This document shows, piece by piece, positions 1 to 64,000 of a stretch of 64,000 nt of DNA. Origin of the DNA: an uncultured Atopobiaceae bacterium (GTDB lineage Bacteria; Actinomycetota; Coriobacteriia; Coriobacteriales; Atopobiaceae). The notes beneath the pieces were generated by a model that saw only the letters and a program-made list of their open reading frames with translations, ran no database searches and was not told where the DNA came from. The first letter of the stretch is position 1. Every line of letters begins with the position of its first letter. The position numbers and the translations under genes were made by a program. The stretch covers positions 248,001 to 312,000 of the forward strand of contig CALULO010000001.1 of the NCBI GenBank assembly GCA_944321515.1, read 5' to 3'.

Positions 1-1192
1 GCTGAACCTCGTGCCAGGTGGCCATGGCGTTCTCCTGCACGATGGCGTAGGCCTCCTCGCGCGTGATGCCGGTCTCCACGAGGGCGAGAAGCACCTTGGA
101 GGAGAAGATGAGACCGCGGGTCTTGTTGAGGTTGGCCATCATCTGCGCCGGGTAGAGGATGAGCCCGTCAACGATGCGGATGAGGCACTGGAACATGTGG
201 TCGAGCGCGATGAAGCTGTCAGCCTGTGCCACGCGCTCGGCGGAGGAGTGGGAGATGTCGCGCTCGTGCCAGAGCGCCACGTTGTCAAAGGCGACCTGCG
301 CGTTGGCCTTTACCACGCGTGAGAGGCCGCAGACCTTCTCCACGGTGATGGGATTGCGCTTGTGCGGCATGGCCGAGCTGCCCTTCTGCCCCTTGCGGAA
401 CGGCTCCTCGGCCTCGAGGGTGTCGGTCTTCTGGAGGTTGCGGATCTCCGTGGCGATGCGCTCGCAGGTGGCCGCCGTGGTTGCCAGGACCCCAGCCAGG
501 TAGGCGTGGTGGTCGCGGGAGATGACCTGCGTGGACAGCGGGTCGTGGACGAGGCCCAGGTGCTCGCAGACGTACTCCTCGACAAACGGGTCGATGGAGG
601 AGTAGGTGCCCACCGCGCCGGAGATGGCGCCGAAGGCCACGTTGGCGCGGGCGTCCTTGAGGCGGTCGTAGTCGCGCTTGAGCTCCCAGGCCCAGCTGCC
701 GAACTTCATGCCAAAGGTCATGGGCTCGGCGTGGATGCCGTGGGTGCGGCCCACGCAGAGGGTGTCGCGCTCCTCGAAGGCACGACGCTTGCAAATCTCG
801 CCAAGACGGCGGCAGTCCTCGATGAGGATGTCGGTGGCCTGCACGAGCTGGTAGCACAGGGCGGTGTCGCCGAGGTCGGACGACGTCATGCCGAAGTGCA
901 CCCAGCGGCTCGGCTTGGGCTCGCCCTCGGGGACGTCGCGGTCAATGTAGCTGCCCATGTTGGTGAGGAAGGCGATGACGTCGTGGTTGGTCACGGCCTC
1001 GATGGCGTCGACCTCCTCCTTGTTGAAGTCCGCGTGCTCGCGGATCCAGGCAGCCTCCTCGCGCGTGATGCCGATCTTGCCCATCTCGGCATGAGCCTCG
1101 CAGGCCAGGACCTCGATCTCCTGCCAGATGCGGTACTTGTTCTCCAGCGAGAAGATGTGGCCCATCTCGGGACGGGTGTAGCGGTCAATCAT
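1..1192 (-). CDS. purB: Adenylosuccinate lyase, C-terminus cut by window edge
   Basis: Adenylosuccinate lyase acts twice in purine synthesis: it releases fumarate from SAICAR and from adenylosuccinate in the cytoplasm. The visible 397 codons start MIDRYTRPEMG, the usual PurB N-terminus. They contain GRTHGIHAEPMTFG and the superfamily signature GSSAMPHKRNPI (encoded near 350-390) followed by LWHERDISHSSAER, which carries catalytic and substrate-binding residues. The family is about 430-480 residues long, so only the C-terminal helical tail is missing, through the window edge and not through damage. The ATG at 1192 is the natural family start. purA and purD lie 53-57 kb away, so purine genes are scattered here. 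Confidence 0.95.
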   Translation of the reverse strand, partial: MIDRYTRPEMGHIFSLENKYRIWQEIEVLACEAHAEMGKIGITREEAAWIREHADFNKEEVDAIEAVTNHDVIAFLTNMGSYIDRDVPEGEPKPSRWVHFGMTSSDLGDTALCYQLVQATDILIEDCRRLGEICKRRAFEERDTLCVGRTHGIHAEPMTFGMKFGSWAWELKRDYDRLKDARANVAFGAISGAVGTYSSIDPFVEEYVCEHLGLVHDPLSTQVISRDHHAYLAGVLATTAATCERIATEIRNLQKTDTLEAEEPFRKGQKGSSAMPHKRNPITVEKVCGLSRVVKANAQVAFDNVALWHERDISHSSAERVAQADSFIALDHMFQCLIRIVDGLILYPAQMMANLNKTRGLIFSSKVLLALVETGITREEAYAIVQENAMATWHEVQ

Positions 1193-1313
1193 GCAGGCCT
1201 CCTCGGCATCGCGCGACTATGCGACAACGATTCTACCGCAGGGCAGGCGGCGAGAAGAACCGCAGGGTGAGGGAGGGGCGGAAGCGACGGCGGGCCGCCG
1301 GCCGCGCCGGGCG

Positions 1314-2705
1314 CTACGCCAGGGAGGCCTCGTCCCCCTCGAGCGCGGCGCGGGCCTCGTCCATCTGCACCACCACGGCGTCGTGGCCGGTGCCACCGTA
1401 GGTGACGCGCGCGTTGGCAATGCCGGCGGGATCCAGGTCCTGGGCGATGTCCTCGTCAAACAGCGGGCTCGCGGCACGGAACTCCTCGGCCGTGAGGTCC
1501 TCGAGGCCCTTCCCGTTCTTCTCGCAGTAGAGCACGAGCTCGCCCACCACGCGGTGCGCCTCTCGGAACGGCATGCCCTTCTTGGCCAGATAGTCGGCGA
1601 CGTCCGTGGCGGCCGAGAAGCCCGTGCCCGCCTGGGCCAGCATCACGTCCTCGTGCACGGTCATGGTCTCGATCATGCCCGCGGCGATCTCCATGCAGTC
1701 GGAGAGCGTGTGCGCTGCGTCGAGCGGGCCCTCCTTGCACTCCTGGAGGTCCTTGTTGTAGGCCAGGGGCAGCGACTTCATCGTGGTGAGCAGCGCCATG
1801 AGGTCACCATAGACGCGGCCGCACTTTCCGCGCGTGAGCTCGGCGAAGTCCGGGTTCTTCTTCTGCGGCATGATCGAGGAGCCTGTCGAGTAGCTGTCGG
1901 AGAGCGTGATGAAGCCGAACTCGGTGGAGCTCCAGAGCACGATCTCCTCGCACAGGCGCGAGAGGTGCATCATGGAGACGGCGCAGGCGTACTCGAGGTC
2001 CAGCAGGTAGTCGCGGTCGGAGACGGCGTCGAGCGAGTTGGGGATCGTGCGCGCGAAGCCCAGGAGCTCCGTCGTGCGCCGACGGTTCAGCGGGTAGGTC
2101 GTGCCGGCGAGCGCCGCCGCGCCGAGCGGGTTGGCGTCGGCCGCCGCGCGGGCCGCGCCCAGGCGCGTGAAGTCGCGTGTGAACATCCAGAAGTACGCGA
2201 GCAGGTGGTGGCTGAGAAGGACCGGCTGGGCGTGCTGGAGGTGGGTGTAGCCCGGCATCACCACGTCGAGGTTCTGGGCCGCGGCGTCGAGAAGAGCGCG
2301 GCGCAGGGCCACGTTTCCGGAGAGCAGGTGGGCGCAGAGGTCCTTGGCAAGCAGCCGGATGTCGGTGGCCACCTGGTCGTTGCGAGAGCGGCCAGTGTGC
2401 AGGCGGGCGCCGGGGGTACCGATGTTGCGGGTGAGGGCGCCCTCCACGGCCATGTGGACGTCCTCGTCGTTGACGTCCCAGACAAAGGTGCCATCCGTGA
2501 TCTGGTCGGCGATGTCGGCGAGGCCGGCGTCGATGGCGCGCTGGTCATCCTCGGAAATGATCCCCTGCTCGGCGAGCATCCGGGCGTGCGCGCGGCTTCC
2601 GGCAATGTCCTGGGCCGCCATGTTCTTGTCGACCTCAAGGCTTGCGCCGAACTCCTGCGTGAACTGGTCCACGCCCTTCTCGAACCTGCCGCCCCACAGC
2701 GCCAT
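1314..2705 (-). CDS. argH: Argininosuccinate lyase
   Basis: ArgH catalyses the last step of arginine synthesis, splitting argininosuccinate into arginine and fumarate. The 463-residue protein has the family length and starts MALWGGRFEKG. It contains HTGRSRNDQVATD (about residues 103-115), the loop TGSSIMPQKKNPDFAELTRGK with the catalytic serine region, and GYTHLQHAQP. It belongs to the same fumarase/aspartase superfamily as neighbouring purB but is clearly the ArgH subgroup. AAGGAGG precedes the ATG. It is separated from argG by the two-component operon, so the last two arginine genes are independently transcribed here. Confidence 0.97.
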   Translation of the reverse strand: MALWGGRFEKGVDQFTQEFGASLEVDKNMAAQDIAGSRAHARMLAEQGIISEDDQRAIDAGLADIADQITDGTFVWDVNDEDVHMAVEGALTRNIGTPGARLHTGRSRNDQVATDIRLLAKDLCAHLLSGNVALRRALLDAAAQNLDVVMPGYTHLQHAQPVLLSHHLLAYFWMFTRDFTRLGAARAAADANPLGAAALAGTTYPLNRRRTTELLGFARTIPNSLDAVSDRDYLLDLEYACAVSMMHLSRLCEEIVLWSSTEFGFITLSDSYSTGSSIMPQKKNPDFAELTRGKCGRVYGDLMALLTTMKSLPLAYNKDLQECKEGPLDAAHTLSDCMEIAAGMIETMTVHEDVMLAQAGTGFSAATDVADYLAKKGMPFREAHRVVGELVLYCEKNGKGLEDLTAEEFRAASPLFDEDIAQDLDPAGIANARVTYGGTGHDAVVVQMDEARAALEGDEASLA

Positions 2706-2727
2706 GCCTGGCCTCCTTGCTCGCGTT

Positions 2728-2747
2728 TTGACCCGTCAAGCATAGCA
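2728..2747 (-). promoter_or_regulatory. argH extended -10 promoter with overlapping palindrome
   Basis: On the minus strand, TGCTATGCT (2747-2739) is an extended -10 element about 35 bases ahead of argH. Directly after it, where transcription would begin, lies the 12-bp palindrome TTGACnnGTCAA (2728-2739). The position suggests an operator or start-site element. It does not match the usual ArgR box. Assignment is by eye only. Confidence 0.35.
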
Positions 2748-2794
2748 AAGCGGGCGTCGGCGTCCCGCCCCGCGTCAAAGCCGCGGCGCTCGAA

Positions 2795-4171
2795 TTAACA
2801 CGCGCGGCCGGCACGGGTGCCGCCCGTCTCCCGCAGGCCCCCTTCCGACCGCTCGGGGCGCGGAATGCGGACGGTGAAGCGCGTCCCCACGCCCTCGCGG
2901 GAGACCAGCTCGATCGTCCCACCGTGCCTGCCCACGATCCACTGCGCGATGGCGAGTCCCAGGCCCGTGCCCTCGCGAGAGACGTCGCGCGCGGCGTCGG
3001 CGCGCCAGAAGCGCTCGAACACGTGGGAGGCGTCCTCAGGAGACATTCCGATGCCCTCGTCCCTGACCGTGCAGAGCACGACGTCGTCCTCCGTCCCCAC
3101 GCCAAGGGTCACCTTCGTCCCAGGCTCGGAGTAACGTGCCGCGTTCTGGACGATCGCTCGCAGGGCCTGCTTGAGCATCGAGGCGTCCGCGGTGACGACG
3201 CAGCTGTCATCGGTCGTGGCGGAGGCGTCGAAGCGCAGCACATAGACGTGGTCGGGGTCGATCATCCGCGACTCCTCGGCGACCTCGCCCACCAGCGCGG
3301 CAAGGTCCACCCGGGAGAGCTCCAACGTGTTTCTCCCCGAGTCTCCGCGGGCGAGGAAGAGCAGCTGCTCCACGAGCTCCTGCATGTGCGCCCCCTCGAC
3401 CTTGAGCGCAGCTATCGACTCCTCGAGCACGGCGCGGTCGTCCTTACCCCAGCGGTCGAGCATGTTGACGTAGCCCTGGACCACGGCGATGGGGGTACGC
3501 AGCTCGTGGCTTGCGTCGGAGACGAAGCGTATCTGCTGGAGCTTTGCCTCCTGCATCTGTCGCAGCAGGCCGTTGAGCGCGACCTCGATGCTCGCGAGGT
3601 CATCCACACCGGTTGAGACCTGCGGCGAGTCCACCGAGGCCCGCTCGATGGCCTGCTCAAGGCTCTCGATCTTGGACGCGTCCATGATCCCGCGCGCGCC
3701 GAGGGACTCCGCGCGCAACGCGAGTGCGTTGAGCGGGCGGAGGCGCCGACGCACGCGCCTCACGTCGGAGAAGACGCCCAGAAGGCTCAGCACCTCGACA
3801 AGGGCCAGGGCGGCGGCAACGGGCCAGAGCGCCGCGAGGTCGCCCCCCACGGGGAAGAGCCAGGCGCCGCCGCCAGCTGGAGTCACGCGGAGGACCAGAC
3901 TTGCCGGCAACGAATAGGTCGGGTCAACGGTCAGCCCGAACCCCGTTCCCTCAACCGGCACCAGCCCGGCGGCCAAGGCGTCCGCGGGCAGGTAGCGCGC
4001 ATACCCCACCCAGAGGGCCAAAAGCACGGCGAGAAGGACGAGCAGGTCCACCACCACCCAGCGCACAAGGCGCCGCCACCAGAAGCCGCCGGCGACGCGC
4101 CAGGCAATCGAGCTTGACCGACGTTCGCTCGAGGTCTCGCCAGCGGGGGAGGTCTCAGGAGTCTCGGACAA
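2795..4171 (-). CDS. Sensor histidine kinase of OmpR-type two-component system
   Basis: Membrane sensor kinase paired with the upstream response regulator. I place the start at the TTG at 4171, nine bases after GAGGGG and overlapping the regulator's stop; the longer reading frame upstream only mirrors the regulator gene. The protein has about 458 residues. Two hydrophobic segments (WVVVDLLVLLAVLLALWVGY and a second near 100 residues later) bracket a short extracytoplasmic loop. Then come the H-box FVSDASHELRTPIAVVQGY, the N-box AIVQNAARYSEPG, the G1 box DEGIGM and the G2 box GTGLGLAIAQWI. All catalytic boxes are intact. The signal is unknown. The kinase forms the third gene of the operon DUF4342 - regulator - kinase. 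Confidence 0.9.
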   Translation of the reverse strand: MSETPETSPAGETSSERRSSSIAWRVAGGFWWRRLVRWVVVDLLVLLAVLLALWVGYARYLPADALAAGLVPVEGTGFGLTVDPTYSLPASLVLRVTPAGGGAWLFPVGGDLAALWPVAAALALVEVLSLLGVFSDVRRVRRRLRPLNALALRAESLGARGIMDASKIESLEQAIERASVDSPQVSTGVDDLASIEVALNGLLRQMQEAKLQQIRFVSDASHELRTPIAVVQGYVNMLDRWGKDDRAVLEESIAALKVEGAHMQELVEQLLFLARGDSGRNTLELSRVDLAALVGEVAEESRMIDPDHVYVLRFDASATTDDSCVVTADASMLKQALRAIVQNAARYSEPGTKVTLGVGTEDDVVLCTVRDEGIGMSPEDASHVFERFWRADAARDVSREGTGLGLAIAQWIVGRHGGTIELVSREGVGTRFTVRIPRPERSEGGLRETGGTRAGRAC

Positions 4172-4877
4172 CGTAACCAACCCCTCGGACCGTGGTGATG
4201 AGCTTGACGCCAAAGCGGTCGTCGAGCTTGGCGCGCAGGTGGGCGATGTGCACGTCCACGACGTTGGTATCCCCCACGCAGTCGTAGCCAAGCGCCTCCT
4301 GCGCCAGCCGGTCGCGCGTGAGGACGCGGCCGTGGCCCTCCATGAGCGCCCGCAGCACCTCGAACTCGCGTGCGGTGAGCTCAACCCGCTCTCCCCTCAC
4401 CGTGACCTCGTGGCGCTCCGGACAGAGTGCGACCTCTCCCACGCGAAGGACGGACAGCTCCTCGACGGGCTTCCCAGGCTGCGCCGGGGCCGCTTCGGCG
4501 ACGGGCGCGACCACGGGCGCATGCCTCTTCAGGGCCACGCGCACGCGCGCGAGAAGCTCCTCGATGGCAAACGGCTTGGTTATGTAGTCGTCGGCACCGG
4601 CGTCCAGGCCGGCGACCTTGTCCATCACGGCGTCGCGCGCAGTGAGCATGATGACGGGAACGTCCTTCTCGCGACGTATGCGGCGCAGCACCTCCATGCC
4701 GTTGAGCCCTGGCAGGAGGATGTCGAGAAGGACGAGGTCAAAGCCGTCCTCCACCCCACGCCGCGCACCGGTGCGGCCGTCGGCCACCCAGGTGACCTCG
4801 TATCCCTCGTGCGCGAGCTCGAGCTCCACGAACCGGGCGAGCTTCTCGTCGTCCTCAACCAGCAAGATCCTAGTCAT
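4155..4877 (-). CDS. OmpR/PhoB-family response regulator
   Basis: DNA-binding response regulator of 240 residues. It starts MTRILLVEDDEKLARF. The receiver domain (about 1-120) shows the acidic pair EDD, the phosphoacceptor Asp in LVLLDILLPG, the Thr of MLTA and the Lys of DYITKPF. The C-terminal winged helix (about 140-240) ends in the typical LITTVRGVGYVVRDS. The ATG at 4877 overlaps the stop of the upstream DUF4342 gene by eight bases and its own stop overlaps the kinase start, so the three genes are translationally coupled. A direct repeat GATTAA/GATTAA 22 bp apart upstream of the operon may be its own binding site. Confidence 0.93.
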   Translation of the reverse strand: MTRILLVEDDEKLARFVELELAHEGYEVTWVADGRTGARRGVEDGFDLVLLDILLPGLNGMEVLRRIRREKDVPVIMLTARDAVMDKVAGLDAGADDYITKPFAIEELLARVRVALKRHAPVVAPVAEAAPAQPGKPVEELSVLRVGEVALCPERHEVTVRGERVELTAREFEVLRALMEGHGRVLTRDRLAQEALGYDCVGDTNVVDVHIAHLRAKLDDRFGVKLITTVRGVGYVVRDS

Positions 4878-5670
4878 GGCTGGGAGCTTCCTCGGCGGCG
4901 GGGTCCTTGGGGTCCTCGCCCGAGTCAGGACCAGCGTCCGAGTCAGAGCCTGGGTCCTGCCCCTCCCCGTCCGCGGCGCCCGGCTCCGGGGACGCGTCGG
5001 GCGCGGGGCCCGGTGCGGGCTCCGGGGCTGGCTCCGGGCGCGGCGGTGCCGGAGGCCTGGGGCCTTCCGGCGCCGGCGGCGCGGGAGGCTGGGCCGTGGG
5101 CGCAGGACCTGGCGCCGGAGGTTCTTCTCGCCGCCCCTCGGGCCGCTCGATGCGGCAGGCAAACACCAGGTAGAAGAAGCAGGCCACGGGCGCGGTACGC
5201 GCGGCCAGGATCACGAGCAGGCTCAGCAGGTCGAACGCATAGACCCCACGGCCCAGGGACATCAGCATGACGATCAGCCACAGTCCCATCCCCACCACCG
5301 TCGGCAGCAGCGGCAGCGTCACGAAGCGCCCGTCCTCCCGTCGAGAGACGACCCTGGCCTCCATCCCACGGCGCACAAAGCGCGCGCATGCGCCGCGCAC
5401 GCGCGAGAACCACCCGGCCACGGCCCGCGCGGACGTGGCAGACGAGCGTGCGTAGGCGTTCTGGGCGGCGCGCATCTCGCTCGAGACGCCTCCGGGGGCG
5501 GGCGCACCCGTTGAGGCGTAGGTCGATCTCGTCTGCGAGCGGCCCTGCCGCTCCAGCCACACCAGGGCGTCGAGGAGGTCGTCCGCGTTTGCGTCGAGCG
5601 CCTCCTTGGCGTCCGCATAGCCCACGCCGGCCTTCTCGCGCACCAGCTCCACCAGCTCGATCCTCTCCAT
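4870..5670 (-). CDS. DUF4342-type protein with UBA-like domain and two membrane helices
   Basis: 266-residue protein that leads the two-component operon. Residues 1-45 (MERIELVELVREKAGVGYAD...) form a UBA-like helical module of the kind also found in EF-Ts and DUF4342 proteins. Two membrane segments follow, LPTVVGMGLWLIVMLMSLG (about 122-140) and a longer one ending in CFFYLVFAC. The last 85 residues are Pro/Glu/Asp-rich and probably disordered. Family knowledge gives no biochemical function. Its place in front of, and overlapping, the regulator suggests it is an accessory or signalling partner of the kinase; that is inference. AAGGAGG precedes the ATG. Confidence 0.75.
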   Translation of the reverse strand: MERIELVELVREKAGVGYADAKEALDANADDLLDALVWLERQGRSQTRSTYASTGAPAPGGVSSEMRAAQNAYARSSATSARAVAGWFSRVRGACARFVRRGMEARVVSRREDGRFVTLPLLPTVVGMGLWLIVMLMSLGRGVYAFDLLSLLVILAARTAPVACFFYLVFACRIERPEGRREEPPAPGPAPTAQPPAPPAPEGPRPPAPPRPEPAPEPAPGPAPDASPEPGAADGEGQDPGSDSDAGPDSGEDPKDPAAEEAPSHD

Positions 5671-5725
5671 GGCGACCTCCTTAGCCCAAACCCGGCCTCT
5701 TTCTGAGACTATGGTCGCAGGCTCA

Positions 5726-5753
5726 GATTAACCTTCCCTTGAGCGGGGATTAA
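5726..5753 (-). promoter_or_regulatory. Direct repeat upstream of the DUF4342-regulator-kinase operon
   Basis: GATTAA occurs at 5726-5731 and 5748-5753, exactly 22 bp apart (two helical turns), about 55-85 bp before the operon's first codon. OmpR-family regulators commonly bind such direct repeats, so this is a plausible autoregulatory site. No strong -35/-10 pair was assigned. Confidence 0.3.
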
Positions 5754-5880
5754 GGTTTTTCGCAGCCGTCTCGGTGGGCGTGAGCGAGGCCGCATCTGGG
5801 GGGCACTCTCGTAGGCTGTCCCGCACGGGCCGGCCCGGCGCACGCCCGCCACCAGGCCAGCCGTAGGCGTGCTCGGCGCA

Positions 5881-5920
5881 CAAAAGAGGCCGGCCGGAGC
5901 CACGGGCTCCGACCGGCCGA
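5881..5920 (-). terminator. Rho-independent terminator of argG
   Basis: A GC-rich inverted repeat (GGAGCC / GGCTCC core with flanking GGCC arms) ends on the minus strand in TCTTTTG. It lies about 35 bases beyond the argG stop codon. Confidence 0.7.
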
Positions 5921-5953
5921 AAGGGTAGCGAGCGAGCTGCTCCTTGGCGCCGC

Positions 5954-7183
5954 CTAGTGCACGGGCTGGAGGCCAGAGCCGGGACCCTGGACCTTGGACC
6001 AGGTCTTGGACTGCAGGCCGTGAAGCTCGATGAAGCCGCGGGCGGCGGTGTGGTCGAAGGTGTCACCCTCATCGTAGGTGGCGAGGTTGTAGTCGTAGAG
6101 GCTGTACGGGCTGCGGACGCCGTCGACGAACAGGCCGCCCTTGCAGAGGATGATGCGCACGTCGCCGGTCACGAACTTCTGCGTGTAGGCGTTGTACGCG
6201 TCGATGGCGTTGCGGTTCTGGGAGAACCAGAGGCCGCGGTAGACCGTGGAGGCCCACTCAACGTCCATCTTGGCCTTCTGCTTGAGGGTCTCCGCGTCGA
6301 GGCAGAGCTGCTCGAGGGTCTGGTGGGCCTGGATGAGCAGCAGGGCGGCGGGGCACTCGTAGCACTCACGGCTCTTGATGCCGACGACGCGGTCCTCGAT
6401 CATGTCGATGCGGCCGTAGCCATTGCGGCCGGCGATCTCGTTGGCCTTGATGATGAGGGAGAGCAGGTCCATCTTCTCGCCGTTGAGGGCGGTCGGGATG
6501 CCCCCCTCGAAGCTGATCACGACCTCCTCGGGGTCGGCGGAGCAGTCCTCGAGGTTGTTGGTCATCGTCCAGATGTCCGCGGGCGGCTTGTTCCAGGTGT
6601 CCTCAAGCACGCCGCACTCGATCGCGCGGCCCCAGAGGTTGTCGTCGATGGAGTAGGGCTTCTTCTTGGTGGTGGGAACGGGCACGCCGTTCTTCTCGGC
6701 CCACTCCATCTCGGAGTCACGCGTGGTGAGGTCCCACACGCGCACGGGAGCGATGATCTCCAGCTCGGGGTCGAGGGCACGGATGCAGGTCTCAAAGCGC
6801 ACCTGGTCGTTACCCTTGCCGGTGCAGCCGTGGGCCACGTACTTGGCACCATACTGGTGGGCGATGTCCACCAGGTGCTTGGAGATCAGCGGGCGGGAAA
6901 GGGCGGAGAGCAGCGGGTAGACGCCCTCGTACTTGCCGTTGGCCCAGATCGCCTTGGAGAGGATCTTGTCCGCGTACTCGGCGCGCATGTCGACGGCCTC
7001 GGAGGCGATGGCGCCCATGTCGAGCGCCTTCTGCTTGATCCAGGAGAGGTCCTTCTCGTCCTGGCCGACGTTGCCGCAGATGGCGATGACGTCGAGGTTC
7101 TTCTCGACCTGGAGCCACTTGACGATGACGGAGGTGTCCAGACCACCGGAGTACGCGAGTACGACCTTTTCCTTCTCAGCCAT
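5954..7183 (-). CDS. argG: Argininosuccinate synthase
   Basis: ArgG joins citrulline and aspartate using ATP to make argininosuccinate, the substrate of ArgH. The 409-residue protein has the family length. The N-terminal PP-loop reads VVLAYSGGLDTSVIVKWL (residues 7-24). AHGCTGKGNDQVRFE and the ATP/aspartate-binding KKPYSIDDNLWGR follow. All expected blocks are present. The gene lies behind a 25-residue leader peptide, RRQNRR-containing, and a terminator/antiterminator pair, so its expression is probably controlled by arginyl-tRNA supply. It is followed by its own terminator and is not in an operon with argH. Confidence 0.98.
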   Translation of the reverse strand: MAEKEKVVLAYSGGLDTSVIVKWLQVEKNLDVIAICGNVGQDEKDLSWIKQKALDMGAIASEAVDMRAEYADKILSKAIWANGKYEGVYPLLSALSRPLISKHLVDIAHQYGAKYVAHGCTGKGNDQVRFETCIRALDPELEIIAPVRVWDLTTRDSEMEWAEKNGVPVPTTKKKPYSIDDNLWGRAIECGVLEDTWNKPPADIWTMTNNLEDCSADPEEVVISFEGGIPTALNGEKMDLLSLIIKANEIAGRNGYGRIDMIEDRVVGIKSRECYECPAALLLIQAHQTLEQLCLDAETLKQKAKMDVEWASTVYRGLWFSQNRNAIDAYNAYTQKFVTGDVRIILCKGGLFVDGVRSPYSLYDYNLATYDEGDTFDHTAARGFIELHGLQSKTWSKVQGPGSGLQPVH

Positions 7184-7227
7184 GTTGTTTCCCTTCGGTT
7201 AGGTGGCTAGCTGCTAGTGACGTGCAT

Positions 7228-7260
7228 ACAAGAAAGCCCCGACGTCGCGGGGCGCTCGAA
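7228..7260 (-). terminator. Attenuator terminator in the argG leader
   Basis: On the minus strand GCCCCG (7253-7248), loop CGACGT and CGGGGC (7241-7236) form a hairpin followed by TTTCTTGT, about 45 bases before argG. Its 5' arm plus loop (CGCGACGTC, 7249-7241) is a perfect 9-base complement of GACGTCGCG at 7307-7299, directly after the leader peptide's stop codon. That second segment can therefore act as the antiterminator strand. Confidence 0.75.
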
Positions 7261-7306
7261 GCCTGGTTGGCGATAAGGACCGGCAGGTTGCGGCGACACG
7301 CGACGT

Positions 7307-7384
7307 CTAGGGCGTGATTCGTCGGTTCTGGCGTCGGGTGGGGAGGAGGACCGCAGCGGGCATGGACACGCTGTGAACGTTCAT
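7307..7384 (-). CDS. Arginine-rich leader peptide of argG
   Basis: A 25-codon reading frame starts at ATG 7384, nine bases after a near-perfect ribosome site GAGGAGG. It begins MNVHSVSM and contains RRQNRR close to its end. Of the four arginine codons, three are CGA and one is CGC; CGA is usually slowly read. The stop TAG (7309-7307) overlaps the antiterminator segment by one base. A ribosome stalled at the arginine codons leaves that segment free; one reaching the stop codon covers it. This is the layout of a classical amino-acid attenuator. The peptide itself is not expected to have a function. Confidence 0.75.
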   Translation of the reverse strand: MNVHSVSMPAAVLLPTRRQNRRITP

Positions 7385-7414
7385 AAACGTTAGCCTCCTC
7401 AGAAGTTGAGCGGG

Positions 7415-7456
7415 CGCGGGCTATTGGCCCGCGGCTGTCTGACGTGGCTGACTATA
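7415..7456 (-). promoter_or_regulatory. Possible argG promoter -10 and leader hairpin
   Basis: TATAGT on the minus strand (7456-7451) is a good -10 hexamer, but no convincing -35 was found at normal spacing. Between it and the leader peptide, CGCGGGC/GCCCGCG (7415-7421 and 7427-7433) forms a 7-bp hairpin without a T-tract. Confidence 0.35.
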
Positions 7457-7493
7457 GGCCTTGGATGAGCGTTCCCCGTGAAACGACTCCGTC

Positions 7494-7532
7494 TTGAAAC
7501 AAAACGGGCCGGGCGCGGCACGCGCCCGGCCC
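7494..7532 (-). terminator. Terminator of the PTS-transketolase-deoC operon
   Basis: GGGCCGGGCGC (7506-7516) and GCGCCCGGCCC (7522-7532) form a perfect 11-bp stem with a 5-base loop. On the minus strand it runs into GTTTTGTTTC. It lies about 50 bases after the deoC stop. Confidence 0.85.
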
Positions 7533-7579
7533 CACCGTGGCCCCTCGCCCGGCATCCCCGTGACGGGGCGTGCCGAGAG

Positions 7580-8221
7580 CTAGCCGGCGACGATGGCGAT
7601 GCCGCTGCTGGTGCCGATGCGATCCGCGCCAGCGTCGACCATTGCCTGCGCCTCCTCTGCGGTGTGGATGCCGCCGGACGCCTTGACCTTGCAGCGGTCC
7701 CCGACGGTCTTGCGCATGAGCGCGACGTCCTTGACGGTCGCCCCGCCGCTCGAGAAGCCCGTGCTCGTCTTGACGAACGCGGCACCAGCCTCGACGGAGA
7801 GCTCGCAGGCGCGGACGATCTGCTCGTCCGTGAGCAGGCAGCACTCGAGAATGACCTTGACGCAGCGACCCTGGGCCGCCTCGACGACCCCGGCGATGTC
7901 GGCGCGGACGGCGTCGTCCTCGCCGGCGATCAGCCAGCCGATGTTGATGACCATGTCAACCTCGTCCGCCCCGTCGGCGACGGCACGCGCGGCCTCCGCG
8001 GCCTTGGAGGCCGGGGCCATAGCACCAAGCGGGAAGCCGACGACCGTGCACACGTTGACGGGGCTCCCCGCAAGGCGGGACGCCGCCATGGGGACCCAGC
8101 ACGTGTTGACGCACACGGAGGCAAAGTCGTTCTCGACGGCCTCGTCGCACAGCTTCTCAATCTGGGCGCGCGTGGCGTTGGCCTTAAGCAGGGTGTGGTC
8201 GATCATCTTGTTGAGGCTCAT
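7580..8221 (-). CDS. deoC: Deoxyribose-phosphate aldolase
   Basis: Class I aldolase that cleaves 2-deoxyribose-5-phosphate to glyceraldehyde-3-phosphate and acetaldehyde. The start [16 protein letters not shown] is the family N-terminus; the longer frame upstream lies inside the transketolase gene. The 213-residue protein contains the Schiff-base lysine in FVKTSTGF and a second lysine in VKASGGIHT. Its ATG overlaps the transketolase stop (ATGA). It is the last gene of the PTS/transketolase operon. Because the operon lacks nucleoside enzymes, the true substrate may be another phosphorylated sugar; that is inference. Confidence 0.93.
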
Positions 8222-9177
8222 GAGAGGCCCTCCTTGACGGTGTTGACGAGGTCGTCCGCGGTGAGGTGGAAATCGCGCTGGAGCCACGCCGGGTCGCCGA
8301 CCTGGCCAAAGCGCTCTTTCACGCCATGACGGACCAGCTTGACGCCGGCGCCAGCCTCGGCGAGGGTCGCAGCCACGGCGTCACCGAGGCCGCCGATCAC
8401 GCCATGGTTCTCGAAGGTCACGACGAGCTTCTTGCCAGCGGCCTGCTCGAGGACGAGCTGCTCGTCGAGCGGCTTGACGCAGAACGTGTCGACCACGGAG
8501 CAGTCAACACCCTGCTCTGCGAGAGCCTCAGCGGCGTCGAGCGCCTCGCTGACGAGCTGCCCGCAGGCGATGATGAGGGCGTCGGAGCCGTCGCGCAGGA
8601 GGTTGCCCTTCCCGAACTCGAACGTGGAGCCGGGCTCGTAGACGTTGCGCACGTCCTTGCGGTTGGCCCTGATGTAGTGGATGCCCTCGAGCTTGGCGTA
8701 CTCGGCAACGATCCAGCGCATCTGGGTCTCGTCGGCGGGGTCGCAGACGATGGCGCCGGGGATGGAGCGCATGAGCGCCATGTCCTCCCACGTCGTGTGG
8801 GTGCCGCCGTTGATCCCTACGCAGAATCCGGGGTCGGACCCGAAGATGTTGATGGTGTTGTGCGCGTAGGCCCCGGACAGGAAGATCTGATCGAAAACGC
8901 GGCGCGTCGAGAACGGCCCGAAGGTGTGCGTGAAGGGGTGATAGCCCTCGGACGACATGCCCGCGGCCACGCCAATCATGTTGGCCTCCGCGATGCCGCA
9001 CTGGATGAAGCGGCGGGGGTACTTCTTTGCGATGTTGGTGAAGCGGCTCGCACCGCCCAGGTCGGCCTCGAGGGCAACGACACGCTCGTCGAGCTCCATT
9101 GCCTGCTCGATGGAGTCAACCATGACGTCACGAAGCTCCGCACCCTTCTTGGTGCGGTCCTTGGCTAGCGTGAACAC
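8218..9177 (-). CDS. Transketolase, C-terminal subunit (split enzyme)
   Basis: 319-residue second half of a split transketolase, carrying the pyrimidine-binding and C-terminal domains. The pyrimidine domain includes [20 protein letters not shown] with the glutamate that activates thiamine diphosphate. [10 protein letters not shown]-like and [13 protein letters not shown] segments follow. It starts at GTG 9177 immediately after the TAA of the N-terminal subunit gene. The two polypeptides together make one two-carbon transfer enzyme. Split transketolases are common in Firmicutes and Actinobacteria; related pairs act on apulose-4-phosphate or sulfofructose, so substrate cannot be read from sequence alone. 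Confidence 0.92.
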
Positions 9178-10032
9178 TTATGCCTCACTCCCCTCGATGT
9201 AGGCGTTCAGCTCTGCGATGGCGGCGTCGGCGGCCTCGCGGCAGGCGGGGTCGAAGAACTTCACCGAGTGGTTCCCGGGATAGGTCTCGAAGAACGGGAC
9301 GCCAGCACCCTTTACGGTGTCAAGCACCACGCAGGTTGCGGAGTCCGTGACAGCCTCGGCGCGGTCGAGGGCGGCATCGAGAGCCTCGATGTCCTGGCCG
9401 TCGACGGTCTCGACGGCAAAGCCGAAGGCACGCATCTTCTCAGCGATGTCGAAGGGGTTGATTACCTCCTCGAGTGGGCCGTCGAGCTGGCGCTTGTTCC
9501 AGTCGATGATGACCACACAGTTGTTCAGCTTGTAGTGGGCGATGTACTGGAACGCCTCCCAGCACTGGCCCTCGTTGAGCTCGCCGTCGCCCACGATGAG
9601 GTAGACGCGACGGTCGCTGCCCTTCATGCGCAGCGCGGTGGCGATGCCGGCGGCGGTGGAGGTGCCCTGGCCCAGGGAGCCGGTGGTCATGTCCACGCCC
9701 GGGGTCTTGGTGCGGTCCGGATGGGACGGCAGGTTGGTGCCGCCCTGGTTGAGGGTGAGCAGCATCTCACGATCAAAGAAACCGCTCTCGGCGAGCGCCG
9801 AGTACCAGGCGGGGCCGGCGTGGCCCTTGGAGAGCACCACGCGGTCGCGGCCCTCCCAGCGAGGGTTCTTGGGGTCGTAGCTAAGGCGGCGGCCGTACAG
9901 CACGCTCATGAGCTCCACGATGGACATGGAGCCACCAAGGTGTCCGGAGCCGGCCTTCTCCAGCATGACGAGGATGTCGCGGCGAATCTTGGCCGCCAGC
10001 AGCTTGAGCTCGGAAAGCTCCTCAGGCGTCAT
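9178..10032 (-). CDS. Transketolase, N-terminal subunit (split enzyme)
   Basis: 284-residue thiamine-diphosphate-binding half. It contains KAGSGHLGGSMSIVELMSVL (cofactor His region), LSKGHAGPAWYSAL, SLGQGTSTAAGIA and the ThDP/Mg motif GDGELNEGQCWEA followed by NKRQLDG. Its gene directly precedes the C-terminal subunit gene with no gap. GAAGG lies upstream of the ATG. A strong terminator-like hairpin separates it from the PTS IIB gene upstream, so it may be expressed at a different level from the transporter. Confidence 0.93.
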   Translation of the reverse strand: MTPEELSELKLLAAKIRRDILVMLEKAGSGHLGGSMSIVELMSVLYGRRLSYDPKNPRWEGRDRVVLSKGHAGPAWYSALAESGFFDREMLLTLNQGGTNLPSHPDRTKTPGVDMTTGSLGQGTSTAAGIATALRMKGSDRRVYLIVGDGELNEGQCWEAFQYIAHYKLNNCVVIIDWNKRQLDGPLEEVINPFDIAEKMRAFGFAVETVDGQDIEALDAALDRAEAVTDSATCVVLDTVKGAGVPFFETYPGNHSVKFFDPACREAADAAIAELNAYIEGSEA

Positions 10033-10070
10033 GTGAGTTTACCTTCTTTCCTGTCTTCTCTTGACCTATA

Positions 10071-10105
10071 CACAAAAGGGGAGCCCGTGCGTGGACGGGC
10101 TCCCC
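10071..10105 (-). terminator. Hairpin terminator inside the operon, between IIB and transketolase
   Basis: GGGGAGCCCGT (10078-10088) and ACGGGCTCCCC (10095-10105) make a perfect 11-bp stem. On the minus strand it is followed by TTTTGTG. It sits between the PTS IIB stop and the transketolase start, so it should end or reduce transcription from the PTS genes into the enzyme genes. Confidence 0.75.
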
Positions 10106-10123
10106 CCTTCGGTCGAGTGTGCC

Positions 10124-10408
10124 TTACGCCTCGAGCTTGGCGCGCAGCTTCTCCTCGAGCTCGCCCTTGTCGACGATGTTCTGGAGGACGATGATCTCGT
10201 CCTTGTCGACGTCCTTGATGAAGTCAGCGAGGTCGCGACCGACGACGAAGAGGTCGGCGGCGCCGGGGTGGACATCGGAGGTGGTGGAGTGGACAACCTC
10301 CACGCCCTCGACGCCCATCTTCTTGAGGACGTCCTGGATGTTCATCTCGACCATGAGGCTCGAGCCGAGGCCAGAACCACAAGCGCACATAATCTTTCTA
10401 ACCTGCAT
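10124..10408 (-). CDS. PTS IIB component, ascorbate (SgaB/UlaB) type
   Basis: 94-residue cytoplasmic phosphocarrier. The phosphorylated cysteine sits in the P-loop MCACGSGLGSS (residues 7-17), the standard IIB motif. It passes phosphate from IIA to the sugar carried by the IIC membrane protein encoded upstream. AAGGAAG precedes the ATG. The ascorbate family also transports other, largely unidentified, sugars and sugar acids, so the substrate is open. Confidence 0.9.
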   Translation of the reverse strand: MQVRKIMCACGSGLGSSLMVEMNIQDVLKKMGVEGVEVVHSTTSDVHPGAADLFVVGRDLADFIKDVDKDEIIVLQNIVDKGELEEKLRAKLEA

Positions 10409-10451
10409 CTGTGTACTTCCTTTCTGTAGTGACGGCTGGCGTCACACTAGG

Positions 10452-11867
10452 CTACTCCTTGGCCTTAGGCTTGGGAGCAACGACGTTGTAGATAATCGGC
10501 AGGAGGAAGCAGACGACGCAGATGGCGAACAGCGGCCAGCCGGGGACAGCCTGGGCAAGGTTGCCGAAGACGATGCCGAGCCAGGAGAAGTCGGCGTCGG
10601 AGAAGGTCGCCGAGGTGAAGCCGAGGTTCGTGAAGACCGGCATGCAGATGGCGGGCAGGAACGTGATGAGCAGGCCGTGGGCGAAGGCGCCGGCGATGCA
10701 GCCCTTGAGGCCGCCCTCAGCGTTGCCGAAGACACCAGCGGTAGCGCCACAGAAGAAGTGCGGGACGACACCGGGGAGGATGAGGGCAACCGGGAAGAGG
10801 CTTGCGTCGATGAGGGTGAGGATGATGAGGCCCACGACGCCGGCGACGAAGGAGACCAGGAAGCCGATGATGACGGCGTTAGGGGCGTACGGGAAGCAAA
10901 CCGGGCAGTCGATGGCGGGCTTGGCGCCAGGCACGAGCTTCTCGGCAATGCCCTTGAAGGCGGGGACGATCTCGCCGACGATCAGGCGGACGCCGGAGAG
11001 GATGATGTAGACGCCGCCGGCGAAGGACATGCCAGAGGTGAAGGACCAGACGAGCCAGTTGGTCTTGGTCTCGGTGCCGACGTTGAGGAGCTCGTTGAGG
11101 TAGCTGAACTGCGTCGGATCCTCGGCGAGAATGCCGCGGCCAACGGCCACGCCCGTGACGATGATGAAGATGACCATCATCGTGATGGAGATGGAGACCG
11201 TGGTGTCGCGCAGGAAGATGAGGCGCTTGGGGAAGTTCACGTCCTCGGTGGACTTGCCGCCCTTGAAGAAGTGGCCGATCCAGCCGGCAAAGGCATAGCC
11301 GATGCCGCCGAAGTGACCGAAGGCGATGTCGTTGGAGCGGGTCACCTTACGGAAGGTGGGCTGGCAGTAGGCCGGAGAGAGAACCATGATGAGGCCGAGC
11401 AGGCAGCCGCCGGCAACGTAGAGGGTCCAGCCCTCAAGGCCGCCGATAGAGAGGACGACGGCGAGCATGCACGCCATGTAGAGCGTGTGGTGACCGGTCA
11501 GGAAGATGTACGGCATGCGAGAGAAGCGAGCCAGCACGATGTTGAGAATCATGCCAACGCACATGATGAGTGCCGACGCCTGGCCGAAGTCGTTGAGGGC
11601 CATCGAGACGACGGCCTCGTTGTTAGGAACGACGCCCTGCATGTTGAAGGCGTAGTTGAAGACCTCGCCGAAGGCGTTCAGCGAGCCGGACTGCAGGAAT
11701 GCAGAGCCGGCGTTGAGGACCAGGAAGCCCACGATGGTCTTGATGGTGCCGGAAACGATGTCCTCAATGGGCTTGCCCTGGAGCGCAAGACCGAGGAGCG
11801 CGAGAAGGCCGACGAGGATTGCCGGCGTCGACAGGATGTTGACAAAGAAGTCGAGTACTGCCTGCAT
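10452..11867 (-). CDS. PTS IIC permease, ascorbate (UlaA) family
   Basis: 471-residue integral membrane permease with about eleven hydrophobic segments. It is recognisable by MQAVLDFFVNILSTPAILVG at the start, TGHHTLYMACMLAV and CFPYAPNAVIIGFLVSF. Length matches UlaA (about 465). It imports and phosphorylates its sugar with the IIA and IIB proteins encoded on either side. No ascorbate catabolic enzymes (UlaG, UlaD, UlaE, UlaF) are visible in the window; transketolase and DeoC follow instead. That argues against ascorbate as the substrate. Confidence 0.92.
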   Translation of the reverse strand: MQAVLDFFVNILSTPAILVGLLALLGLALQGKPIEDIVSGTIKTIVGFLVLNAGSAFLQSGSLNAFGEVFNYAFNMQGVVPNNEAVVSMALNDFGQASALIMCVGMILNIVLARFSRMPYIFLTGHHTLYMACMLAVVLSIGGLEGWTLYVAGGCLLGLIMVLSPAYCQPTFRKVTRSNDIAFGHFGGIGYAFAGWIGHFFKGGKSTEDVNFPKRLIFLRDTTVSISITMMVIFIIVTGVAVGRGILAEDPTQFSYLNELLNVGTETKTNWLVWSFTSGMSFAGGVYIILSGVRLIVGEIVPAFKGIAEKLVPGAKPAIDCPVCFPYAPNAVIIGFLVSFVAGVVGLIILTLIDASLFPVALILPGVVPHFFCGATAGVFGNAEGGLKGCIAGAFAHGLLITFLPAICMPVFTNLGFTSATFSDADFSWLGIVFGNLAQAVPGWPLFAICVVCFLLPIIYNVVAPKPKAKE

Positions 11868-11960
11868 CTTCTCTACCTCACTTTCAAACTCGGGTCCATT
11901 TGTATTGCCATCTGCCGGGGCCTCTCCATGCCGCCGGCGCGAGAGCCAAAAGGCGGGGTG

Positions 11961-12413
11961 CTACTCTATGGGCGCAGTGAAGAAGGCGTAGACCTCGTCG
12001 GCCGTGTTGGCCTCGGCGATCTTCGTGATGTTATCGGGGTCGCAGAACATGGTGGCCAGGCGCCTCATAACCTCGATGTGGCCATCGGCGTCTGTTGCCG
12101 CAAGCGTAACAAGGACGCGCACGTCCGGGCCCTCCTCCTTGAAGCGCACGGGGCGGCGAAGGACGGTAACCGCAAGCTGGCGCTTGAGGACGCCCTGATC
12201 GGGACGAGCGTGGAGCAGGGCAAGGTCGGGGCAGATAACGAAGTAGGGTCCGAACTCCTTGGCGTTAGAGATGATTCCATCGATGTAGCGCGCCTCGACG
12301 TAGCCCTGGTCGACAAGCGGCTGGACGGCAACGCGCACGGACTCCTCCCAAGAGTCAACGCCCTCGACGATCTGAACGTTCTCTCGCTTGAGCATTTCCG
12401 CCATTCCGGCCAT
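11961..12413 (-). CDS. PTS IIA component, mannitol/fructose (UlaC-like) type
   Basis: 150-residue phosphocarrier. The active histidine is in LLHARPDQGV (about residues 66-75), the counterpart of the family motif PHARP. It accepts phosphate from HPr and hands it to IIB. It is the first gene of the operon IIA-IIC-IIB-transketolase N-C-deoC. A 93-base gap without a terminator lies between it and IIC. A tandem operator overlaps the expected -35 region upstream. Confidence 0.9.
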   Translation of the reverse strand: MAGMAEMLKRENVQIVEGVDSWEESVRVAVQPLVDQGYVEARYIDGIISNAKEFGPYFVICPDLALLHARPDQGVLKRQLAVTVLRRPVRFKEEGPDVRVLVTLAATDADGHIEVMRRLATMFCDPDNITKIAEANTADEVYAFFTAPIE

Positions 12414-12446
12414 TCGCGTCCCTTCTCCTTGTTTTCAGACCTGTTC

Positions 12447-12481
12447 ACTATAGCGCGTTGTTTTCCTGTTTCTTCCTGTTT
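12447..12481 (-). promoter_or_regulatory. Promoter and tandem DeoR-type operator of the PTS operon
   Basis: TATAGT on the minus strand (12452-12447) is the -10 element. Ten bases upstream lies TTTCCTGTTTCTTCCTGTTT (12462-12481, plus strand), two copies of TTCCTGTTT exactly 10 bp apart. It covers the position of the -35 box. The same 20-bp element, with one base changed, lies upstream of the transaldolase gene. Confidence 0.6.
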
Positions 12482-12618
12482 TGTACACAGTTCTTTCAAA
12501 TACGGTTCTTGCTCGGTGAACGGTATATAAAAACGCCCTGAACGTTTTAGCTCAGAGTCGTTGTCATTCGCTTATGCTAGTAAGTGCTTCATTTGAGTCG
12601 GAAAGGCACGGACCAGGC

Positions 12619-13425
12619 GTGTTCCCAAAGCAGCGACGCAAGACGATTCTCGAGCTCATCAATTCAAAAGGGCACGTCACCGTTGACGCGCTCTCCCGTG
12701 AGTTCGGCGTGAGCGTTGACAGCATTCGCAAGGACCTTAAGTTCCTCGCAGACCAGGGACTGTGTCGGCGCGAGTACGGTGGGGCCGTACGCGTTAGAGA
12801 ATCTTCAGGCATCGGAGAACCCGACGGCGTCCCGGTGATAAGTGACTCACCCGCAATTGCAAACGTCGCCGACGACACCGTCCTCGGTGACGAAGGACGC
12901 AAGGCCGTCGCCCGGCGCGCTTACATGGAAATCAACGACGGAGACGCCATCTTCCTGGACATCTCAAAGACCAACCTCTATCTCGCCGACCTCATCGCCC
13001 AGGGCGACAAGCGCCTCATCGTAACGACCAACATGCTTGAAATCCCCCAGCGACTCGCCAACAACCCAAAGGTCACGGCTCTCGCGACGGGCGGCTATCT
13101 AAATACTCAGCTCACCGGCTTCATCGGGTCGGCGACCATCAGTCTTCTTGAGCCCCTGCTCTTCGCAAAGGCATTCATCGGCGCCAACGGCGTCGATCTT
13201 GAGACGAGCGCCGTGCTCACCGACGGGATGGACGATGGCATGGTGAAGCAGAAGGTGCTCAAGAACGCGTCGCATCGATTCCTGCTCGCGGACCGTGCGA
13301 AGTTCCTCACCCGAAAGGGATACCGCTTCGCCTCGATCAACGACTTCACCGCAGTCATTACCGACGAGTCTGATCCCAAGACGCTCGCCGCTATATTCAG
13401 GACGGGGACGCCAGTCCTCTGCTAG
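12619..13425 (+). CDS. DeoR-family transcriptional regulator
   Basis: DNA-binding repressor/activator divergently placed from the PTS operon. The N-terminal helix-turn-helix reads KQRRKTILELINSKGHVTVDALSREFGVSVDSIRKDL in sense, truncated here to the key words QRR..IL and VSxDSIRKDL. The C-terminal DeoRC sensor domain contains GDAIFLDISKTNLYLA and VDLETSAVLTDG, and normally binds a sugar phosphate. I choose GTG 12619 (268 residues), 12 bases after GGAAAGG and matching the family N-terminus. An in-frame ATG at 12574 lacks a ribosome site. It most likely controls the adjacent operon and the transaldolase gene through the shared tandem operator. Confidence 0.9.
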   Translation: MFPKQRRKTILELINSKGHVTVDALSREFGVSVDSIRKDLKFLADQGLCRREYGGAVRVRESSGIGEPDGVPVISDSPAIANVADDTVLGDEGRKAVARRAYMEINDGDAIFLDISKTNLYLADLIAQGDKRLIVTTNMLEIPQRLANNPKVTALATGGYLNTQLTGFIGSATISLLEPLLFAKAFIGANGVDLETSAVLTDGMDDGMVKQKVLKNASHRFLLADRAKFLTRKGYRFASINDFTAVITDESDPKTLAAIFRTGTPVLC

Positions 13426-13457
13426 ACGCCCCCGTCACGCGAGCTCAATCTGCCTCG

Positions 13458-13486
13458 CTCAAGAAACGCGCCGCCGGCCTCGGCGC
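13458..13486 (-). terminator. Possible transaldolase terminator
   Basis: GCGCCG (13468-13473) and CGGCGC (13481-13486) form a short stem; on the minus strand GTTTCTTGAG follows. It lies just beyond the transaldolase stop, between convergent genes. Confidence 0.4.
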
Positions 13487-13500
13487 TCTCGCTAGAGGGG

Positions 13501-14169
13501 TTAGCCGAAGAGGTGATCACGACCGTAGGCAGCCTGCCAGTTTGCACTGAACTCCTCGACGGCCTTCTCGGTACCCGGGTGTTCCATCATGAGCGAGACG
13601 ATGTTGGGCGGCAGGGTCAGAGCGTGGATGCCGACACGGATAAGCTCGTGGACCTCCTCGACGTTGTGGAACGAGGCTCCCATGACCTTGGCGTCAAGTC
13701 CATTGACCGTCACCATCTCAATGAGGTCAATGACGCGCTCGACGCCGTCGCCGTAGTTGCACATCCGGTTGACGTAGGGTGCCAGGTAGTCAGCGCCGTT
13801 CATCGCGGCGAGAAATCCCTGCTCGGCGGAGTGGATGCCGGTGGCCAGGACGTTCAGTCCCTCCTGCTTCGCGGCCTTAATGGCACGCATCCCCTCGCGC
13901 GTCACGGGAATCTTGGCATAGGTGTTCTCGGGACGCAGCGCGTTGATGGCACGGGCCTCCTCCATGATCCCCTCGAAGTCCGTGCGCACCACCTGGGCAA
14001 AGAACTTCTGATCAGGGCGCAGATATGCCAGGATGTCGCCAATGGCCTGCTCGGGATACTTGCCGCTCTTGATTACGATGGAGGGGTTGGTGGTCACGCC
14101 GGAGATGGTGAGCAGGGAGTCAATCTCCTTGATGGCGGCAAGGTCGGCAGAGTCAACAATGAGTTCCAT
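13501..14169 (-). CDS. Transaldolase-like protein (fructose-6-phosphate aldolase/TalC type)
   Basis: 222-residue short transaldolase of the FSA/TalC subgroup (about 215-220 residues), starting MELIVDSADLAAIKEI. It contains TTNPSIV and the catalytic lysine region ENTYAKIPVT. The short form transfers dihydroxyacetone units in the pentose-phosphate pathway or works as an aldolase. The upstream region carries the same tandem TTCCTGTTT operator as the PTS/transketolase/deoC operon, so it belongs to the same regulon. Placing it beside the DeoR regulator fits a pathway ending in glyceraldehyde-3-phosphate and fructose-6-phosphate. Confidence 0.9.
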   Translation of the reverse strand: MELIVDSADLAAIKEIDSLLTISGVTTNPSIVIKSGKYPEQAIGDILAYLRPDQKFFAQVVRTDFEGIMEEARAINALRPENTYAKIPVTREGMRAIKAAKQEGLNVLATGIHSAEQGFLAAMNGADYLAPYVNRMCNYGDGVERVIDLIEMVTVNGLDAKVMGASFHNVEEVHELIRVGIHALTLPPNIVSLMMEHPGTEKAVEEFSANWQAAYGRDHLFG

Positions 14170-14223
14170 GTAGGGGTCCTTTCCACGGGTGTCGCAGACG
14201 CCGCGGCACGTCCTTCTCGCCTG

Positions 14224-14277
14224 ACTCTACACGGTTGCATGGTGCCAGGGGACTGGATTTCCTGTTTTTTCCTGTTT
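14224..14277 (-). promoter_or_regulatory. Tandem DeoR-type operator upstream of transaldolase
   Basis: TTTCCTGTTTTTTCCTGTTT (14258-14277) repeats the element upstream of the PTS operon with a single C-to-T change; the half sites TTCCTGTTT are again 10 bp apart. A weaker -10-like TAGAGT lies on the minus strand at 14229-14224. Confidence 0.55.
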
Positions 14278-14326
14278 CGGGGCAATGGGGGACGCGGGCG
14301 GCGGGCGAAGAGCCACCTGACCGTAC

Positions 14327-14364
14327 AAAAAGCCCCCGGCCGCGGAAACTCCGCCGCCGGGGGC
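14327..14364 (-). terminator. Terminator after tRNA-Lys
   Basis: A long hairpin with GCCCCCGG/CCGGGGGC outer arms (14332-14364) runs on the minus strand into TTTTTG. It lies 11 bases after the CCA end of tRNA-Lys. Confidence 0.85.
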
Positions 14365-14374
14365 GTGCTCTTAG

Positions 14375-14450
14375 TGGTGCGCCGTCAGGGCTTCGAACCC
14401 TGGACCTTGGGATTAAAAGTCCCCTGCTCTACCAGCTGAGCTAACGGCGC
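14375..14450 (-). tRNA. tRNA-Lys(TTT)
   Basis: The minus strand begins GCGCCGTTAGCTCAGCTGG and folds to a full cloverleaf: acceptor GCGCCGT/ACGGCGC, anticodon loop CTTTTAA with anticodon TTT, T-arm GGTTCGAA. Discriminator A and an encoded CCA end the gene at 14375. Confidence 0.97.
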
Positions 14451-14480
14451 GCAGGCTCGATTCTACCACGCGGGCGGGCT

Positions 14481-15761
14481 CTACTCCCAGGTCCACTGGC
14501 CGTTCACGAAGACCGGGGTCTCGGTGCCGTCGGCCGCGACGCCGTAGATGTTGAGGTCATCGGACCCAATCATGAAGTCGACGTGGGTGCTGCTCTGGTT
14601 GACGCCGTGCGAGAGCAGGGCGTCCTTGCTCAGGCTCACGCCGCCCATGATGCACTCCGGAAAGCCGTTGCCCAACGCCAGGTGACAGCTTGCGTTCTCG
14701 TCGTAGAGGGTGCTGAAGAAAAGGGTCTCGCTCTGTCGAATGGGGGTGTTCTTGGAAACGAGGGCCACCTCCCCAAGGCGACAGGACCCCTCGTCCGTCT
14801 CGATGATGTGTCGCAGCACCTCGCGCCCCTGCTCCGCCCCGTAGTCGACCACGCGGCCGCCCTCGAAGCGCAGCCAGAAGTCGCGCACCGTCTGTCCGGA
14901 GTGGACCAGCGGGAGCGATGAGTACACCACGCCGTCGGCGCGCTGGCGGTCCGGCGAGGTGAAGACCTCCTCGGTGGGGATGTTGGGGAAGAACGTCACG
15001 CCGTCCTGCGTCCGGCCCGCGCCGCCGTCCCAAACGTGGCCGTCGGTCAGCCCCACGGTGAGGTTGGTGCCGTTCTCGGACTCGTAGCGCAGGGCGTCGA
15101 AGCGATGTGAGTTCAGGAATCGCTTGGTCTTCTCGAATGAAGCGTTGTGCGTCTCCCAAGCGCTCTCCGGGTCCTCGCCGTCGGCACGGGAGACCTCGAG
15201 GATGAGCACCCAGAGACGGTAGAGCGCCTCGTCCTGGGAGAGGTCGGGGAAGACCTCGTGCGCCCATGCCCGCACGGGCACGCCGGCTATGCACCATGCG
15301 TTGCGCCCGAAGTCCATGCCGTCGCGGAAGGCCCGGCACTCCGTGTTGCGCGCGCGTGCGGCGGCAGCAGGCTTGGCCGGGTCGATCCTCTTGAGCGCGG
15401 AGGGATCCGAGCCCTCCAGGAACAGGAACGCCGCACCGGCATCTGCGAGGGAGTTGAGCTGCTCAACCTGCCAGGAGGGCGTGGACTCAAAGAAGCCGAG
15501 GTCGCAGTTCTCATAGGTGAGCCGCGTGACCTCGTCGTCCTTCCAGATTACGGTGACGTGGCCCGCGCCCGCCCGATAGGCCGCGGCGACTACACGGCGC
15601 GCAAAGTCCGCGCGCTCCACAGGCGTCTGCAGCACGAGCTCCTGACCGCGGCGCAATGAGACCCCCTTGCGCACAAGAAGGTTTGCGTAGAGGTCAAGCT
15701 GGTCAGAGAGGGCCTCGGTAGCGAGACGGCACTCCTCGGCGGTCATGGGGATGGGTGCCAC
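14481..15761 (-). CDS. M29-family aminopeptidase (PepS/AmpS type)
   Basis: Cytoplasmic metal-dependent aminopeptidase, 426 residues, about the family length (410). I start at GTG 15761 (VAPIPMTAEE), six bases after AAAGGA; the longer open frame upstream crosses tRNA-Gly and cannot be coding. Family blocks seen are NIPTEEVFTSPDRQRADGVV and, near the end, the metal-binding SSTHVDFMIGS followed by the closing motif of the family. Acidic and histidine metal ligands appear intact. It stands alone between two tRNA genes. Confidence 0.9.
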   Translation of the reverse strand: MAPIPMTAEECRLATEALSDQLDLYANLLVRKGVSLRRGQELVLQTPVERADFARRVVAAAYRAGAGHVTVIWKDDEVTRLTYENCDLGFFESTPSWQVEQLNSLADAGAAFLFLEGSDPSALKRIDPAKPAAAARARNTECRAFRDGMDFGRNAWCIAGVPVRAWAHEVFPDLSQDEALYRLWVLILEVSRADGEDPESAWETHNASFEKTKRFLNSHRFDALRYESENGTNLTVGLTDGHVWDGGAGRTQDGVTFFPNIPTEEVFTSPDRQRADGVVYSSLPLVHSGQTVRDFWLRFEGGRVVDYGAEQGREVLRHIIETDEGSCRLGEVALVSKNTPIRQSETLFFSTLYDENASCHLALGNGFPECIMGGVSLSKDALLSHGVNQSSTHVDFMIGSDDLNIYGVAADGTETPVFVNGQWTWE

Positions 15762-15820
15762 GGTCGTTCCTTTCACTCTTGGCGGCGCGGCAGGAAAGCC
15801 TCGCAGGCTTCTTCTACCCA

Positions 15821-15843
15821 ATAAAAAGGGCCCCGAAGGGCCC
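15821..15843 (-). terminator. Terminator after tRNA-Gly
   Basis: GGGCCC / GGGCCC hairpin (about 15828-15843) followed on the minus strand by TTTTTAT. It lies ten bases beyond the tRNA-Gly CCA and upstream of the aminopeptidase start. Confidence 0.8.
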
Positions 15844-15852
15844 GAAGGTTTC

Positions 15853-15927
15853 TGGAGCGGGCAACGGGACTCGAACCCGCGAATGTCAGCTTGGGAAGCT
15901 GATGCCTTACCACTTGGCGATGCCCGC
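15853..15927 (-). tRNA. tRNA-Gly(CCC)
   Basis: The minus strand starts GCGGGCATCGCCAAGTGG. Acceptor GCGGGCA pairs with TGCCCGC, the anticodon loop is TTCCCAA (anticodon CCC), the T-arm is GGTTCGAG, and CCA is encoded. Confidence 0.96.
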
Positions 15928-16492
15928 GTGCGAAGGAAAGTATACCCGCCCGGGGCGCACGAGGGCAAGCGGCACGCAAAACCCACGAGTGCGACGGGGC
16001 GAAGGGTCGCCAAGCAAGCCCAGCCGAGCACCCGGGAGCGCCTCGCGCCGGGCAATCGTGTTTGTTTCGCGTCGACGAGACGCACCGAATCTTGGGGGAC
16101 ACCTCCTCGACCAAGCTGGCCGCCGCTTCTGAGCTGGGCGGGACGCGGCACCTCTGGGCCTCCTCGGAAGCCGCCCGGAAGTCTTGCGCATGCGTTCCGA
16201 AAGGGCCGGCGCGTAGGGTGCCGCCAGTGGCAGAACGGCAGGGAGCGGGGGCCTCTATGAAACATGTCGCCAGGTTGCGCGGGCAGAGGAAGCTTAGGCG
16301 GAGGTGCGGGTGGCAAGAGGGTACGCCACGTGGGCACCTCATCGGCGGTGACCCGCTTGGGGGTGGGCATCCGGCGGCTGTTGGCCATGCCGGGCGCGCC
16401 GTCTTGGCCGAGGCAACGCTTGACGCACGAAGGTAAGAAAGACGGGCAGAAGGGAACAAGCAGAGAAAGACCAACTCGGACAAGGAGGAGCA
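15928..16492. other. 565-base intergenic region with no recognised gene
   Basis: GC-rich stretch between the tRNA-Gly and glutaredoxin genes. Several open frames exist on both strands but their translations are Arg/Pro/Ala-rich, have no ribosome site and match no family I recognise. TATAC at 15941-15945 may belong to the tRNA promoter. I see no repeat or terminator. Confidence 0.4.
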
Positions 16493-16744
16493 GTGGCCAA
16501 CAGCGGCGAGAAGGACCTTGTGTTGTACGTACGACCGGGATGCCCCTACTGCCAGCGCGTATTCTCCTTCCTGGAGGAGAACGGGATGGAAATCCCCCAG
16601 CGCGACATCTCCCGGGACCCGAACGCCCGAGAGGAGCTGGAGAGGCGCGGGGGCAAGGGCCAGGTACCGTGCCTGTTCATCGACGGGCAGCCTCTCTATG
16701 AGTCCCTCGACATCATCGACTACCTCGCGGGGGAACGGGCTTAG
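16493..16744 (+). CDS. Glutaredoxin-like protein
   Basis: 83-residue thioredoxin-fold protein. The active-site motif CPYC lies at about residues 17-20 (YVRPGCPYCQRVF), and the cis-proline in GQVPCLFIDG. These are the features of a small glutaredoxin or mycoredoxin that reduces disulfides or mixed disulfides. It starts at GTG with AAGGAGG five bases upstream. It is followed by bioY on the same strand after 114 bases; no functional link between them is evident. Confidence 0.88.
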   Translation: MANSGEKDLVLYVRPGCPYCQRVFSFLEENGMEIPQRDISRDPNAREELERRGGKGQVPCLFIDGQPLYESLDIIDYLAGERA

Positions 16745-16858
16745 GCACGTCCCGCGGCGGCTTGGAGTCGGGGCGTTTGACAGCAACAAAGACGTAGCCG
16801 ACCATTGCAGGGACCCGGGCCACATGGCGCCCGACGACCCCTCGTGGATTGGACTCAC

Positions 16859-17395
16859 GTGTCTCCTCGCCAGATTACCCGCTGCGGTCTCTGCGTGGCC
16901 CTCCTCGCCGTAGGATCGTCCATCAGCGTACCGCTGGGCCCCGTCCCCTTCACCCTGCAGACGCTGGTTCTTGCGATGCTCCCAATAGCACTCGGAGGAC
17001 GGGACGCCGTGATCACCGTCGCGGTCTGGGTGGCGGCCGGGGCGATTGGCCTCCCCGTGTTCTCCGGATTCTCGGGAGGCGTCGGGCACATCCTCGGGCC
17101 GACAGGGGGCTACATCTGGGGCTTCCTCGCAGGCACGGCGTTGGCCGCGGCGGTCCTTCGCCTTGATGCGGTGCCTGAGCGGATGCGCGAGGGCCTCGCG
17201 GCCGGGGCGATGCTGCTCGTCTCCTACACGTTTGGCACGGCGCAGCTGGTGGCGCTGCTGGGCATTGACCCCATGGCGGCGCTCGGCACGGCCGTGCTTC
17301 CTTTCGTTGTCCCCGACGTTCTCAAGCTCGTCGCGGGCGTCATGGCGGGCCGAGCCGTCCGGCGCGCCATCTCTGTCGGGACGCGGGCGGCATAG
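16859..17395 (+). CDS. bioY: BioY biotin-uptake substrate-binding membrane protein
   Basis: Membrane S-component for biotin of an energy-coupling-factor transporter, about 178 residues. Family blocks are SISVPLGPVPFTLQTLVLAM near the N-terminus, GLPVFSGFSGGVGHILGPTG with the conserved GGxGxxxGPTGGY, and about six hydrophobic helices. I prefer GTG 16859 (VSPRQITRCG), which matches the family N-terminus. The open frame extends to 16805 without a better start, and no strong ribosome site marks either. No biotin-synthesis gene is in the window, consistent with a biotin importer. Confidence 0.88.
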   Translation: MSPRQITRCGLCVALLAVGSSISVPLGPVPFTLQTLVLAMLPIALGGRDAVITVAVWVAAGAIGLPVFSGFSGGVGHILGPTGGYIWGFLAGTALAAAVLRLDAVPERMREGLAAGAMLLVSYTFGTAQLVALLGIDPMAALGTAVLPFVVPDVLKLVAGVMAGRAVRRAISVGTRAA

Positions 17396-17429
17396 GCAGC
17401 CTCCCCCGCAGACACTCTGGCCATCGCAC

Positions 17430-17459
17430 TAAAAGGGCCCGCCGGGTTTCCGGCGGGCC
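17430..17459 (-). terminator. Terminator of the M28-like peptidase gene
   Basis: GGCCCGCCGG (17436-17445), loop GTTT, CCGGCGGGCC (17450-17459): a perfect 10-bp stem. On the minus strand CTTTTAGTG follows, so it mainly serves the minus-strand gene; it may also stop bioY transcription. Confidence 0.8.
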
Positions 17460-17503
17460 ACAGAAGTCAGGGCTCTCACATGTTGGATGACGAGGTCACG
17501 GCG

Positions 17504-19747
17504 CTAGGAGCGGCGAATCATCTCCGTAACAAGCTCCGCCACCTGAGCTGCCTGGTCGCCGCTCACGTTCTGCGGCACGTCGGCGGCGGTCTGAGAGAGT
17601 GCCGGGAGGCCGTTGCCGTCAACACCGCGAATGGTAACGGACCTCAGCGATGAGTGCATGGCCACCGTGGCATCCGTTCCCTGCCAGTCGCAGGGACGCT
17701 GGTCAAGCGCGAGATGCAGGTCGGTGGCGGCCCCGGAGAGCAGGCGGGAGATGCGGCGGTCGGCGCGGCGGGTTCCCTCGAGGCCCTCGGTCTTGAGCAG
17801 GCAAAGATCGCCAGCACCCACGCAGTCGAGGTTGATCACGAAGCAGCCACGCACCTCGGAGCGGTGCTGACGCAGGAAGGCCCGCATGCCGGCGTGGTCA
17901 AGCGAAGAGGAGCCCAGGGCCACGAACCAGATGTCGTGGGAAATGAGGGCGTCGTCCCCGAGCTTGAGCACCGCGTCGCGGAGCTCCTCCTCACTCGGGG
18001 CGTCTTCCTCGTCTACAAGGCGCAGGCCGGCACGCGGAGCGGCGCCGCCACGCCACATGCCGCCGTCATCATCCGCCGACGAGTCATCGGCGCCGAGCCA
18101 TCCACTCGAGGCGGCGGCGTCAGCCGACCCCTTGCCACGACGCTTGAGCTTGGAGAGAAGGCCGCTCAGGGGGTTGTGGCGAGTAGGCTCGGCCTCGGCG
18201 GGCGCCGGGGAGATGGTTCCAATGGGCTCGGGGGCCGTAACGCGCTCGGACGTAATGACCGGCGCAGGGGCAGGCGACGCAGCTGGCTGGGGTGCGCGGA
18301 CGCGCGTGGCGTTGGGATCGGTCGCAAAGGGGTCGACCTCGTTCTCGGAGGGATCGGGGAGGTCGAAGAGGGACGCTCGGCGGGCAACGCTCGAGAGCTG
18401 CGGGCGGTAGCTCGACTTGCCCCACTCCGGGTCTGTCGGGGCGGTCGGACGGGCAACAGGCTGAGTTGCCTGGGTGGTGTCTGAGTCCCCAGATTCATCG
18501 GTGTTGGTAAGGCCCGTCGAGTCCTTCTCGCCAACCGGACGGGAGCCATCGTCCATGACTATGGAGAAGCGCCCGGTTGAGAGCAGGTCCTCCCTCGTGG
18601 CGTCCGCCTCCTCGGAGCCCTCCGCCACCACGGGCGCGGCGGGCTCCGCTGCTGCCTCCTCCACAGGCGCGAGAGGAGCGGTCTCGGAGGCCTGTGCCAC
18701 CCGCGGCTGCGGCGCCGTCTCGGACACCTCGGGGGCCACGGGAGCAGGGGCCTCGACGGTCGGGGAGATGAGCGAGGGCGCAACGTATTCAATCTCGCAG
18801 TCCTCCGGCAGCATGCCGAGAGAGCGAAGCACCTCGGCGCCGCGACGAACGCCAACGACCTCCTCGTAGACGGGCTCAGAGGGTTCGGGGTCAACGGCCG
18901 CGGAGAAGTCACGGGTCTCCTGGGCCTCCATGGCCTCAGGGGCCTCCACGGCCTCCGACTCGACGGGCGCCTGCTCAGCGACCGGCTCCGCCGGCGCCAC
19001 GGGACGCTCGCGCGGAACCATGCCGCTCGGGCGGACGTTCTCAAGCACGCCGAGAAGGGCGGCAACGGAGGACTTGTTGTCGTTGGCGCCAAGCGTGCAG
19101 GCCGCCATGCGCTGAGCGATGGCCCCCACGGCCAGCACCAGGGCCGGCACCGCCGCGAGGATGCCAACGATCCACAGTACGATGCGCACGACGTCGGGGA
19201 TGAATCCGAGCAGCTGGAGGAAGGCGCACGCGGCGACCACGTAGGAGCAGGGAACGCTCAGCTTGGTGATAAGGGGAAGGTAGGGCGCCACGGGCGAGGA
19301 CACGAGGGGGTTCTCACGCGGGGAGTCATAGTGGGCAACGACCACGATGGTGCGGTTGCCCTTGGTCACCAGCGGGCCGGTGGCGCGATGGACCGCCACC
19401 ACGTTCTGGCTCTGCGCGGACGGCCCGAAGCTCAGGGACACCTCGCGGCCAAGCAGGCGCAGCACGGCGAGCGCCGTTGGGACGAGCGCGAGCACCAGAC
19501 CGATGAGGGTCAGCGGCAGCACGCCCAGACCACTCACGAGCACGCCGACGAACATCGCCACGGACAGCACGGACGGGATGACTCCCGCAAGCGCAGGCGC
19601 GCTGAACTCCTCGAGGCGCGGCTCGACGTCGTGCTGAGCCATCAGCTCGGAGATGGTCTGTGCGGCCTGGAGCTCCTCCTGGCTGTTGGCTGGGGCTATG
19701 CCGACCTTCTCGTTGAGGTAGTCGAGGTAGTCATGTGTCATGGCCAT
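17504..19747 (-). CDS. Membrane-anchored M28-like peptidase with long disordered insertion
   Basis: 747 residues from ATG 19747, seven bases after AAAGGA. Residues about 50-100 and 160-215 form two hydrophobic hairpins. Between and after them lie the first M28-type metal motifs, VVVAHYDSPREN (His/Asp, about 136-147) and LGANDNKSSVAALLGVLE (Asp/Asn, about 219-236). Then comes a Pro/Ala/Glu-rich, low-complexity stretch of about 350 residues. The fold resumes at about 604 with DIWFVALGSSSLDHAGM, INLDCVGAG and a late His in VAMHSSL. The usual catalytic EE pair is not evident, so activity is uncertain. It stands alone between convergent bioY and divergent WYL genes. Confidence 0.7.
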   Translation of the reverse strand: MAMTHDYLDYLNEKVGIAPANSQEELQAAQTISELMAQHDVEPRLEEFSAPALAGVIPSVLSVAMFVGVLVSGLGVLPLTLIGLVLALVPTALAVLRLLGREVSLSFGPSAQSQNVVAVHRATGPLVTKGNRTIVVVAHYDSPRENPLVSSPVAPYLPLITKLSVPCSYVVAACAFLQLLGFIPDVVRIVLWIVGILAAVPALVLAVGAIAQRMAACTLGANDNKSSVAALLGVLENVRPSGMVPRERPVAPAEPVAEQAPVESEAVEAPEAMEAQETRDFSAAVDPEPSEPVYEEVVGVRRGAEVLRSLGMLPEDCEIEYVAPSLISPTVEAPAPVAPEVSETAPQPRVAQASETAPLAPVEEAAAEPAAPVVAEGSEEADATREDLLSTGRFSIVMDDGSRPVGEKDSTGLTNTDESGDSDTTQATQPVARPTAPTDPEWGKSSYRPQLSSVARRASLFDLPDPSENEVDPFATDPNATRVRAPQPAASPAPAPVITSERVTAPEPIGTISPAPAEAEPTRHNPLSGLLSKLKRRGKGSADAAASSGWLGADDSSADDDGGMWRGGAAPRAGLRLVDEEDAPSEEELRDAVLKLGDDALISHDIWFVALGSSSLDHAGMRAFLRQHRSEVRGCFVINLDCVGAGDLCLLKTEGLEGTRRADRRISRLLSGAATDLHLALDQRPCDWQGTDATVAMHSSLRSVTIRGVDGNGLPALSQTAADVPQNVSGDQAAQVAELVTEMIRRS

Positions 19748-19912
19748 GCTTGCATCCTTTTTACGTGTCCCGCAATCGCCGTCATAAGGTGTGCATACAA
19801 TCAAAAGAGTATACGTCTTGTGCTTTGGTTTCGTAGAAAAGACGCAGACGACTCAAACAATAGTGCGAAAGGGGCGGCCCCTCACGGGCCCGCCGTCACG
19901 GAAGGTGGTGCC

Positions 19913-20881
19913 TTGAGGGTCACGAAGGACGATGAGCGGGCAAGGAGGATCTGCTCGCTCGCCCTCGAGTTCATGAACGCGAAGTCCCCGGTTCCTTCCG
20001 GGGAGCTTGCCAGGGACTTCTACCCCACGCTCTCCCCGGACAGCTTCCGCCGCGCCTTCTCCAGGGACCGCATAGCACTTGCTGCCTGCGGAATCACGAT
20101 AGAGGAGGTGCGGGCGTCCGGGGGCGAGTCCAGCTGGCGCGCCGCCGAGGGAACCTTCTTGGGCGGCGCGGAGCTCGAGCCCGTCGAGGCCGCCGCGCTC
20201 GACGTGGCCTGCCAGCCCCTTCTAGACGACCCCGCCTTTCCCTTTTCAGGGGACCTCCGCTTGGCGCTCGCAAAGCTCACGCGAGCCTTCGCCGAAGTGG
20301 GCGCCGGCGCCTCGACACAGTCTGCCACGGAGGAGTCGCGGGCCTTTGGCGAGCTGAGGCGCAGCCTTGTGGACGGATGCGCCGCGCAGATTTGCTACCA
20401 GGACGCGGCCGGACGTGTCTCCGAGCGCACCATAGCCCCGTACGGCATCTTTGAGCTGCACGGGAGATGCTACCTTGTGGCAGGACGGCTGGACGAGCGC
20501 GGCAACGTCATGGACGGTGGGGAGCGCACCTACCGCACAGATCGCGTGCTTGAGGCGAAGGAGCTGACCGACGTGCCAGTGTGCGCGCCCGCGGACTTCT
20601 CTCCCCGAGATTGGCGCAGGCTCCCCTTCCAGATTGGGGCCCGGGAAGCCGAGGCGCGCTTTCTCGTGCCGGCCGATCGAGCCGCCGACCTACGCCGTGC
20701 CGCTTCCGGTCAGGGGGCGTTTGACGAGAAGGACGGCGCGCTCGTCTGGTCGATCACCATAGCCGACCTCGACGCCGCGGCGCGCTGGGCCGTTGCCCTG
20801 GGCGTCCGTCCCCTCACACCCGCTGCCCTTGTTCATGCGTGGAAGAAGCTGCTCGAGGGGGTGCTGTGCAATGCCTCGTAA
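19913..20881 (+). CDS. WYL-domain transcriptional regulator (first of a pair)
   Basis: About 322 residues. I place the start at TTG 19913 (LRVTKDDERARR), just after GGAAGGTGG; the open frame runs on upstream only as a shadow of the peptidase gene. N-terminal residues 1-70 resemble a winged helix (ICSLALEFMNAKSPVPSGEL). The middle holds a WYL-type module (QICYQDAAGRVSERTIAPYGIFELHGRCYLVAGRL in sense) and the end a WCX-like tail. Its stop overlaps the next WYL gene by 11 bases, the arrangement of PafB/PafC-type heteromeric regulators. Confidence 0.75.
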   Translation: MRVTKDDERARRICSLALEFMNAKSPVPSGELARDFYPTLSPDSFRRAFSRDRIALAACGITIEEVRASGGESSWRAAEGTFLGGAELEPVEAAALDVACQPLLDDPAFPFSGDLRLALAKLTRAFAEVGAGASTQSATEESRAFGELRRSLVDGCAAQICYQDAAGRVSERTIAPYGIFELHGRCYLVAGRLDERGNVMDGGERTYRTDRVLEAKELTDVPVCAPADFSPRDWRRLPFQIGAREAEARFLVPADRAADLRRAASGQGAFDEKDGALVWSITIADLDAAARWAVALGVRPLTPAALVHAWKKLLEGVLCNAS

Positions 20882-21794
20882 GAAGGGTTCCGCAGGCAGA
20901 CCAGGAGGCTTGGACGAGGCGCGCGAGCTCGTGGCCCTTGTCGCCAGCCTGAGCGAGGCCGGAGACGCCCTGACCGCCGAGGCGGTGGCCGCGCGACTCG
21001 GGGTCTCCATGGAGCGCGCCGAGAAGCTCGTGGCGCTCGTGCTTACGGCATCTGGCTCCGACGGAGCCCGCCTGCCGCTCGTCGAGGAGGACGGAGAGGT
21101 CACCATGCTGCTCACGCGCGGCATGCGAGGACGGGCGGTGCGGCTCACGAGAGATGAGACCGTTGCCTTGGAGGCAGCGCTGGAGCGACTTGGCGTGGGC
21201 GCGGACGACCCCGTGCGCCTGCAGGTTGAGGGTGCGCTCGACCCATCGTCACTGGACGCATCCATCGCCCGGCGTCTCGTCGCGAGCGAGAGAGACCCTC
21301 TTCTCGCAGAAACGATTTCCACGTGCGCGCGGGCGCTCGTCGAGCGGCGTGGTCTGCGTTTTTCGTACCGTCGGGGCGGAACGGACCGGCCTGAGCCCCG
21401 TCACGTCTTCCCACGACGCCTGCGCTGCGAGGACGAGGCCTGGTATCTCGAGGCGTACGACCTCGGCCGCGCAGGCGAGCGCACGTTCCGGCTCGACCGC
21501 ATGCACAAGGCTGAGGTCTCAGCGGACGTAGAGGGGACGCCGTCGACTCCCGAAGCACAGCCCTCGCAGATGGTGCGCATCACCTTTGACGACCCGCGCC
21601 TCCTTGAGGTACTTCCCTGGCACGAGCTGTCCATTCTGGAACGGGACGAAAGTCACGCGGTTGCGCAGACCCCCTTCTATGGTGGTCAGTGGCTTGTCCG
21701 CATGGTTGCCGCCTGTGGTGGGGACGCTCACGTCGACGACCCCGGCCTTGCGGCCCTCGTCGTCGACTACGCCCGCGTGCAGCTCGGCTCGTGA
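20871..21794 (+). CDS. WYL-domain transcriptional regulator (second of a pair)
   Basis: 307 residues starting MPRKKGSAGRPGG at ATG 20871, inside the end of the preceding gene. An N-terminal helix-turn-helix-like region (LTAEAVAARLGVSMERAEKL, about 35-55) is followed by a WYL domain with LRFSYRRGGTDRPEPRHVFP and WYLEAYDLGRAGERTFRLDR. Together with the upstream gene it resembles the PafBC DNA-damage regulator of actinobacteria in architecture. Sequence-level orthology cannot be claimed from reading alone. A long exonuclease-helicase gene lies convergently downstream. Confidence 0.78.
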   Translation: MPRKKGSAGRPGGLDEARELVALVASLSEAGDALTAEAVAARLGVSMERAEKLVALVLTASGSDGARLPLVEEDGEVTMLLTRGMRGRAVRLTRDETVALEAALERLGVGADDPVRLQVEGALDPSSLDASIARRLVASERDPLLAETISTCARALVERRGLRFSYRRGGTDRPEPRHVFPRRLRCEDEAWYLEAYDLGRAGERTFRLDRMHKAEVSADVEGTPSTPEAQPSQMVRITFDDPRLLEVLPWHELSILERDESHAVAQTPFYGGQWLVRMVAACGGDAHVDDPGLAALVVDYARVQLGS

Positions 21795-21805
21795 GACGTG
21801 AGGGC

Positions 21806-21841
21806 GGAGGTGGGAGGCCGGCGCCTCACGCCCCCACCTCC
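21806..21841. terminator. Hairpin between convergent WYL and DinG genes
   Basis: GGAGGTGGG (21806-21814) pairs with CCCACCTCC (21833-21841), with an inner GAGGC/GCCTC-like stem. Neither side has a clear T-tract, so termination is only likely by position. Confidence 0.35.
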
Positions 21842-21847
21842 CAAAAC

Positions 21848-24790
21848 TCACTCGTGGCTCGCACGCCACATACGGATGTAACGGCCGACGTTGGCGCTAT
21901 CGAGGCGCGACACGTTACTCGAGGGCAGGGATCCCACAAAGAGGCGCCCGTAGCCCTTGCTCGCCACGCGCGAGTCCGCCAGCACGAGCACACCGGTGTC
22001 CGTTGAGCTTCGGATGAGCCTACCCGCCGCCTGCTTCACCGAAATCACGGCCTCCGGCAGCGAGTAGCGCCACCAGGCGCGCTCCTCCCGGCGGTCGCGC
22101 TCGCGAACGAGCGGGTCGTTTGGGCTCGCAAAGGGCAGCTTGGGAATAACCACGCAGCGTAGGGTGTCCCCCGTGGCGTCAAAGCCCTCCCAGAACGACC
22201 GAAGAGCCATGAGCGAGAGGGACTTCTCGCTCATGAAGCGAGTACGCAGGCGTCGCGGGGAGCTGCCGCGCTCCTGGCAGGCAACCTCGAGCCCCTCGGC
22301 CGCGAGGCGGGGTCGGAGAGCCTCGTAGACGTGCTCCATGTCCCGGCGGTTGGTAAAGAGCGTGAGCACCGAGCCGCCCATGGCGACGTGCACGTCGAAC
22401 AGCAGGTTCTCCAGTGCGCCGAGGTAGGCGCGGTCATTGGGCGCCGGCAGGTCTCTTGCCACCACGACGGACATGTGGGAGTCGTAGTCGAAGCTCGAGT
22501 CAAGACGCACGTCACGGTGCTTGGACGCAGGCAGTGCCGACAGGCCTACCGCATGGTCAAAGTGGGAGAAGTCATCCCCCACGGCAATGGTCGCGGACGT
22601 GAAGACGACGCTCTCCATCTCCGGCAGCCACCTCTCGGCGAGGTCTGCGCCCACGTCGATCTTCTCGGCCATGAGGCGCTCGGTGGCCATACGGCGCTTT
22701 GAGCGAGACAGCTGTGCCGAGTAGACATAGCGGTCGTCAGAGCCCTCGCAGATGAGGCGCACTCCGTCGAGAAGCCCCTTGAGGAAGCGCGTGGACTCGG
22801 CAAGCGCGGCGCCATCCTGCGGGGCCTCTGCAGCGAGGGCCGAGACGGCATCCGCGAGGCTGCGGACGGACTCGTCAAGAGCGTCGGTTGCTGCTGAGGC
22901 CGCATCGGCGACGGCGCGCCACTCGGGCGTGGAGCGCACGGCCGAGTCTATCCAAAGCGTCACGACGTCGTAGCCGCCCTCGCTCCTGGCCAGCGGGACA
23001 AGGCCGTGGACCGCTACGAAGAGGTCGGCCACCGCCACGCTCGAGCGGCTCACGGACGCGGCCGACTTGGTGAGAAGCCCCGTGACGAGCGTCGATGAGT
23101 CGAGCTGCATGGCTTGGATCATCGCCTGGTGAATGGCGCCGCTGCGCGTGCCGCCGAGCAGCTCGAAGGCTGCGCGGGCCTCGTCTCCGGACACCTCGAC
23201 CGCCCACTGTCGACGCGCCTCGGCCTCGAAGCCATGGGCCTCGTCCACCACCCAGTGACGAATTGGCGGCAGGATGCGCCCCTCTGCCTCCACGTCACGC
23301 AGAAGCAGGGAGTGGTTTGTCACCACCACGTCCCCACGGGCTGCACGGCGACGGGCGCCATGCAGCAGACACTCACCGGGGAAGTAGGGGCAGCGACCTC
23401 GCAGGCACTCGCCCGGAGAGGTGGTGAGCATCTGCCGCGGCACGTAGCGCCAGCGAATGCCCAGCGCGTCGAGGTCCCCCTCAGGCGACTGACATGCAAA
23501 GGCGTAGGTCACCGAGATTGCCGTGAGCATGTCGCAGCCCACGGCGTTGTCCGAACGGCCATCGTGCGCGGTCACCGCAAGGGGCAGATCCTCCGTGGCG
23601 GCGCGGTCAAGACGATGCAGGCAGGGATAATGGTCATAGCCCTTGAGGCTCGTGAAGGTAAGCCCTCCGGGCAGGGCGGCGCTAAGCGCCGGAAGCTCAT
23701 GGGAGACCAGCTGGTCAGTGAGGGCGTTGGTCTTGGTTGCAATGCCCACCGTAACGTGGTTTCGCTGCGCGAAGAGAACCTCGGGAACGAGGTAGGCCAC
23801 AGACTTGCCAACCCCCGTTCCAGCCTCGATGGCGCGGTGCGTTGAGGCGCCCAGGGCGGACGCCACCTCCTGAGCCATCGCGACCTGCTCAGGGCGGCGC
23901 TCCATGTGCTCATACATGAGCGAGACCACGCCGCCCGGCCCAAATGCCGCCTCCACCTCGTCAGAGGAGGGCGCGATGGTCTGGTCAAGCTCGGCGGCGT
24001 CGAGTCGCTGATCGCCCTGGTTCGTACGCACCAGGGAGGCACGGACCTCCTTGAGCGAGAAGGGCCGGGACGCCACCTCGCCAGACGTCTCGGCAAGATA
24101 GGAGATCACGGGACGGAAGGGCCAGTCTATCTCGGGATGCATGGCGGACAGTTTGGCAAGGAGGCCCTCGGGCAGATCCGAGAGCGCCGTCAACAGGATT
24201 GGCCACATGCCGCAGAGGGCGTCCACGTCGTCGGAGGCACGGTGGGTGACCGACGAGCAGCCGAAGGCCTGCGCCATGTCCGCCAAGCGGTGGGTAGAGA
24301 GTCGGGGCAGGGCTATTCGAGAAAGCGAGAGCGTGTCAATCCAGGTGTCGGAGACCGCAGAGCCCCCAGGCACGGCCTCCACGAAGGTGCGGTCGAACGT
24401 GGCATTGTGTGCCAGCACCGGTCTTCCGGCGGTGAACTCCGCAAGCGAGGCCACCGCGTCACGCGGAGACGGCGCGTCGGCCACGTCTGAGGTGGAGATG
24501 CCGGTCAGCCGCGTTATCTCGGCCGGGACGGGCATTCCGGGATTCACGAACGTCTCAAAGCGCTCCGTCACCTCACGCCCGCAGACTAAGGCGGCGGAGA
24601 TCTCTATGAGCTCGCAGTCCTTGAAGGAGAGGCCCGTAGTCTCGGTGTCAAGCACCACGATCTCGTCCTCAAGGGGGCCGAAGTCACGGGTGCGGGCCCT
24701 TCTCGCCAAGCTGAGGTAGGAGTCTCGGATATGGTCAGGGGTACCCGGGAGCAGCAGCGCCTCAAGCGCACCCGATGCCTCGGCCCCCAC
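21848..24790 (-). CDS. DnaQ-like exonuclease fused to DinG-type Fe-S helicase
   Basis: 980-residue DNA repair/processing enzyme. Residues 40-200 form a DEDDh 3'-5' exonuclease: DTETTG (48-53), HNATFDR (128-134), HRASDDVDAL (183-192). A superfamily 2 XPD/DinG helicase follows, with Walker A IEAGTGVGKS (321-330), DEAH (516-519) and the late motif QAAGRLIRS. Cysteines at about 390, 462, 467 and 474 fit the Fe-S cluster of DinG. Exonuclease-DinG fusions are known in Firmicutes and actinobacteria. It starts at GTG 24790, two bases after the ddl stop, with GAGGA nine bases ahead, so it is co-transcribed with ddl. Confidence 0.9.
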   Translation of the reverse strand: MGAEASGALEALLLPGTPDHIRDSYLSLARRARTRDFGPLEDEIVVLDTETTGLSFKDCELIEISAALVCGREVTERFETFVNPGMPVPAEITRLTGISTSDVADAPSPRDAVASLAEFTAGRPVLAHNATFDRTFVEAVPGGSAVSDTWIDTLSLSRIALPRLSTHRLADMAQAFGCSSVTHRASDDVDALCGMWPILLTALSDLPEGLLAKLSAMHPEIDWPFRPVISYLAETSGEVASRPFSLKEVRASLVRTNQGDQRLDAAELDQTIAPSSDEVEAAFGPGGVVSLMYEHMERRPEQVAMAQEVASALGASTHRAIEAGTGVGKSVAYLVPEVLFAQRNHVTVGIATKTNALTDQLVSHELPALSAALPGGLTFTSLKGYDHYPCLHRLDRAATEDLPLAVTAHDGRSDNAVGCDMLTAISVTYAFACQSPEGDLDALGIRWRYVPRQMLTTSPGECLRGRCPYFPGECLLHGARRRAARGDVVVTNHSLLLRDVEAEGRILPPIRHWVVDEAHGFEAEARRQWAVEVSGDEARAAFELLGGTRSGAIHQAMIQAMQLDSSTLVTGLLTKSAASVSRSSVAVADLFVAVHGLVPLARSEGGYDVVTLWIDSAVRSTPEWRAVADAASAATDALDESVRSLADAVSALAAEAPQDGAALAESTRFLKGLLDGVRLICEGSDDRYVYSAQLSRSKRRMATERLMAEKIDVGADLAERWLPEMESVVFTSATIAVGDDFSHFDHAVGLSALPASKHRDVRLDSSFDYDSHMSVVVARDLPAPNDRAYLGALENLLFDVHVAMGGSVLTLFTNRRDMEHVYEALRPRLAAEGLEVACQERGSSPRRLRTRFMSEKSLSLMALRSFWEGFDATGDTLRCVVIPKLPFASPNDPLVRERDRREERAWWRYSLPEAVISVKQAAGRLIRSSTDTGVLVLADSRVASKGYGRLFVGSLPSSNVSRLDSANVGRYIRMWRASHE

Positions 24791-24792
24791 CT

Positions 24793-25761
24793 CTAGCAGT
24801 CCTCCCCGGCAGCCTCGAGCGCATACTCAACGAAGCGTGTGCAAAGCTCCGGGAATTCGATGCCGCCATGGCGTGCGGAGTCCGGAAGGAGACTCTCTGC
24901 AGTCATGCCGGGAATGGTGTTGGTCTCCAGGATCACCGGCTCCCCAGACCCCGTCACGATGAAGTCGCTTCGAGAGCAGCCTCGGCAGCCAAGCGCCTTG
25001 TGAGCGCGCACGGCCAGCTCCTGGGCGCGGGCGTAGACGCCCGGCTCGAGCCGGGCGGGTATGACGTGGTGCAGCGCAGAGGGCTCATACTTGACCGTGA
25101 CGTCATAGAAGTCGGCACCCGTCACGATCTCAACCACGGGCAGCGCATGTGCGTCGGCGTTTCCGATGACGGGCACGGTGATCTCCGTGCCCTCAACGCA
25201 CTCCTCCACGAGAACTCGGCCGCCGGCGGCGCCCGCCTTGGCAATGGCATCGTTGACGCCAGCGGGCTCGGTCACACGTGTGATGCCAAAGCTTGAGCCA
25301 TTGGCCGCAGGCTTCACGAAGAGGGGCAGGCCCAGGCGCGCCACGAGCTCGTCGACCTCCTCTTGAGAGAGCCTGGCATCCGCAGGCATGTCCACGCCGC
25401 GCGGCGTACGAATGCCTGCTTCGTCAAAGACGGCCTTCGCAAGCTGCTTCTCCGACGAGACCGCAGAGGCAGCCACCCCGGAGAAGGTATAGGGAAGGTG
25501 CAGCACCTCAAGAAGCCCCTGGACGCACCCGTCCTCCCCATAGGCCCCGTGCATGGCCACGAACGCAACGTCATAGCTACCACTTACAAGGCGCGTCAGG
25601 AAGTCGCGCGCGGCGAGATCGAGGGTGTCGACGTTCGTGAAACCTGCCTCGACTAGAGCGTCGTGACAGCGTGACGCAGACTTGAGCGAGATCTCGCGCT
25701 CGTCAGACCATCCTCCCCCGATGACTGCCACGCGCAGGGAACGCAGCCGCTCTCTGTCCAT
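24793..25761 (-). CDS. ddl: D-alanine--D-alanine ligase
   Basis: ATP-grasp ligase that makes the D-Ala-D-Ala dipeptide for peptidoglycan. The protein has 322 residues from ATG 25761 (MDRERLRSLRVAVIGGG), five bases after GGAGGGG. An upstream GTG at 25782 is in frame but has no ribosome site. Seen blocks are AMHGAYGEDGCVQGLLE, LFVKPAANGSSFGI (ATP-binding Lys), SRSDFIV and ILETNTIPGMTAESLLP (metal-binding Glu/Asn). The active-site region shows SALHH where Ddl enzymes usually carry a Tyr/Phe-type substrate loop; D-Ser/D-Lac specificity was not judged. Confidence 0.93.
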   Translation of the reverse strand: MDRERLRSLRVAVIGGGWSDEREISLKSASRCHDALVEAGFTNVDTLDLAARDFLTRLVSGSYDVAFVAMHGAYGEDGCVQGLLEVLHLPYTFSGVAASAVSSEKQLAKAVFDEAGIRTPRGVDMPADARLSQEEVDELVARLGLPLFVKPAANGSSFGITRVTEPAGVNDAIAKAGAAGGRVLVEECVEGTEITVPVIGNADAHALPVVEIVTGADFYDVTVKYEPSALHHVIPARLEPGVYARAQELAVRAHKALGCRGCSRSDFIVTGSGEPVILETNTIPGMTAESLLPDSARHGGIEFPELCTRFVEYALEAAGEDC

Positions 25762-25858
25762 CCGAGCCCCTCCATCTGCCACTCACATACACTAGACTTA
25801 TCTTGGAATCCTCTTGTCGAGGATACTCCAAACGTACGCGACCTCGGACGGAGGACCT

Positions 25859-26935
25859 ATGTCCCAGGACAGCACTACACCCAGCACGCCCGAACAGATC
25901 ACTGAGAAGCGCGACCTCCACTCCCTTACCCGTGGCGAGCTTATGGAGCTCCTCGCCGAGCTTGGGCAGCCAAAGTTCCGCGCCAAGCAGGTGGAGGAGT
26001 GGGTCTGGGTCAAGAATGCCCAGAGCTTTGACGAGATGACCAACCTTCCCAAGAGCTTGCGAGAGGAGCTCGCCGAGCGTGTGACCCTCGGAGGCATAAG
26101 TGAGCTCACCCGGCAGGTCTCCGTTGACGGCAGCCGCAAGTACCTCCTCTCCCTCTCTGACGGCGCGAGCGTTGAGTGCGTCGGCATGCCCTCCCGCGCC
26201 AAGCTCTCTGTTTGTGCATCAACCCAGGCCGGCTGCCCCATGGGTTGTGCATTTTGCGCCACAGGAGCAGCGGGGCTCACGCGCTCCCTTACCGCCGCGG
26301 AGATCTACGAGCAGGTTATGCACGTGCGCGACGACTTCAACACCCGCGTGACAAGCGTGGTCCTCATGGGCCAGGGCGAGCCCTTCCTCAACTATGACGC
26401 CACGCTTGCGGCGCTGCGCCGCCTCAACTCCTCCGAGGGCGCGGGCATCGGCGCGCGGCACCTCACGGTGTCCACGTGCGGCCTCATTCCACAGATCATG
26501 CGCTTTGCCAACGAGCCCGAGCAGTTCACCCTCGCCGTCTCTCTCCACTCCGCCGTTCAGAGGACGAGAAACATCCTTATGCCTGGCGTGCGTAAGTACT
26601 CCCTCATCAACCTCTACAACGCTATGGGCGAGTACGTTAACAAGACCGGTAGGCGCCCCACCTACGAATACGCGCTTATCTCCGGCGTTAACGACACGGA
26701 GAGTGAGCTTCAGGCTCTCTGCGACTTCTGCGAGGGCACGTTGGCTCACGTGAACCTTATCCAGCTTAACGAGGTCGAAGGCTCCAAATTCCGCCCTTCC
26801 ACCGACTTGCGTGCCGAGGACTTCGTTCGTCGCCTTGCAAGCGTTGGCATTGAGGCAACCATTCGTAACTCCCGCGGCTCAGACATTGATGCGGCGTGCG
26901 GCCAGCTTCGTCAGCGCATCGCTAAGCAGTCTTAA
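25859..26935 (+). CDS. rlmN: 23S rRNA/tRNA adenine-C2 methyltransferase
   Basis: Radical-SAM enzyme that methylates A2503 of 23S rRNA and A37 of some tRNAs. It has 358 residues from ATG 25859, directly after GGAGGAC. The cluster motif CPMGCAFCATG (CxxxCxxC) lies near residue 125. The two mechanistic cysteines are present in TVSTCG and, near the C-terminus, DAACGQL. Length and blocks are standard. It is the first plus-strand gene here between two minus-strand groups. Codon use shifts toward A/T-ending codons toward its 3' end, just before the AT-rich par region. Confidence 0.95.
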   Translation: MSQDSTTPSTPEQITEKRDLHSLTRGELMELLAELGQPKFRAKQVEEWVWVKNAQSFDEMTNLPKSLREELAERVTLGGISELTRQVSVDGSRKYLLSLSDGASVECVGMPSRAKLSVCASTQAGCPMGCAFCATGAAGLTRSLTAAEIYEQVMHVRDDFNTRVTSVVLMGQGEPFLNYDATLAALRRLNSSEGAGIGARHLTVSTCGLIPQIMRFANEPEQFTLAVSLHSAVQRTRNILMPGVRKYSLINLYNAMGEYVNKTGRRPTYEYALISGVNDTESELQALCDFCEGTLAHVNLIQLNEVEGSKFRPSTDLRAEDFVRRLASVGIEATIRNSRGSDIDAACGQLRQRIAKQS

Positions 26936-26967
26936 TACTTATAGAACATATGTTCTATAAGTATTAA
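26932..26967. repeat. Perfect 36-bp AT-rich palindrome after rlmN
   Basis: An uninterrupted palindrome with 18-base arms (TTAATACTTATAGAACAT and its complement) overlaps the rlmN stop codon. It is about 80% A/T in a GC-rich surrounding and has no loop, unlike an ordinary terminator. It sits at the boundary between the GC-rich left arm and the AT-richer par region. Confidence 0.9.
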
Positions 26968-26982
26968 CCTATTCTTTTCTAA

Positions 26983-27029
26983 GTAGAGGGGCTGAGACCT
27001 GTTAGGTCTCAGCCCCTCTACGTCTTTCT
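26983..27029 (+). terminator. Terminator of rlmN
   Basis: A perfect 18-bp stem (26983-27000 with 27004-27021, loop GTT) begins GTAGAGGGGCTGAG. On the plus strand GTCTTTCTG follows. It may also end the par operon from the other side. Confidence 0.85.
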
Positions 27030-27044
27030 GTCGCAGAGACGTCT

Positions 27045-27290
27045 TTAGATTCCAAGCGCATCCCATTGTTTAGCAGTTCGGGCCCTGTTAGGCAGCTCAT
27101 CCTCCTCAGCAATCGAGCCTTGAGAGTCAGAGACCGCATTCACTATCTCCTCGCAGGCCTTCTGTGCAGTTTTTACTCCTGCGCGCACGCTTTCTCTAGC
27201 TGACTCTGTCAAGAGAACTCGATAGGCAATGAATCCGATAGCTGTTATCCCCACCGTCAAGATTGCGGGTACCTTGTAGCGCACCTTCAC
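27045..27290 (-). CDS. Small membrane protein, third gene of the par operon
   Basis: 81 residues starting at GTG 27290, overlapping the parB stop by four bases (GTGA). Residues 6-26 (VPAILTVGITAIGFIAYRVLL) form one hydrophobic helix. The rest is hydrophilic, with RESVRAGVKTAQKACEEIVN likely helical and an acidic patch. I do not recognise a family. Tight coupling to parB makes a role near chromosome segregation or membrane anchoring conceivable, but that rests on position only. Confidence 0.65.
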   Translation of the reverse strand: MKVRYKVPAILTVGITAIGFIAYRVLLTESARESVRAGVKTAQKACEEIVNAVSDSQGSIAEEDELPNRARTAKQWDALGI

Positions 27291-28156
27291 TCAGACCACG
27301 TCCCTGGTCCGGCAAGCAAGTCGACGATGTGTGCGAGCTCATCCTCACTCTTGAACTCAATTTCGATCTTATTTTTACCACGTACGTTCTTCACCTTGAC
27401 GTTTGTATCAAGCGCCAGCTTCATCTGACGAGCTGCCCGCTTGAAGGACTGTGGCACAGGAAGTCTCACTGCCTTTTCTGTCTGCTTACTGACAGAAAAC
27501 AACGGAGCAAGACTTTCTGTCTGTCGAACCGATAGATGTTCCTCAACGACCTTGTTGGCAAGTCGAATCCGTCCCTCTTCGCTTGGCACTGCAAGAATTG
27601 CTCTTGCATGGCCTGCTGTCAGCTTTCCCTCATCAACAAGGCCCTGGACCTCCTGGGGGAGGTCAAGAAGACGGAGTGTATTCGTAATTGTGGATCGTGA
27701 CTTGGACAGCGCCTGAGCAAGCTCCTCCTGTGTAAGTCCCTTGTCCTTGATGAGCTGTCGATAGCCTTGAGCCTCCTCTAGAGGCGTAAGATCAGAGCGC
27801 TGTAGGTTCTCAATCAGTGCGAGCTTGAATACGTCCTCATCGGATATCTCTCGAATGATGACAGGAACTTCCTCAAGCCCTGCCGCCTTTGCCGCTTGAT
27901 ATCTTCGCTCACCCGCAACAATCTCATAGTGGTCTGCTTGCCTACGTACAAGCAGTGGCTGCAGAATTCCGTTCTGCTTGATTGAATCAGTTAGTTCAGC
28001 AAGGTCTTCTGCCTTGAAGGTCTTTCTTGGCTGTCCCTTGTTTGGACGTATTTTATTGATTGGGAGAGTTGAGTCAGGACGCATGCCCGCTGTCTCAGCA
28101 TCTGCTTCGCCTACTAACAGACCGAGCCCCTTACCCAAACCACTTTTCTTAGCCAC
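27287..28156 (-). CDS. parB: Chromosome-partitioning protein ParB
   Basis: ParB binds parS sites, spreads on DNA and loads SMC. The protein has 289 residues from GTG 28156 (VAKKSGLGKGLGLLVG), preceded by AGAGGTGG and overlapping the parA stop. Blocks are IRPNKGQPRKTF, the CTP-binding motif GERRYQAAKAAGLEEVPV, NLQRSDLTPLEEAQGY, the helix-turn-helix SKSRSTITNTLRLL and a C-terminal dimer region with NKIEIEFKSEDEL. All are standard for the chromosomal type. Its targets, three parS sites, lie just upstream in the same window. Confidence 0.95.
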   Translation of the reverse strand: MAKKSGLGKGLGLLVGEADAETAGMRPDSTLPINKIRPNKGQPRKTFKAEDLAELTDSIKQNGILQPLLVRRQADHYEIVAGERRYQAAKAAGLEEVPVIIREISDEDVFKLALIENLQRSDLTPLEEAQGYRQLIKDKGLTQEELAQALSKSRSTITNTLRLLDLPQEVQGLVDEGKLTAGHARAILAVPSEEGRIRLANKVVEEHLSVRQTESLAPLFSVSKQTEKAVRLPVPQSFKRAARQMKLALDTNVKVKNVRGKNKIEIEFKSEDELAHIVDLLAGPGTWSE

Positions 28157-28949
28157 GTGCGACCACCTCTCTAGCAAGCTTTGAATAGGCAAGGGCTCCC
28201 TTGCTTACTCGTGCGTACATGGCAACTGGAAGCCCGTGACTTGGAGCCTCCGACAGTTTGACGTTACGCGGAATGATCGTCTTAAACATCTTCTTGCCAA
28301 AGTAGCCCTGAACTTCATCTACGACCTGCTTGGACAGCGTCGTACGACTGTCGAACATGGTCATAACCACACCAAAGATCTCAAGATTAGGATTCATCCG
28401 CCTCTTGACCATCTGCATTGACTCTAGGAGCTTTGCAACACCCTCCAGTGCATAGTATTCGCATTGGATTGGAATTATGAGGCTGTCTGCAGCAACGAGT
28501 GCATTAATCGTCAACAAACCAAGCGAAGGGGGACAGTCAATGAAAATATAGTCAAACTCATCCTTTACTTTCTCAATTGCCTCTTTGAGAACAGATTCCC
28601 TGGCCATCGCAGAGACTAACTCAATCTCAGCCGTTGCTAGCTGAATTGTAGCCGGGACTATAAATACATTGGGCTCACATGTATCGACAATCGTTTCCTC
28701 AATCGGCTGTTCGTGGAGGATGACGTCGTAAATGTCGTGTTCTAGTTCGTCTTTTTCAACGCCATAGCCACTTGTCGAGTTTCCTTGAGGGTCAAAGTCA
28801 ATCACCAGGACCTTCTTTTTTCCCTCTCCGAGACACGCTGAAAGATTAATCACTGTTGTTGACTTACCAACACCACCCTTTTGATTAATTACAGCAACTA
28901 CCTTGCTGTTACGCTGTGGAAGACCTCGTTTTACGTCTTTGTAGCTCAT
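28149..28949 (-). CDS. parA: Chromosome-partitioning ATPase ParA/Soj
   Basis: 266-residue Walker-type ATPase. The deviant Walker A reads INQKGGVGKSTTVINL (about 21-36), with IDFDPQGNST and FIDCPPSLGLL further on. It binds DNA when ATP-bound and, with ParB, moves newly replicated origins; in Bacillus the homologue Soj also acts on DnaA. The N-terminal 15 residues before the Walker region are a short hydrophilic extension. It precedes and overlaps parB. Its upstream region holds two parS sites. Confidence 0.96.
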   Translation of the reverse strand: MSYKDVKRGLPQRNSKVVAVINQKGGVGKSTTVINLSACLGEGKKKVLVIDFDPQGNSTSGYGVEKDELEHDIYDVILHEQPIEETIVDTCEPNVFIVPATIQLATAEIELVSAMARESVLKEAIEKVKDEFDYIFIDCPPSLGLLTINALVAADSLIIPIQCEYYALEGVAKLLESMQMVKRRMNPNLEIFGVVMTMFDSRTTLSKQVVDEVQGYFGKKMFKTIIPRNVKLSEAPSHGLPVAMYARVSKGALAYSKLAREVVARG

Positions 28950-29003
28950 TTGTCCCCCGTAGTCTCTAGTTGAGTGGTGAGTTGTATCAGCATCATACGT
29001 GAT

Positions 29004-29019
29004 TGTTTCACGTGAAACG
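29004..29019. promoter_or_regulatory. parS site 1
   Basis: TGTTTCACGTGAAACG matches the bacterial parS consensus TGTTTCACGTGAAACA in 15 of 16 positions. It lies 55 bases upstream of parA. Confidence 0.93.
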
Positions 29020-29129
29020 GTAACAATTGTCTTTTTTCTCTATTCGGCTTTGAATGACACTGTTTCGTATGAAGCAAACTGCTTATCTCATCTGAGCTAC
29101 AAATTTGGTAGTTGTCCTACATATTAATT

Positions 29130-29163
29130 TAGCCGAGGTGTTTCACGTGAAACACCTCGGCTA
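29130..29163. promoter_or_regulatory. parS site 2 inside a 34-bp palindrome
   Basis: TGTTTCACGTGAAACA (29139-29154) is a perfect parS. Here the symmetry extends on both sides (TAGCCGAGG...CCTCGGCTA) to a 34-bp perfect palindrome. It lies between the rsmG stop and parA. The extended arms could fold as a transcript hairpin, but no T-tract follows. Confidence 0.95.
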
Positions 29164-29205
29164 TACGGCGAAGTACGCAAGCTTATAGCTAGCTAATACT
29201 TTGAG

Positions 29206-29937
29206 CTAAACACCAAGCGGACTCTTTTTTGCAGTCCCGACCTTTCGAGGAAGACGGATCCTAGACTTAGCGACCTTTCTAAACACAAGTACCTCTCGAT
29301 GACCCAATCCCCTAGGAAGCTCAAAGGTTTCACGTGAAACAAGACTTAGACCACAAATTTCTCCAGCTCTGACCCCAGCCTCAATCTCACTTTGCTCTGG
29401 ATGACCCTTCTGAACTATAAGTAAACCGTTTCGGGAAAGGAGGGGAGCAGCATACTCAACAAGAGTATTAGTCTGAGCGACAGCACGAGCCAATACTATT
29501 GTCTGGCTTCCACCGTGAGTTAACGCATAGTCCTCAACTCTCGTATGAATGGCAGACAACCTTCTCAAGCCAATTTCTGTAATAAACGAATTCACTGCGT
29601 CTACTTTTTTTCCAACAGAGTCGATAAGAACTCCGTGGGCACCCGTCATGACTCCAAATGGAATACCGGGGAATCCACCGCCAGTTCCCATATCGAGGAA
29701 ACGATCGCCTTCGGATACTGACACAGCCTCACAAGAAAGGGGAAGTAGTGAATCGACAAGATGGAGCGTCACAGCCTCATTGAGGTCAGTAATCCTCGTG
29801 AGGTTTACAACCTTGTTCTTCTCAATAAGCAGCTCGAGATGACGAACCATCAGACTTGCCTGTGACAGCTCACAGGTGATTCCAAAGTCATCAAGCTCGC
29901 TAACGAGCTGTTGAATGAGGCTGTCAGTCATATTCAT
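29206..29937 (-). CDS. rsmG: 16S rRNA m7G527 methyltransferase
   Basis: SAM-dependent methyltransferase for G527 of 16S rRNA; loss gives low-level streptomycin resistance in other bacteria. The 243-residue protein carries NLTRITDLNEAVTLHLVDSL, the SAM motif DMGTGGGFPGIPFGV (about 81-95) and ARAVAQTNTLVEYAAPLL. Length is normal, with a basic C-terminal tail. It stands between parA and the jag-rpmH group, the classical origin order rpmH-rnpA-yidD-yidC-jag-rsmG-parA-parB. A parS site is embedded in its coding sequence. Confidence 0.95.
   Translation of the reverse strand: MNMTDSLIQQLVSELDDFGITCELSQASLMVRHLELLIEKNKVVNLTRITDLNEAVTLHLVDSLLPLSCEAVSVSEGDRFLDMGTGGGFPGIPFGVMTGAHGVLIDSVGKKVDAVNSFITEIGLRRLSAIHTRVEDYALTHGGSQTIVLARAVAQTNTLVEYAAPLLSRNGLLIVQKGHPEQSEIEAGVRAGEICGLSLVSRETFELPRGLGHREVLVFRKVAKSRIRLPRKVGTAKKSPLGV
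29326..29341. promoter_or_regulatory. parS site 3 within rsmG
   Basis: GGTTTCACGTGAAACA, 15 of 16 matches to parS, inside the coding region of rsmG, where it encodes part of VSRETFEL. Confidence 0.9.
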
Positions 29938-29983
29938 CCAATCTATTCATGACAAGAAATCACGTGTCAGAAGTTTCTGTCAA

Positions 29984-30017
29984 ACAAAAAAGGGAGGATG
30001 TGAATCACATCCTCCCT
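29984..30017 (-). terminator. Terminator of the rpmH-rnpA-yidD-yidC-jag operon
   Basis: AGGGAGGATGTGA (29991-30003) and its complement (30005-30017) make a perfect 13-bp stem. On the minus strand TTTTTTGTTTG follows. It separates jag from rsmG. Confidence 0.88.
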
Positions 30018-30058
30018 AAGGATACAAAAACAAGCTGCCAAGCGCTCTAGAGAACGGA

Positions 30059-30643
30059 CTACCGAACAGCAGTAATAACAACGCGACGCTCGGGCTCTTC
30101 ACCCTCGGAATGTGTGATGACTCCCGAGTCATCACGTAGCGCCAGGTGAATCAAACGACGCTCATAGGCATTCATGGGAGCAAGGGTCACCTTGCCGCCA
30201 CGTTGCTTAGCCCTTGCAGCAGAGGAGAGTGCGATGTCCTCCAGCTTCTGCTTACGGCGACTCTTATAGCTCTCAATATCAACCGTAACGGGATAGTAGA
30301 ACTTAATCTTGCTACTTAGCAGTGAGGTAAGCACCATCTGAAGCGCGTCGAGGGTGCGGCCGTGTCGTCCAATAAGAACAGCAAGATCGCCATCGCTCAC
30401 GTCAAGGATGAGCTCACCATCCTCACCGTCGTACTCATCAATGGAGCAGCGGTCCTCACCAAAGAGGGAGAGAATGCCCTTTAGATAACCGACCGCGAGG
30501 TCCGCGATGCGATCCATCTCGTCATCAGTCAGGGCCACGCCAGCCTCGTAGTGCTCCCTGATGGAGACGAACTCGTCAGCGTTCTCGACGCCATTTTGTT
30601 CCTCAATGAGTTCGCTGGAGTCCATCTGAACATCCTCAGCCAT
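30059..30643 (-). CDS. jag: RNA-binding protein Jag/KhpB
   Basis: 194-residue KH/R3H protein. The KH-like part contains SDGDLAVLIGRHGRTLDALQ (GxxG-type loop RHGR), and the R3H part LAPMNAYERRLIHLALRDD. The N-terminal 30 residues are acidic, and the usual Jag-N module is short or missing. In Firmicutes KhpB binds RNA with KhpA and influences cell division. The gene follows yidC in the canonical origin operon and is the last gene before the terminator. Confidence 0.92.
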   Translation of the reverse strand: MAEDVQMDSSELIEEQNGVENADEFVSIREHYEAGVALTDDEMDRIADLAVGYLKGILSLFGEDRCSIDEYDGEDGELILDVSDGDLAVLIGRHGRTLDALQMVLTSLLSSKIKFYYPVTVDIESYKSRRKQKLEDIALSSAARAKQRGGKVTLAPMNAYERRLIHLALRDDSGVITHSEGEEPERRVVITAVR

Positions 30644-30710
30644 CTCAGCCTCCTGCTATATAATACCTAGAACTAAACTAACAAGAACAAAGCAGGTAAA
30701 AGGTAGTTCT

Positions 30711-31472
30711 TTAAGCCTTCTTGTGTGGACGAGGCTTCTTCTCGCGGCGAACCACGTCTACCTCAACGGGCTTGTTGGCCGCCTCTGCAGCTGCGTCAGC
30801 CTTGGCCTTCTCGATAACACGCTTGGTAATGAGCTGCTGCTGGATAACCTGCCAGAGGGACGAGGTCACGTAATAGAGCAGGACGGCCGCCGGGCAGGAG
30901 GCCCAGCCAAACCACAGCATCAGAATGGCCATGACGCCGCCCATCATGTAACTCTGCGAGCGCTGCTCAGCCGGCTGGGTACGCGCGGTGAGCATCATCG
31001 GAACGAAGGTCAGCACGCCAAACAGCACGTCGAAGGCAACGTAGGGGATTGCCGACACGATTCCGGAGGTCTCAACAACCTGCGCCACGGAGAGCGAGAT
31101 CGACGGGAGGATGTTAAAGAAGCTCGCGTCTGCCGGGACGTTGCGCACCACGGAGAACAGTCCGAAGAAGACCGGCATCTGAAGGATGAGCGGCAGACAT
31201 CCACTCAGAGGGTTGAACTTCATGTCAGCGTAGACCTTACGCAGCTCCTCAGCCTGACGCGTGGGGTCGTCCGCGTAGCGATCCTGAATCTCCTTGAGCT
31301 TGGGCTGCATGACCTGCATGCGTGCCGTCGACTTGGTGGAGTGCGTCATAAGCGGCGTCAGAATAAGTCGGATGATCAGGGTGAGCACGATGACGGCAAG
31401 TCCCCAGTCCCCGACAAAGCCCTCGATACCCGCGAGGATCGAGGTCAGTAAGTTAATAAACCATTCCCACAT
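30711..31472 (-). CDS. yidC: Membrane protein insertase YidC
   Basis: 253-residue YidC/Oxa1 insertase of the short, actinobacterial/Firmicutes type. It has five hydrophobic segments, including an N-terminal WGLAVIVLTLIIRLILTPL with the intramembrane arginine of the hydrophilic groove. NPLSGCLPLILQMPVFFGLF is the family hallmark. A basic tail (RREKKPRPHKKA) can contact ribosomes. No lipoprotein signal is seen. It is co-transcribed with yidD, rnpA and rpmH. Confidence 0.95.
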   Translation of the reverse strand: MWEWFINLLTSILAGIEGFVGDWGLAVIVLTLIIRLILTPLMTHSTKSTARMQVMQPKLKEIQDRYADDPTRQAEELRKVYADMKFNPLSGCLPLILQMPVFFGLFSVVRNVPADASFFNILPSISLSVAQVVETSGIVSAIPYVAFDVLFGVLTFVPMMLTARTQPAEQRSQSYMMGGVMAILMLWFGWASCPAAVLLYYVTSSLWQVIQQQLITKRVIEKAKADAAAEAANKPVEVDVVRREKKPRPHKKA

Positions 31473-31495
31473 GGTTCCTCCGTGGCCCGCGCCCG

Positions 31496-31732
31496 TCAGG
31501 GTACGGGGTCATATCCGCCTGCATGAAGGGGATGGCACCTGAGGATCCTGCGAACCGCAAGCCCGCACCCCCGAACGAAGCCATGACGCTCGATTGCCTG
31601 ACGTGCATACTCAGAACAGGTGGGTAGATAGATGCAGCGCGGCGCAAGAAGCGGCGAGACACGCCTCTGATAGAGGCCAATCAGCCAGGCGGCCGCGCGG
31701 GCTACCTGTGTCTGCCGCCTGCGGGGACACAC
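31496..31732 (-). CDS. yidD: Membrane protein insertion efficiency factor YidD
   Basis: 78-residue small protein with the family blocks [31 protein letters not shown] and the ending [14 protein letters not shown]. It assists YidC-dependent insertion. It starts at GTG 31732, one base after the rnpA stop, with AAGGCGGG in the end of rnpA as ribosome site. Confidence 0.93.
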
Positions 31733-31733
31733 C

Positions 31734-32054
31734 TCAGACGCCCGCCTTACCTAGCAGTCTCCTCAACGCTGCGGCGACCTGCTCGGGAGAGCTGTCGTGC
31801 GTCCGGTGCGTCGAGAAGATAATCACGTCATAGCCGTCCCTCGGGAGACCAGCCAAACGCGCAGACTCTCTCAGTACGCGCTTGCACCTGTTCCGAAAGA
31901 CGGCGTTACCGAGCCTCTTCGCTGCGACGAAGGCGACCCTTCCAGGGCCGCCTTCGTCGAGCGGTGCCACTCGAATACGCAGGTAGGAATCGTTATAACC
32001 CCTCCCCTGCGAGAAGACCCTCTCAAAATCCCTACGTGACTTGATGGTCTTCAT
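31734..32054 (-). CDS. rnpA: Ribonuclease P protein component
   Basis: 106-residue basic protein that supports the RNase P ribozyme in tRNA 5' processing. The signature [10 protein letters not shown] (about 55-64) and the start [17 protein letters not shown] are typical. It lies nine bases after rpmH, the arrangement seen at most bacterial origins. Confidence 0.95.
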
Positions 32055-32063
32055 GAGACGTCG

Positions 32064-32198
32064 CTAGACGGTGAGGCGCTTGCGACCCTTGGCGCGACGA
32101 CGGGCAAGGACGGCACGACCGTTCTTGGTGGCCATACGGGCACGGAACCCGTGGGTGGTGGCGCGCTTGCGCTTGTTCGGCTGATACGTACGCTTCAT
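32064..32198 (-). CDS. rpmH: 50S ribosomal protein L34
   Basis: 44-residue protein, too short for most gene lists but unmistakable: it starts [18 protein letters not shown] and ends in an Arg/Lys-rich tail with [18 protein letters not shown] stands seven bases before the ATG at 32198. It is the first gene of the leftward origin operon. Confidence 0.98.
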
Positions 32199-32250
32199 AG
32201 CTATTCCTCCCGGTTGGGCTTAGACGTCCTTTAGAGCGATAAGCTCAGAG

Positions 32251-32280
32251 ATTGTAAGGGTCTTCCACAGGACCTGTCAA
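32251..32280 (-). promoter_or_regulatory. Promoter of the rpmH operon
   Basis: On the minus strand TTGACA (32280-32275), an 18-base spacer and TACAAT (32256-32251) form a near-consensus promoter about 55 bases before rpmH. A DnaA-box-like TCTTCCACA (32261-32269 on the plus strand) lies within the spacer. Confidence 0.8.
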
Positions 32281-32560
32281 TTTAGCCACCAAAGAATCTC
32301 CATGTTTTGGCCGCTCAGGGGCCACGACTTTTTACAACCGGCCTCTCGTCTGGCCCCTCGTCAAGGAAACCACCCGATTTCATCGGATGAATCCATCTTT
32401 CCAAATGAATGAAATAGGCGTTTCTCATGCTATGATTTTTCAGCACATTAACCGCGAAAAGACCGAGTTTTCTACTATTGATAATCACGTGTAGAAAACT
32501 TCCATTCACATCGAATTCTCACTGAAAAGTTTTCGACACCTGTTCAGCAAATGTAGAAAG
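32261..32560. other. Upstream DnaA-box cluster of the origin
   Basis: AT-rich region between rpmH and the ATPase gene with several DnaA-box-like nonamers: TCTTCCACA 32261-32269 (+), TTTTCTACT 32468-32476 (+), TTTTCTACA 32498-32490 (-), TTTTCGACA 32530-32538 (+), CTTTCTACA 32560-32552 (-). An extended -10 promoter TGCTATGAT (32428-32436) for the rightward gene is also present. The layout resembles the incA/B part of a bipartite Bacillus-type origin. Confidence 0.6.
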
Positions 32561-32572
32561 GGGGAGGGAATA

Positions 32573-33682
32573 GTGCCGCGGGACTTCTACCCCTTTGTCG
32601 AGAAGGACGAAGCGAGCGCAGACTCCGAGGGGTCACACGAGAAGCTAGAGGTTCACAACCCGGCTCGTATAGCCGTCTACGACGATGCCTCCGCGGCACC
32701 TCGAGTAGTGATGGTTGAGCCGTGCGAGGTGCGCGACTACCTCGAGCAGATCACGGGTACCGTAAACCGCCTCTCACACGAGCAAGGCGGCACCATCCCC
32801 TTCATGGTCATTCGTGAGCTCGTAGAAAACTTCATCCACGCCTACTTCCAAGCCCCCACGATCACCATCCTCGACGGCGGAAACACCATTCGCTTCTCCG
32901 ACCAGGGGCCGGGCATCGCCTCAAAGGACCTTGCGCTCGAATACGGTACGAGCTCGGCGACCGAGGAGATGAAGCACTACATCCGAGGGGTGGGAAGTGG
33001 TCTTCCCTACGTGCAGCAGTACATGGCCGACAAGGGCGGCAGCCTCGAAATAGAAGACAACATCGCCGGTGGCACGGTGGTCACCATCTCGACCCACCCG
33101 CGCGAGGAGGCCCGTGCGGTCTCCGGGGTGGCGCAGGCGGGAGCCCAACCGCAGGCCCAGGGGTCTTGGCAGCAGATGCCGGCACAAACCGGATGGCCCC
33201 AGCATCCCTACCAGCAGCCTAGTCCGCAGCCCTGGCAACAGCAGCCCTACCAGCCAAACGCATGGCAGCAGCTTGAGACGCCAGCACCACAGGGCTGGCC
33301 TCAGCAGCAGACACCGGCGCAGACAGGCTGGCCTCAGCAGACCCCTTCTCCGTACCCATACCCGCCAGCCGCCCCTTCGCCCTTCTCGGCAGAGCAGCTC
33401 GTGACGCCACCGGCCCCGTCCCCCTTCTCTCCCGCCCAGCCCGCCTCAGCCGCGGTCCCTCGGAGCCCGTTCACTCCCGCGGTACAGCTCGACGAGCGTT
33501 CTGAGCAGGTGATCTCCTTCCTGGCCGACCACGAGATGGTGGGGCCGACAGAGCTCGTACGCGCCTTCGGATCCTCGGCGGCTACGTGGTCGCGCGCCCT
33601 CTCTAACCTAGGAGCCCAGGGTCTTGTGATGAAGGTGGGGCAGAAGTACCAGCTCACCGCCATCGGGCGCACGTTCATCTAG
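32573..33682 (+). CDS. GHKL-type ATPase with Pro/Gln linker and winged-helix domain, next to dnaA
   Basis: 369 residues from GTG 32573, preceded by GGGGGAGGG. Residues 50-175 form a GHKL/HATPase fold: N-box RELVENFIHA (81-90), G1 SDQGPGI (109-115) and G2 RGVGSGLPYV (138-147). This resembles anti-sigma kinases such as SpoIIAB more than sensor kinases; there is no histidine phosphoacceptor domain. Residues about 190-300 are Pro/Gln/Trp-rich with repeats like QTGWPQQ. Residues 305-369 look like a winged helix (MVGPTELVRAFGSSAATWSRAL...). I know no characterised protein with this order. Its place between oriC boxes and dnaA suggests a role in initiation or in transcription at the origin; that is inference. 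Confidence 0.8.
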   Translation: MPRDFYPFVEKDEASADSEGSHEKLEVHNPARIAVYDDASAAPRVVMVEPCEVRDYLEQITGTVNRLSHEQGGTIPFMVIRELVENFIHAYFQAPTITILDGGNTIRFSDQGPGIASKDLALEYGTSSATEEMKHYIRGVGSGLPYVQQYMADKGGSLEIEDNIAGGTVVTISTHPREEARAVSGVAQAGAQPQAQGSWQQMPAQTGWPQHPYQQPSPQPWQQQPYQPNAWQQLETPAPQGWPQQQTPAQTGWPQQTPSPYPYPPAAPSPFSAEQLVTPPAPSPFSPAQPASAAVPRSPFTPAVQLDERSEQVISFLADHEMVGPTELVRAFGSSAATWSRALSNLGAQGLVMKVGQKYQLTAIGRTFI

Positions 33683-33696
33683 GCCTCGTCGGAAAC

Positions 33697-33736
33697 TTAT
33701 CAACAATCGCCTATACTGTGGCAGGAGTTTTCGACA
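33697..33736 (+). promoter_or_regulatory. dnaA promoter flanked by DnaA boxes
   Basis: TATACT (33712-33717) is the -10 of dnaA. TTATCAACA (33697-33705) lies just upstream and TTTTCGACA (33728-33736) just downstream of it, so DnaA could control its own gene. Confidence 0.6.
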
Positions 33737-33755
33737 TTTCGTGATTGCGGGGCCC

Positions 33756-35306
33756 ATGGACATCTCCCTTGAATCAGACGCCGAGGCGCTGTGGCAGGAC
33801 ACGCTCGACCTCCTGGCCAGCGAGAGCCTGCCCGAGGCGGTACTTGCCATGCTCAGGAACTGCACACCAGTTGGCATGGAGGACGGGGTGCTGCACCTTG
33901 AGACGCCGATGCGCCTGGTTCTCAAGACCGTCTCAAAGAACGCGCCGGCGATAGAGGAGTGCCTCACGCAGGCAGCCTTCCAGCCCATGCGCCTAGACAT
34001 CTCCTTCGCAGCCTCCCAGCACCCCGCGGCAAAGCCTGCCGCCTCGACGATGACCCGCGCCGAGGCAGACCGATGGAACGCGGAGACCACGCCGCGGGCG
34101 GCCGCACCGGCGGTAAGGCCCCTCATCGAGGACACCTGGGACGAGCGCGCCGCGGTGGCTGAGCGCGAGGAGGAGAACCGCAGGCGTCGCGAGCGCAACC
34201 CGCTGGTCGAGGACATCTCCGCGGCCACCTCCAAGCTCACCTTCGACCGCTTTGTTCGTGGCGAGGAAAACGACATCGCCTACCAGGCTGCGCTCCAGGT
34301 GGCAAACGGCATGAACAGCACCTACAACCCGCTCTTCATCTACGGGAAGAGCGGGCTTGGCAAGACGCACCTTCTGCGCGCGGTCCAAAACTACATAGCC
34401 CGGAACGACCCCTCCCGTCTGTGCGTCTACCGCGACGCATCGGCCTTCATCACCGACTACACCGAGGCCATGCGTCACTCGGAGCGCTCTGCGGCATCGG
34501 TCCTGCGACAGAATTACGCCGACATAGACGTCCTCATCATCGACGACATACAGAAGATGGTCGGCAAGGTGGGCACCGTCGGCTTCTTCTTTGACACCTT
34601 CAACGAGCTCATCGGCAACGGCAAGCAGATCGTGCTTGCCGCCGACCGCACCCCCGCCCAGCTCGGCATGGGCAAGGACGGCTTCGACGAGCGTGTGACG
34701 AGCCGCCTGGGCTCTGGCTTCACCACGCCCATCCAGGTGCCGAGCTACGAGCTCAAACTCCGCCTCATCGAGACCTTCTGCGAGCGCATGCGCGAGGACG
34801 CCCTCCGCGAGAACGTCCCCGCCCTCACCGGCGAGGTCCCCGAGGAGGCGAGGCGCTACATGGCCGAGCGCGCGGGCACCAACATCCGCATCATCGAGGG
34901 CTTTTGTCAGCGCTGCCTATTCGCCGCCACCACGGCGGAGCGGCGGGGCGAGAAGATCACGCGCGAGGAGATAGAGACGGTCGCACGGGAGTGCTGGCCG
35001 AGCGCTGGACGGACGGTCTCCATAGAGGACGTCCAGAAGGCTGTCGAGAAGTACTATGACATCGACCACTCAAGCCTCGTGGGCAACAAGCGCCACAAGT
35101 CGCTCATGGAGCCGCGCCACGTGGCCATCTGGCTCTCTCGCGAGCTTTGCGACCGCACGCTCGCGGACATCGGCAAGCACTTCGGCGGGAGAAGCCACGC
35201 CACAATCATGCACAGCATCAGCGTGGTGGACGAGGCAAAGAGGGAAGACAAGACGTTCTATGACCGGCTCATGCAGATTCGCGAGTCAATTACGGGAAAC
35301 GTCTAG
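33756..35306 (+). CDS. dnaA: Chromosomal replication initiator DnaA
   Basis: 516 residues from ATG 33756 (MDISLESDAEALW); an in-frame GTG at 33741 is the alternative start. Domain I covers about 1-85, an Arg/Glu-rich linker follows, and the AAA+ domain starts near 160. Walker A is YGKSGLGKTH (196-205) and Walker B is VLIIDDIQ. Domain IV contains MEPRHVAIWLSREL and ends in GGRSHATIMHS (477-487). The usual signature there is GGRDHTTV; the Asp and first Thr, which contact bases in E. coli DnaA, are Ser480 and Ala482 here. The boxes around the gene also deviate from TTATCCACA. Confidence 0.97.
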   Translation: MDISLESDAEALWQDTLDLLASESLPEAVLAMLRNCTPVGMEDGVLHLETPMRLVLKTVSKNAPAIEECLTQAAFQPMRLDISFAASQHPAAKPAASTMTRAEADRWNAETTPRAAAPAVRPLIEDTWDERAAVAEREEENRRRRERNPLVEDISAATSKLTFDRFVRGEENDIAYQAALQVANGMNSTYNPLFIYGKSGLGKTHLLRAVQNYIARNDPSRLCVYRDASAFITDYTEAMRHSERSAASVLRQNYADIDVLIIDDIQKMVGKVGTVGFFFDTFNELIGNGKQIVLAADRTPAQLGMGKDGFDERVTSRLGSGFTTPIQVPSYELKLRLIETFCERMREDALRENVPALTGEVPEEARRYMAERAGTNIRIIEGFCQRCLFAATTAERRGEKITREEIETVARECWPSAGRTVSIEDVQKAVEKYYDIDHSSLVGNKRHKSLMEPRHVAIWLSRELCDRTLADIGKHFGGRSHATIMHSISVVDEAKREDKTFYDRLMQIRESITGNV

Positions 35307-35324
35307 CGACGGGAACGGCTCGTG

Positions 35325-35547
35325 TGTCGACAACGTTGTCGACATGATGTCAGGAGGAGGAGAAAAGTCGTGGGGTCGTGTAGAAGGAGTTTTCGACAAC
35401 GCCGGTGATGTTGAGCGAGGTCGAAGAGACTGGGGTCTTCAAAAGACACAGCGCATACCCTCTGACCTCGTAATTTCCAGGGTTTTCAGACTTATCCACA
35501 TACCCTATTACTACTACTGCTCTTATATATCTATATAAATACAAATA
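35325..35547 (+). other. Replication origin unwinding region (oriC) between dnaA and dnaN
   Basis: The region begins with a 20-bp palindrome TGTCGACAACGTTGTCGACA (35325-35344), two opposed DnaA-like boxes. Then come TTTTCGACA (35390-35398) and a perfect DnaA box TTATCCACA (35492-35500). A short CCC spacer is followed by triplets CTA TTA CTA CTA CTG (35505-35519) and an AT-rich run (35521-35547). Box, spacer, DnaA-trios and AT-rich DNA in this order are the basal unwinding system described for Bacillus subtilis. Strand bias of the genes turns over at this place. Confidence 0.85.
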
Positions 35548-35560
35548 GAAGGGGTCAGCC

Positions 35561-36661
35561 GTGAAGTTCACCGTCAGCCAGTCAGCCCTCATGAAGGCCC
35601 TCACCGTGGTGTCAAAGGGCATGGGAACCAACTCAACGCTGCCCATCCTCTCGGGCATCTACGTACGCGCCGGCGAGGGTACCCTGGAGTTCCAGACCAA
35701 CAATCTCACCATCTCCATCCGTCACCTCATCCCCGCCAACGTTGAGGAGCCCGGGGAGACGGTGGTCTCCGGCAAGGTGCTTACCAGCATCGTCAAGACC
35801 CTCCCTGACGCAGCCGTGACCTTTGACGGTGCCGACCGCACCCTCATGATCTCCTGCGACAAGTCGACCTTCCGTCTGAATACCCTTAACGCCGCCGACT
35901 GGGCCGCCTTCCCCGAGCTCGAGCCCACGCGTACCATCGAGCTGCCGAGCGACCTGCTCTCCCGCATGGTGGACAAGGTCTATCGAGTGACCTCTCGCGA
36001 GACCAGCAGGCCGATTCTCCAGGGCATCCTCCTCACGGTCGAGGACAACACCATTCGCCTCGTTGCCACCGACTCCTTCCGCTTGGCCGTCTGCGACTCC
36101 TCCGTCGAGGCTGCGCCGGGCGAGTCCTTCCGTGCCATCGTGCCGGGAACCGTCTTCCACGACGTGCTGGGCATGCCATCGATGACGGACATGGTGCAGA
36201 TCGGCACCACGGAGAGCCAGGTGGTCTTCACCTTTGGCAACACGACGTTCGTCTCCCGCCGCATAGAGGGCAACTTCCCGGACTACAAGCAGCTCCTGCC
36301 CCCCACCTGCGCTACCGCAGTGGAGCTGGACGTCGCAGCCTTCTCCGCCGCCCTCAAGCGCGTCTCCGTTATCGCGCTCCAGAATGCCTCCGTGCGCTTT
36401 GACATCGATGCGGACGCCGGCTTCGTGAGGCTCTCCGCCTCCTCCCCGGAGCAGGGAGAGTCCTCCGAGACGATCTCGTGTGACGTCGAGGGCCAGGGCA
36501 TGGCCATTGCACTCAACTACCACTATGTCTTCGACTGCGTGAACGCCGTCTCCGAAGGGTCCGGGATGCGCCTGGAGCTCCAGAGCCCCACCCAGCCGGG
36601 CATCTTCAAGAGCAACGGCAAGGTGAACTACCTCTATCTGCTCATGCCGGTCCGTCTCTAG
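35561..36661 (+). CDS. dnaN: DNA polymerase III beta subunit (sliding clamp)
   Basis: 366 residues, the usual beta-clamp length, starting at GTG 35561 (MKFTVSQSALMKALTVVSKG) after AGAAGGGG. Three clamp repeats are recognisable, with TNLTI-type NNLTISIRH, ETSRPILQGILLTVEDNTIRLVATDSFRLA in the middle (key words) and the C-terminal YLLMPVRL that forms the partner-binding pocket. It tethers polymerase to DNA. It is placed directly after the origin and 11 bases before recF. Confidence 0.97.
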   Translation: MKFTVSQSALMKALTVVSKGMGTNSTLPILSGIYVRAGEGTLEFQTNNLTISIRHLIPANVEEPGETVVSGKVLTSIVKTLPDAAVTFDGADRTLMISCDKSTFRLNTLNAADWAAFPELEPTRTIELPSDLLSRMVDKVYRVTSRETSRPILQGILLTVEDNTIRLVATDSFRLAVCDSSVEAAPGESFRAIVPGTVFHDVLGMPSMTDMVQIGTTESQVVFTFGNTTFVSRRIEGNFPDYKQLLPPTCATAVELDVAAFSAALKRVSVIALQNASVRFDIDADAGFVRLSASSPEQGESSETISCDVEGQGMAIALNYHYVFDCVNAVSEGSGMRLELQSPTQPGIFKSNGKVNYLYLLMPVRL

Positions 36662-36672
36662 CGAGAAGGACC

Positions 36673-37767
36673 GTGGGTCTTCTCGTCACAGAGCTCAGAC
36701 TCGCGGACTTCCGCAGCTTTGAGCGGCTGGAGGTGGCGTTGTCCCCCTCGGTCACGGTCTTCGTGGGACCCAACGCGGCCGGCAAGACCAACACCGTGGA
36801 GGCGCTGCAGCTGCTTACCTCGGGTCAGTCGTTCCGCCGTCCCACCCCGCGCCAGCTGGTGAGGGAGGGGGCCGAGTCCGCCCGCGTGGACGCCCGGATG
36901 GAGGGCGACGGGCGCGTGCTGGACGCGCGCTGCGACGTCACCCTCCATCCGGCCCGCAGGCAGTTCTCGCGTAACGGGAAGCGCTGCCAGTCCTCCGAGA
37001 TGCCCGAGGCCCTTATGAGCGTGCTCTTCACTCCTGACGACCTCGCCATCGTGAAGCGCGGAGCCTCCCACCGCCGCACCGAGCTGGACGACTTCGGGCG
37101 TCAGGCCAACCGCGGCTACGCCAACGTGCTCGCCGCCTACCTGCGGTCCGTGGAGCAGAGGAACCGCCTGCTCAAAGACGAGTTCCCGGACGGCTCGCTG
37201 ATAGACGCCTGGGACGCCTCGGTGGCCCTCGGCGGCGCGACCCTGCTTCACGCCCGCCTCAGGCTCTTTGGTCGGCTCGCGCAGAAGGTCTCTGAGGTCT
37301 ATGCCGCGGTCTCGGGAGGCGAGGAGCTTGTCTGCTCCTACGAGTGCACGCTCGGTGACGGTCTTGAGGGCCTCGGCCGCGATGAGCTGCGCGACGTCTT
37401 CCTGGAGAGGCTTGTCGACTCGCGCTCCGAGGACCTGCGCCGCCGGCAGACCTGCCTCGGGCCGCACCGCGATGACATGCGCTTTGAGATATCCGGCCGC
37501 GACGCCCGGTGCTTCGGCTCGCAGGGTCAGCAGCGATCCGTGGCGCTGGCGCTCAAGATGGCCGAGGTGGAGCTGGCGGAGGAGATTCTCGGGTCTCGTC
37601 CCGTGCTGCTGCTCGACGACGTGATGAGCGAGCTCGACGAGTCACGCCGTGACGCCGTGATGGGATTTGTCCGTGGAGGGATTCAGACGGTGGTCACCAC
37701 CACCAACCTGGGGTACTTCTCGCCCGAGCTCATGGAGGAGGCGGAGGTGGTTCGCTTTGGCAGGTAG
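36673..37767 (+). CDS. recF: DNA replication and repair protein RecF
   Basis: 364-residue SMC-like ATPase that helps RecO/RecR load RecA at gaps. Walker A is VGPNAAGKTNTVEAL (about 32-46), the ABC signature is near FGSQGQQRSVALALK, and Walker B is LLLDDVMSELDESRR. It starts at GTG 36673 with GAGAAGGA as ribosome site, in the classical order dnaA-dnaN-recF. Its end overlaps the next small gene by 11 bases. Confidence 0.96.
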   Translation: MGLLVTELRLADFRSFERLEVALSPSVTVFVGPNAAGKTNTVEALQLLTSGQSFRRPTPRQLVREGAESARVDARMEGDGRVLDARCDVTLHPARRQFSRNGKRCQSSEMPEALMSVLFTPDDLAIVKRGASHRRTELDDFGRQANRGYANVLAAYLRSVEQRNRLLKDEFPDGSLIDAWDASVALGGATLLHARLRLFGRLAQKVSEVYAAVSGGEELVCSYECTLGDGLEGLGRDELRDVFLERLVDSRSEDLRRRQTCLGPHRDDMRFEISGRDARCFGSQGQQRSVALALKMAEVELAEEILGSRPVLLLDDVMSELDESRRDAVMGFVRGGIQTVVTTTNLGYFSPELMEEAEVVRFGR

Positions 37768-38350
37768 CTTCGGCGAGAAGGACACACATGGCGAGAAGCC
37801 CCTGGTCACCTCGGAGCTCGCGGCATCCGAGCTGAGGCGCGCCGCGGCTCCCACGCCTGCCGCCGACGTCTTCTCTGCGTGCCTCGACGCACTCGACGGG
37901 CGCGGGGAGGTACGTTCCACGTGGAGCGCCGGGCGTGCCTGGAACGCGGTGAACGGCGACATCGAGCGCGCGCACACCACCGGGGTCTTCGTCCGGGAGC
38001 CTCGCGGCCGCGAGCAGCTTCCGACGCTCATCGTCTACGTGGACTCACGCAGCCGCGTTACGGACTTCACCGCAAACAGGGAGGTCTACCGTGCACGCCT
38101 CGAGAATGTGGGGCTGTACTTCCGTGAGGTGACCTTCCGAGAGTCCAAGTGGGCGGCGAACAAGGAGGGCTCAGCCCATCAGTCGGACCGCCCGCGCCCC
38201 GCGCGCGCCCCTCGGCCCCTGCCGGAGCTTACGGAGGCGGAGGCGGCTCAGGTTGACGAACTCTGTCGCAGCCTACCTGAGGCTCTCCGCGACAGCGTCT
38301 CTCGGGCGATGAGAGTCTCGTATCAGGTGGAGAAGGAAAACAACAGCTAG
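37757..38350 (+). CDS. DUF721/DciA-like protein
   Basis: About 197 residues. I start at TTG 37757 (LAGSFGEKDTHG), six bases after GGAGGTGG and inside the end of recF. The central part (WSAGRAWNAVNGDIERAHTT, then LPTLIVYVDSRSRVTDFTANREVYRARLENV, key words) fits the DUF721 fold with its W..vvG..i..ht and L.V.v.s segments. DciA, the founding member, loads the DnaB helicase in bacteria lacking DnaC/DnaI. Position between recF and gyrB is where DUF721 genes of actinobacteria usually sit. The C-terminal 60 residues are charged. Confidence 0.78.
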   Translation: MAGSFGEKDTHGEKPLVTSELAASELRRAAAPTPAADVFSACLDALDGRGEVRSTWSAGRAWNAVNGDIERAHTTGVFVREPRGREQLPTLIVYVDSRSRVTDFTANREVYRARLENVGLYFREVTFRESKWAANKEGSAHQSDRPRPARAPRPLPELTEAEAAQVDELCRSLPEALRDSVSRAMRVSYQVEKENNS

Positions 38351-38494
38351 AATTGTGAATCCACCCTTAGAGTGCCTCTCAGTGCCTCACAAGCGCTATC
38401 ATCATTCCATCTGGGCCTTTTTTGACCGCGGCCCAGAGCAGATTGCCCAAAATTGAGCGCAGGGCTCTTTGGCCCGTCTTGGAAGGATGTGCGC

Positions 38495-40537
<2,043 letters not shown>

Positions 40538-40564
40538 CGACACCTCCACCAGAAGGAGCCATAC

Positions 40565-43330
40565 GTGGCAGACGAGAACAACAACACACCAGGCTCGGAG
40601 ATGCCTGAGGACCTCCGCCGCCTCCTCGAGCGCGCCTCCCAGGGAGACGACGCAGAGGGAGACGTCTACGTGGAGGACGACTCCGACGACGAGGAGGACG
40701 TTGATGACGGGGAGCTCGAGGAGAGCTTCGGCAACAACGCCCGCGGCACCGACCTCGGCGAGACGGACATCAACGGAGGAAGCCTCCAGATCAGCGAGTT
40801 CGGTCACGAGATGAAGCAGAGCTTCATCGAGTACTCGATGTCGGTCATCACCGCCCGCGCCCTTCCTGACGTGCGCGACGGCCTGAAGCCGGTTCACCGT
40901 CGCATCCTGTACGCCATGAACGAGTCCGGCATCTTCCCCAACCGCCCGCACAAGAAGAGTGCGTGGACGGTCGGCGAGGTCATCGGCAAGTACCACCCGC
41001 ACGGAGACTCGGCCGTCTACGACACCATGGTTCGTCTCGCCCAGTGGTTCTCCATGCGAACCCCGCTCATTGACGGTCACGGCAACTTCGGCAACATCGA
41101 CGGCGACGGCGCCGCAGCCATGCGATACACGGAGAGCCGTCTGGCGAAGCCCGCCATGGAGCTCCTGCGTGACCTCCAGAAGGACACCGTGGACTGGCAG
41201 CCCAACTACGACGAGTCCCTCGCCGAGCCCGTGGTGCTGCCGAGCCGCTTCCCCAACCTGCTGGTCAACGGCTCCTCGGGCATCGCGGTTGGCATGGCCA
41301 CCAACATCCCGCCCCACAACCTCGGCGAGGCGGTTGAGGCCACCTGTGCCTTCATCGACAACCCGGACATCACCGTCGACGAGCTCATGCAGGTCATGCC
41401 GGGCCCGGACTTTCCCACGGGCGCCATCATCATGGGCTCCGACGGCATTCGCCAGGCCTACGAGACCGGGCGCGGCTCTCTTGTCGTCCGCGCAAAGGCG
41501 CACGTTGAGTCCACGAAGACCGGCCGCTCTCGCCTGGTCTTCACGGAGATCCCCTACCAGGTGAGCAAGGGCACCCTGCAGGAGAAGATCGCCCAGCTCG
41601 TCAACGAGAAGCGCATCGAGGGCATCTCCGACATGCGTGACGAGTCCACGAGCAAGGGCCTGCGCCTCGTCATCGAGCTCAAGAAGGGCGTGGTGCCTGA
41701 GGTCGTCCTCAACAACCTCTACAAGTTCACCTCGCTTCAGACCACCTTCGGCGTGAACAACCTGGCGCTGGTGGACGGCGTGCCCAGGTGCCTCTCCCTG
41801 CGCGAGATCCTGCGCTGCTACGTGGACCACCAGGTCGACGTGGTGACCCGCCGCACCCAGTACGACCTCAAGAAGGCGCGTGCCCGCGCCCACATCCTCG
41901 AGGGCTACCTCATCGCCCTGGATCACATCGACGAGGTCATCCACATCATCCGCTCCTCGCAGACCGACACTGAGGCCTCCCAGCGCCTCATCGAGCGCTT
42001 TGGGTTCTCGCCCGAGCAGACCCAGGCCATCCTCGAGATGCGCCTGCGCCGCCTCACCGGCCTCGAGCGAGACAAGATCGAGGAGGAGCTCGCCGGCCTC
42101 CGTCGCGCGATCGCCTACTACGAGGACCTTCTCGCCCACGAGGACAAGATCCTGGCGGTCATCAAGGACGAGATGCGCGAGATTGCCAGCAAGTACGGTG
42201 ACAAGCGTCGTACCGAGATCTCCGGCGCCGCGCGTGACCTCGACGTGGAGGACCTCATCGCCGACGAGGACATGGTCGTCACGATCACGCACTCCGGCTA
42301 CGTCAAGCGCATCCCGGTGGCAACCTACCGGTCCCAGAAGCGCGGCGGCAAGGGCGTCCAGGGCCTCTCCCTCAAGGACAACGACTTCGTCGAGGACCTC
42401 TTTGTGGCGAGCACGCACGACTACGTGCTGTTCTTCACCAACCTGGGCAAGGTCTACCGCCTCAAGGTCCACGAGCTGCCCATCGGCAGCCGTCAGTCCC
42501 GCGGCTCGGCAATCGTCAACGTGCTCGCGCTCGAGGAGGGTGAGCACCCCACCGCGGTCATCACTACCCGTGAGTTCCCGGCCGACGAGTACCTGCTCTT
42601 TGCCACAGCCGGCGGCATGGTCAAGAAGACGGCCATGAGCGAGTACGACAGGAGCCGCAGGGACGGCATCATCGCCATCAACCTGCACTCCGGCGACGAG
42701 CTCGTCAACGTCCGTCGCGTGCGCACCGGCGAGAAGGTCATCCTGGTGTCCACCGACGGCAAGGCGATCCTCTTCGACGAGTCCGAGGTGCGCTCGATGG
42801 GCCGCAACACCTCCGGCGTCCGCGGCATCACCCTCAAGGGCGACGCGAAGATGCTCGGCATGGAGATCACCAACGGCAACGGCGACCTGTTCGTCATCAC
42901 CGAGAACGGCTACGGCAAGCGCACGCCCGTCTCCGAGTACCCGGAGCACAAGCGCGGCGGCCAGGGCGTCTACACCATTGCGATGACTGCCAAGAAGGGC
43001 AACCTCGTGGCGTGCCGCGTGGTCGGCCCGCAGCACGAGCTCATGATCGTGAGCGAGGAGGGTGTGGTCATCCGCGTGAAGTCCGGGGACGTGAGCCGCC
43101 TCGGCCGCTCCACGCAGGGCGTCAAGGTGATGAACATGGTCGAGGGCGACCGCGTGAGCGCCGTGGCGCGCATGGTGACGCGCAAGAAGAAGGCCCCGAA
43201 GCACGACGAGAACCAGGGCATGCTTGACCTGGCCGCCGCCGGCGCCAAGGACGCCGACGAGCCCGAGAGCGTCGACATCGGCGGTGACGAGGAGCTCTCC
43301 GACGACCTGATCGACGACGAGGAGGAGTAG
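40565..43330 (+). CDS. gyrA: DNA gyrase subunit A with acidic N-terminal extension
   Basis: 921 residues, longer than the common 820-880. The first about 70 residues before the conserved [20 protein letters not shown] are strongly acidic ([17 protein letters not shown]), a feature most GyrA proteins lack. The catalytic Tyr is in [10 protein letters not shown], and the quinolone region reads [17 protein letters not shown] with sensitive-type Ser and Asp. The C-terminal beta-propeller carries the GyrA-box [10 protein letters not shown] and ends in another acidic tail. It starts at GTG after AGAAGGAG, 27 bases behind gyrB. Confidence 0.96.
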
Positions 43331-43364
43331 CGCCTGGAGGCCTGACCCCTCCGACAAGGTAGAG

Positions 43365-43408
43365 AAGGACGGCCCGCGGGAAAGAGAAGCCCGCGGGCCG
43401 TCCTTTTT
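43365..43408 (+). terminator. Terminator of gyrBA
   Basis: AAGGACGGCCCGCGGG (43365-43380) pairs perfectly with 43390-43405 across a 9-base loop and ends in TTTTT. It lies 35 bases after the gyrA stop. Confidence 0.92.
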
Positions 43409-43459
43409 GTCTGAGCTGTTCCGGCTAAGTAGGCTAAGTCGGCTTCCCGCTGGGCGTCG

Positions 43460-43996
43460 CTACTCCGCGTCCTGCCCGCCGCGCGTCACGTTGAAGTCCT
43501 CTGGGGAGAGCTGCTCGACGAAGGCATGGAACTCCTCGAGCTCGTGGGCGCGCTCGTCCGCCTCGACGCCGCGGAAGTCAGGCAGCGCGGCGGCGTCCAG
43601 CACGGACTCGTCGGCGTAGATGGCCACGCCCTCGCGCACCGCCAGGGCGATGGCGTCCGACGGCCGCGCGTCCACGTAGTGGCGCTCCCCCGCCGCGTCG
43701 GCAAGCTCGACCTGCGCAAAGAAGGTCGTCCCCTGCACGGCCATGACGCGCACGCTGAGACAGCGGCCCCCGAGCTCAGAGATGACGGCGCTAAGCAGGT
43801 CGTGGGTCATGGGGCGCGCACCGGTGCGGTCACGCACGCCCATCGTGATAGCCGTGGCCTCCACGCTGCCGATGCGGATGGGGAGCTGCTGGGGCGTGCC
43901 GCCCGCCGGGACGTCGTGCGTGGAGAGCACGATGAGGGACGCAACCGGGCCCCCGCCCACGACAACGCTCTGTATGTCCATCCGTCTTAGCGGCAC
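43460..43996 (-). CDS. Bifunctional nuclease (DUF151) family protein
   Basis: 178 residues from GTG 43996, seven bases after GGGGGAG. The DUF151 core includes VEATAITMGV, RPMTHDLL and, most typically, VDARPSDAIALAVREGVAIYADE. Family members were described as nucleases in plants; the bacterial ones are structurally known but not well understood. The last 40 residues (HELEEFHAFVEQLSPEDF) fit the helical end of the family. It is isolated, convergent with gyrA. Confidence 0.88.
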   Translation of the reverse strand: MPLRRMDIQSVVVGGGPVASLIVLSTHDVPAGGTPQQLPIRIGSVEATAITMGVRDRTGARPMTHDLLSAVISELGGRCLSVRVMAVQGTTFFAQVELADAAGERHYVDARPSDAIALAVREGVAIYADESVLDAAALPDFRGVEADERAHELEEFHAFVEQLSPEDFNVTRGGQDAE

Positions 43997-44104
43997 GTAC
44001 GTCTCCCCCTCTGTTATCTGGCGTTGCTACGTTGGCATATCCTACCCAAATGAGGGGTCTTCGCAACCTGAGGCGCCAACTGAAAAGTAAATTGCAAAAA
44101 AGTG

Positions 44105-44133
44105 TTGACCCGCGCCGGGGGGCTGTGTAATAT
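44105..44133 (+). promoter_or_regulatory. Promoter of tRNA-Ile
   Basis: TTGACC (44105-44110), a 17-base spacer and TAATAT (44128-44133) form a near-consensus promoter 14 bases before the mature tRNA end. Confidence 0.85.
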
Positions 44134-44146
44134 ATCTTCTCGCGTT

Positions 44147-44223
44147 GGGCCTGTAGCTCAGTTGGTCAGAGCGTCCGGCTGATAACCGGGAGGTCACAAG
44201 TTCGAACCTTGTCAGGCCCACCA
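44147..44223 (+). tRNA. tRNA-Ile(GAT)
   Basis: GGGCCTGTAGCTCAGTTGG begins a full cloverleaf: anticodon loop CTGATAA (anticodon GAT), T-arm AGTTCGAAC, acceptor partner CAGGCCC, discriminator A and encoded CCA. It lies outside any rRNA operon. Confidence 0.97.
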
Positions 44224-44238
44224 CTTTCCTGACAATAG

Positions 44239-44283
44239 TCGCCCCAGCGTTAGCCGAGTCGCCGCTGGGGCGATTATTCTTTT
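44239..44283 (+). terminator. Terminator between tRNA-Ile and tRNA-Ala
   Basis: TCGCCCCAGCG (44239-44249) and CGCTGGGGCGA (44263-44273) form an 11-bp stem followed by TTATTCTTTT. A second hairpin CCGGCGAG/CTCGCCGG (44284-44310) follows directly without a T-tract. Confidence 0.85.
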
Positions 44284-44317
44284 CCGGCGAGCTTCCAACG
44301 CGCTCGCCGGACCCAGA

Positions 44318-44393
44318 GGGGACGTAGCTCAGCTGGGAGAGCGCGGGCTTTGCAAGCCTGAGGCCGTGGGTTCGAACCCCATCGTCTCCACCA
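44318..44393 (+). tRNA. tRNA-Ala(TGC)
   Basis: GGGGACGTAGCTCAGCTGG starts a full cloverleaf with anticodon loop TTTGCAA (anticodon TGC), acceptor partner CGTCTCC, discriminator A and encoded CCA. No clear promoter separates it from the terminator of tRNA-Ile, so it may rely on read-through. Confidence 0.97.
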
Positions 44394-44400
44394 CACGTTC

Positions 44401-44428
44401 GCCGGGGCCCTCAGGTCCCGGCTTTTTT
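44401..44428 (+). terminator. Terminator after tRNA-Ala
   Basis: GCCGGGGCC, loop CTCA and GGTCCCGGC form a hairpin (one G-T pair) followed by TTTTTT, eight bases behind the CCA. Confidence 0.88.
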
Positions 44429-44474
44429 GTGCTGCGGTATCATCGCTGCAGGAAACCCGACGCTAAGGAGCCTC

Positions 44475-44903
44475 ATGGCAGACGAGAAGAACCTGCGCGA
44501 GGGAGTCTCCCCGGAGACCGACGAGCTGGCGAGCACACTCATGGGCGACGCTCTTGACTTGCTGGCGGCCAACGAGCCCTTTGAGGTTCTACTTGCCGTG
44601 CAGGACGAGTCAGGTGTCGTCAAGAGCTATGAGTTCGTGGACGACGGGCCGGAGGCCTGTCTCGAGGGTGCCCGCGCCAAGGTGGCCGAGCTCGCCGGAA
44701 CGGGAGCTCAGCGCTATGCGATCGTCTACGAGGGTGCCGTCGAGGACGACGCAGGCGCCTATGCCGACGCCCTTCTCCTTGAGTTCGGCGAGCGCGGCTA
44801 CCGCGCCTACTCGGCCTACTCCCTCTTCGAGGGCAGGGGGACCGGCGATGGTTTCACGTGGACCGACCCCGCTCCTGCCGGGGAGATGACCCCCCTGCTG
44901 TAG
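44475..44903 (+). CDS. Hypothetical acidic protein
   Basis: 142 residues from ATG 44475 (MADEKNLREGV), with AAGGAG seven bases ahead. It is soluble and strongly acidic, with FEVLLAVQDESGVVKSYEF and YAIVYEGAVEDDAGAYADAL suggesting an alternating beta/alpha fold. I do not recognise a family. It lies between tRNA-Ala and typA on the same strand; codon use matches its neighbours, so it is probably real and native. Confidence 0.72.
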   Translation: MADEKNLREGVSPETDELASTLMGDALDLLAANEPFEVLLAVQDESGVVKSYEFVDDGPEACLEGARAKVAELAGTGAQRYAIVYEGAVEDDAGAYADALLLEFGERGYRAYSAYSLFEGRGTGDGFTWTDPAPAGEMTPLL

Positions 44904-45030
44904 CCCCGCCCCTCCGTGGGGACTTCCTATAGAACCCGTGACCTGTGGGTCTTTTCGCCACGCATACCACCTGCGCGGTATACTTTACCGGTTACCGAAT
45001 AGTTCCTACACAGCAGACCGAGAGGGACCC

Positions 45031-46869
45031 ATGCGTCAGGAGAACATCAGAAACATCGCCATCATCGCGCACGTCGACCACGGCAAGACCACCCTCGTGG
45101 ACCAGATGCTCAAGGCCACGGACGCCTTCCGTGAGAACCAGCAGGTCCAGGAGCGCGTGCTTGACTCCAACGACCAGGAGCGCGAGCGCGGCATCACCAT
45201 CCTGGCCAAGAACATCTCCATCGAGTACCAGGGCATCAAGATCAACGTTATCGACACCCCGGGCCACGCCGACTTCGGCGGCGAGGTGGAGCGCGTGCTG
45301 CGCATGGCTGACGGCGCCCTCCTCCTGGTGGACGCCGCAGAGGGCCCGATGCCCCAGACGCGCTTCGTGCTCCGCCACGCCATTGACGCCGGCCTCGCCA
45401 TCATGATCGTGGTCAACAAGATCGACCGCGAGGGCGCGCGCCCGGAGGAGGTTGTCAACGACTCCCTGGACCTCATGATGGACCTCGGCGCTACCGACGA
45501 GCAGCTCGAGTTCTCCATGGAGCACGTGGTGTTTGCCTCCGCGGTCAACGGCTTCGCCCGCCTTGCGCCCAACGACGGCAACATGGACATGTACCCGCTG
45601 CTGGACATGATTGTGGACGCGCTCCCCGCCCCGGACGTGGACGTTGACGGCCCTCTTGCCATGCAGTGCGTGACCATCGACCACTCCGAGTACGTGGGCC
45701 GTATCGGCATCGGCCGCATCTACTCCGGCACCATCCACGACGGCGACAAGATCCTCGTGGTGAAGAACGACGGCAGCCGCGCCATGAGCCAGGTCAAGCA
45801 GCTCTTCACCTTTGACTACCTGGGTCGCAAGGAGGCTACGGAGGTGGCCGCCGGCGACATCGCGGCCGTGGTGGGCGTTGACTCCACCGACATTGGCGAC
45901 GTCTACACCGACCCCGAGAACCCCGTTGAGCTGGAGCCGATCGAGATCGACCCGCCGACGCTCTCCGTCATCTTCGAGCCGTCTACCTCCCCGCTCGTGG
46001 GACGCGAGGGCGACATCGTGGGCGGGCGCCAGCTCAAGGAGCGCCTCATGCAGGAGCGCGAGAACAACGTGACCATGCGCATCGAGGAGCTCCCGGACAA
46101 GACCGGCATCGAGGTCTCCGGCCGCGGCATCCTTCACCTGTCCGTGCTCATGGAGAGCATGCGCCGCGAGGGCTTTGAGTTCCAGGTCGGCCGTCCTCGC
46201 GTGCTCTTCAAGAAGGACGAGAACGGCGCCATGACCGAGCCCGTGGAGCAGGCCGTGGTGGAGTGCCCCGGCGAGTACTCCGGCAAGGTCATCGAGGTCT
46301 TCGGCAACGCCGGCGGCACCATGTCGAGCATGGAGACCGGCACCACGCAGACTCACCTCGAGTTCAAGATCCCCACGCGCGGCATCATGGGCCTCAAGAA
46401 CCGCATCCTGAACGTCACCCACGGCGAGGCCGTCTTCTATCACACGTTCCTCGAGTACGGCCCCTACGCTGGTGAGATTGGCGTCCGCCAGAACGGCGCG
46501 ATGATCTCCATGAGCACCGAGAAGGCCGTCGCGTACGCGCTCGGCACCCTCCAGGAGCGCGGCCAGCTTTTCGTGGGCCCCGGCGACGAGTGCTACGAGG
46601 GCATGCTCGTGGGAGAGCGCTCCAAGCCGGGCGACATGGTGGTGAACATCGCGCGCACCAAGAGCCTCGGCAACCAGCGCTCGAGCACGGCCGACATCGC
46701 CGTTCAGCTCACGCCTCCGCGCACCTTCACCCTTGAGGAGGCGCTCGAGTACATCATGGACGACGAGCTCGTCGAGGTTACGCCGCAGAGCATCCGCATG
46801 CGCAAGCGCATCCTCTCCGAGACCGAGCGCCGCAAGTGGGCGGTGCGCAACGGCAAGGTGAAGAAGTAG
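45031..46869 (+). CDS. typA: Ribosome-associated GTPase TypA/BipA
   Basis: 612-residue translational GTPase that helps 50S assembly under stress. It starts [21 protein letters not shown] at ATG 45031, after GAGAGGG. G motifs are [21 protein letters not shown] and NKIDR. The C-terminal BipA-specific region includes [21 protein letters not shown] (key words). Length and domains are complete. TATACT at about 44983-44988 may be the -10 of its promoter. Confidence 0.95.
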
Positions 46870-46890
46870 CCAGCTGCATCACGTCACAAA

Positions 46891-46926
46891 GGAGGGGGCC
46901 GAGAAGAACGTTCTTCTCGGCCCCCT
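46891..46926 (+). terminator. Palindromic terminator of typA
   Basis: A perfect 36-bp palindrome with 18-base arms (GAGGGGGCCGAGAAGAAC) lies 22 bases after typA. TCCCGTTACTT follows on the plus strand, a weak T-tract. It contains the recurrent CGAGAAGAAC motif on both strands. Confidence 0.7.
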
Positions 46927-46980
46927 CTCCCGTTACTTGGCGTGCGGAGCGCCTTGCCCCGAGGTCCTCCTCGCCCTTGG

Positions 46981-47721
46981 CTAGCGGCGCTCGCGGCGAG
47001 TCTTGCGCCATCGGGTAACGCGGACCCGTCGGGCTGCGCGCCGCATGGGCGCCGCCACGCGCGGCGCAAGGTCGACGTCGGCAGGCGTCTTGACGTTGAA
47101 GTGGAGGGACCAGCGACGCAGCCCGATGGTCACGATGACGCAGAGGACAGCTCCCCAGAGCTTGCTCATGGAGAAGAGGACTACGCTGAGGTAGTAGACC
47201 GCAGACCCTCCCAGCGCGCAGAGAGCGTAGAGGTTGGAGCGCTGGAAGATGCGGGGCACCTCGCCGAGAAATACGTCGCGCAGCATGCCCCCGCCCACGC
47301 CAGTCATGGTGCCCATGAGCACACAGGAAGCCGGGAGCAGGCCGTAGACGAGCGCCTTGTCGGTGCCGACCAGGGCGAAGAGCGCAACAGCGATGATGTC
47401 CAGCCACTCCAGGAGGTTGGGAACGCGGTCAAGCAGCCGGGGGAAGAGGAAGCCCAGGAGGCCCGTGGCGACGCTCGCCGGGATGGCGAACGGCGAGTCC
47501 AGCATGTAGACGCTGCCCACCTGCATCATGACGTCGCGGATAAGCCCGCCGCCGAGGCCGCAGAGCACAGCCAGGCCCACGAAGCCAACCGCGTCCAGGT
47601 GCCTGGCACGCGCCACGAGCACGCCGCCGGCCGAGCCTACGATCACCGATGCCAGGTCCACCCATGTGGGCAGCGAGACGGCGGCAAGCTCCGGGTTGAG
47701 GGTAGAGAAGATCTCTGGCAC
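46981..47721 (-). CDS. UPF0126/TRIC-type membrane protein
   Basis: 246 residues from GTG 47721 (VPEIFSTLNPEL), six bases after AAGGAG. It has six to seven hydrophobic helices in two related halves, each with the family motif: GGLIRDVMM in the first and GGGMLRDVF in the second. Prokaryotic members (YicG-like) are structural homologues of trimeric intracellular cation channels and conduct monovalent cations. The C-terminal 40 residues are Arg-rich. No operon partner. Confidence 0.85.
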   Translation of the reverse strand: MPEIFSTLNPELAAVSLPTWVDLASVIVGSAGGVLVARARHLDAVGFVGLAVLCGLGGGLIRDVMMQVGSVYMLDSPFAIPASVATGLLGFLFPRLLDRVPNLLEWLDIIAVALFALVGTDKALVYGLLPASCVLMGTMTGVGGGMLRDVFLGEVPRIFQRSNLYALCALGGSAVYYLSVVLFSMSKLWGAVLCVIVTIGLRRWSLHFNVKTPADVDLAPRVAAPMRRAARRVRVTRWRKTRRERR

Positions 47722-47857
47722 GCGCGCTCCTTGGGACGCTCCTGTGTTGCCCGTCCATTGTTGCTCACGCCGCACTTTCCCACGGCGAGAAAAACTATGA
47801 GATTGTGGCTCGCACTCCGGTCGGTCTTACGCTATACTGACCGCTGCGGCATTTCAT

Positions 47858-47948
47858 GGAGAGTTGTCCGAGTGGCCGAAGGAGCACGATTGGAAATCGT
47901 GTAGGCGCCTAAAGCGTCTCCAGGGTTCAAATCCCTGACTCTCCGCCA
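47858..47948 (+). tRNA. tRNA-Ser(GGA)
   Basis: GGAGAGTTGTCCGAGTGG begins a type II tRNA with a long variable arm. The anticodon loop is TTGGAAA (anticodon GGA), the T-arm GGTTCAAAT, the acceptor partner CTCTCC, discriminator G and encoded CCA. TATACT at 47833-47838 is a likely -10 element. Confidence 0.96.
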
Positions 47949-47988
47949 GAACTTACTCGTGGCGCCTTCGGGCGCCACGTCACCCTTC

Positions 47989-48078
47989 GGAGGGGTGGCA
48001 GAGTGGTTGAATGCGGCGGTCTCGAAAACCGTTTACCCCTTCGGGGGTACGAGGGTTCGAATCCCTCCTCCTCCGCCA
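47989..48078 (+). tRNA. tRNA-Ser(CGA)
   Basis: GGAGGGGTGGCAGAGTGG begins a second type II tRNA; anticodon loop CTCGAAA (anticodon CGA), long variable arm ACCCCTTCGGGGGT, discriminator G and encoded CCA. A hairpin GTGGCGCC-TTCG-GGCGCCAC (47960-47979) without T-tract separates it from the first, so both may share one transcript. Confidence 0.96.
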
Positions 48079-48196
48079 TAGATTGCTTGGGTCGGCGCGC
48101 AGAAGCGAGTCGGCCCTTATTTTGTGCCCGTGAAATGGCCCGGCGGGCGCGCTTGGGGTACGCTACTTGGAGTCCCAAGACCTCAAGGGGGAACCA

Positions 48197-49384
48197 ATGG
48201 TAACCGAGAACGAACTCGAGGGCTTCCGCCGCGACCGCTACTTCGCCCGCGCCTGGGCCCTCCTCACCCGTGACCGAGGGTGGATCAAGCCGATCCTCGT
48301 AATGACCGTCGCGCTGCTCGTGCCTGTCGTGGGGTGGCTCGGCGTCATGGGCTACGTGCTCGAATGGGCTCGCCTCACGGCCTGGGGCGTCAACTCCGCG
48401 CCCAAGCAGCGCGGCGTGGCGGTTGGCTCCTGCATCGCCAGCGGCTGGCGCGCCTTCGTGGTGCTGCTCGTCTGGGGCATCTGCGAGGGGCTCATCGCCT
48501 CCGTGGCCGATGCCCTGCCGCTTGTGGGCGGGCTCCTCTCGTTTGCGTGGACGATATTCGGTATCTTCCTTACGCTGGTGGTCATGGTGGCCATGCTGCG
48601 TGCGACCATCTACCAGAAGATCAAGGCGGGCCTCCGCCTGCCCACCATCTGGAAGATGGCCTCGCACGACGTGGCCGGCCTCATGCGGATCCTGGGCATT
48701 TTCGTGCTGGGAGCGCTTGTGATTGGCGTGGTCTCCGCCGTCGTGGCGATCGCGGTGCTGATGAACATCCTCCCGCAGTTCATCTATCTCGTGGATTACG
48801 TCATGTCCTACGAGCCCATCATGTCCGACGCCATGATCGTGGGGATAGTGGCCCCGCGTCTCGTCATGATCGTGCTGTCCCAGTGGCCGGCCCTCGTTGT
48901 GGCGGCGCTGGTGGACGGCTTCCTCGGCATAGTGGTGTCGATGCTCGGCTACACCGCGCTCGGCCTGTGGATGCGCCAGTTCAACGTGGCTGCGTGGACG
49001 CGTGAGGAGGACCCCCTTCCGCCCTGTCTAACCGACCCTCGTGATGTTGAGCCCGCTGCCTGGCAGGACCCGGTGGCGCCCGCGCCGCCCGTCCAGGCCG
49101 ACTCAGGCTCCGCGCCGTCCCCGTCTGACGGGCAGGCCAACGAGGGCGAGGCCCAGGTGGTTGAGGTTACCCCGCTTGCCGTTTCGCCTGACGCGCCGGC
49201 GCCGCAGGAGGAGCCAACTCCCGACACCACGCAGGAGCCGACTCCCGACCCCGCCGGGGACCAGGCGGCCACGCCGTCCGCTGAGGAGCTGCCTACTGAG
49301 GAGCCAGGCGAGCCCTCCCCGCGGTCTGACGGCGAGGGTACCGAGAGCCAGGAGAGCTCGGACTCGGAGGAGCCAATCTCCTAG
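48197..49384 (+). CDS. DUF4013-type membrane protein with disordered tail
   Basis: 395 residues from ATG 48197 (MVTENELEGFRRDRYF), with AGGGGG eight bases ahead. About six hydrophobic helices between residues 30 and 260 (LVMTVALLVPVVGWLGVMGY, FVVLLVWGICEGLI and others) match the DUF4013 layout in which an N-terminal domain precedes repeated pairs of helices. The last 130 residues are Pro/Glu/Ala-rich with TPDTTQEPTPDP and likely disordered. Function unknown; monocistronic by its own terminator. Confidence 0.75.
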   Translation: MVTENELEGFRRDRYFARAWALLTRDRGWIKPILVMTVALLVPVVGWLGVMGYVLEWARLTAWGVNSAPKQRGVAVGSCIASGWRAFVVLLVWGICEGLIASVADALPLVGGLLSFAWTIFGIFLTLVVMVAMLRATIYQKIKAGLRLPTIWKMASHDVAGLMRILGIFVLGALVIGVVSAVVAIAVLMNILPQFIYLVDYVMSYEPIMSDAMIVGIVAPRLVMIVLSQWPALVVAALVDGFLGIVVSMLGYTALGLWMRQFNVAAWTREEDPLPPCLTDPRDVEPAAWQDPVAPAPPVQADSGSAPSPSDGQANEGEAQVVEVTPLAVSPDAPAPQEEPTPDTTQEPTPDPAGDQAATPSAEELPTEEPGEPSPRSDGEGTESQESSDSEEPIS

Positions 49385-49419
49385 GCCGGCGTACGTCACC
49401 GAGTTTGTGAAGGCCTTGT

Positions 49420-49454
49420 GGGCGCCTGGGGCATCACGTCCCCGGGCGCCCTTT
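49420..49454 (+). terminator. Terminator of the DUF4013 gene
   Basis: GGGCGCC...GGGG pairs with CCCC...GGGCGCCC across a short loop (49420-49451), followed by CTTTG. Confidence 0.7.
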
Positions 49455-49674
49455 GCGTATGAGGTCGTGGCCTCGAGGATCTTCTCGCCGGCGGAAGACT
49501 GCCGGGAGTTAGCCAAAAGACGGTTGCAAGAGCCGTCGGCTACCATCCGGGGAAGGGGAAATCGTGGAGGTTTCACGGGCTGCAAACGCCTGTGGTAAGA
49601 TGTCCAGCCGAACCTTTCCTGCTCCGGGTGCACCTTCACTCCCCGGAGCCATTAGCCCAGAGGAGGTGAAACAC

Positions 49675-49962
49675 ATGAAGGCCTATGAACTGCTGTATTT
49701 TGTCGACCCCACGTGCAACGAGGAGACCCGCGCCGGCGTCATGAAGCGCATCGAGGTTGCTCTCGGCGATGGCAAGGTTGACAGCGTCGAGGACTGGGGC
49801 AAGCGCAAGCTCGCCTTTGAGGTCGACGACCTTACCGAGGGTGACTACATCCTCATCAACTTCCACGCAGATCCCACCGTTATCGCCGAGCTCGATCGAG
49901 TTCTGCGCATCAACGACGCCGTGAAGCGTCACATGGTGGTGCGTCGTCCGGACAAGGACTAG
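49675..49962 (+). CDS. rpsF: 30S ribosomal protein S6
   Basis: 95-residue S6 with the start MKAYELLYFVDPTCNEE and the family block GKRKLAFEVDDLTEGDY. It binds S18 and 16S rRNA. GAGGAGGTG lies seven bases before the ATG at 49675; the open frame extends upstream without a ribosome site. It opens the conserved operon rpsF-ssb-rpsR-...-rplI. Confidence 0.97.
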   Translation: MKAYELLYFVDPTCNEETRAGVMKRIEVALGDGKVDSVEDWGKRKLAFEVDDLTEGDYILINFHADPTVIAELDRVLRINDAVKRHMVVRRPDKD

Positions 49963-50008
49963 GCATGGAAGCGCGGGCCGGGAGGCCCGCTGAGAGAGGG
50001 AGTGAGTC

Positions 50009-50509
50009 ATGAGCATCAACAGGGTCAACATCTCGGGCAACCTCACCAGGGACCCCGAGCTGCGCATGACGGGCAGCGGCACGCAGATTCTTTCCTTCGG
50101 CGTTGCCGTCAACGACCGTCGTCGCAACCCGCAGAGCGGCGAGTGGGAGGACTACCCCAACTTCGTCGACTGCGTTGTCTTCGGCGCCCGCGCCGAACCG
50201 CTCTCCCGCTTCCTCTCCAAGGGCTCGAAGGTTGCCGTTGAGGGCAAGCTTCGGTACAGCTCCTGGGAGACAAAGGACGGCCAGAAGCGCAGCAAGCTCG
50301 AGGTCGTGGTCGACGAGGTCGAGTTCCTCAGCCCGAGGAACCAGCAGGGCGGCGGAGCCTCCGCGTCCTACCAGGGCGGCCCGTCGTATGGCGCGCCCGT
50401 CGCGGCCGCGCCTCAGCCCGCCGCGGCTATGCCGCAGCAGGGCGGCTACGCCAACCCCGTCCAGACCCCGCCGTCGACTGACGTCTACGACGAGGACATC
50501 CCGTTCTAA
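50009..50509 (+). CDS. ssb: Single-stranded DNA-binding protein
   Basis: 166-residue SSB. The OB fold covers 1-110 (MSINRVNISGNLTRDPELRMT ... key words FGVAVNDRR and YPNFVDCVVFG). A Gly/Gln/Pro/Ala-rich linker follows, and the acidic tip YDEDIPF binds partner enzymes. It protects single strands at replication forks. It follows rpsF by 46 bases, with GAGAGGGAG as ribosome site. Confidence 0.97.
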   Translation: MSINRVNISGNLTRDPELRMTGSGTQILSFGVAVNDRRRNPQSGEWEDYPNFVDCVVFGARAEPLSRFLSKGSKVAVEGKLRYSSWETKDGQKRSKLEVVVDEVEFLSPRNQQGGGASASYQGGPSYGAPVAAAPQPAAAMPQQGGYANPVQTPPSTDVYDEDIPF

Positions 50510-50563
50510 CCATCCGGCGGCAAGGGACCTGTCCCGCGCCGCCAATAGAAAGGCAAACAAGAC

Positions 50564-50836
50564 ATGGCTCAGCAGAAGCAAGACTATCAGCGCCAGCCGC
50601 GTCGCAAGTACTGCCAGTTCTGCAAGGAGGAGACTGAGTACATCGACTACAAGGATGTGCAGCTCCTCCGCAAGTACATGACCGACCGCGGCAAGATCAA
50701 GCCGCGCCGCGTCACTGGCGCCTGCACGCAGCACCAGCACGACATCGCGCTCGCCATCAAGCGCGCCCGCGAGATGGCGCTTTTGCCCTACACCGTCCCC
50801 GTGGTCTCCAGCCGCGGCGGCCGCAACCGCGGCTAG
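50564..50836 (+). CDS. rpsR: 30S ribosomal protein S18
   Basis: 90-residue S18 with [22 protein letters not shown] (first half, key words) and [23 protein letters not shown] at the end, as in the zinc-binding (C+) form: Cys residues in YCQFC and GACTQHQ remain. The family length is about 75-90. Confidence 0.97.
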
Positions 50837-50864
50837 GCGCCTTTTCGGGAGAAGAGCGCAGGCG

Positions 50865-51929
50865 ATGAGCGGCTGGCCCAACAACGGCTTCCCCACCCCT
50901 CCTCAGGGGGCGGGGGACGCGCGCGAGCCCTCCACGGAAGAGCGGGGCATCGTACCCGCCGGCCAGGGAGGCGGTTCGCGCCGACCAGCTCTCTCGCTGC
51001 CTTCGGGCCTGTTCTTCTGTGCGCTTGGAGGGGCCGTGGCCTCGTCTTCGATGGCCCTGCTCGCCCCAGCGCTCGTGGGATATGGGTTCGTCTCGGCGTC
51101 CTCGACGGGCGGACTTCGCGGCAAGGTCGCGGGGGTGGCGTTCTCCGTTGTCCCCGCGGTGGCCCTCAGCCTCGCGCTAGGGCCCTCCTCCATAGCCGCG
51201 GCAGTCCTTTGCTGCCTTCTGGCGTGCGTGGTGGCCGAGCTCGCCCTTCGCGGGCGGCTCACCCCTGGTCTGGCCTGTGCGCTTGTCGCCCTTGTGGCGC
51301 TTGCGCAGATGGGGACGGACGCGGTGGTCTGCACTACGCAGGGCACGACCATCGCCGTGCGCGTCGATGAGCTCGTGGCGGCCTACCAGGAGTCCCTCTC
51401 GGGAACCTCTGTGAGCGCCGCGGCCCTGATGCAGCAGGTCCGTGCCGTGATGTCGCTCATGTGGCCGACGGCCTACGTCCTGTCCGCCGTCGCCGAGTAC
51501 CTCTTCGCCTCGGCGGGCGTGGCGCTTGCCCTGGCACGGGTCCCTGACCCCACCGTGAGGAGGCCTCGGTATGCGGAGTTCGACCTCCCGCTCTGGGTGG
51601 TCGGCGTGCTGGTCGTGGGCGCCGCCGGGCTCGCCTTTGGGCTCACGGCCTCTGGGCCGGCCGCAGACGCGGTCCTCATGGTCTCGGCCAATGTCCTCAT
51701 GGCACTGAGGGTCGCCGTGGCGGCGCAGGGCCTTGCGGTGTTCGCCTGGCTCCTTGGGCGACGCCACACAGGGCCGCTCGCATCCGCGCTGCTCGGCGGC
51801 ATTGCGCTCTATCTTGAAGTACAGTTTTTCGTAATGACCCTTGTGGGCCTTGTCGATGTCTGGGCTAACTTCCGTCACCTTGATCATGGCGGCCGTTCCC
51901 AGGACGAGGCTCCCGCGGGCCAAGACTAG
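50865..51929 (+). CDS. DUF2232 membrane protein
   Basis: 354 residues from ATG 50865. About eight hydrophobic helices follow an N-terminal, Gly/Pro-rich 40-residue segment. Location between rpsR and rplI and the number of helices match the YybS/DUF2232 family, which occupies the same place in Firmicutes (yybS next to rplI). Function unknown. It starts 28 bases after rpsR and ends 36 bases before rplI, so it is part of the ribosomal operon. Confidence 0.75.
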   Translation: MSGWPNNGFPTPPQGAGDAREPSTEERGIVPAGQGGGSRRPALSLPSGLFFCALGGAVASSSMALLAPALVGYGFVSASSTGGLRGKVAGVAFSVVPAVALSLALGPSSIAAAVLCCLLACVVAELALRGRLTPGLACALVALVALAQMGTDAVVCTTQGTTIAVRVDELVAAYQESLSGTSVSAAALMQQVRAVMSLMWPTAYVLSAVAEYLFASAGVALALARVPDPTVRRPRYAEFDLPLWVVGVLVVGAAGLAFGLTASGPAADAVLMVSANVLMALRVAVAAQGLAVFAWLLGRRHTGPLASALLGGIALYLEVQFFVMTLVGLVDVWANFRHLDHGGRSQDEAPAGQD

Positions 51930-51965
51930 CGGTCGGCTTTGGCCGACCAACCGAAGGAGTGTCAC

Positions 51966-52496
51966 ATGAAAGTCATCCTTTTGGGTGAGCTCCGGGGCAA
52001 GGGCGGAGAGGGCGACATCGTAGAGGTCGCTCAGGGCTACGCGGAGAACTACCTGTTCCCCAACAAGATCGCCCAGCCCGCCACCCCGGGCAACATCAAG
52101 CAGCTCGAGGAGCGTCGTCACAACATCGAGAAGCGCGAGGCCGAGCGCGTTGCCAACGCCGAGGCCACCAAGGCCGCCCTCGATGGCAAGTCCGTCACCG
52201 TCGACGCCAAGATCGGCGAGGAGGGCCAGCTCTTCGGCTCCGTTACCCCCGCCCAGATCGCTGATGCCATCAAGGACCAGCTTGGCGTCGAGGTCGACCG
52301 CAAGCGCGTCGGCCGTGGCAACAACCTCAAGACCTCCGGCAAGCACGCCGTCGAGGTCAACCTCTACCGCGAGATCACCGCGGTGGTCAACGTCCTGGTC
52401 GGCGTGACCGAGGAGGCTGTCGAGGAGGAGGCCGAGGTCGTCGAGACCGAGGCTGAGGCTGAGACCGAGGCTGCCGAGGAGACCGTCGCCGAGTAG
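51966..52496 (+). CDS. rplI: 50S ribosomal protein L9 with acidic tail
   Basis: 176 residues from ATG 51966 (MKVILLGELRGKGGEGDIVEV). The two L9 domains cover 1-148, with GYAENYLFPNKIAQPAT. The normal protein ends near residue 148; here a Glu/Ala/Thr/Val-rich tail of about 28 residues follows (EAVEEEAEVVETEAEAETE). L9 binds 23S rRNA and limits frameshifting. AAGGAG precedes the start. Confidence 0.95.
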   Translation: MKVILLGELRGKGGEGDIVEVAQGYAENYLFPNKIAQPATPGNIKQLEERRHNIEKREAERVANAEATKAALDGKSVTVDAKIGEEGQLFGSVTPAQIADAIKDQLGVEVDRKRVGRGNNLKTSGKHAVEVNLYREITAVVNVLVGVTEEAVEEEAEVVETEAEAETEAAEETVAE

Positions 52497-52569
52497 GCGA
52501 GGTTTTCAACGCGCTCTTCGCTGAACTGGGGATTTCTACAATAACCGCAGGTCAGCAAAGTGTAAACGC

Positions 52570-52607
52570 AGGCCCCGGGCGGCATCTCGCCGCTCGGGGC
52601 CTCTTTG
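52570..52607 (+). terminator. Terminator of the rpsF-rplI operon
   Basis: AGGCCCCG...GCGGC pairs with GCCGC...CGGGGCCT (52570-52602, one mismatch), followed by CTTTGTG. Confidence 0.8.
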
Positions 52608-52693
52608 TGGGTCCCAAAAGCAATACCAGCGTCTACCTGCGGTTTTTTAAACTGGATCATTCTTTTGTACACATTGCTATGTGCCGTTGCGAC

Positions 52694-52769
52694 TGTCGAG
52701 AAGATTGGTCGAAAGCTTACGGTGTTGTCGAAAACTTTGGGAATCCAGCGGGAATAAATTTGTTGAAAA
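52694..52769 (-). promoter_or_regulatory. DnaA-box-like cluster upstream of dnaB
   Basis: In an AT-richer stretch of the 473-base gap before dnaB, the minus strand reads TTCTCGACA (52702-52694), TTTTCGACA (52734-52726) and TTTTCAACA (52769-52761). The middle one is identical to three boxes of the origin. Two copies of TTGACAGGG, 17 bp apart, lie further down near 52855-52880. A weak -10 TAGAAT (about 52933) precedes dnaB. Confidence 0.5.
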
Positions 52770-52969
52770 CGTTGAAAGATAAAGAATCCGCCGGTTGGGG
52801 CCAAGGTTTTTCTCGTCATGAGTGTCGAAGACCGCGGAGCTGAAAATTGCCCCCTTGACAGGGTCCAGTATTTGACAGGGGAACACTCGAACGCCCATGG
52901 GTTCCCTAGGGTGCTCCCCATGTGTACCGCGCTAGAATGGACGGACGAACTCGGAGCAAGGAGAGAGCC

Positions 52970-54358
52970 GTGGCGAAGAGCGACTACGCAGTGAACCCAA
53001 CTAGGATGACGGTCGGCGAGGGCGCCGCCATGCCACAGGACCCAGAGGCGGAGGCCTCCGTCCTCTCTGCGATGATGGTCTCGCCGGAAGCGCTGCAGGA
53101 GTGCCTCATCGACCTCGAGCCCGACGACTTCTACCTTCCCTCCAACCGCACGGTCTTCCTGGCCATGCGCGAGATGTTCGACAAGAACCTCCCCATCGAC
53201 ACCATCTCCCTGGCCGACTTCCTCAAGACCTCCGGCGAGTTGGACCGCGTGGGCGGTCGGAGCTTCCTCCTTGGCCTGGGCAACAACTCCCTTGCGCTCG
53301 TGGGCTGGCGTCGTCACGTGGAGATGCTCCACCGCGACACCACGCTGCGCAAGATGATCAGCGCCGCGGCCCAGATCACTGCGCTGGCCTTTGACGCTCC
53401 CGAGGACACCAAGGAGGTGGTGGACCGCGCGGAGAAGCTCCTGTTGGACGTGACGGACCGAGACGTCCACTCCGGCGAGCAGTCCCTCGAGGAGATCATG
53501 GCCGACCTCTACGAGGACCTCGGCCAGAACGCCGCCAACCACGACAAGCCCCTCGGCGTCTCCACGGGCTTCCCCCGCATCGACGAGACGCTGCTTGGCC
53601 TGCGTCCCGGCCAGATGATCGTCATCGGTGCCCGCCCGGGCGTCGGCAAGACCTCGTTCGCGCTGAACCTGGCCACCAACGCGGCCTTCGCCGGCGCGTC
53701 CGTGGCGCTCTTCTCGCTGGAGATGTCAAAGGTGGAGATCGCGCAGAGGCTGCTGGCGGCCAACGCGCGCGTGGGCCTTCAGGAGATTCGCTCCGCCCGA
53801 ATCAGGAACGAGCAGTGGCCCCAGATCCTCCAGGCCACAAACGACCTCTCCCAGCTGGACATCATGATCGACGACACCCCGGGCACCACCGTCACGGAGA
53901 TCCGCGCAAAGGCGCGGCGCATCCTGCACGGCAAGCCGCTCGGTCTGGTGATTATCGACTACCTGCAGCTCATCTCGCCGCCGGCGGGCGGCCACCGTGC
54001 CGACAGCCGTGCCACCGAGGTCTCCGAGATGAGCCGCGGCATCAAGATCATGGCGAAGGATCTCGAGGTGCCAGTTGTGGCGCTCTCCCAGCTCAACCGT
54101 ACCGTCGAGAACCGCACCGGCAAGCGCCCGCAGCTCTCTGACCTGCGCGAGTCCGGCTCAATCGAGCAGGACGCCGACATCGTCGCCCTGCTCGACCGCT
54201 CGATGAACGAGGACGAGGCCTCACGCGAGGACCGCCCGGACATGAACGAGACCACGTTCATCATCGCCAAGAACCGCTCCGGCGCCCTTGCGGACATCGC
54301 GCTCACGTTCCTGCCGGGGTCCACGAAGTTCGTCGAGGTGGACAGCTTCCACGGCTAG
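52970..54358 (+). CDS. dnaB: Replicative DNA helicase DnaB
   Basis: 462-residue hexameric fork helicase. I start at GTG 52970 (VAKSDYAVNPTRM), after AAGGAGAG. The N-terminal domain begins near PQDPEAEASVLSAMM. Walker A is GARPGVGKTSFALNLA (about 222-237), Walker B LVIIDYLQLI, and the arginine-finger region LSQLNRTVE...RESGSIEQDADIV. No intein is present. It lies alone between the rplI operon and purA, and its upstream region carries DnaA-like boxes. Confidence 0.96.
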   Translation: MAKSDYAVNPTRMTVGEGAAMPQDPEAEASVLSAMMVSPEALQECLIDLEPDDFYLPSNRTVFLAMREMFDKNLPIDTISLADFLKTSGELDRVGGRSFLLGLGNNSLALVGWRRHVEMLHRDTTLRKMISAAAQITALAFDAPEDTKEVVDRAEKLLLDVTDRDVHSGEQSLEEIMADLYEDLGQNAANHDKPLGVSTGFPRIDETLLGLRPGQMIVIGARPGVGKTSFALNLATNAAFAGASVALFSLEMSKVEIAQRLLAANARVGLQEIRSARIRNEQWPQILQATNDLSQLDIMIDDTPGTTVTEIRAKARRILHGKPLGLVIIDYLQLISPPAGGHRADSRATEVSEMSRGIKIMAKDLEVPVVALSQLNRTVENRTGKRPQLSDLRESGSIEQDADIVALLDRSMNEDEASREDRPDMNETTFIIAKNRSGALADIALTFLPGSTKFVEVDSFHG

Positions 54359-54443
54359 CGGGGACCCCCGCGCGCCGGCGGCCTCTGGGAAACTCCCCAG
54401 CCCCCTGGTCTGGCTGCGAGGTTCTTCTCGCCGCTCCATGGCC

Positions 54444-54449
54444 TATAAT
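54444..54449 (+). promoter_or_regulatory. -10 element of purA
   Basis: TATAAT, a perfect -10 hexamer 36 bases before the purA start. A -35 at 17-base spacing would fall within GTTCTTCTCGCC (54421-54432), a motif found in several other places of the window. Confidence 0.6.
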
Positions 54450-54484
54450 CGATCGTGTATGTGAATCGCGACGAAAGGGCGCAC

Positions 54485-55765
54485 ATGTCGGCATCAGTGC
54501 TCGTGGGTACTCAGTGGGGCGACGAGGGCAAGGGCAAGGTCACCGACCTCATCTCCGGTGATTTCAATGTGGTCTGTCGCTACGCCGGCGGCGCCAACGC
54601 GGGCCACACCGTCATCGCCAACGGGAAGAAGCTCGCACTTCACCAGGTCCCCTCCGGCGTCATGTACGAGGGCACCTACCCCGTGATCGGCAACGGCTGC
54701 ATCGTGGACCCCGAGATTCTTCTCGCTGAGATCGACATGCTGGCCGAGCAGGGCATCTCCGCCGACCACCTCAAGATCTCCGGCAACGCGCACATCGTCA
54801 TGCCCTACCACAAGGACCTCGACGGCGCGCACGAGAAGAAGCTCGGCAAGAACCTCATCGGCACCACCAAGCGCGGCGTCGGCCCCTGCTACATGGACAA
54901 GATGAACCGCACCGGCCTGCGCATCCAGGACATGCTGGACGAGAAGATCTTCCGCCAGAAGCTCGAGAGCGCGCTGGCCTACACCAACCCCATCCTTGAG
55001 AAGGTCTACGAGCTGCCCACCTACACCGTCGAGCAGATCTGCGAGACCTACCTGCCCTACGCCGAGCGCATCCGCCCCTACATCGTTGAGAGCAGCCTCT
55101 TCCTGAACGAGCAGCTCGAGGCCGGCAAGAACATCCTCTTCGAGGGCGCGCAGGCCACGATGCTCGACATCGACCACGGCACCTACCCGTTTGTGACGAG
55201 CTCCAACTGCACCGCCGGCGGCGCCGTCACCGGCTCGGGCGTGGGCCCCACCAACATCGACCGCGTGCTCGGCGTGGCCAAGGCCTACCTCACGCGCGTG
55301 GGCTCCGGCCCGTTCCCCACCGAGCTCTTCGACGAGATTGGCGACAAGCTCGGCGAGGTGGGCCACGAGTACGGCGTGACCACCGGGCGCAAGCGTCGCT
55401 GCGGCTGGTACGACGCCGTGGTGGTCAACTACGCCGCTCGCGTCAACGGCCTCACCGACCTGGCCATCACCAAGCTCGACGTGCTTGGCTGCCTGGACGA
55501 GATCAAGGTCTGCGTGGCCTACGAGTGCGACGGCGTGACCTACCACACCGTGCCCGAGCACCAGAGCGTCTTCTATCACGCGAAGCCGGTCTACGAGACC
55601 CTGCCCGGCTGGAAGTGCGACATCTCCGGCATCCGCAACTTCTACCAGCTCCCGCGCGAGGCCAAGGACTACATCGACTTCCTCGAGCAGCTCGCCGGCG
55701 TGCGCGTGTCCATCATCACGGTGGGCCCGGACCGCGAGCAGACCATCGACCGCTACTGGCACTAG
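54485..55765 (+). CDS. purA: Adenylosuccinate synthetase
   Basis: 426-residue enzyme that makes adenylosuccinate from IMP, aspartate and GTP, the substrate for PurB at the left edge of the window. It starts MSASVLVGTQWGDEGKGKVTD at ATG 54485, with the GTP-binding GDEGKGK. The IMP-binding GTTKRGVGPCYMDK and the late TTGRKRRCGWYD are intact. Family length is 425-430. Confidence 0.97.
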   Translation: MSASVLVGTQWGDEGKGKVTDLISGDFNVVCRYAGGANAGHTVIANGKKLALHQVPSGVMYEGTYPVIGNGCIVDPEILLAEIDMLAEQGISADHLKISGNAHIVMPYHKDLDGAHEKKLGKNLIGTTKRGVGPCYMDKMNRTGLRIQDMLDEKIFRQKLESALAYTNPILEKVYELPTYTVEQICETYLPYAERIRPYIVESSLFLNEQLEAGKNILFEGAQATMLDIDHGTYPFVTSSNCTAGGAVTGSGVGPTNIDRVLGVAKAYLTRVGSGPFPTELFDEIGDKLGEVGHEYGVTTGRKRRCGWYDAVVVNYAARVNGLTDLAITKLDVLGCLDEIKVCVAYECDGVTYHTVPEHQSVFYHAKPVYETLPGWKCDISGIRNFYQLPREAKDYIDFLEQLAGVRVSIITVGPDREQTIDRYWH

Positions 55766-55785
55766 GCCGCAGCGCGGGCCGACCT

Positions 55786-56808
55786 GTGACGGAGAGCAAC
55801 TTCGCCATCGTCTGCGACGAGGGGTGCGACCTCTCGGCTGCGTTCTTGGAGCGCGCCGGTGCCGTCTGCGCGCGCCTTGACGGAGGAGACTCCGGGGCCG
55901 GGGCAAGCTCAAGCCTCGCCCCGGCGCCCGTCTCGGCGGCCGAGGGTGTAGGCGCCGTGGCTGTCGCGGGCTCCGACCACGCAGCGGGGGCCCTCGAGGA
56001 GTGCTATCGAGGGCTTGCCGCGCGGGGGGTGACGGAGGTGGTCTCCGTGCATTCCGCGGCGTGCTTCTCGCCGGCACTTGAGGGCGCTCGCCGGGCGGCT
56101 GCCGCCTGCGCAGGTGACCTGCGCGTCGAGGTGGTGGACTCCGGGGCCGGGTCTGCGGCAACGGGAATGCTCGTGGACCGGGCGTCCTACTATCGCCACC
56201 TGGGATTGAGCCTCGACGACGCCGTGCGCGGTCTGGAGGGCCTTGCAGCTCACGTGAGGCTGCTCGTGGTCCCGGCCTCCGGCGCGCCCATCGCTCGCCG
56301 TCGCACCCGCCGCGCGCACGCCGGGCTGCTCAGCCGGGCGACGACGTCCCTGCGCGTGCGCATATCCGGCGAGCGTGGGCTCTACGTGGTGACGCGCGGT
56401 GAGGTCACTCAGCTCGCGCGCTCCACGGACCTGATAGAGCTGACGAGCCGGCTTGCCCACGCCATGAGCGCGGTGGCCGCGAACGAGGGCGCGCTCAGGT
56501 ATGCCCTCGTGGAGACCGGTGACGTGCGTTCCCTCCGCGCGATGGAGAAACCGCTGGACACCAACGAGTTCGAGGCACACTGCCTGGGTACGGTCCACGC
56601 CGGGCTTGACGTGGGGCGCGCGCTCGGGACGGGTGCCGTTGCCGTGGCGCTTGCCCCCGCAGCGGCCTACGACCACGTGCCCGGGGCGGACGGGAGCGCC
56701 GAGACGCGTGGGCGAGCCGGCGCGTCCGTCTCGTTCTCTGAGGCTGCGGGCCATGAAACCCCGGCACCTCAGAGGGATCCTGCAGTCCCGACCGATTCCG
56801 CAAAATAG
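55786..56808 (+). CDS. Divergent DegV-family protein
   Basis: 340 residues from GTG 55786 (VTESNFAIVCDEGCDLSAAF). The N-terminal segment aligns by eye with the DegV start (IVTDST.DL), and EVVSVHSAACFSPALEGARRA with the lipid-contacting SS..SGT..sA. VEVVDSGAGSAATGMLVDRAS and the two following helices also fit. DegV proteins bind fatty acids as FakB subunits. Key residues differ here: the Thr-Ser of TDS is CDE, and the GGR block is replaced by ARRRTRR, so fatty-acid binding is not assured. It follows purA by 20 bases and may be in its operon. Confidence 0.65.
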   Translation: MTESNFAIVCDEGCDLSAAFLERAGAVCARLDGGDSGAGASSSLAPAPVSAAEGVGAVAVAGSDHAAGALEECYRGLAARGVTEVVSVHSAACFSPALEGARRAAAACAGDLRVEVVDSGAGSAATGMLVDRASYYRHLGLSLDDAVRGLEGLAAHVRLLVVPASGAPIARRRTRRAHAGLLSRATTSLRVRISGERGLYVVTRGEVTQLARSTDLIELTSRLAHAMSAVAANEGALRYALVETGDVRSLRAMEKPLDTNEFEAHCLGTVHAGLDVGRALGTGAVAVALAPAAAYDHVPGADGSAETRGRAGASVSFSEAAGHETPAPQRDPAVPTDSAK

Positions 56809-56847
56809 ACGACCGCGGCCCCGCGGGGCCTGACCAAGGAGGTTTTC

Positions 56848-58134
56848 ATGAGCGACGCGAAGGTTGACATTCTGCTTCTGGGCTCCGGTGGCCGCGAGCA
56901 CGCGCTTCTCGCCAAGCTGGCGGAGTCGCCGCGCGCGGGCAAGCTCTACGTGGCTCCCGGCAACGGCGGCATGAACTCCGCCGCAGAGCCGGTGGAGCTG
57001 GACATCGATTCCCCCGTTGCGGTGGCCGACTGGGCACGCGAGCACGGCGTGGGCCTCGTGGTCATCGGTCCGGAGGCGCCGCTGGTGGCCGGCGTGGCCG
57101 ACGCGGTGCGCTCCGCGGGGATCCCGTGCTTCGGCCCCAATGGCGACGCGGCGCAGATGGAGGGCTCCAAGAAGTTCGCAAAGCAGGTCATGAGCCGCGC
57201 CGGCGTGCCCACCGCCGCCTACCGCACCTTCACCGACGAGGCTAGCTGCGCCGAGTACGTCGAGCGGACCGGCGCGCCGATCGTCATTAAGGCTGATGGC
57301 CTGGCTGCGGGCAAGGGCGTCATCGTCGCCAAGACCACCGAGGAGGCCCTGGAGGGCGTGCACGAGTGCTTCTCCGGCGTGTTTGGCGACGCCGGTGCCA
57401 CCGTGGTCGTCGAGGAGACTCTTGAGGGGCCGGAGTGCTCGCTGCTGGCACTCACCGACGGCAAGACCGTGGTTCCCTTGGCCACCGCACAGGACCACAA
57501 GCGCGCGCTGGACGGGGACAAGGGCCCCAACACGGGTGGCATGGGCGTGTACTCGCCGGTTCCGGAGCACCTCGTCTCCGCAGATGAGCTTGCCGCGATG
57601 GTGGACATCGAGCAGCGCGTGGTCGCCGAGCTTGCCTCCGAGGGCATCACCTACTCCGGCTGCCTCTACGGCGGCTTCATGCTTACCAAGGAGGGCCCGA
57701 AGGTCCTGGAGTTCAACGCGCGCTTCGGCGACCCGGAGACCCAGGTGGTGCTGCCCCGCATGAAGGCGGACCTGATGGACGTGTTCCTGGCCTGCGACAA
57801 CGGCACGCTCAGCGAGGACATGGTCTCCTGGGACAACGACTGGGCGGTCTCCGTGGTGCTGACCTCGGCCGGCTACCCGGGCTCCTACGAGAAGGGCAAG
57901 GTCATCACCGGCATCGACCGCGCCGAGGAGCTCCCCGGCGTGACGGTCTACCACGCTGGCACCGCCCTGCGCGACGGCGAGCTGGTCACCAACGGCGGCC
58001 GCGTGCTCGACGTGACGGCTGTGGCCCCGACCTTCGAGGAGGCTCGCGCCCAGGCCTATCGTGCCTGCGAGCTCATCGACTTCGACGGCAAGACCTACCG
58101 CTCCGACATCGGCATGCGTGCGATCAAGGAGTAG
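56848..58134 (+). CDS. purD: Phosphoribosylamine--glycine ligase
   Basis: 428-residue ATP-grasp ligase for the second step of purine synthesis. It starts MSDAKVDILLLGSGGREHALL. The nucleotide-binding VIKADGLAAGKGV, the DHKRALDGDKGPNTGGMG block and EFNARFGDPETQ are intact. AAGGAGG lies nine bases before the ATG. It may share a transcript with purA and the DegV-like gene; its own terminator follows. Confidence 0.96.
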   Translation: MSDAKVDILLLGSGGREHALLAKLAESPRAGKLYVAPGNGGMNSAAEPVELDIDSPVAVADWAREHGVGLVVIGPEAPLVAGVADAVRSAGIPCFGPNGDAAQMEGSKKFAKQVMSRAGVPTAAYRTFTDEASCAEYVERTGAPIVIKADGLAAGKGVIVAKTTEEALEGVHECFSGVFGDAGATVVVEETLEGPECSLLALTDGKTVVPLATAQDHKRALDGDKGPNTGGMGVYSPVPEHLVSADELAAMVDIEQRVVAELASEGITYSGCLYGGFMLTKEGPKVLEFNARFGDPETQVVLPRMKADLMDVFLACDNGTLSEDMVSWDNDWAVSVVLTSAGYPGSYEKGKVITGIDRAEELPGVTVYHAGTALRDGELVTNGGRVLDVTAVAPTFEEARAQAYRACELIDFDGKTYRSDIGMRAIKE

Positions 58135-58158
58135 ACGAGCGGGACAGAGGGCTGTGAC

Positions 58159-58198
58159 GCGCGGTCGGCTGCGGTTTGCCGGCCGCGCGTTCTTCTTG
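58159..58198 (+). terminator. Terminator of purD
   Basis: GCGCGGTCGGC (58159-58169) pairs with GCCGGCCGCGC (58178-58188), one G-T pair, followed by GTTCTTCTTG. It lies 24 bases after the purD stop. Confidence 0.75.
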
Positions 58199-58203
58199 CC
58201 GCT

Positions 58204-58699
58204 GCTTACGATATTGCGGATGACGTGCCGCCCCTCTTGTCGGGGCTTACGAAATCTCGGATGAAGTGCCGTCACTCTGCTACCGCTGCTTACGAAAGCG
58301 GGGGTGCTGCGCCGCCCTTCTCGCCGTTGCTTACGAAATTGCGGCTGGTGCCTCGTTGCTCCCCGCAGCTGCTTACGAAAATGCGGCTGGTGCTCCACTG
58401 CCCGCTGCTGTTGCTTACAAAATCGTGGTCGACGAGGTGCCCTGATTACAATCTGCCGGGGAATGTCGTACTCCGCGTGTGAACCAGGCGAGAAGAACGG
58501 GCGGCTTGCGAACCAGCCTCACTTCTCTAAGCGCACCCCGGGTTATCTGGCGCAACGCCCTCGATTTCCTAAGCGCATTTCCGGGCCGGTCATCCTCAAC
58601 TGAGGTTTTGTAAGCGCCGTCATCCCATACGACCACCTCGACTGGCCTTTCGTAAGCATCTCCCCAACCCGATCCCTCATCAGCCGCGATTCACTAAGC
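58204..58699. repeat. Array of 42-bp-period repeats in two opposed blocks
   Basis: The core GCTTACGAAAT-GCGG-TG occurs six times on the plus strand with starts at 58204, 58245, 58288, 58329, 58371 and 58413 (spacing 41, 43, 41, 42, 42). A degenerate seventh (TGATTACAATCTGC) lies near 58443. Then the same core appears five times in reverse orientation (TAAGC ends at 58532, 58574, 58615, 58657, 58699; spacing 42, 41, 42, 42). About 25 bases per unit are conserved and 15 variable. Frames exist through it but shift between units, so it is not a clear gene. It is not CRISPR-like: repeats are imperfect and no cas gene is present. Confidence 0.9.
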
Positions 58700-59145
58700 G
58701 TCCCGAGGATTTGTTCCGCCACGCCGCCACGCCGTGTCGCCCCGCCGCCGTGGGCTCAACGCCACGCCCCCCCGCGCCGGCACGCCATACCGCCACCGCG
58801 CGCCGCCCCGTCCGCGTGCCGGCGCGCCGCAGCCGCCCGCATACGCCCCCGCTTTCGTCCGTCCCCGTCGCTCTCCTAAGCAACCTCTTGGCGGGGTCGT
58901 GCGGTATCCTAGGGAAGACTGGCGGGGAGGTCGAGATGGCGACGACGCCAACCGAGTGGCCCTACGTGCGGATATGCAGCACGCTCGCGCAGGTGCCTGT
59001 GCAAGTGGCCGCGAGAGCTCCCGTACGAACGGCCACGCGATGACGTGGCCGGTCCGCGCGGTTCCGCCTCGTCCGGACCCCAAGGGGCCGGGCGCGTGCG
59101 CGACGCCGCGTGACATAATCTCGACCATGCGACCAAGGAGACCCA
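58700..59145. other. C-rich intergenic region between the repeat array and the NUDIX gene
   Basis: 446 bases. The first half is Cys/Gly-poor, C-rich simple sequence (CGCCGCCACGCCG-like). One short frame with a good ribosome site, GGGGAGG then ATG at 58936 (35 codons, MATTPTEWPYVRIC...), is possible but unsupported by family or structure. CATAAT at about 59114-59119 may be the -10 of the NUDIX gene. No terminator or RNA gene seen. Confidence 0.4.
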
Positions 59146-59886
59146 ATGACCAGCAATAACGCCGACAAGAACACTCAGATTGACCCAGACAGCCACGCCG
59201 CAGCGGTGGACGACATGCGCGAGTCCGTGGCCGCCTTCACCTATGACGGAGACCGAAGCCGCCTGGACCACTTCTCCGGCGCCCCCGTGGAGCGCGACCT
59301 TGTGCTCGGCGAGGACGACCCTCGCGACGCCGCCCTGGCCGAGCACCCGCTTACCGAGGACGTGGCCTGGACCGGCCGCATCTTCAACGTCGACCGGCTT
59401 CGCGTGGAGCTGCCTGACGGCCGCGCCGCCATCCGCGACGTGGTGCGCCACCCGGGCGCGGTGGCGGTGGTGGCCCTCACCGACGACGGGCGGATCTGCC
59501 TGGTGCGCCAGTACCGCACCGCCCTTGGTCGCGTGACCGTGGAGGTCCCGGCCGGCAAGCTCGCACCGGGCGAGGACCCGCTTGAGTGCGCCAGCCGCGA
59601 GCTCCTCGAGGAGACCGGCATGAGCGCGGAGAAGATCGCCTTCCTCACCACCATCGCCAGCTCGGCCGGTTTCTGTGACGAGCTCATCCACATCTACATG
59701 GCCACCGGCCTCACCTTCTCGCGCTCAGACCCGGATGCCGACGAGTTCATCAACGTGGACCTGGTGCCGCTCGGCGAGCTTGTGGACGCGGTGCTGGACG
59801 GTCGCATCGAGGATGCGAAGACCGTGGTGGGCGCGCTCATCTGCGACGCCGTGATGAGCCGTCTCACCCCCGAGCCCCAGGAGTAG
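59146..59886 (+). CDS. NUDIX hydrolase, ADP-ribose pyrophosphatase type
   Basis: 246 residues from ATG 59146, after AAGGAG. The Nudix box GKLAPGEDPLECASRELLEE is complete (about residues 138-157, continuing TG). The approach VVRHPGAVAVVALTDDGRICLVRQYR is typical for ADP-ribose pyrophosphatases (NudF-like), which cleave ADP-ribose to AMP and ribose-5-phosphate. An N-terminal extension of about 75 acidic residues precedes the usual start of the family. No operon partner is obvious. Confidence 0.88.
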   Translation: MTSNNADKNTQIDPDSHAAAVDDMRESVAAFTYDGDRSRLDHFSGAPVERDLVLGEDDPRDAALAEHPLTEDVAWTGRIFNVDRLRVELPDGRAAIRDVVRHPGAVAVVALTDDGRICLVRQYRTALGRVTVEVPAGKLAPGEDPLECASRELLEETGMSAEKIAFLTTIASSAGFCDELIHIYMATGLTFSRSDPDADEFINVDLVPLGELVDAVLDGRIEDAKTVVGALICDAVMSRLTPEPQE

Positions 59887-59980
59887 CCGACTCCACCCCA
59901 AGCCCCCGCATCCCCGACAGTCCGGCGTGCTACCCTAGTGCGCCGGACTGCCCCTATTCAAAGACTCGGAGACCCGCACC

Positions 59981-61771
59981 ATGTCGCTCTTCTCGCGCTT
60001 CCTGACCTACTACCGCGGCCAGCTGCACCTCTTTGTCATCGACACCATCGCCGCCATCGCCGTGGCCGGCATCGACCTCGCGTTCCCGCAGATTCTGCGC
60101 TCCCTCACGGGAGGCCTCTTCACCGAGGGGCCGAACGCCATCATGGGGGCGCTCGCCTACCTGGCGGTCGGTTTGGTGCTCATGTACGCCGTCCGCTTTG
60201 CGTGCCGCTACTTCGTGATCTTCTGGGGGCACGTGATGGGCGCGCGCATGGAGAGCCGCATGCGCGAGGACCTCTTCGACGCCTACACGCGGCAGAGCTT
60301 CGGCTACTTTGACCACAACAAGTCCGGTGACCTCATGAGCCGTCTGGTCTCCGACCTCTTTGACATCTCCGAGGCCGCCCACCACGGCCCTGAGTTCATC
60401 CTCATTGGCGTCGTGGAGGTGACGGGCAGCTTCATCATCCTCTCGACCATCAACGTGCCGCTCACGGCGGTGCTGGCCCTTATCGCCGTGCTGCTCGTGG
60501 TCTACAACGCCTACGCCAACTTCCGCATGCGTGCCGTCTATACGGAGAACCGCGTGCGCATCTCCGGCGTCAACTCCCGCCTCGAGGACGCGCTCGGCGG
60601 CATGCGCGTGGTCAAGAGCTTCGCCGCGGAGGACGTCGAGCGCGCCAAGTTCCGCGCCTCGAACGACGCCTACCTTGACTCCAAGACCCGTATGTACCGC
60701 GCCATGGGTCGCTATCAGGCGGCCATCTCCGTCATGATGGGCGCCCTCAACACGGCGGTCGTGATCCTGGGCGGCTGGCTCATCGCGCAGGGGCAGATGC
60801 AGGTTATCGACCTCGCCACCTACGCGCTCTATATCACGCTCTTCACCTCTCCCATCCAGTCTATCCTGGACTTCACGGAGACCTTCCAGAAGGCCATCGC
60901 GGGCTTCCGTCGCTTCTGCGAGGTGCTTGACGCCCAGCCGGACATCCAGGACGCCCCCGGCGCGCCTGCGCTGCGCGTGACCGAGGGGGCTATCAGCTAC
61001 CAGGACGTCCACTTTGCCTACACCGAGGCAAACGGCGAGAAGGACGACGAGGTGATTCGCGGCCTCACGCTGGATATCCGTCCCGGGGAGACCATCGCCC
61101 TGGTGGGCCCGTCCGGTGGCGGCAAGTCCACCACGTGCTCCCTGCTGCCGCGCTTCTATGACGTGGACGCCGGCTCCATCAAGATTGACGGCCAGGACGT
61201 GCGCTCCGTCACCCAACGCAGCCTCCGTGAGCAGATCGGCCTGGTGCAGCAGGACGTCTATCTCTTTGACGGTACCATCGCCGAGAACATCGCCTACGGC
61301 AGCCCGGACGCCACCGACGAGCAGATTCGTGACGCCGCCCGCCGAGCCAACATCGCGGAGTTCGTGGAGAGCCTGCCCGAGGGCTACCAGACCCAGGTCG
61401 GCGAGCGTGGCAGCCACCTCTCCGGCGGCCAGAAGCAGCGCGTGGCGATCGCCCGGGTGTTCCTCAAGAACCCGCCGATCCTGATCTTCGACGAGGCCAC
61501 CTCCGCGCTGGACAACGAGTCCGAGCAGGCTGTGCAGGAGTCCCTGTCTGAGCTAGCACGCGGCCGTACGACGCTGGTCATCGCCCACAGGCTCTCCACC
61601 ATCAAGAACGCTGACGAAATCGTCACGATGGAGCACGGGCGCGTCTCCGAGCGCGGCACCCACGAGGAGCTGCTGGCTCTGGGCGGCACCTACGCCCGCT
61701 ACTACCACATGCAGTTCTCGGACGGCGCGCAGGACGGGGCTCCGATTGCGTATACTGACGTAAGCAGTTAA
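59981..61771 (+). CDS. ABC exporter, fused permease and ATPase
   Basis: 596-residue half-transporter. Six membrane helices cover 1-310, with HNKSGDLMSRLVSDLFDISE as the coupling region. The ATPase part (about 330-596) has Walker A VGPSGGGKSTTC, Q-loop QQDVYLFDG, signature HLSGGQKQRVAIAR, Walker B ILIFDEATSALD and switch His in VIAHRLSTI. It belongs to the MsbA/MDR-like exporters; substrate unknown. Since no second half-transporter is adjacent, it should form a homodimer. Confidence 0.93.
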   Translation: MSLFSRFLTYYRGQLHLFVIDTIAAIAVAGIDLAFPQILRSLTGGLFTEGPNAIMGALAYLAVGLVLMYAVRFACRYFVIFWGHVMGARMESRMREDLFDAYTRQSFGYFDHNKSGDLMSRLVSDLFDISEAAHHGPEFILIGVVEVTGSFIILSTINVPLTAVLALIAVLLVVYNAYANFRMRAVYTENRVRISGVNSRLEDALGGMRVVKSFAAEDVERAKFRASNDAYLDSKTRMYRAMGRYQAAISVMMGALNTAVVILGGWLIAQGQMQVIDLATYALYITLFTSPIQSILDFTETFQKAIAGFRRFCEVLDAQPDIQDAPGAPALRVTEGAISYQDVHFAYTEANGEKDDEVIRGLTLDIRPGETIALVGPSGGGKSTTCSLLPRFYDVDAGSIKIDGQDVRSVTQRSLREQIGLVQQDVYLFDGTIAENIAYGSPDATDEQIRDAARRANIAEFVESLPEGYQTQVGERGSHLSGGQKQRVAIARVFLKNPPILIFDEATSALDNESEQAVQESLSELARGRTTLVIAHRLSTIKNADEIVTMEHGRVSERGTHEELLALGGTYARYYHMQFSDGAQDGAPIAYTDVSS

Positions 61772-61835
61772 ACCGCTTGGATCCCGGCGCACGTGACCGG
61801 AGGTCATCGCCGTATCTGTGACGGGAAGAGAACGC

Positions 61836-62633
61836 ATGGCTAAGAAGAGCGAGATTGCGCGCATTCAGAAGGGCGCCCTCACGGCCGACGAGGCCGAGGA
61901 GCTGTTCTCGCGCGTAGACCACACGGGTCACACGGATGAGGAGCGCGCTCGTCGTCAGCGCGCCCACCGCAAGGAGAAGGGCGTCTCGCTCGACATCGAC
62001 CCGCTCTCCGAAGAGGACCCCTCGGGCTCAAACGTGGGCAAGGTCATCACCAAGACGGCAGTGCTCTTCGTGGCGGTGTTCCTCGTGGCCGTGGTGGTGG
62101 GCCAGGTGGCCTTCGGCATCATCCGGCGCGCCAACACGGCGAACCTTGCCGAGGAGGCCAACGTCCGTACCGTGGCCTCGGCGCTCAGCGGCGGCGTGGA
62201 GTGGGGCAACGGCTTCACCCAGTTCCCCGAGGACTTCACCGTCCAGGAGGCGGACGAGAACACCGGCCGCATAGAGGTCACCGTCATCGACACCAGCTCC
62301 GAGAACGCGCTGGAGTGCTTTGCCGGCTCTCAGGTCCAGGCCACGGCGTTTGCCGTGAACGCCCTGCTCAACCCCAACATCAACACCGTGGTCTACCACG
62401 TGAACGTCCATACCGACGCAGAGGGCAAGATCCAGCGGTCGTCCCTCTTCGGCTTCCTCAAGCCCACCGGAGACGTCACGTCGTTCATGACCTTCGTCTG
62501 GACCAAGACCCAGTCGGAGAGCGGCGTCAACTTCTCCTGCCGCATCACCGGCATCGACGACACGGTTCAGGACGAGCTGCGCAACCAGATCACCACCTCG
62601 TTCACCCCGGTCCAGATCCTGAGCGGCAACTAG
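61836..62633 (+). CDS. Hypothetical single-pass membrane protein
   Basis: 265 residues from ATG 61836 (MAKKSEIARIQ), eight bases after GGAAGAG; an in-frame GTG at 61818 is the alternative. A charged cytoplasmic N-terminus is followed by one hydrophobic helix (KTAVLFVAVFLVAVVVGQVAFG, about 68-90, key part) and a 175-residue outer domain rich in beta-type segments (NTGRIEVTVIDTSS, NTVVYHVNVHT). No family recognised. It follows the ABC exporter by 64 bases. Confidence 0.72.
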   Translation: MAKKSEIARIQKGALTADEAEELFSRVDHTGHTDEERARRQRAHRKEKGVSLDIDPLSEEDPSGSNVGKVITKTAVLFVAVFLVAVVVGQVAFGIIRRANTANLAEEANVRTVASALSGGVEWGNGFTQFPEDFTVQEADENTGRIEVTVIDTSSENALECFAGSQVQATAFAVNALLNPNINTVVYHVNVHTDAEGKIQRSSLFGFLKPTGDVTSFMTFVWTKTQSESGVNFSCRITGIDDTVQDELRNQITTSFTPVQILSGN

Positions 62634-62790
62634 CCCCAGACGCCACGGCCATTTGCGTCCCACGGGCCCTTCTCGCCGGCGGGAAGGCTCAACCAGGCGG
62701 CAAAGAGGCCCCCTGAGCTTGATTTGAGCTGAACGTGGGTCTCCCGTCATGTTACCTTTGTGAAGTGCTATGACAAAGGGGGAGGTTGTC

Positions 62791-64000
62791 CATGAGGTGC
62801 GAGAACTGCGGTGAGGAGCTGCCACGTCGTGCAAGGTTCTGTCCCGAGTGCGGCGCCCCGGTGGACCAGGCCTCCGAGGAGGCGCTGACTGACACCGTCG
62901 CCATGGGCGTGCCCAGCCCTGAGGCGGAGGGCCTTCCAGCGTCCAAGAAGCTCGAGGAGCCGCTTGAGCCGGTGGGCGTGGGGGCAGTCCCGCTGGTGCC
63001 GATTGCCCCGCCGCCTCGCGCCACGCGCGTTCGCCCGCGCACGCCGCGGCCGTATCCCCAGCACGGACAGCCTGGGTCCGCCTCCGTCCCGGCGAGCCAG
63101 CGCTCCTGGACGGCCGTTGAGCGCGACTGGGATGAGCGTGAGCGCGCGGCCGAGCGCCGAGCGGAGTCTGGCGTTGACGCGGAGCCCGAGCCTGCTGCTG
63201 AGCAGGCTGGTCCCAGCGCCGTGCGCTCCGGGGCCCGCCGCGCCGCCCATGTCGTCAGGCGCGGCGTCGCCCGCGCGAGCGCGCTCAGGAGCCGTCGCAT
63301 CGGCATAGCCGTTCTCGTTGTGGCAGCGGTTGCCGTGGTGGTGTTTGTCGGGCTAGTCTCCACAAGCTGGCTCGGGCCCCTTGCGCCCATCGCTGAGCCG
63401 GCCCCGCAGGTCCAGCCGCCTTCGGACGGCAGCATCGCCTCCATTCAGGGCGATGACGCGGACCAGCAACAGGCGGACGGCGACCAGCTTCCCGAGGGCT
63501 CCCCGGAGGTCTGTGACGAGGTGGAGGACTACTCGTGGGAGGAGCTCTCGCAGATCTCCTCGCTCATCTCGGCCGCGTCCTCTGACGAGGAGGGCCTCGA
63601 GATCGCCAAGACCTATCACCTCTGCAATGAGGACGGCGAGCTTGACGGCACGCAGGCCAAGTCTCTCGAGCTCTCCGACGGCACGAAGGTAAGCATGCGC
63701 GTGGCCGGCTTCCGCCAGGACAAGAAGGCCGACGGCTCCGGCGCCGCGGGCATCACGTTCCTAGCCGAGGACGGCGTTTCCGAGCAGGCCATGAACGCCA
63801 CCGGCCAGCTCACGGGCGGCTGGGAGGACTCCACGCTGCGGTCCTGGATGAACCAGAGCCTCATCGGCAAGCTGCCGAGCGAGGTCTCCGACCTGCTGGT
63901 GAGCGTCGAGAAGACCACCAACCCGCCGGCTGGCACCGGGGAGTCGGGACAGGACGTGACCGAGGACATGCTCTGGGTGCCGTCTTACTCCGAGGTGGTG
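62791..64000 (+). CDS. Zinc-ribbon membrane protein with DUF6273-like domain, cut by window edge
   Basis: 403 codons are visible from ATG 62791, after GGGGGAGG, and the frame is open to the end. Residues 1-25 are a zinc ribbon, MRCENCGEELPRRARFCPEC (two CxxC). A Pro/Glu/Arg-rich linker runs to about 165. One membrane helix (IGIAVLVVAAVAVVVFVGLV) is near 172-191. The outer part from about 280 contains TKVSMRVAGFRQD, GGWEDSTLRSWMNQSL and LPSEVSDLLVSVEKTT, the pattern of DUF6273 domains of Firmicutes and Coriobacteria surface proteins. Function unknown. Confidence 0.82.

Follow-up and report, generated by a model that had tools for sequence, protein, structure and literature searches.

Organisation of the argG leader

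The window analysed here is a 64,000-nucleotide stretch of DNA from an uncultured Atopobiaceae bacterium. In it, argG is read from the minus strand and is preceded by a leader region, for which we describe the following features.

7451..7456, minus strand: -10-like box TATAGT (TACACT in some relatives), the presumed leader promoter, present in 28/28 genus-type upstreams
7416..7432, minus strand: 5' hairpin GCGGGC-CAATA-GCCCGC in the leader RNA, identified by eye and conserved
7394..7400, minus strand: ribosome binding site GAGGAGG of the leader frame; an in-frame start with an SD of at least 4 occurs in 55/67 distinct leaders
7307..7384, minus strand: leader peptide frame of 25 codons, MNVHSVSMPAAVLLPTRRQNRRITP and stop, read from the sequence (ATG to TAG)
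7319..7336, minus strand: putative regulatory codon cluster CGA CGC CAG AAC CGA CGA (RRQNRR), kept as far as Slackia and Parafannyhessea
7312..7316, minus strand: strand 1, CACGC, which by eye could pair with GCGTG at 7301-7297
7297..7307, minus strand: strand 2, the candidate antiterminator 5' arm, GACGTCGCGTG, at core+29 in 27/27 genus-type rows where found and covarying with strand 3
7241..7249, minus strand: strand 3, the candidate antiterminator 3' arm and the terminator 5' arm and loop, CGCGACGTC, read from the sequence
7236..7253, minus strand: intrinsic terminator hairpin GCCCCGCGACGTCGGGGC (strands 3:4), from the terminator scan; predicted P(terminator) 0.98 with strand 2 masked and 0.00 with it free
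7226..7235, minus strand: T-rich terminator tail TTTCTTGTAT, from the sequence and the terminator scan
5954..7183, minus strand: argG, argininosuccinate synthase, the gene presumed to be regulated; NCBIfam TIGR00032 at 489.9 bits and NF001770 at 548.4 bits, both above cut-off

The stop codon TAG ends in a G (7307) that also opens a 9-nt segment, GACGTCGCG (7307-7299), and this segment is the perfect reverse complement of CGCGACGTC (7249-7241). The hairpin GCCCCGCGACGTCGGGGC (7253-7236) is then followed by TTTCTTGT. The initial annotation of this DNA had listed the 25-codon frame (7384-7307) with its GAGGAGG, the RRQNRR cluster of four arginines, a stop codon sharing one base with the 9-base segment, the perfect complementarity of that segment to 7249-7241, and a terminator with a T-rich stretch just before argG. 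All of these were recovered in our analysis: the cluster lies within the leader peptide MNVHSVSMPAAVLLPTRRQNRRITP, the one-base overlap is exact, the terminator scan returned the hairpin at 7253-7236, and the two NCBIfam matches bear out the assignment of the downstream gene as argG. A further pairing, CACGC/GCGTG between strands 1 and 2, was seen by eye in the window and in several relatives, and is weakened in others (CTCGC). Three terminator-like sites lie in the 1 kb scanned, where 0.6 would be expected. Rfam matches to mir-1207 and v-snoRNA-1 on the window stretch scored far below the gathering score and were discarded; the mir-1207 match overlaps the terminator of deoC.

Upstream of the leader, deoC ends at 7580 and has its own terminator at 7532-7506. 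About 65 nt of sequence ahead of the leader are conserved, and the TATAGT/TACACT box stands at a near-fixed distance from the leader ribosome site in the 28 genus-type upstreams (the 29th row, L064, lies outside the genus). The initial annotation had named a transcription start downstream of 7307 as contrary to its reading. The conserved box, the presumed promoter, instead lies upstream of the leader, although no matching -35 accompanies the box and the promoter scan returned no sigma-70 site. In the 5' hairpin (7432-7416), one relative (L019) has GCAGGC/GCCTGC, with both sides changed, and others have one-sided changes.

Occurrence among relatives

The argG upstreams were collected from 80 loci on named genome contigs, which include Thermophilibacter, Olsenella, Tractidigestivibacter, Parafannyhessea, Collinsella and Slackia, and from unnamed relatives, together 204 loci with 151 distinct sequences (loci and genomes carry the labels L and G). 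The distinct upstreams comprise 67 of the RRQxRR type (type A), 29 of a Collinsella type (type C) and 55 of neither. Among genomes with a readable upstream, in a set that is no random draw and with family names inferred from the named loci, a leader precedes argG in 54/61 of the Atopobiaceae type (two divergent ones, L177 and L180, were typed by eye), 8/8 of the Slackia type, 30/39 of the Collinsella type and 0/17 others; it is absent from 7/61 Atopobiaceae-type and 9/39 Collinsella-type genomes. The 8 Slackia-type genomes were found by motif, yet they are all 8 argG-bearing genomes of that genus (g55), and the genome tally leaves out L146, a second argG copy of G256.

A class-wide motif search placed 16 of its 20 matches upstream of argG, the other 4 lying within long open frames. 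It gave no match outside Coriobacteriales, with a pattern that misses even the argG leader of the window's own genus (CCCGACG). The phylum-wide pattern matched 1/296 genomes, probably by chance; because most true leaders escape this pattern, its result does not bear on whether leaders are absent elsewhere than in the order. No match came from plasmids searched at the DNA level. A looser DNA pattern, RR-Q-x-RR, returned 111 matches on the window's own genome against 43 for the reversed control; it was uninformative without extra bases and was dropped.

Leader frame and arginine codons

A start codon with a ribosome site, open through the core, is found in frame 0 in 55 of the 67 distinct type-A leaders, and in the other two frames in only 2 and 1. 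The N-terminal part of the leader peptide varies in sequence and in length, with 9 to 23 codons ahead of the core, while the RRQxRR core is constant except at position x, where Asn, Asp, Gly, Ala, Ser, Met and Ile all occur. The first arginine codon (R1) is CGA in 61/67 type-A leaders, compared with 11/219 arginine codons (5.0%) in 13 genes sampled from the window's genome, where CGC accounts for 158/219. As the search pattern requires, all 67 have CGA or CGT at R5 and R6; the core CAG is kept in 65/67, and this codon choice, in part built into the pattern, is almost fixed, beyond the needs of counting arginine codons. CGACG at R5R6 and most of R1R2Q are prescribed by the type-A pattern, and the conservation counts at these positions hold partly by construction. 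Some relatives are without R1R2 (NRQMRR, IRQNRR), and a TCCCAG form also occurs.

Covariation and partner specificity of the competing helices

The pairing, codon and switch-model tests cover type-A rows, leaving aside the 55 neither-type and 29 Collinsella-type upstreams of the 151. For the alignment, 28 leaders were hand-picked for diversity with the window's genus left out. Across them, the antiterminator helix (strands 2:3) is paired in 80.4% of 363 cells and has changes on both sides in 8/13 pairs; slid versions of the register reach at most 53.5%. Its covariation is 0.281 versus 0.178 after shuffling, a value reached in 0/500 shuffles. The terminator is paired in 94.9% of 195 cells of the same alignment. 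A single-hairpin terminator was found in 50/66 distinct leaders and not in the other 16/66.

Each strand 2 also prefers its own strand 3. In 24 leaders, all outside the genus, the 2:3 duplex has a mean energy of -20.5 kcal/mol with own partners and -16.4 kcal/mol with swapped ones, and 0/20,000 permutations were as good. The full set of 50 gave -22.0 and -17.9 kcal/mol, again with 0/20,000 permutations as good. Both sets agree with a hand-picked set of 25, in which 23 duplexes are more stable than the mean obtained with shuffled strand 2, the exceptions being L082 and L179. Two leaders of the window's genus, L023 and L024, show a double change, GACGTCGCG to GACGTTGCG together with CGCGACGTC to CGCAACGTC; in two others, L019 and L021, strand 3 and the terminator are new and yet match the strand 2 of the same leader. 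The initial annotation had looked to relatives for a leader frame, arginine codons and complementarity that are kept while other bases drift, and for compensating changes in the helix; the comparison shows the former, and the latter appear in the 8/13 pairs and in L023 and L024.

Three genus-type leaders, L019, L021 and L025, appear to be degenerating, with R1R2 changed and the stop moved directly after RRI; in L025 no terminator was found, and both strands are lost by the pattern. In Slackia-type leaders (L138-L143 and relatives), a GGTCC ... GGAC pair between strands 2 and 3, seen by eye, seems to lengthen the antiterminator; it is uncounted here because the alignment splits it.

Spacing and folding model of the proposed switch

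Strand 2 was located in 27 of the 29 rows, the exceptions being L025 and L064. In all 27, which are genus-type, it begins 29 nt downstream of the core's first base, and in distant leaders at about core+27. When R6 occupies the A site, the ribosome covers the RNA to about core+27. With this footprint, a stalled ribosome would hide strand 1 and free strand 2, and a ribosome at the stop codon would hide strand 2.

Folding the leader RNA had been put forward as a check by the initial annotation. In our equilibrium model, in which the RNA outside the ribosome is folded, the window leader is predicted to switch, with P(terminator) of 0.00 when the ribosome is stalled and 0.98 when it has passed. The model covers just the 51 leaders with a single-hairpin terminator, and 35 of them (26/26 genus-type, 9/25 others) have P(terminator) below 0.5 stalled and above 0.5 passed. 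With strand 2 shuffled, only 3/51 fall below 0.5 when stalled. In the equilibrium model, 16 of the 25 leaders from outside the genus retain the terminator with the ribosome stalled as well; these might switch kinetically, because the antiterminator can form first during transcription. The free, untranslated window leader RNA folds as the antiterminator, so argG would be on without translation, a basal control unlike that of trp.

Proposed mechanism and alternative explanations

The frame, the codons, the conserved competing helices and their spacing can be read directly from the DNA. From these we infer translation of the leader, stalling, the signal, termination and the response of argG. Taken together, we consider it very likely that the argG leader is a ribosome-mediated transcription attenuator measuring arginine, a mechanism for which the comparison gives strong support; conservation, compensating changes and the switch model all agree with the attenuator that the initial annotation had proposed. 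RNA polymerase would make the leader while a ribosome behind it translates the 25-codon frame. With plentiful Arg-tRNA, the ribosome would pass RRQNRR, reach the stop at 7307 and cover strand 2 (7307-7297), which would leave strand 3 free to form the terminator (7253-7236) and turn argG off. When Arg-tRNA is short, the ribosome would stall on the rare CGA codons (7324-7319) with its leading edge just before 7307 and cover strand 1; strand 2 could then pair with strand 3 (7249-7241), no terminator would form and argG would be transcribed.

The RNA switch might be the same and the signal different. If RRQxRR itself stalls the ribosome as a nascent peptide, with arginine or another small molecule as the possible effector, the signal could be high arginine. 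The Q kept between the arginine pairs in 65/67 type-A leaders would suit such an arrest peptide, as would the Collinsella core RRQRAISRRR, which also opens with RRQ. However, position x accepts seven different residues from Asn to Ile, R1R2 is lost in the NRQMRR, IRQNRR and TCCCAG relatives, the near-fixed synonymous codons point to a constraint on codon or RNA, and the rarity of CGA agrees with codon starvation; we give peptide arrest a small chance. Still less probable is that the frame is incidental and the region acts as an RNA-only regulator, namely a riboswitch or a T-box, or simply as a terminator between two genes. A ligand could switch two exclusive helices, and the leader RNA does have an additional 5' hairpin, but the start codon and SD are conserved almost only in frame 0, deoC already has its terminator at 7532-7506, and Rfam gave no family on the window stretch (sub-gathering matches aside) or at the leaders of seven other loci, the T-box covariance model included.

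GC-rich DNA easily yields complementary 9-mers and arginine-rich frames, so coincidence has to be weighed as well. A complement of at least 9 nt arose in 103/5000 dinucleotide shuffles of the strand-2 region and is only moderately unusual, and the whole-leader folding energy is no better than that of shuffles (z -0.48). In a scan independent of the motif, short SD-preceded, arginine-clustered frames occurred upstream of argG in 27/59 distinct upstreams (at least 4 of the 27 being unrelated frames by eye) versus 58/1180 shuffles, so such frames do arise in shuffled upstreams. What lifts the leader above chance is its conservation, seen in the excess of these frames over shuffles and across three families, and the covarying, partner-specific complementarity of strands 2 and 3, and we regard coincidence as scarcely credible.

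Comparison with known systems

Ribosome-mediated attenuators are known for the trp, his, leu, ilv, thr and phe operons. Like them, the argG leader has clustered cognate codons, mutually exclusive antiterminator and terminator helices and a terminator just before the gene; unlike them, the amino acid would be arginine and the target the single gene argG. The fungal arginine attenuator peptide also ties a short upstream frame to arginine, but it is eukaryotic and translational and acts through the nascent peptide, and we claim no relation to it. Other controls of arginine genes are the arginine T-box and ArgR with its ARG box, and ArgR is present in these genomes.

The nearest precedent is the Salmonella speF leader, for which passages of PMC6386406 describe a short upstream frame, orf34, with two consecutive arginine codons that pause the ribosome at low arginine and select the RNA structure. 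According to the same passages, the gene under orf34 control encodes ornithine decarboxylase, an enzyme of polyamine synthesis, and the control acts by way of Rho, RNase G and the speF ribosome site, whereas the argG leader has an intrinsic terminator before an arginine-making gene. The argG leader is not of the speF type, given that its gene is argG and its core is RRQxRR rather than the DUF2618 HIRRT. Among surveys, passages of PMC1262725 state that the arginine operons of the Actinobacteria examined there had no conserved RNA structure ahead of them, the sections of PMC9413887 on his attenuators in Firmicutes mention Coriobacteriales only for HisR, and argG does not appear in the text of PMC8632094, which has uORF motifs. 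Within open-access PMC, a scope that leaves absence unproven, our searches turned up no biosynthetic gene with an arginine attenuator. If our reading is right, arginine would join the amino acids whose biosynthetic genes are preceded by a switch that the ribosome reads, here in common gut bacteria, Collinsella among them, and in gut anaerobes the leader could serve directly as an in vivo reporter of charged tRNA-Arg.

The Collinsella variant

Collinsella leaders end in RRQRAISRRR followed by the stop (UCC CGA CGA CGA UAA). In them, the partner of CCCGACGAC is GTCGTTGGG or CGTCGGG or, when the register is shifted, a segment GTCGTCG, and a T-rich tract follows; this hairpin is in the minimum-energy fold of 8 of the 12 leaders shown (not L205, L224, L168 or L170). 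Because CCCGACGAC pairs with the terminator's 3' arm, the arginine codons may themselves be the terminator's 5' arm; we hold this less firmly, the invariant 5' side showing no covariation. Our tentative suggestion, somewhat short of an even chance, is that one order contains two architectures, both working without ArgR: a trp-like four-strand switch in Atopobiaceae and Slackia, and in Collinsella a set of stalling codons (UCC CGA CGA CGA stop) that double as the terminator 5' arm, so that a stalled ribosome would remove half of the terminator. Codon starvation and a nascent-peptide pause could also be combined, as the fixed RRQ suggests. If so, two RNA layouts would have come from one leader-peptide theme.

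A direct pairing of this style was also considered for the window, between CCCGACG (7338-7332) and the terminator's CGTCGGG. CCCGACG is missing in relatives such as L042 and L048, so that pairing is not needed there, and we set it aside.

Relation to ArgR

Arginine is the textbook amino acid under a repressor protein, not attenuation, and the initial annotation had accordingly noted that arginine genes are usually under ArgR. This fits the window's genome, which has an ArgR (PF01316, G000:C2:80557) and its argCJBD operon elsewhere: TATGCA palindromes resembling ARG boxes are found no more than 150 nt from argC in 7/7 ArgR-positive operons and 0/5 ArgR-negative ones. The ArgR-negative members of the window's genus without such palindromes are those with the argC upstreams L226, L227, L231, L232 and L236. 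Since ArgR and ARG-box-like palindromes before argC occur in the same genome, argG would be the exception. No convincing arginine leader was found before argC in 12 operons.

All 12 Atopobiaceae-type genomes with a readable argG upstream and without a PF01316 match keep the leader, two of them in degenerate form (G003, G015), so leader control of argG would not need ArgR. Both a PF01316 match and a leader are missing from G110 and G251, two genomes from outside the three families, and a rule of no ArgR, hence attenuator, does not hold. With argC following ArgR and argG not, these genomes would provide a natural case in which ArgR loss can be studied. The crude hexamer TATGCA/TGCATA occurs anywhere in 18/96 leader-type upstreams and in 25/55 leaderless argG upstreams, which gives a weak hint that leader and ARG-box hexamer may exchange for each other; in the window's argG upstream the hexamer lies only just after the terminator.

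Nine Atopobiaceae-type argG loci have neither the leader nor the TATGCA box (L062, L066, L067, L070, L074, L076, L077, L079 and L081). In two of them, L077 and L079, argG is preceded by a common block, TGTGTCGGTTGTGTTGCG, and given this block the leaderless genes perhaps follow a third control mode. There is also a second argG class, with about 60% identity to the gene of the window, whose members often adjoin argR (G043, G053, G057 and others); the attenuated argG of the window's genus is not near its argR match.

Follow-up and report, generated by a model that had tools for sequence, protein, structure and literature searches.

The array of repeats located between purD and a NUDIX hydrolase gene in the window (the whole stretch of 64,000 nucleotides that was analyzed) very probably belongs, as a solitary array, to a nuclease-associated array element. 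As judged from sequence comparisons, we are similarly confident of a joint association of dispersed arrays, an array-flanked gene, a gene family with private motifs, and gene-less as well as inverted states at one locus. That the window array represents, more specifically, a solitary and dispersed copy of an 'array-nuclease' element with the cut-and-spread behavior proposed below appears, on balance, probable.

The window array consists of 11 units of an asymmetric 25-bp motif at positions 58203-58700, six in forward followed by five in backward orientation. Scored with a matrix derived from gene-flanking arrays only (see below), the forward units F1 to F6 are found on the + strand at 58203-58227 (19.3 bits), 58244-58268 (19.5 bits), 58287-58311 (18.9 bits), 58328-58352 (25.5 bits), 58370-58394 (22.9 bits) and 58412-58436 (23.7 bits), and the backward units R1 to R5 on the - strand at 58509-58533 (19.2 bits), 58551-58575 (27.0 bits), 58592-58616 (17.5 bits), 58634-58658 (18.0 bits) and 58676-58700 (19.4 bits). 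The first G of GCTTA lies at 58204, 58245, 58288, 58329, 58371 and 58413 (+) and at 58532, 58574, 58615, 58657 and 58699 (-), which corresponds to unit-to-unit distances of 41, 43, 41, 42 and 42 in the forward block and of 42, 41, 42 and 42 in the backward block, with 119 from first G to first G across the central gap (58437-58508) that separates the opposed blocks. The neighboring genes, purD upstream (56848-58134, + strand) and the NUDIX hydrolase gene downstream (59146-59886, + strand), are context and lie outside the element. When 294 units of related arrays were compared, the unit consensus was YGCTTACRRAATCGCGGCYGWTGCR, and each 25-bp motif is followed by a near-random linker of about 17 bp that carries almost no information. 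TRF detected just a part of the array (58322-58423, period 42). An earlier note on this DNA had described 11 units at intervals of 41-43 bp, six of them forward and five backward, and all of these were located; its span of 58204-58699 was corrected to 58203-58700, and the shared core it had recognized proved to be real, but the conserved core is, at 25 bp, longer than noted. A degenerate twelfth unit was not recovered, there being no clean twelfth unit in phase. The same note had argued against a repeat protein, which holds since the spacings of 41 and 43 bp break the reading frame; a coding repeat is thus ruled out. A CRISPR array was likewise ruled out: the window units are degenerate and present in two opposed orientations, and are not near-identical direct repeats.

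The window motif accompanies a gene of the same genome outside the window. At C1:185300-186388, a single gene encoding a 363-aa protein carries complete arrays of the window motif on both sides (C1:185017-185294 and C1:186686-187083), which together comprise 17 units. A matrix constructed from those 17 flanking units alone, 120 kb away, recovered exactly the 11 window units with scores of 17.5-27 bits, and it is therefore concluded that the window array belongs with the gene at C1:185300-186388. As control for the matrix scan, the 348-kb contig was shuffled ten times, which yielded 14-22 hits with scores of ≥11 bits. Moreover, the exact 10-mer GCTTACGAAA is present in 26 copies in the 1.96-Mb genome as compared to 0 for its reversed control. 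The latter counts and the matrix scores in comparison to the contig shuffles argue that the window array did not arise by chance.

A search for the motif at 42-bp spacing in this and related genomes, as suggested in the earlier note, revealed many loci. About 14 arrays of the window motif were found in the Olsenella-like (Atopobiaceae) genome of the window (G000) and about 19 in that of its sister species (G029), nearly always with the forward block followed by the backward block, and the unit scores in G029 were as good as those in G000 (26.5 vs 24.2 bits). Among the 31 genomes of the genus sample, three consecutive in-phase GCTTAC units occurred 20 times in G000, 27 times in G029, twice in G010 and not at all in the other 28 genomes, and shorter arrays with the window motif were present in few other genomes, e.g., G025, G020, and G021. 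The spacing between neighboring units was 41 or 42 bp in 197 of 205 measured cases, and the facing distance across the centre was 67 bp in 18 of 38 arrays as compared to 119 in the window array. Based on approximate gene calls, the arrays are intergenic and mostly situated at gene 3' ends, with flanking genes that are mostly convergent or co-directional and divergent for one array only. Many arrays occupy orthologous places in G000 and G029; conservation between orthologous arrays was weakly higher for the motif than for the linker (0.74 vs 0.69), a value that stems from one pair and is confounded by the presence of GGCGAGAAGAACC in linkers. Neither a target-site duplication nor a fresh array copy was found among the arrays compared. 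Recent, IS-like copying of whole arrays between loci was ruled out, as the linkers differ from array to array, and for the same reason the spread of the arrays is either old or did not proceed by simple copying. The notion of a structural element of the purD-NUDIX gap was too local: the array is present at many loci, and the same gap holds unrelated arrays elsewhere. In G002, this gap (L134:806-1293) contains two opposed arrays of the unrelated motif GGTTACGTACAC with a period of 19; in G003 (L111:34-1400), an ATPase-like gene is located between two CGTGAATTCACG element pairs, and other genes may therefore ride between such elements.

The gene at C1:185300-186388 has rubrerythrin and glgB as neighbors. 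At this locus, the order array-gene-array in G000 is opposed by one 12-unit array and no gene in G029, and the G029 assembly, which is 93% complete, yielded no orthologue of this gene. The nuclease gene at the rubrerythrin-glgB locus is inverted in G001, G011, and G027 relative to G000, G018, and G021. Furthermore, protein identity of the nuclease amounts to 54-59% as compared to mostly 79-95% for the locus neighbors. Loss, inversion and fast change at this locus would be expected from recombination between the flanking inverted arrays in combination with a race for specificity. Since G029 keeps about 19 good arrays without an orthologue of the gene, something else may maintain the arrays.

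The 363-aa protein was modelled by AF2 with a pLDDT of 90.5. Its C-terminal half was closest to the catalytic domain of the EDxHD homing endonuclease I-Bth0305I (3r3p; VIA-align Z 9.9, rmsd 2.5 Å, 94/97 residues), followed by 3hrl (Z 8.5) and then by other PD-(D/E)XK enzymes including TnsA; Foldseek alone returned weak E-values (0.03-1.3) for the nuclease model. The Pfam family MTES_1575, which has been described as a Vsr-fold REase (PMC3710099), matches 20 of 50 family members. In these 50 members, H251 and D260 are invariant (50/50 each), E184 is conserved in 49 and D228 in 40, and E/D245 is kept in 49-50; in a clade of 317-aa proteins, Y is present at 228 and a D nearby instead. When the N-terminal domain was modelled alone, VIA-align matched it to AbiEi (6y8q) with a Z of 7.7, just below the safe level of the tool, with the next row at 3.7, and Foldseek alone found nothing for this domain. 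Residues 1-175 match the AbiEi region 67-194, beyond the AbiEi wHTH. The model and structure comparisons identified no DNA-binding domain in the protein, and analyses by PADLOC and NCBIfam yielded nothing convincing. From these models, we infer that the protein is likely composed of an AbiEi-CTD-like domain, an EDxHD/Vsr-type nuclease domain and basic C-terminal helices.

Across the order, 97 of 120 genomes contain members of this gene family, with 5-18 per genome within the genus. A 9-mer occurring at least five times across the two 800-bp flanks, and on both sides, was detected at 37 of 70 family loci as compared to 6 of 2071 shuffles and none of the 29 NUDIX loci used as control; three of the 37 owe this to the common word GGCGAGAAG. 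A stricter four-way inverted-repeat test, which demands the same inverted pair at the same spacing on both flanks, was passed by 36 of 68 genus loci and 8 of 38 loci in other genera, but by none of 1630 shuffles and none of the 29 controls, and these counts are lower bounds because exact 8-mers were required. About half of the paralogues failed the exact-repeat flank tests. The typical paralogue layout is ++-- / gene / ++--, with facing distances equal on both flanks (mirror geometry). Moreover, motif and period follow the tree of 68 proteins: the 317-aa clade is associated with GTACGTAC-like motifs and a period of mostly 19-22 bp, one clade with GATT...GTGTGC-like motifs and a period of 31 bp, another with GGACCCAAATCC-like motifs; the gene at C1:185300-186388 falls into a clade with GCTTA-type motifs and a period of 41-42 bp. 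This concordance between motif and protein can in part be attributed to common ancestry of a gene and its flank, which does not, however, account for the dispersed copies. Dispersed copies and private motifs also occur for other members, as GTTACGTACAC is present in 74 exact copies in G002 (0-9 in other genomes), where the gene of locus L243 is located between two GTTACGTACAC arrays, and phased CGCACTCGGCG was found only in G014, beside its own gene and at one distant locus.

The modal periods of about 24 motif families, listed by hand, are 19-22, 29-31, 40-42, and 53 bp. For helical periods of 10.2-10.6 bp, the phase concentration R of these values was 0.87-0.90 (overall range 0.84-0.90), and it was 0.85 (p = 5e-5 against uniform periods) when the 41-42 clade was collapsed to one value; the best helical period is not sharply defined, 10.5-11 being similar. 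This clustering at whole helical turns suggests a putative protein-binding, helically phased array, as the earlier note had supposed, and is in favor of recognition from one side of the B-DNA helix rather than of a role as RNA.

The centre of the arrays is marked by a further element, namely GGCGAGAAGAACC, a 13-mer that is abundant genus-wide and central in many arrays. In the central gap of the window array, GGCGAGAAGAACG (58487-58499, + strand) differs from it by one mismatch. As an exact 12-mer, GGCGAGAAGAACC has 11-506 copies in each of the 31 genus genomes as compared to 0-3 for the reversed control. At ≤1 mismatch it was found in 17 of 38 array centres vs 11 of 207 side linkers, and it is also present near the array centres of several other motif families. 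At ≤2 mismatches, it occurs 43 times in the window where about 3 are expected, e.g., at 1249-1261, 5120-5132, 54420-54432, and 58487-58499. Its central place may mark the site of cutting or of entry, or it may represent a common core of older origin; it may also be a DNA-uptake-sequence-like word or the core of a common element.

Four other explanations were considered. A transcribed long imperfect RNA hairpin, acting as terminator or regulatory RNA, would be in line with the complementarity of the opposed blocks and with the position of many arrays at gene 3' ends. However, the pairing that had been envisaged for the window array left no trace, since the similarity of facing linkers did not exceed that of non-facing linkers (0.307 vs 0.308, p = 0.55) and the same was true for the motifs (0.634 vs 0.627, p = 0.24); arm-to-arm covariation was thus absent, the Rfam covariance models gave no match up to E = 1 in 57900-59300, and the periods follow the B-DNA turn. 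We consider the hairpin highly improbable. The same holds for classical REP/REPIN sequences spread by a resident RAYT (Y1 transposase), despite the dispersed inverted repeats, which are typical of REPINs, and the presence of a Y1_Tnp gene in G000 as well as in 28 of the 31 genomes of the genus. G000 possesses just one Y1_Tnp (PF01797, RAYT) gene, which is bordered by a different REP-like repeat of its own, GGGACGAAGGGGACGGAGG (L203:1040-1100 and 2025-2330), and not by GCTTACGAAA, and the array element is for this reason not a member of the REPIN/RAYT systems. The likeness to these is nevertheless extensive, comprising a single gene that is inherited vertically and has a private motif, inverted and dispersed over intergenic sites, as well as many solo copies and the joint change of motif and protein. 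The protein, in contrast, is an EDxHD/Vsr-type nuclease instead of a Y1 HUH transposase (TnpA-REP), the units are asymmetric, 25 bp long and phased, with several per arm, and the linkers are not conserved between copies. A REP palindrome is not formed, as the 25-bp consensus is asymmetric and inversion exists between blocks only. Spread by RAYT is thereby largely refuted for the window motif.

Two further explanations are unlikely, but far less so. The arrays might be operators of an autoregulated AbiEi-like repressor that binds around its own gene, in which case the dispersed arrays would serve other genes as operators or be left over from copies of the gene that were lost. The AbiEi-like N-terminal domain and the solo arrays where the gene is gone would fit such a repressor. 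AbiEi-type proteins bind sites of about 23 bp in inverted pairs, and both AbiEi and Rv2827c act as repressors of their own operons and bind inverted repeats of 23 bp (PMC7319586), which by analogy might be a close precedent for the opposed 25-bp units. In comparison to AbiEi-type antitoxins, no winged-helix domain is seen in the matched region, a nuclease domain is present, and many-unit arrays are dispersed over many loci here. Against operators speak the conservation of the nuclease residues, the full array on both flanks of the gene, and the location of the arrays between convergent or co-directional genes with only one between divergent genes (approximate gene calls). Of comparably low probability are chromosome-organizing or recombination-platform sites with a host function such as loop anchoring or cassette exchange, for which the nuclease gene would be one cargo among several. 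The retention of arrays without the gene in G029, the orthologous placement of many arrays in G000 and G029 and the ATPase-like gene between CGTGAATTCACG elements in the purD-NUDIX gap of G003 are in accordance with this explanation, but each motif is restricted to one species or a small group and varies along with the sequence of the nuclease, which is unexpected for a conserved host function.

For the array-nuclease element, we propose that the protein would occupy adjacent 25-bp units along the same face of the DNA, and that the two opposed blocks would orient its nuclease domains towards the centre of the array. A cut or nick introduced there, followed by repair or recombination between arrays, would result in duplication, movement, inversion or loss of the gene, leaving solo arrays behind; the element would thus work like REPIN/RAYT with an unrelated nuclease. 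We rate this mechanism of cooperative binding, centre cleavage, and spread, inversion or loss via repair and recombination between arrays at slightly below an even chance. A little more tentatively still, an EDxHD nuclease fused to an AbiEi-like domain may recognize and spread its own private, phased and opposed arrays, and would then constitute an undescribed kind of element, i.e., a nuclease-based counterpart of REPIN/RAYT with solo-LTR-like dynamics. In that reading, each lineage would possess its own set of solo arrays because specificity turns over between species. The statement in the earlier note that no named element of this kind is known still stands, with no Rfam match and none described in the openly searchable literature, in which (subscription papers aside) no earlier description of motif arrays paired with a homing-nuclease-like gene was found.

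The element resembles other known systems in part. Like I-Bth0305I, the protein displays the EDxHD catalytic domain fold and the E-D-x-H-D residues, and the recognition of a long DNA target by I-Bth0305I might be comparable to the predicted recognition of arrays. Unlike in homing endonucleases, no intron or intein is involved and an AbiEi-like N-terminal domain is attached; moreover, the gene lies between two complete opposed arrays and does not interrupt its target. Tn7/Tn402-type ends contain several direct transposase sites per end, inverted between the ends, similar to the array blocks, and TnsA of Tn7, a PD-(D/E)XK nuclease, is a structural match to the nuclease domain. In contrast to these transposons, no DDE transposase was seen next to the gene, no fixed cargo boundary was found, and each gene flank alone is a complete opposed array.

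If the array-nuclease reading is true, a nuclease family that spans an order of Actinomycetota would be linked to a DNA motif of its own throughout the genome, and many intergenic repeats left unannotated in these genomes, a large class, would be accounted for. Dozens of natural protein-motif pairs with diverged specificity would be available, making recognition rules and the evolution of specificity directly testable. REPIN/RAYT-style systems would then have arisen more than once, from unrelated nucleases.

Some additional repeats were observed. A further array family of G000 (L155:5998-6290) is formed by AGTCACGCTTTC with alternating 20/42-bp spacing and was found on no sampled paralogue. 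In another genus, CAGGAAGAACG forms opposed arrays at L174 (G032:C2:457000-547000), with 117 copies as compared to 7 for the control, nearly all copies listed being located within about 90 kb of one contig. Finally, the window contains three GTTTCACGTGAAAC palindromes (29005-29018, 29140-29153, and 29327-29340), which we take to match the ParB parS consensus.
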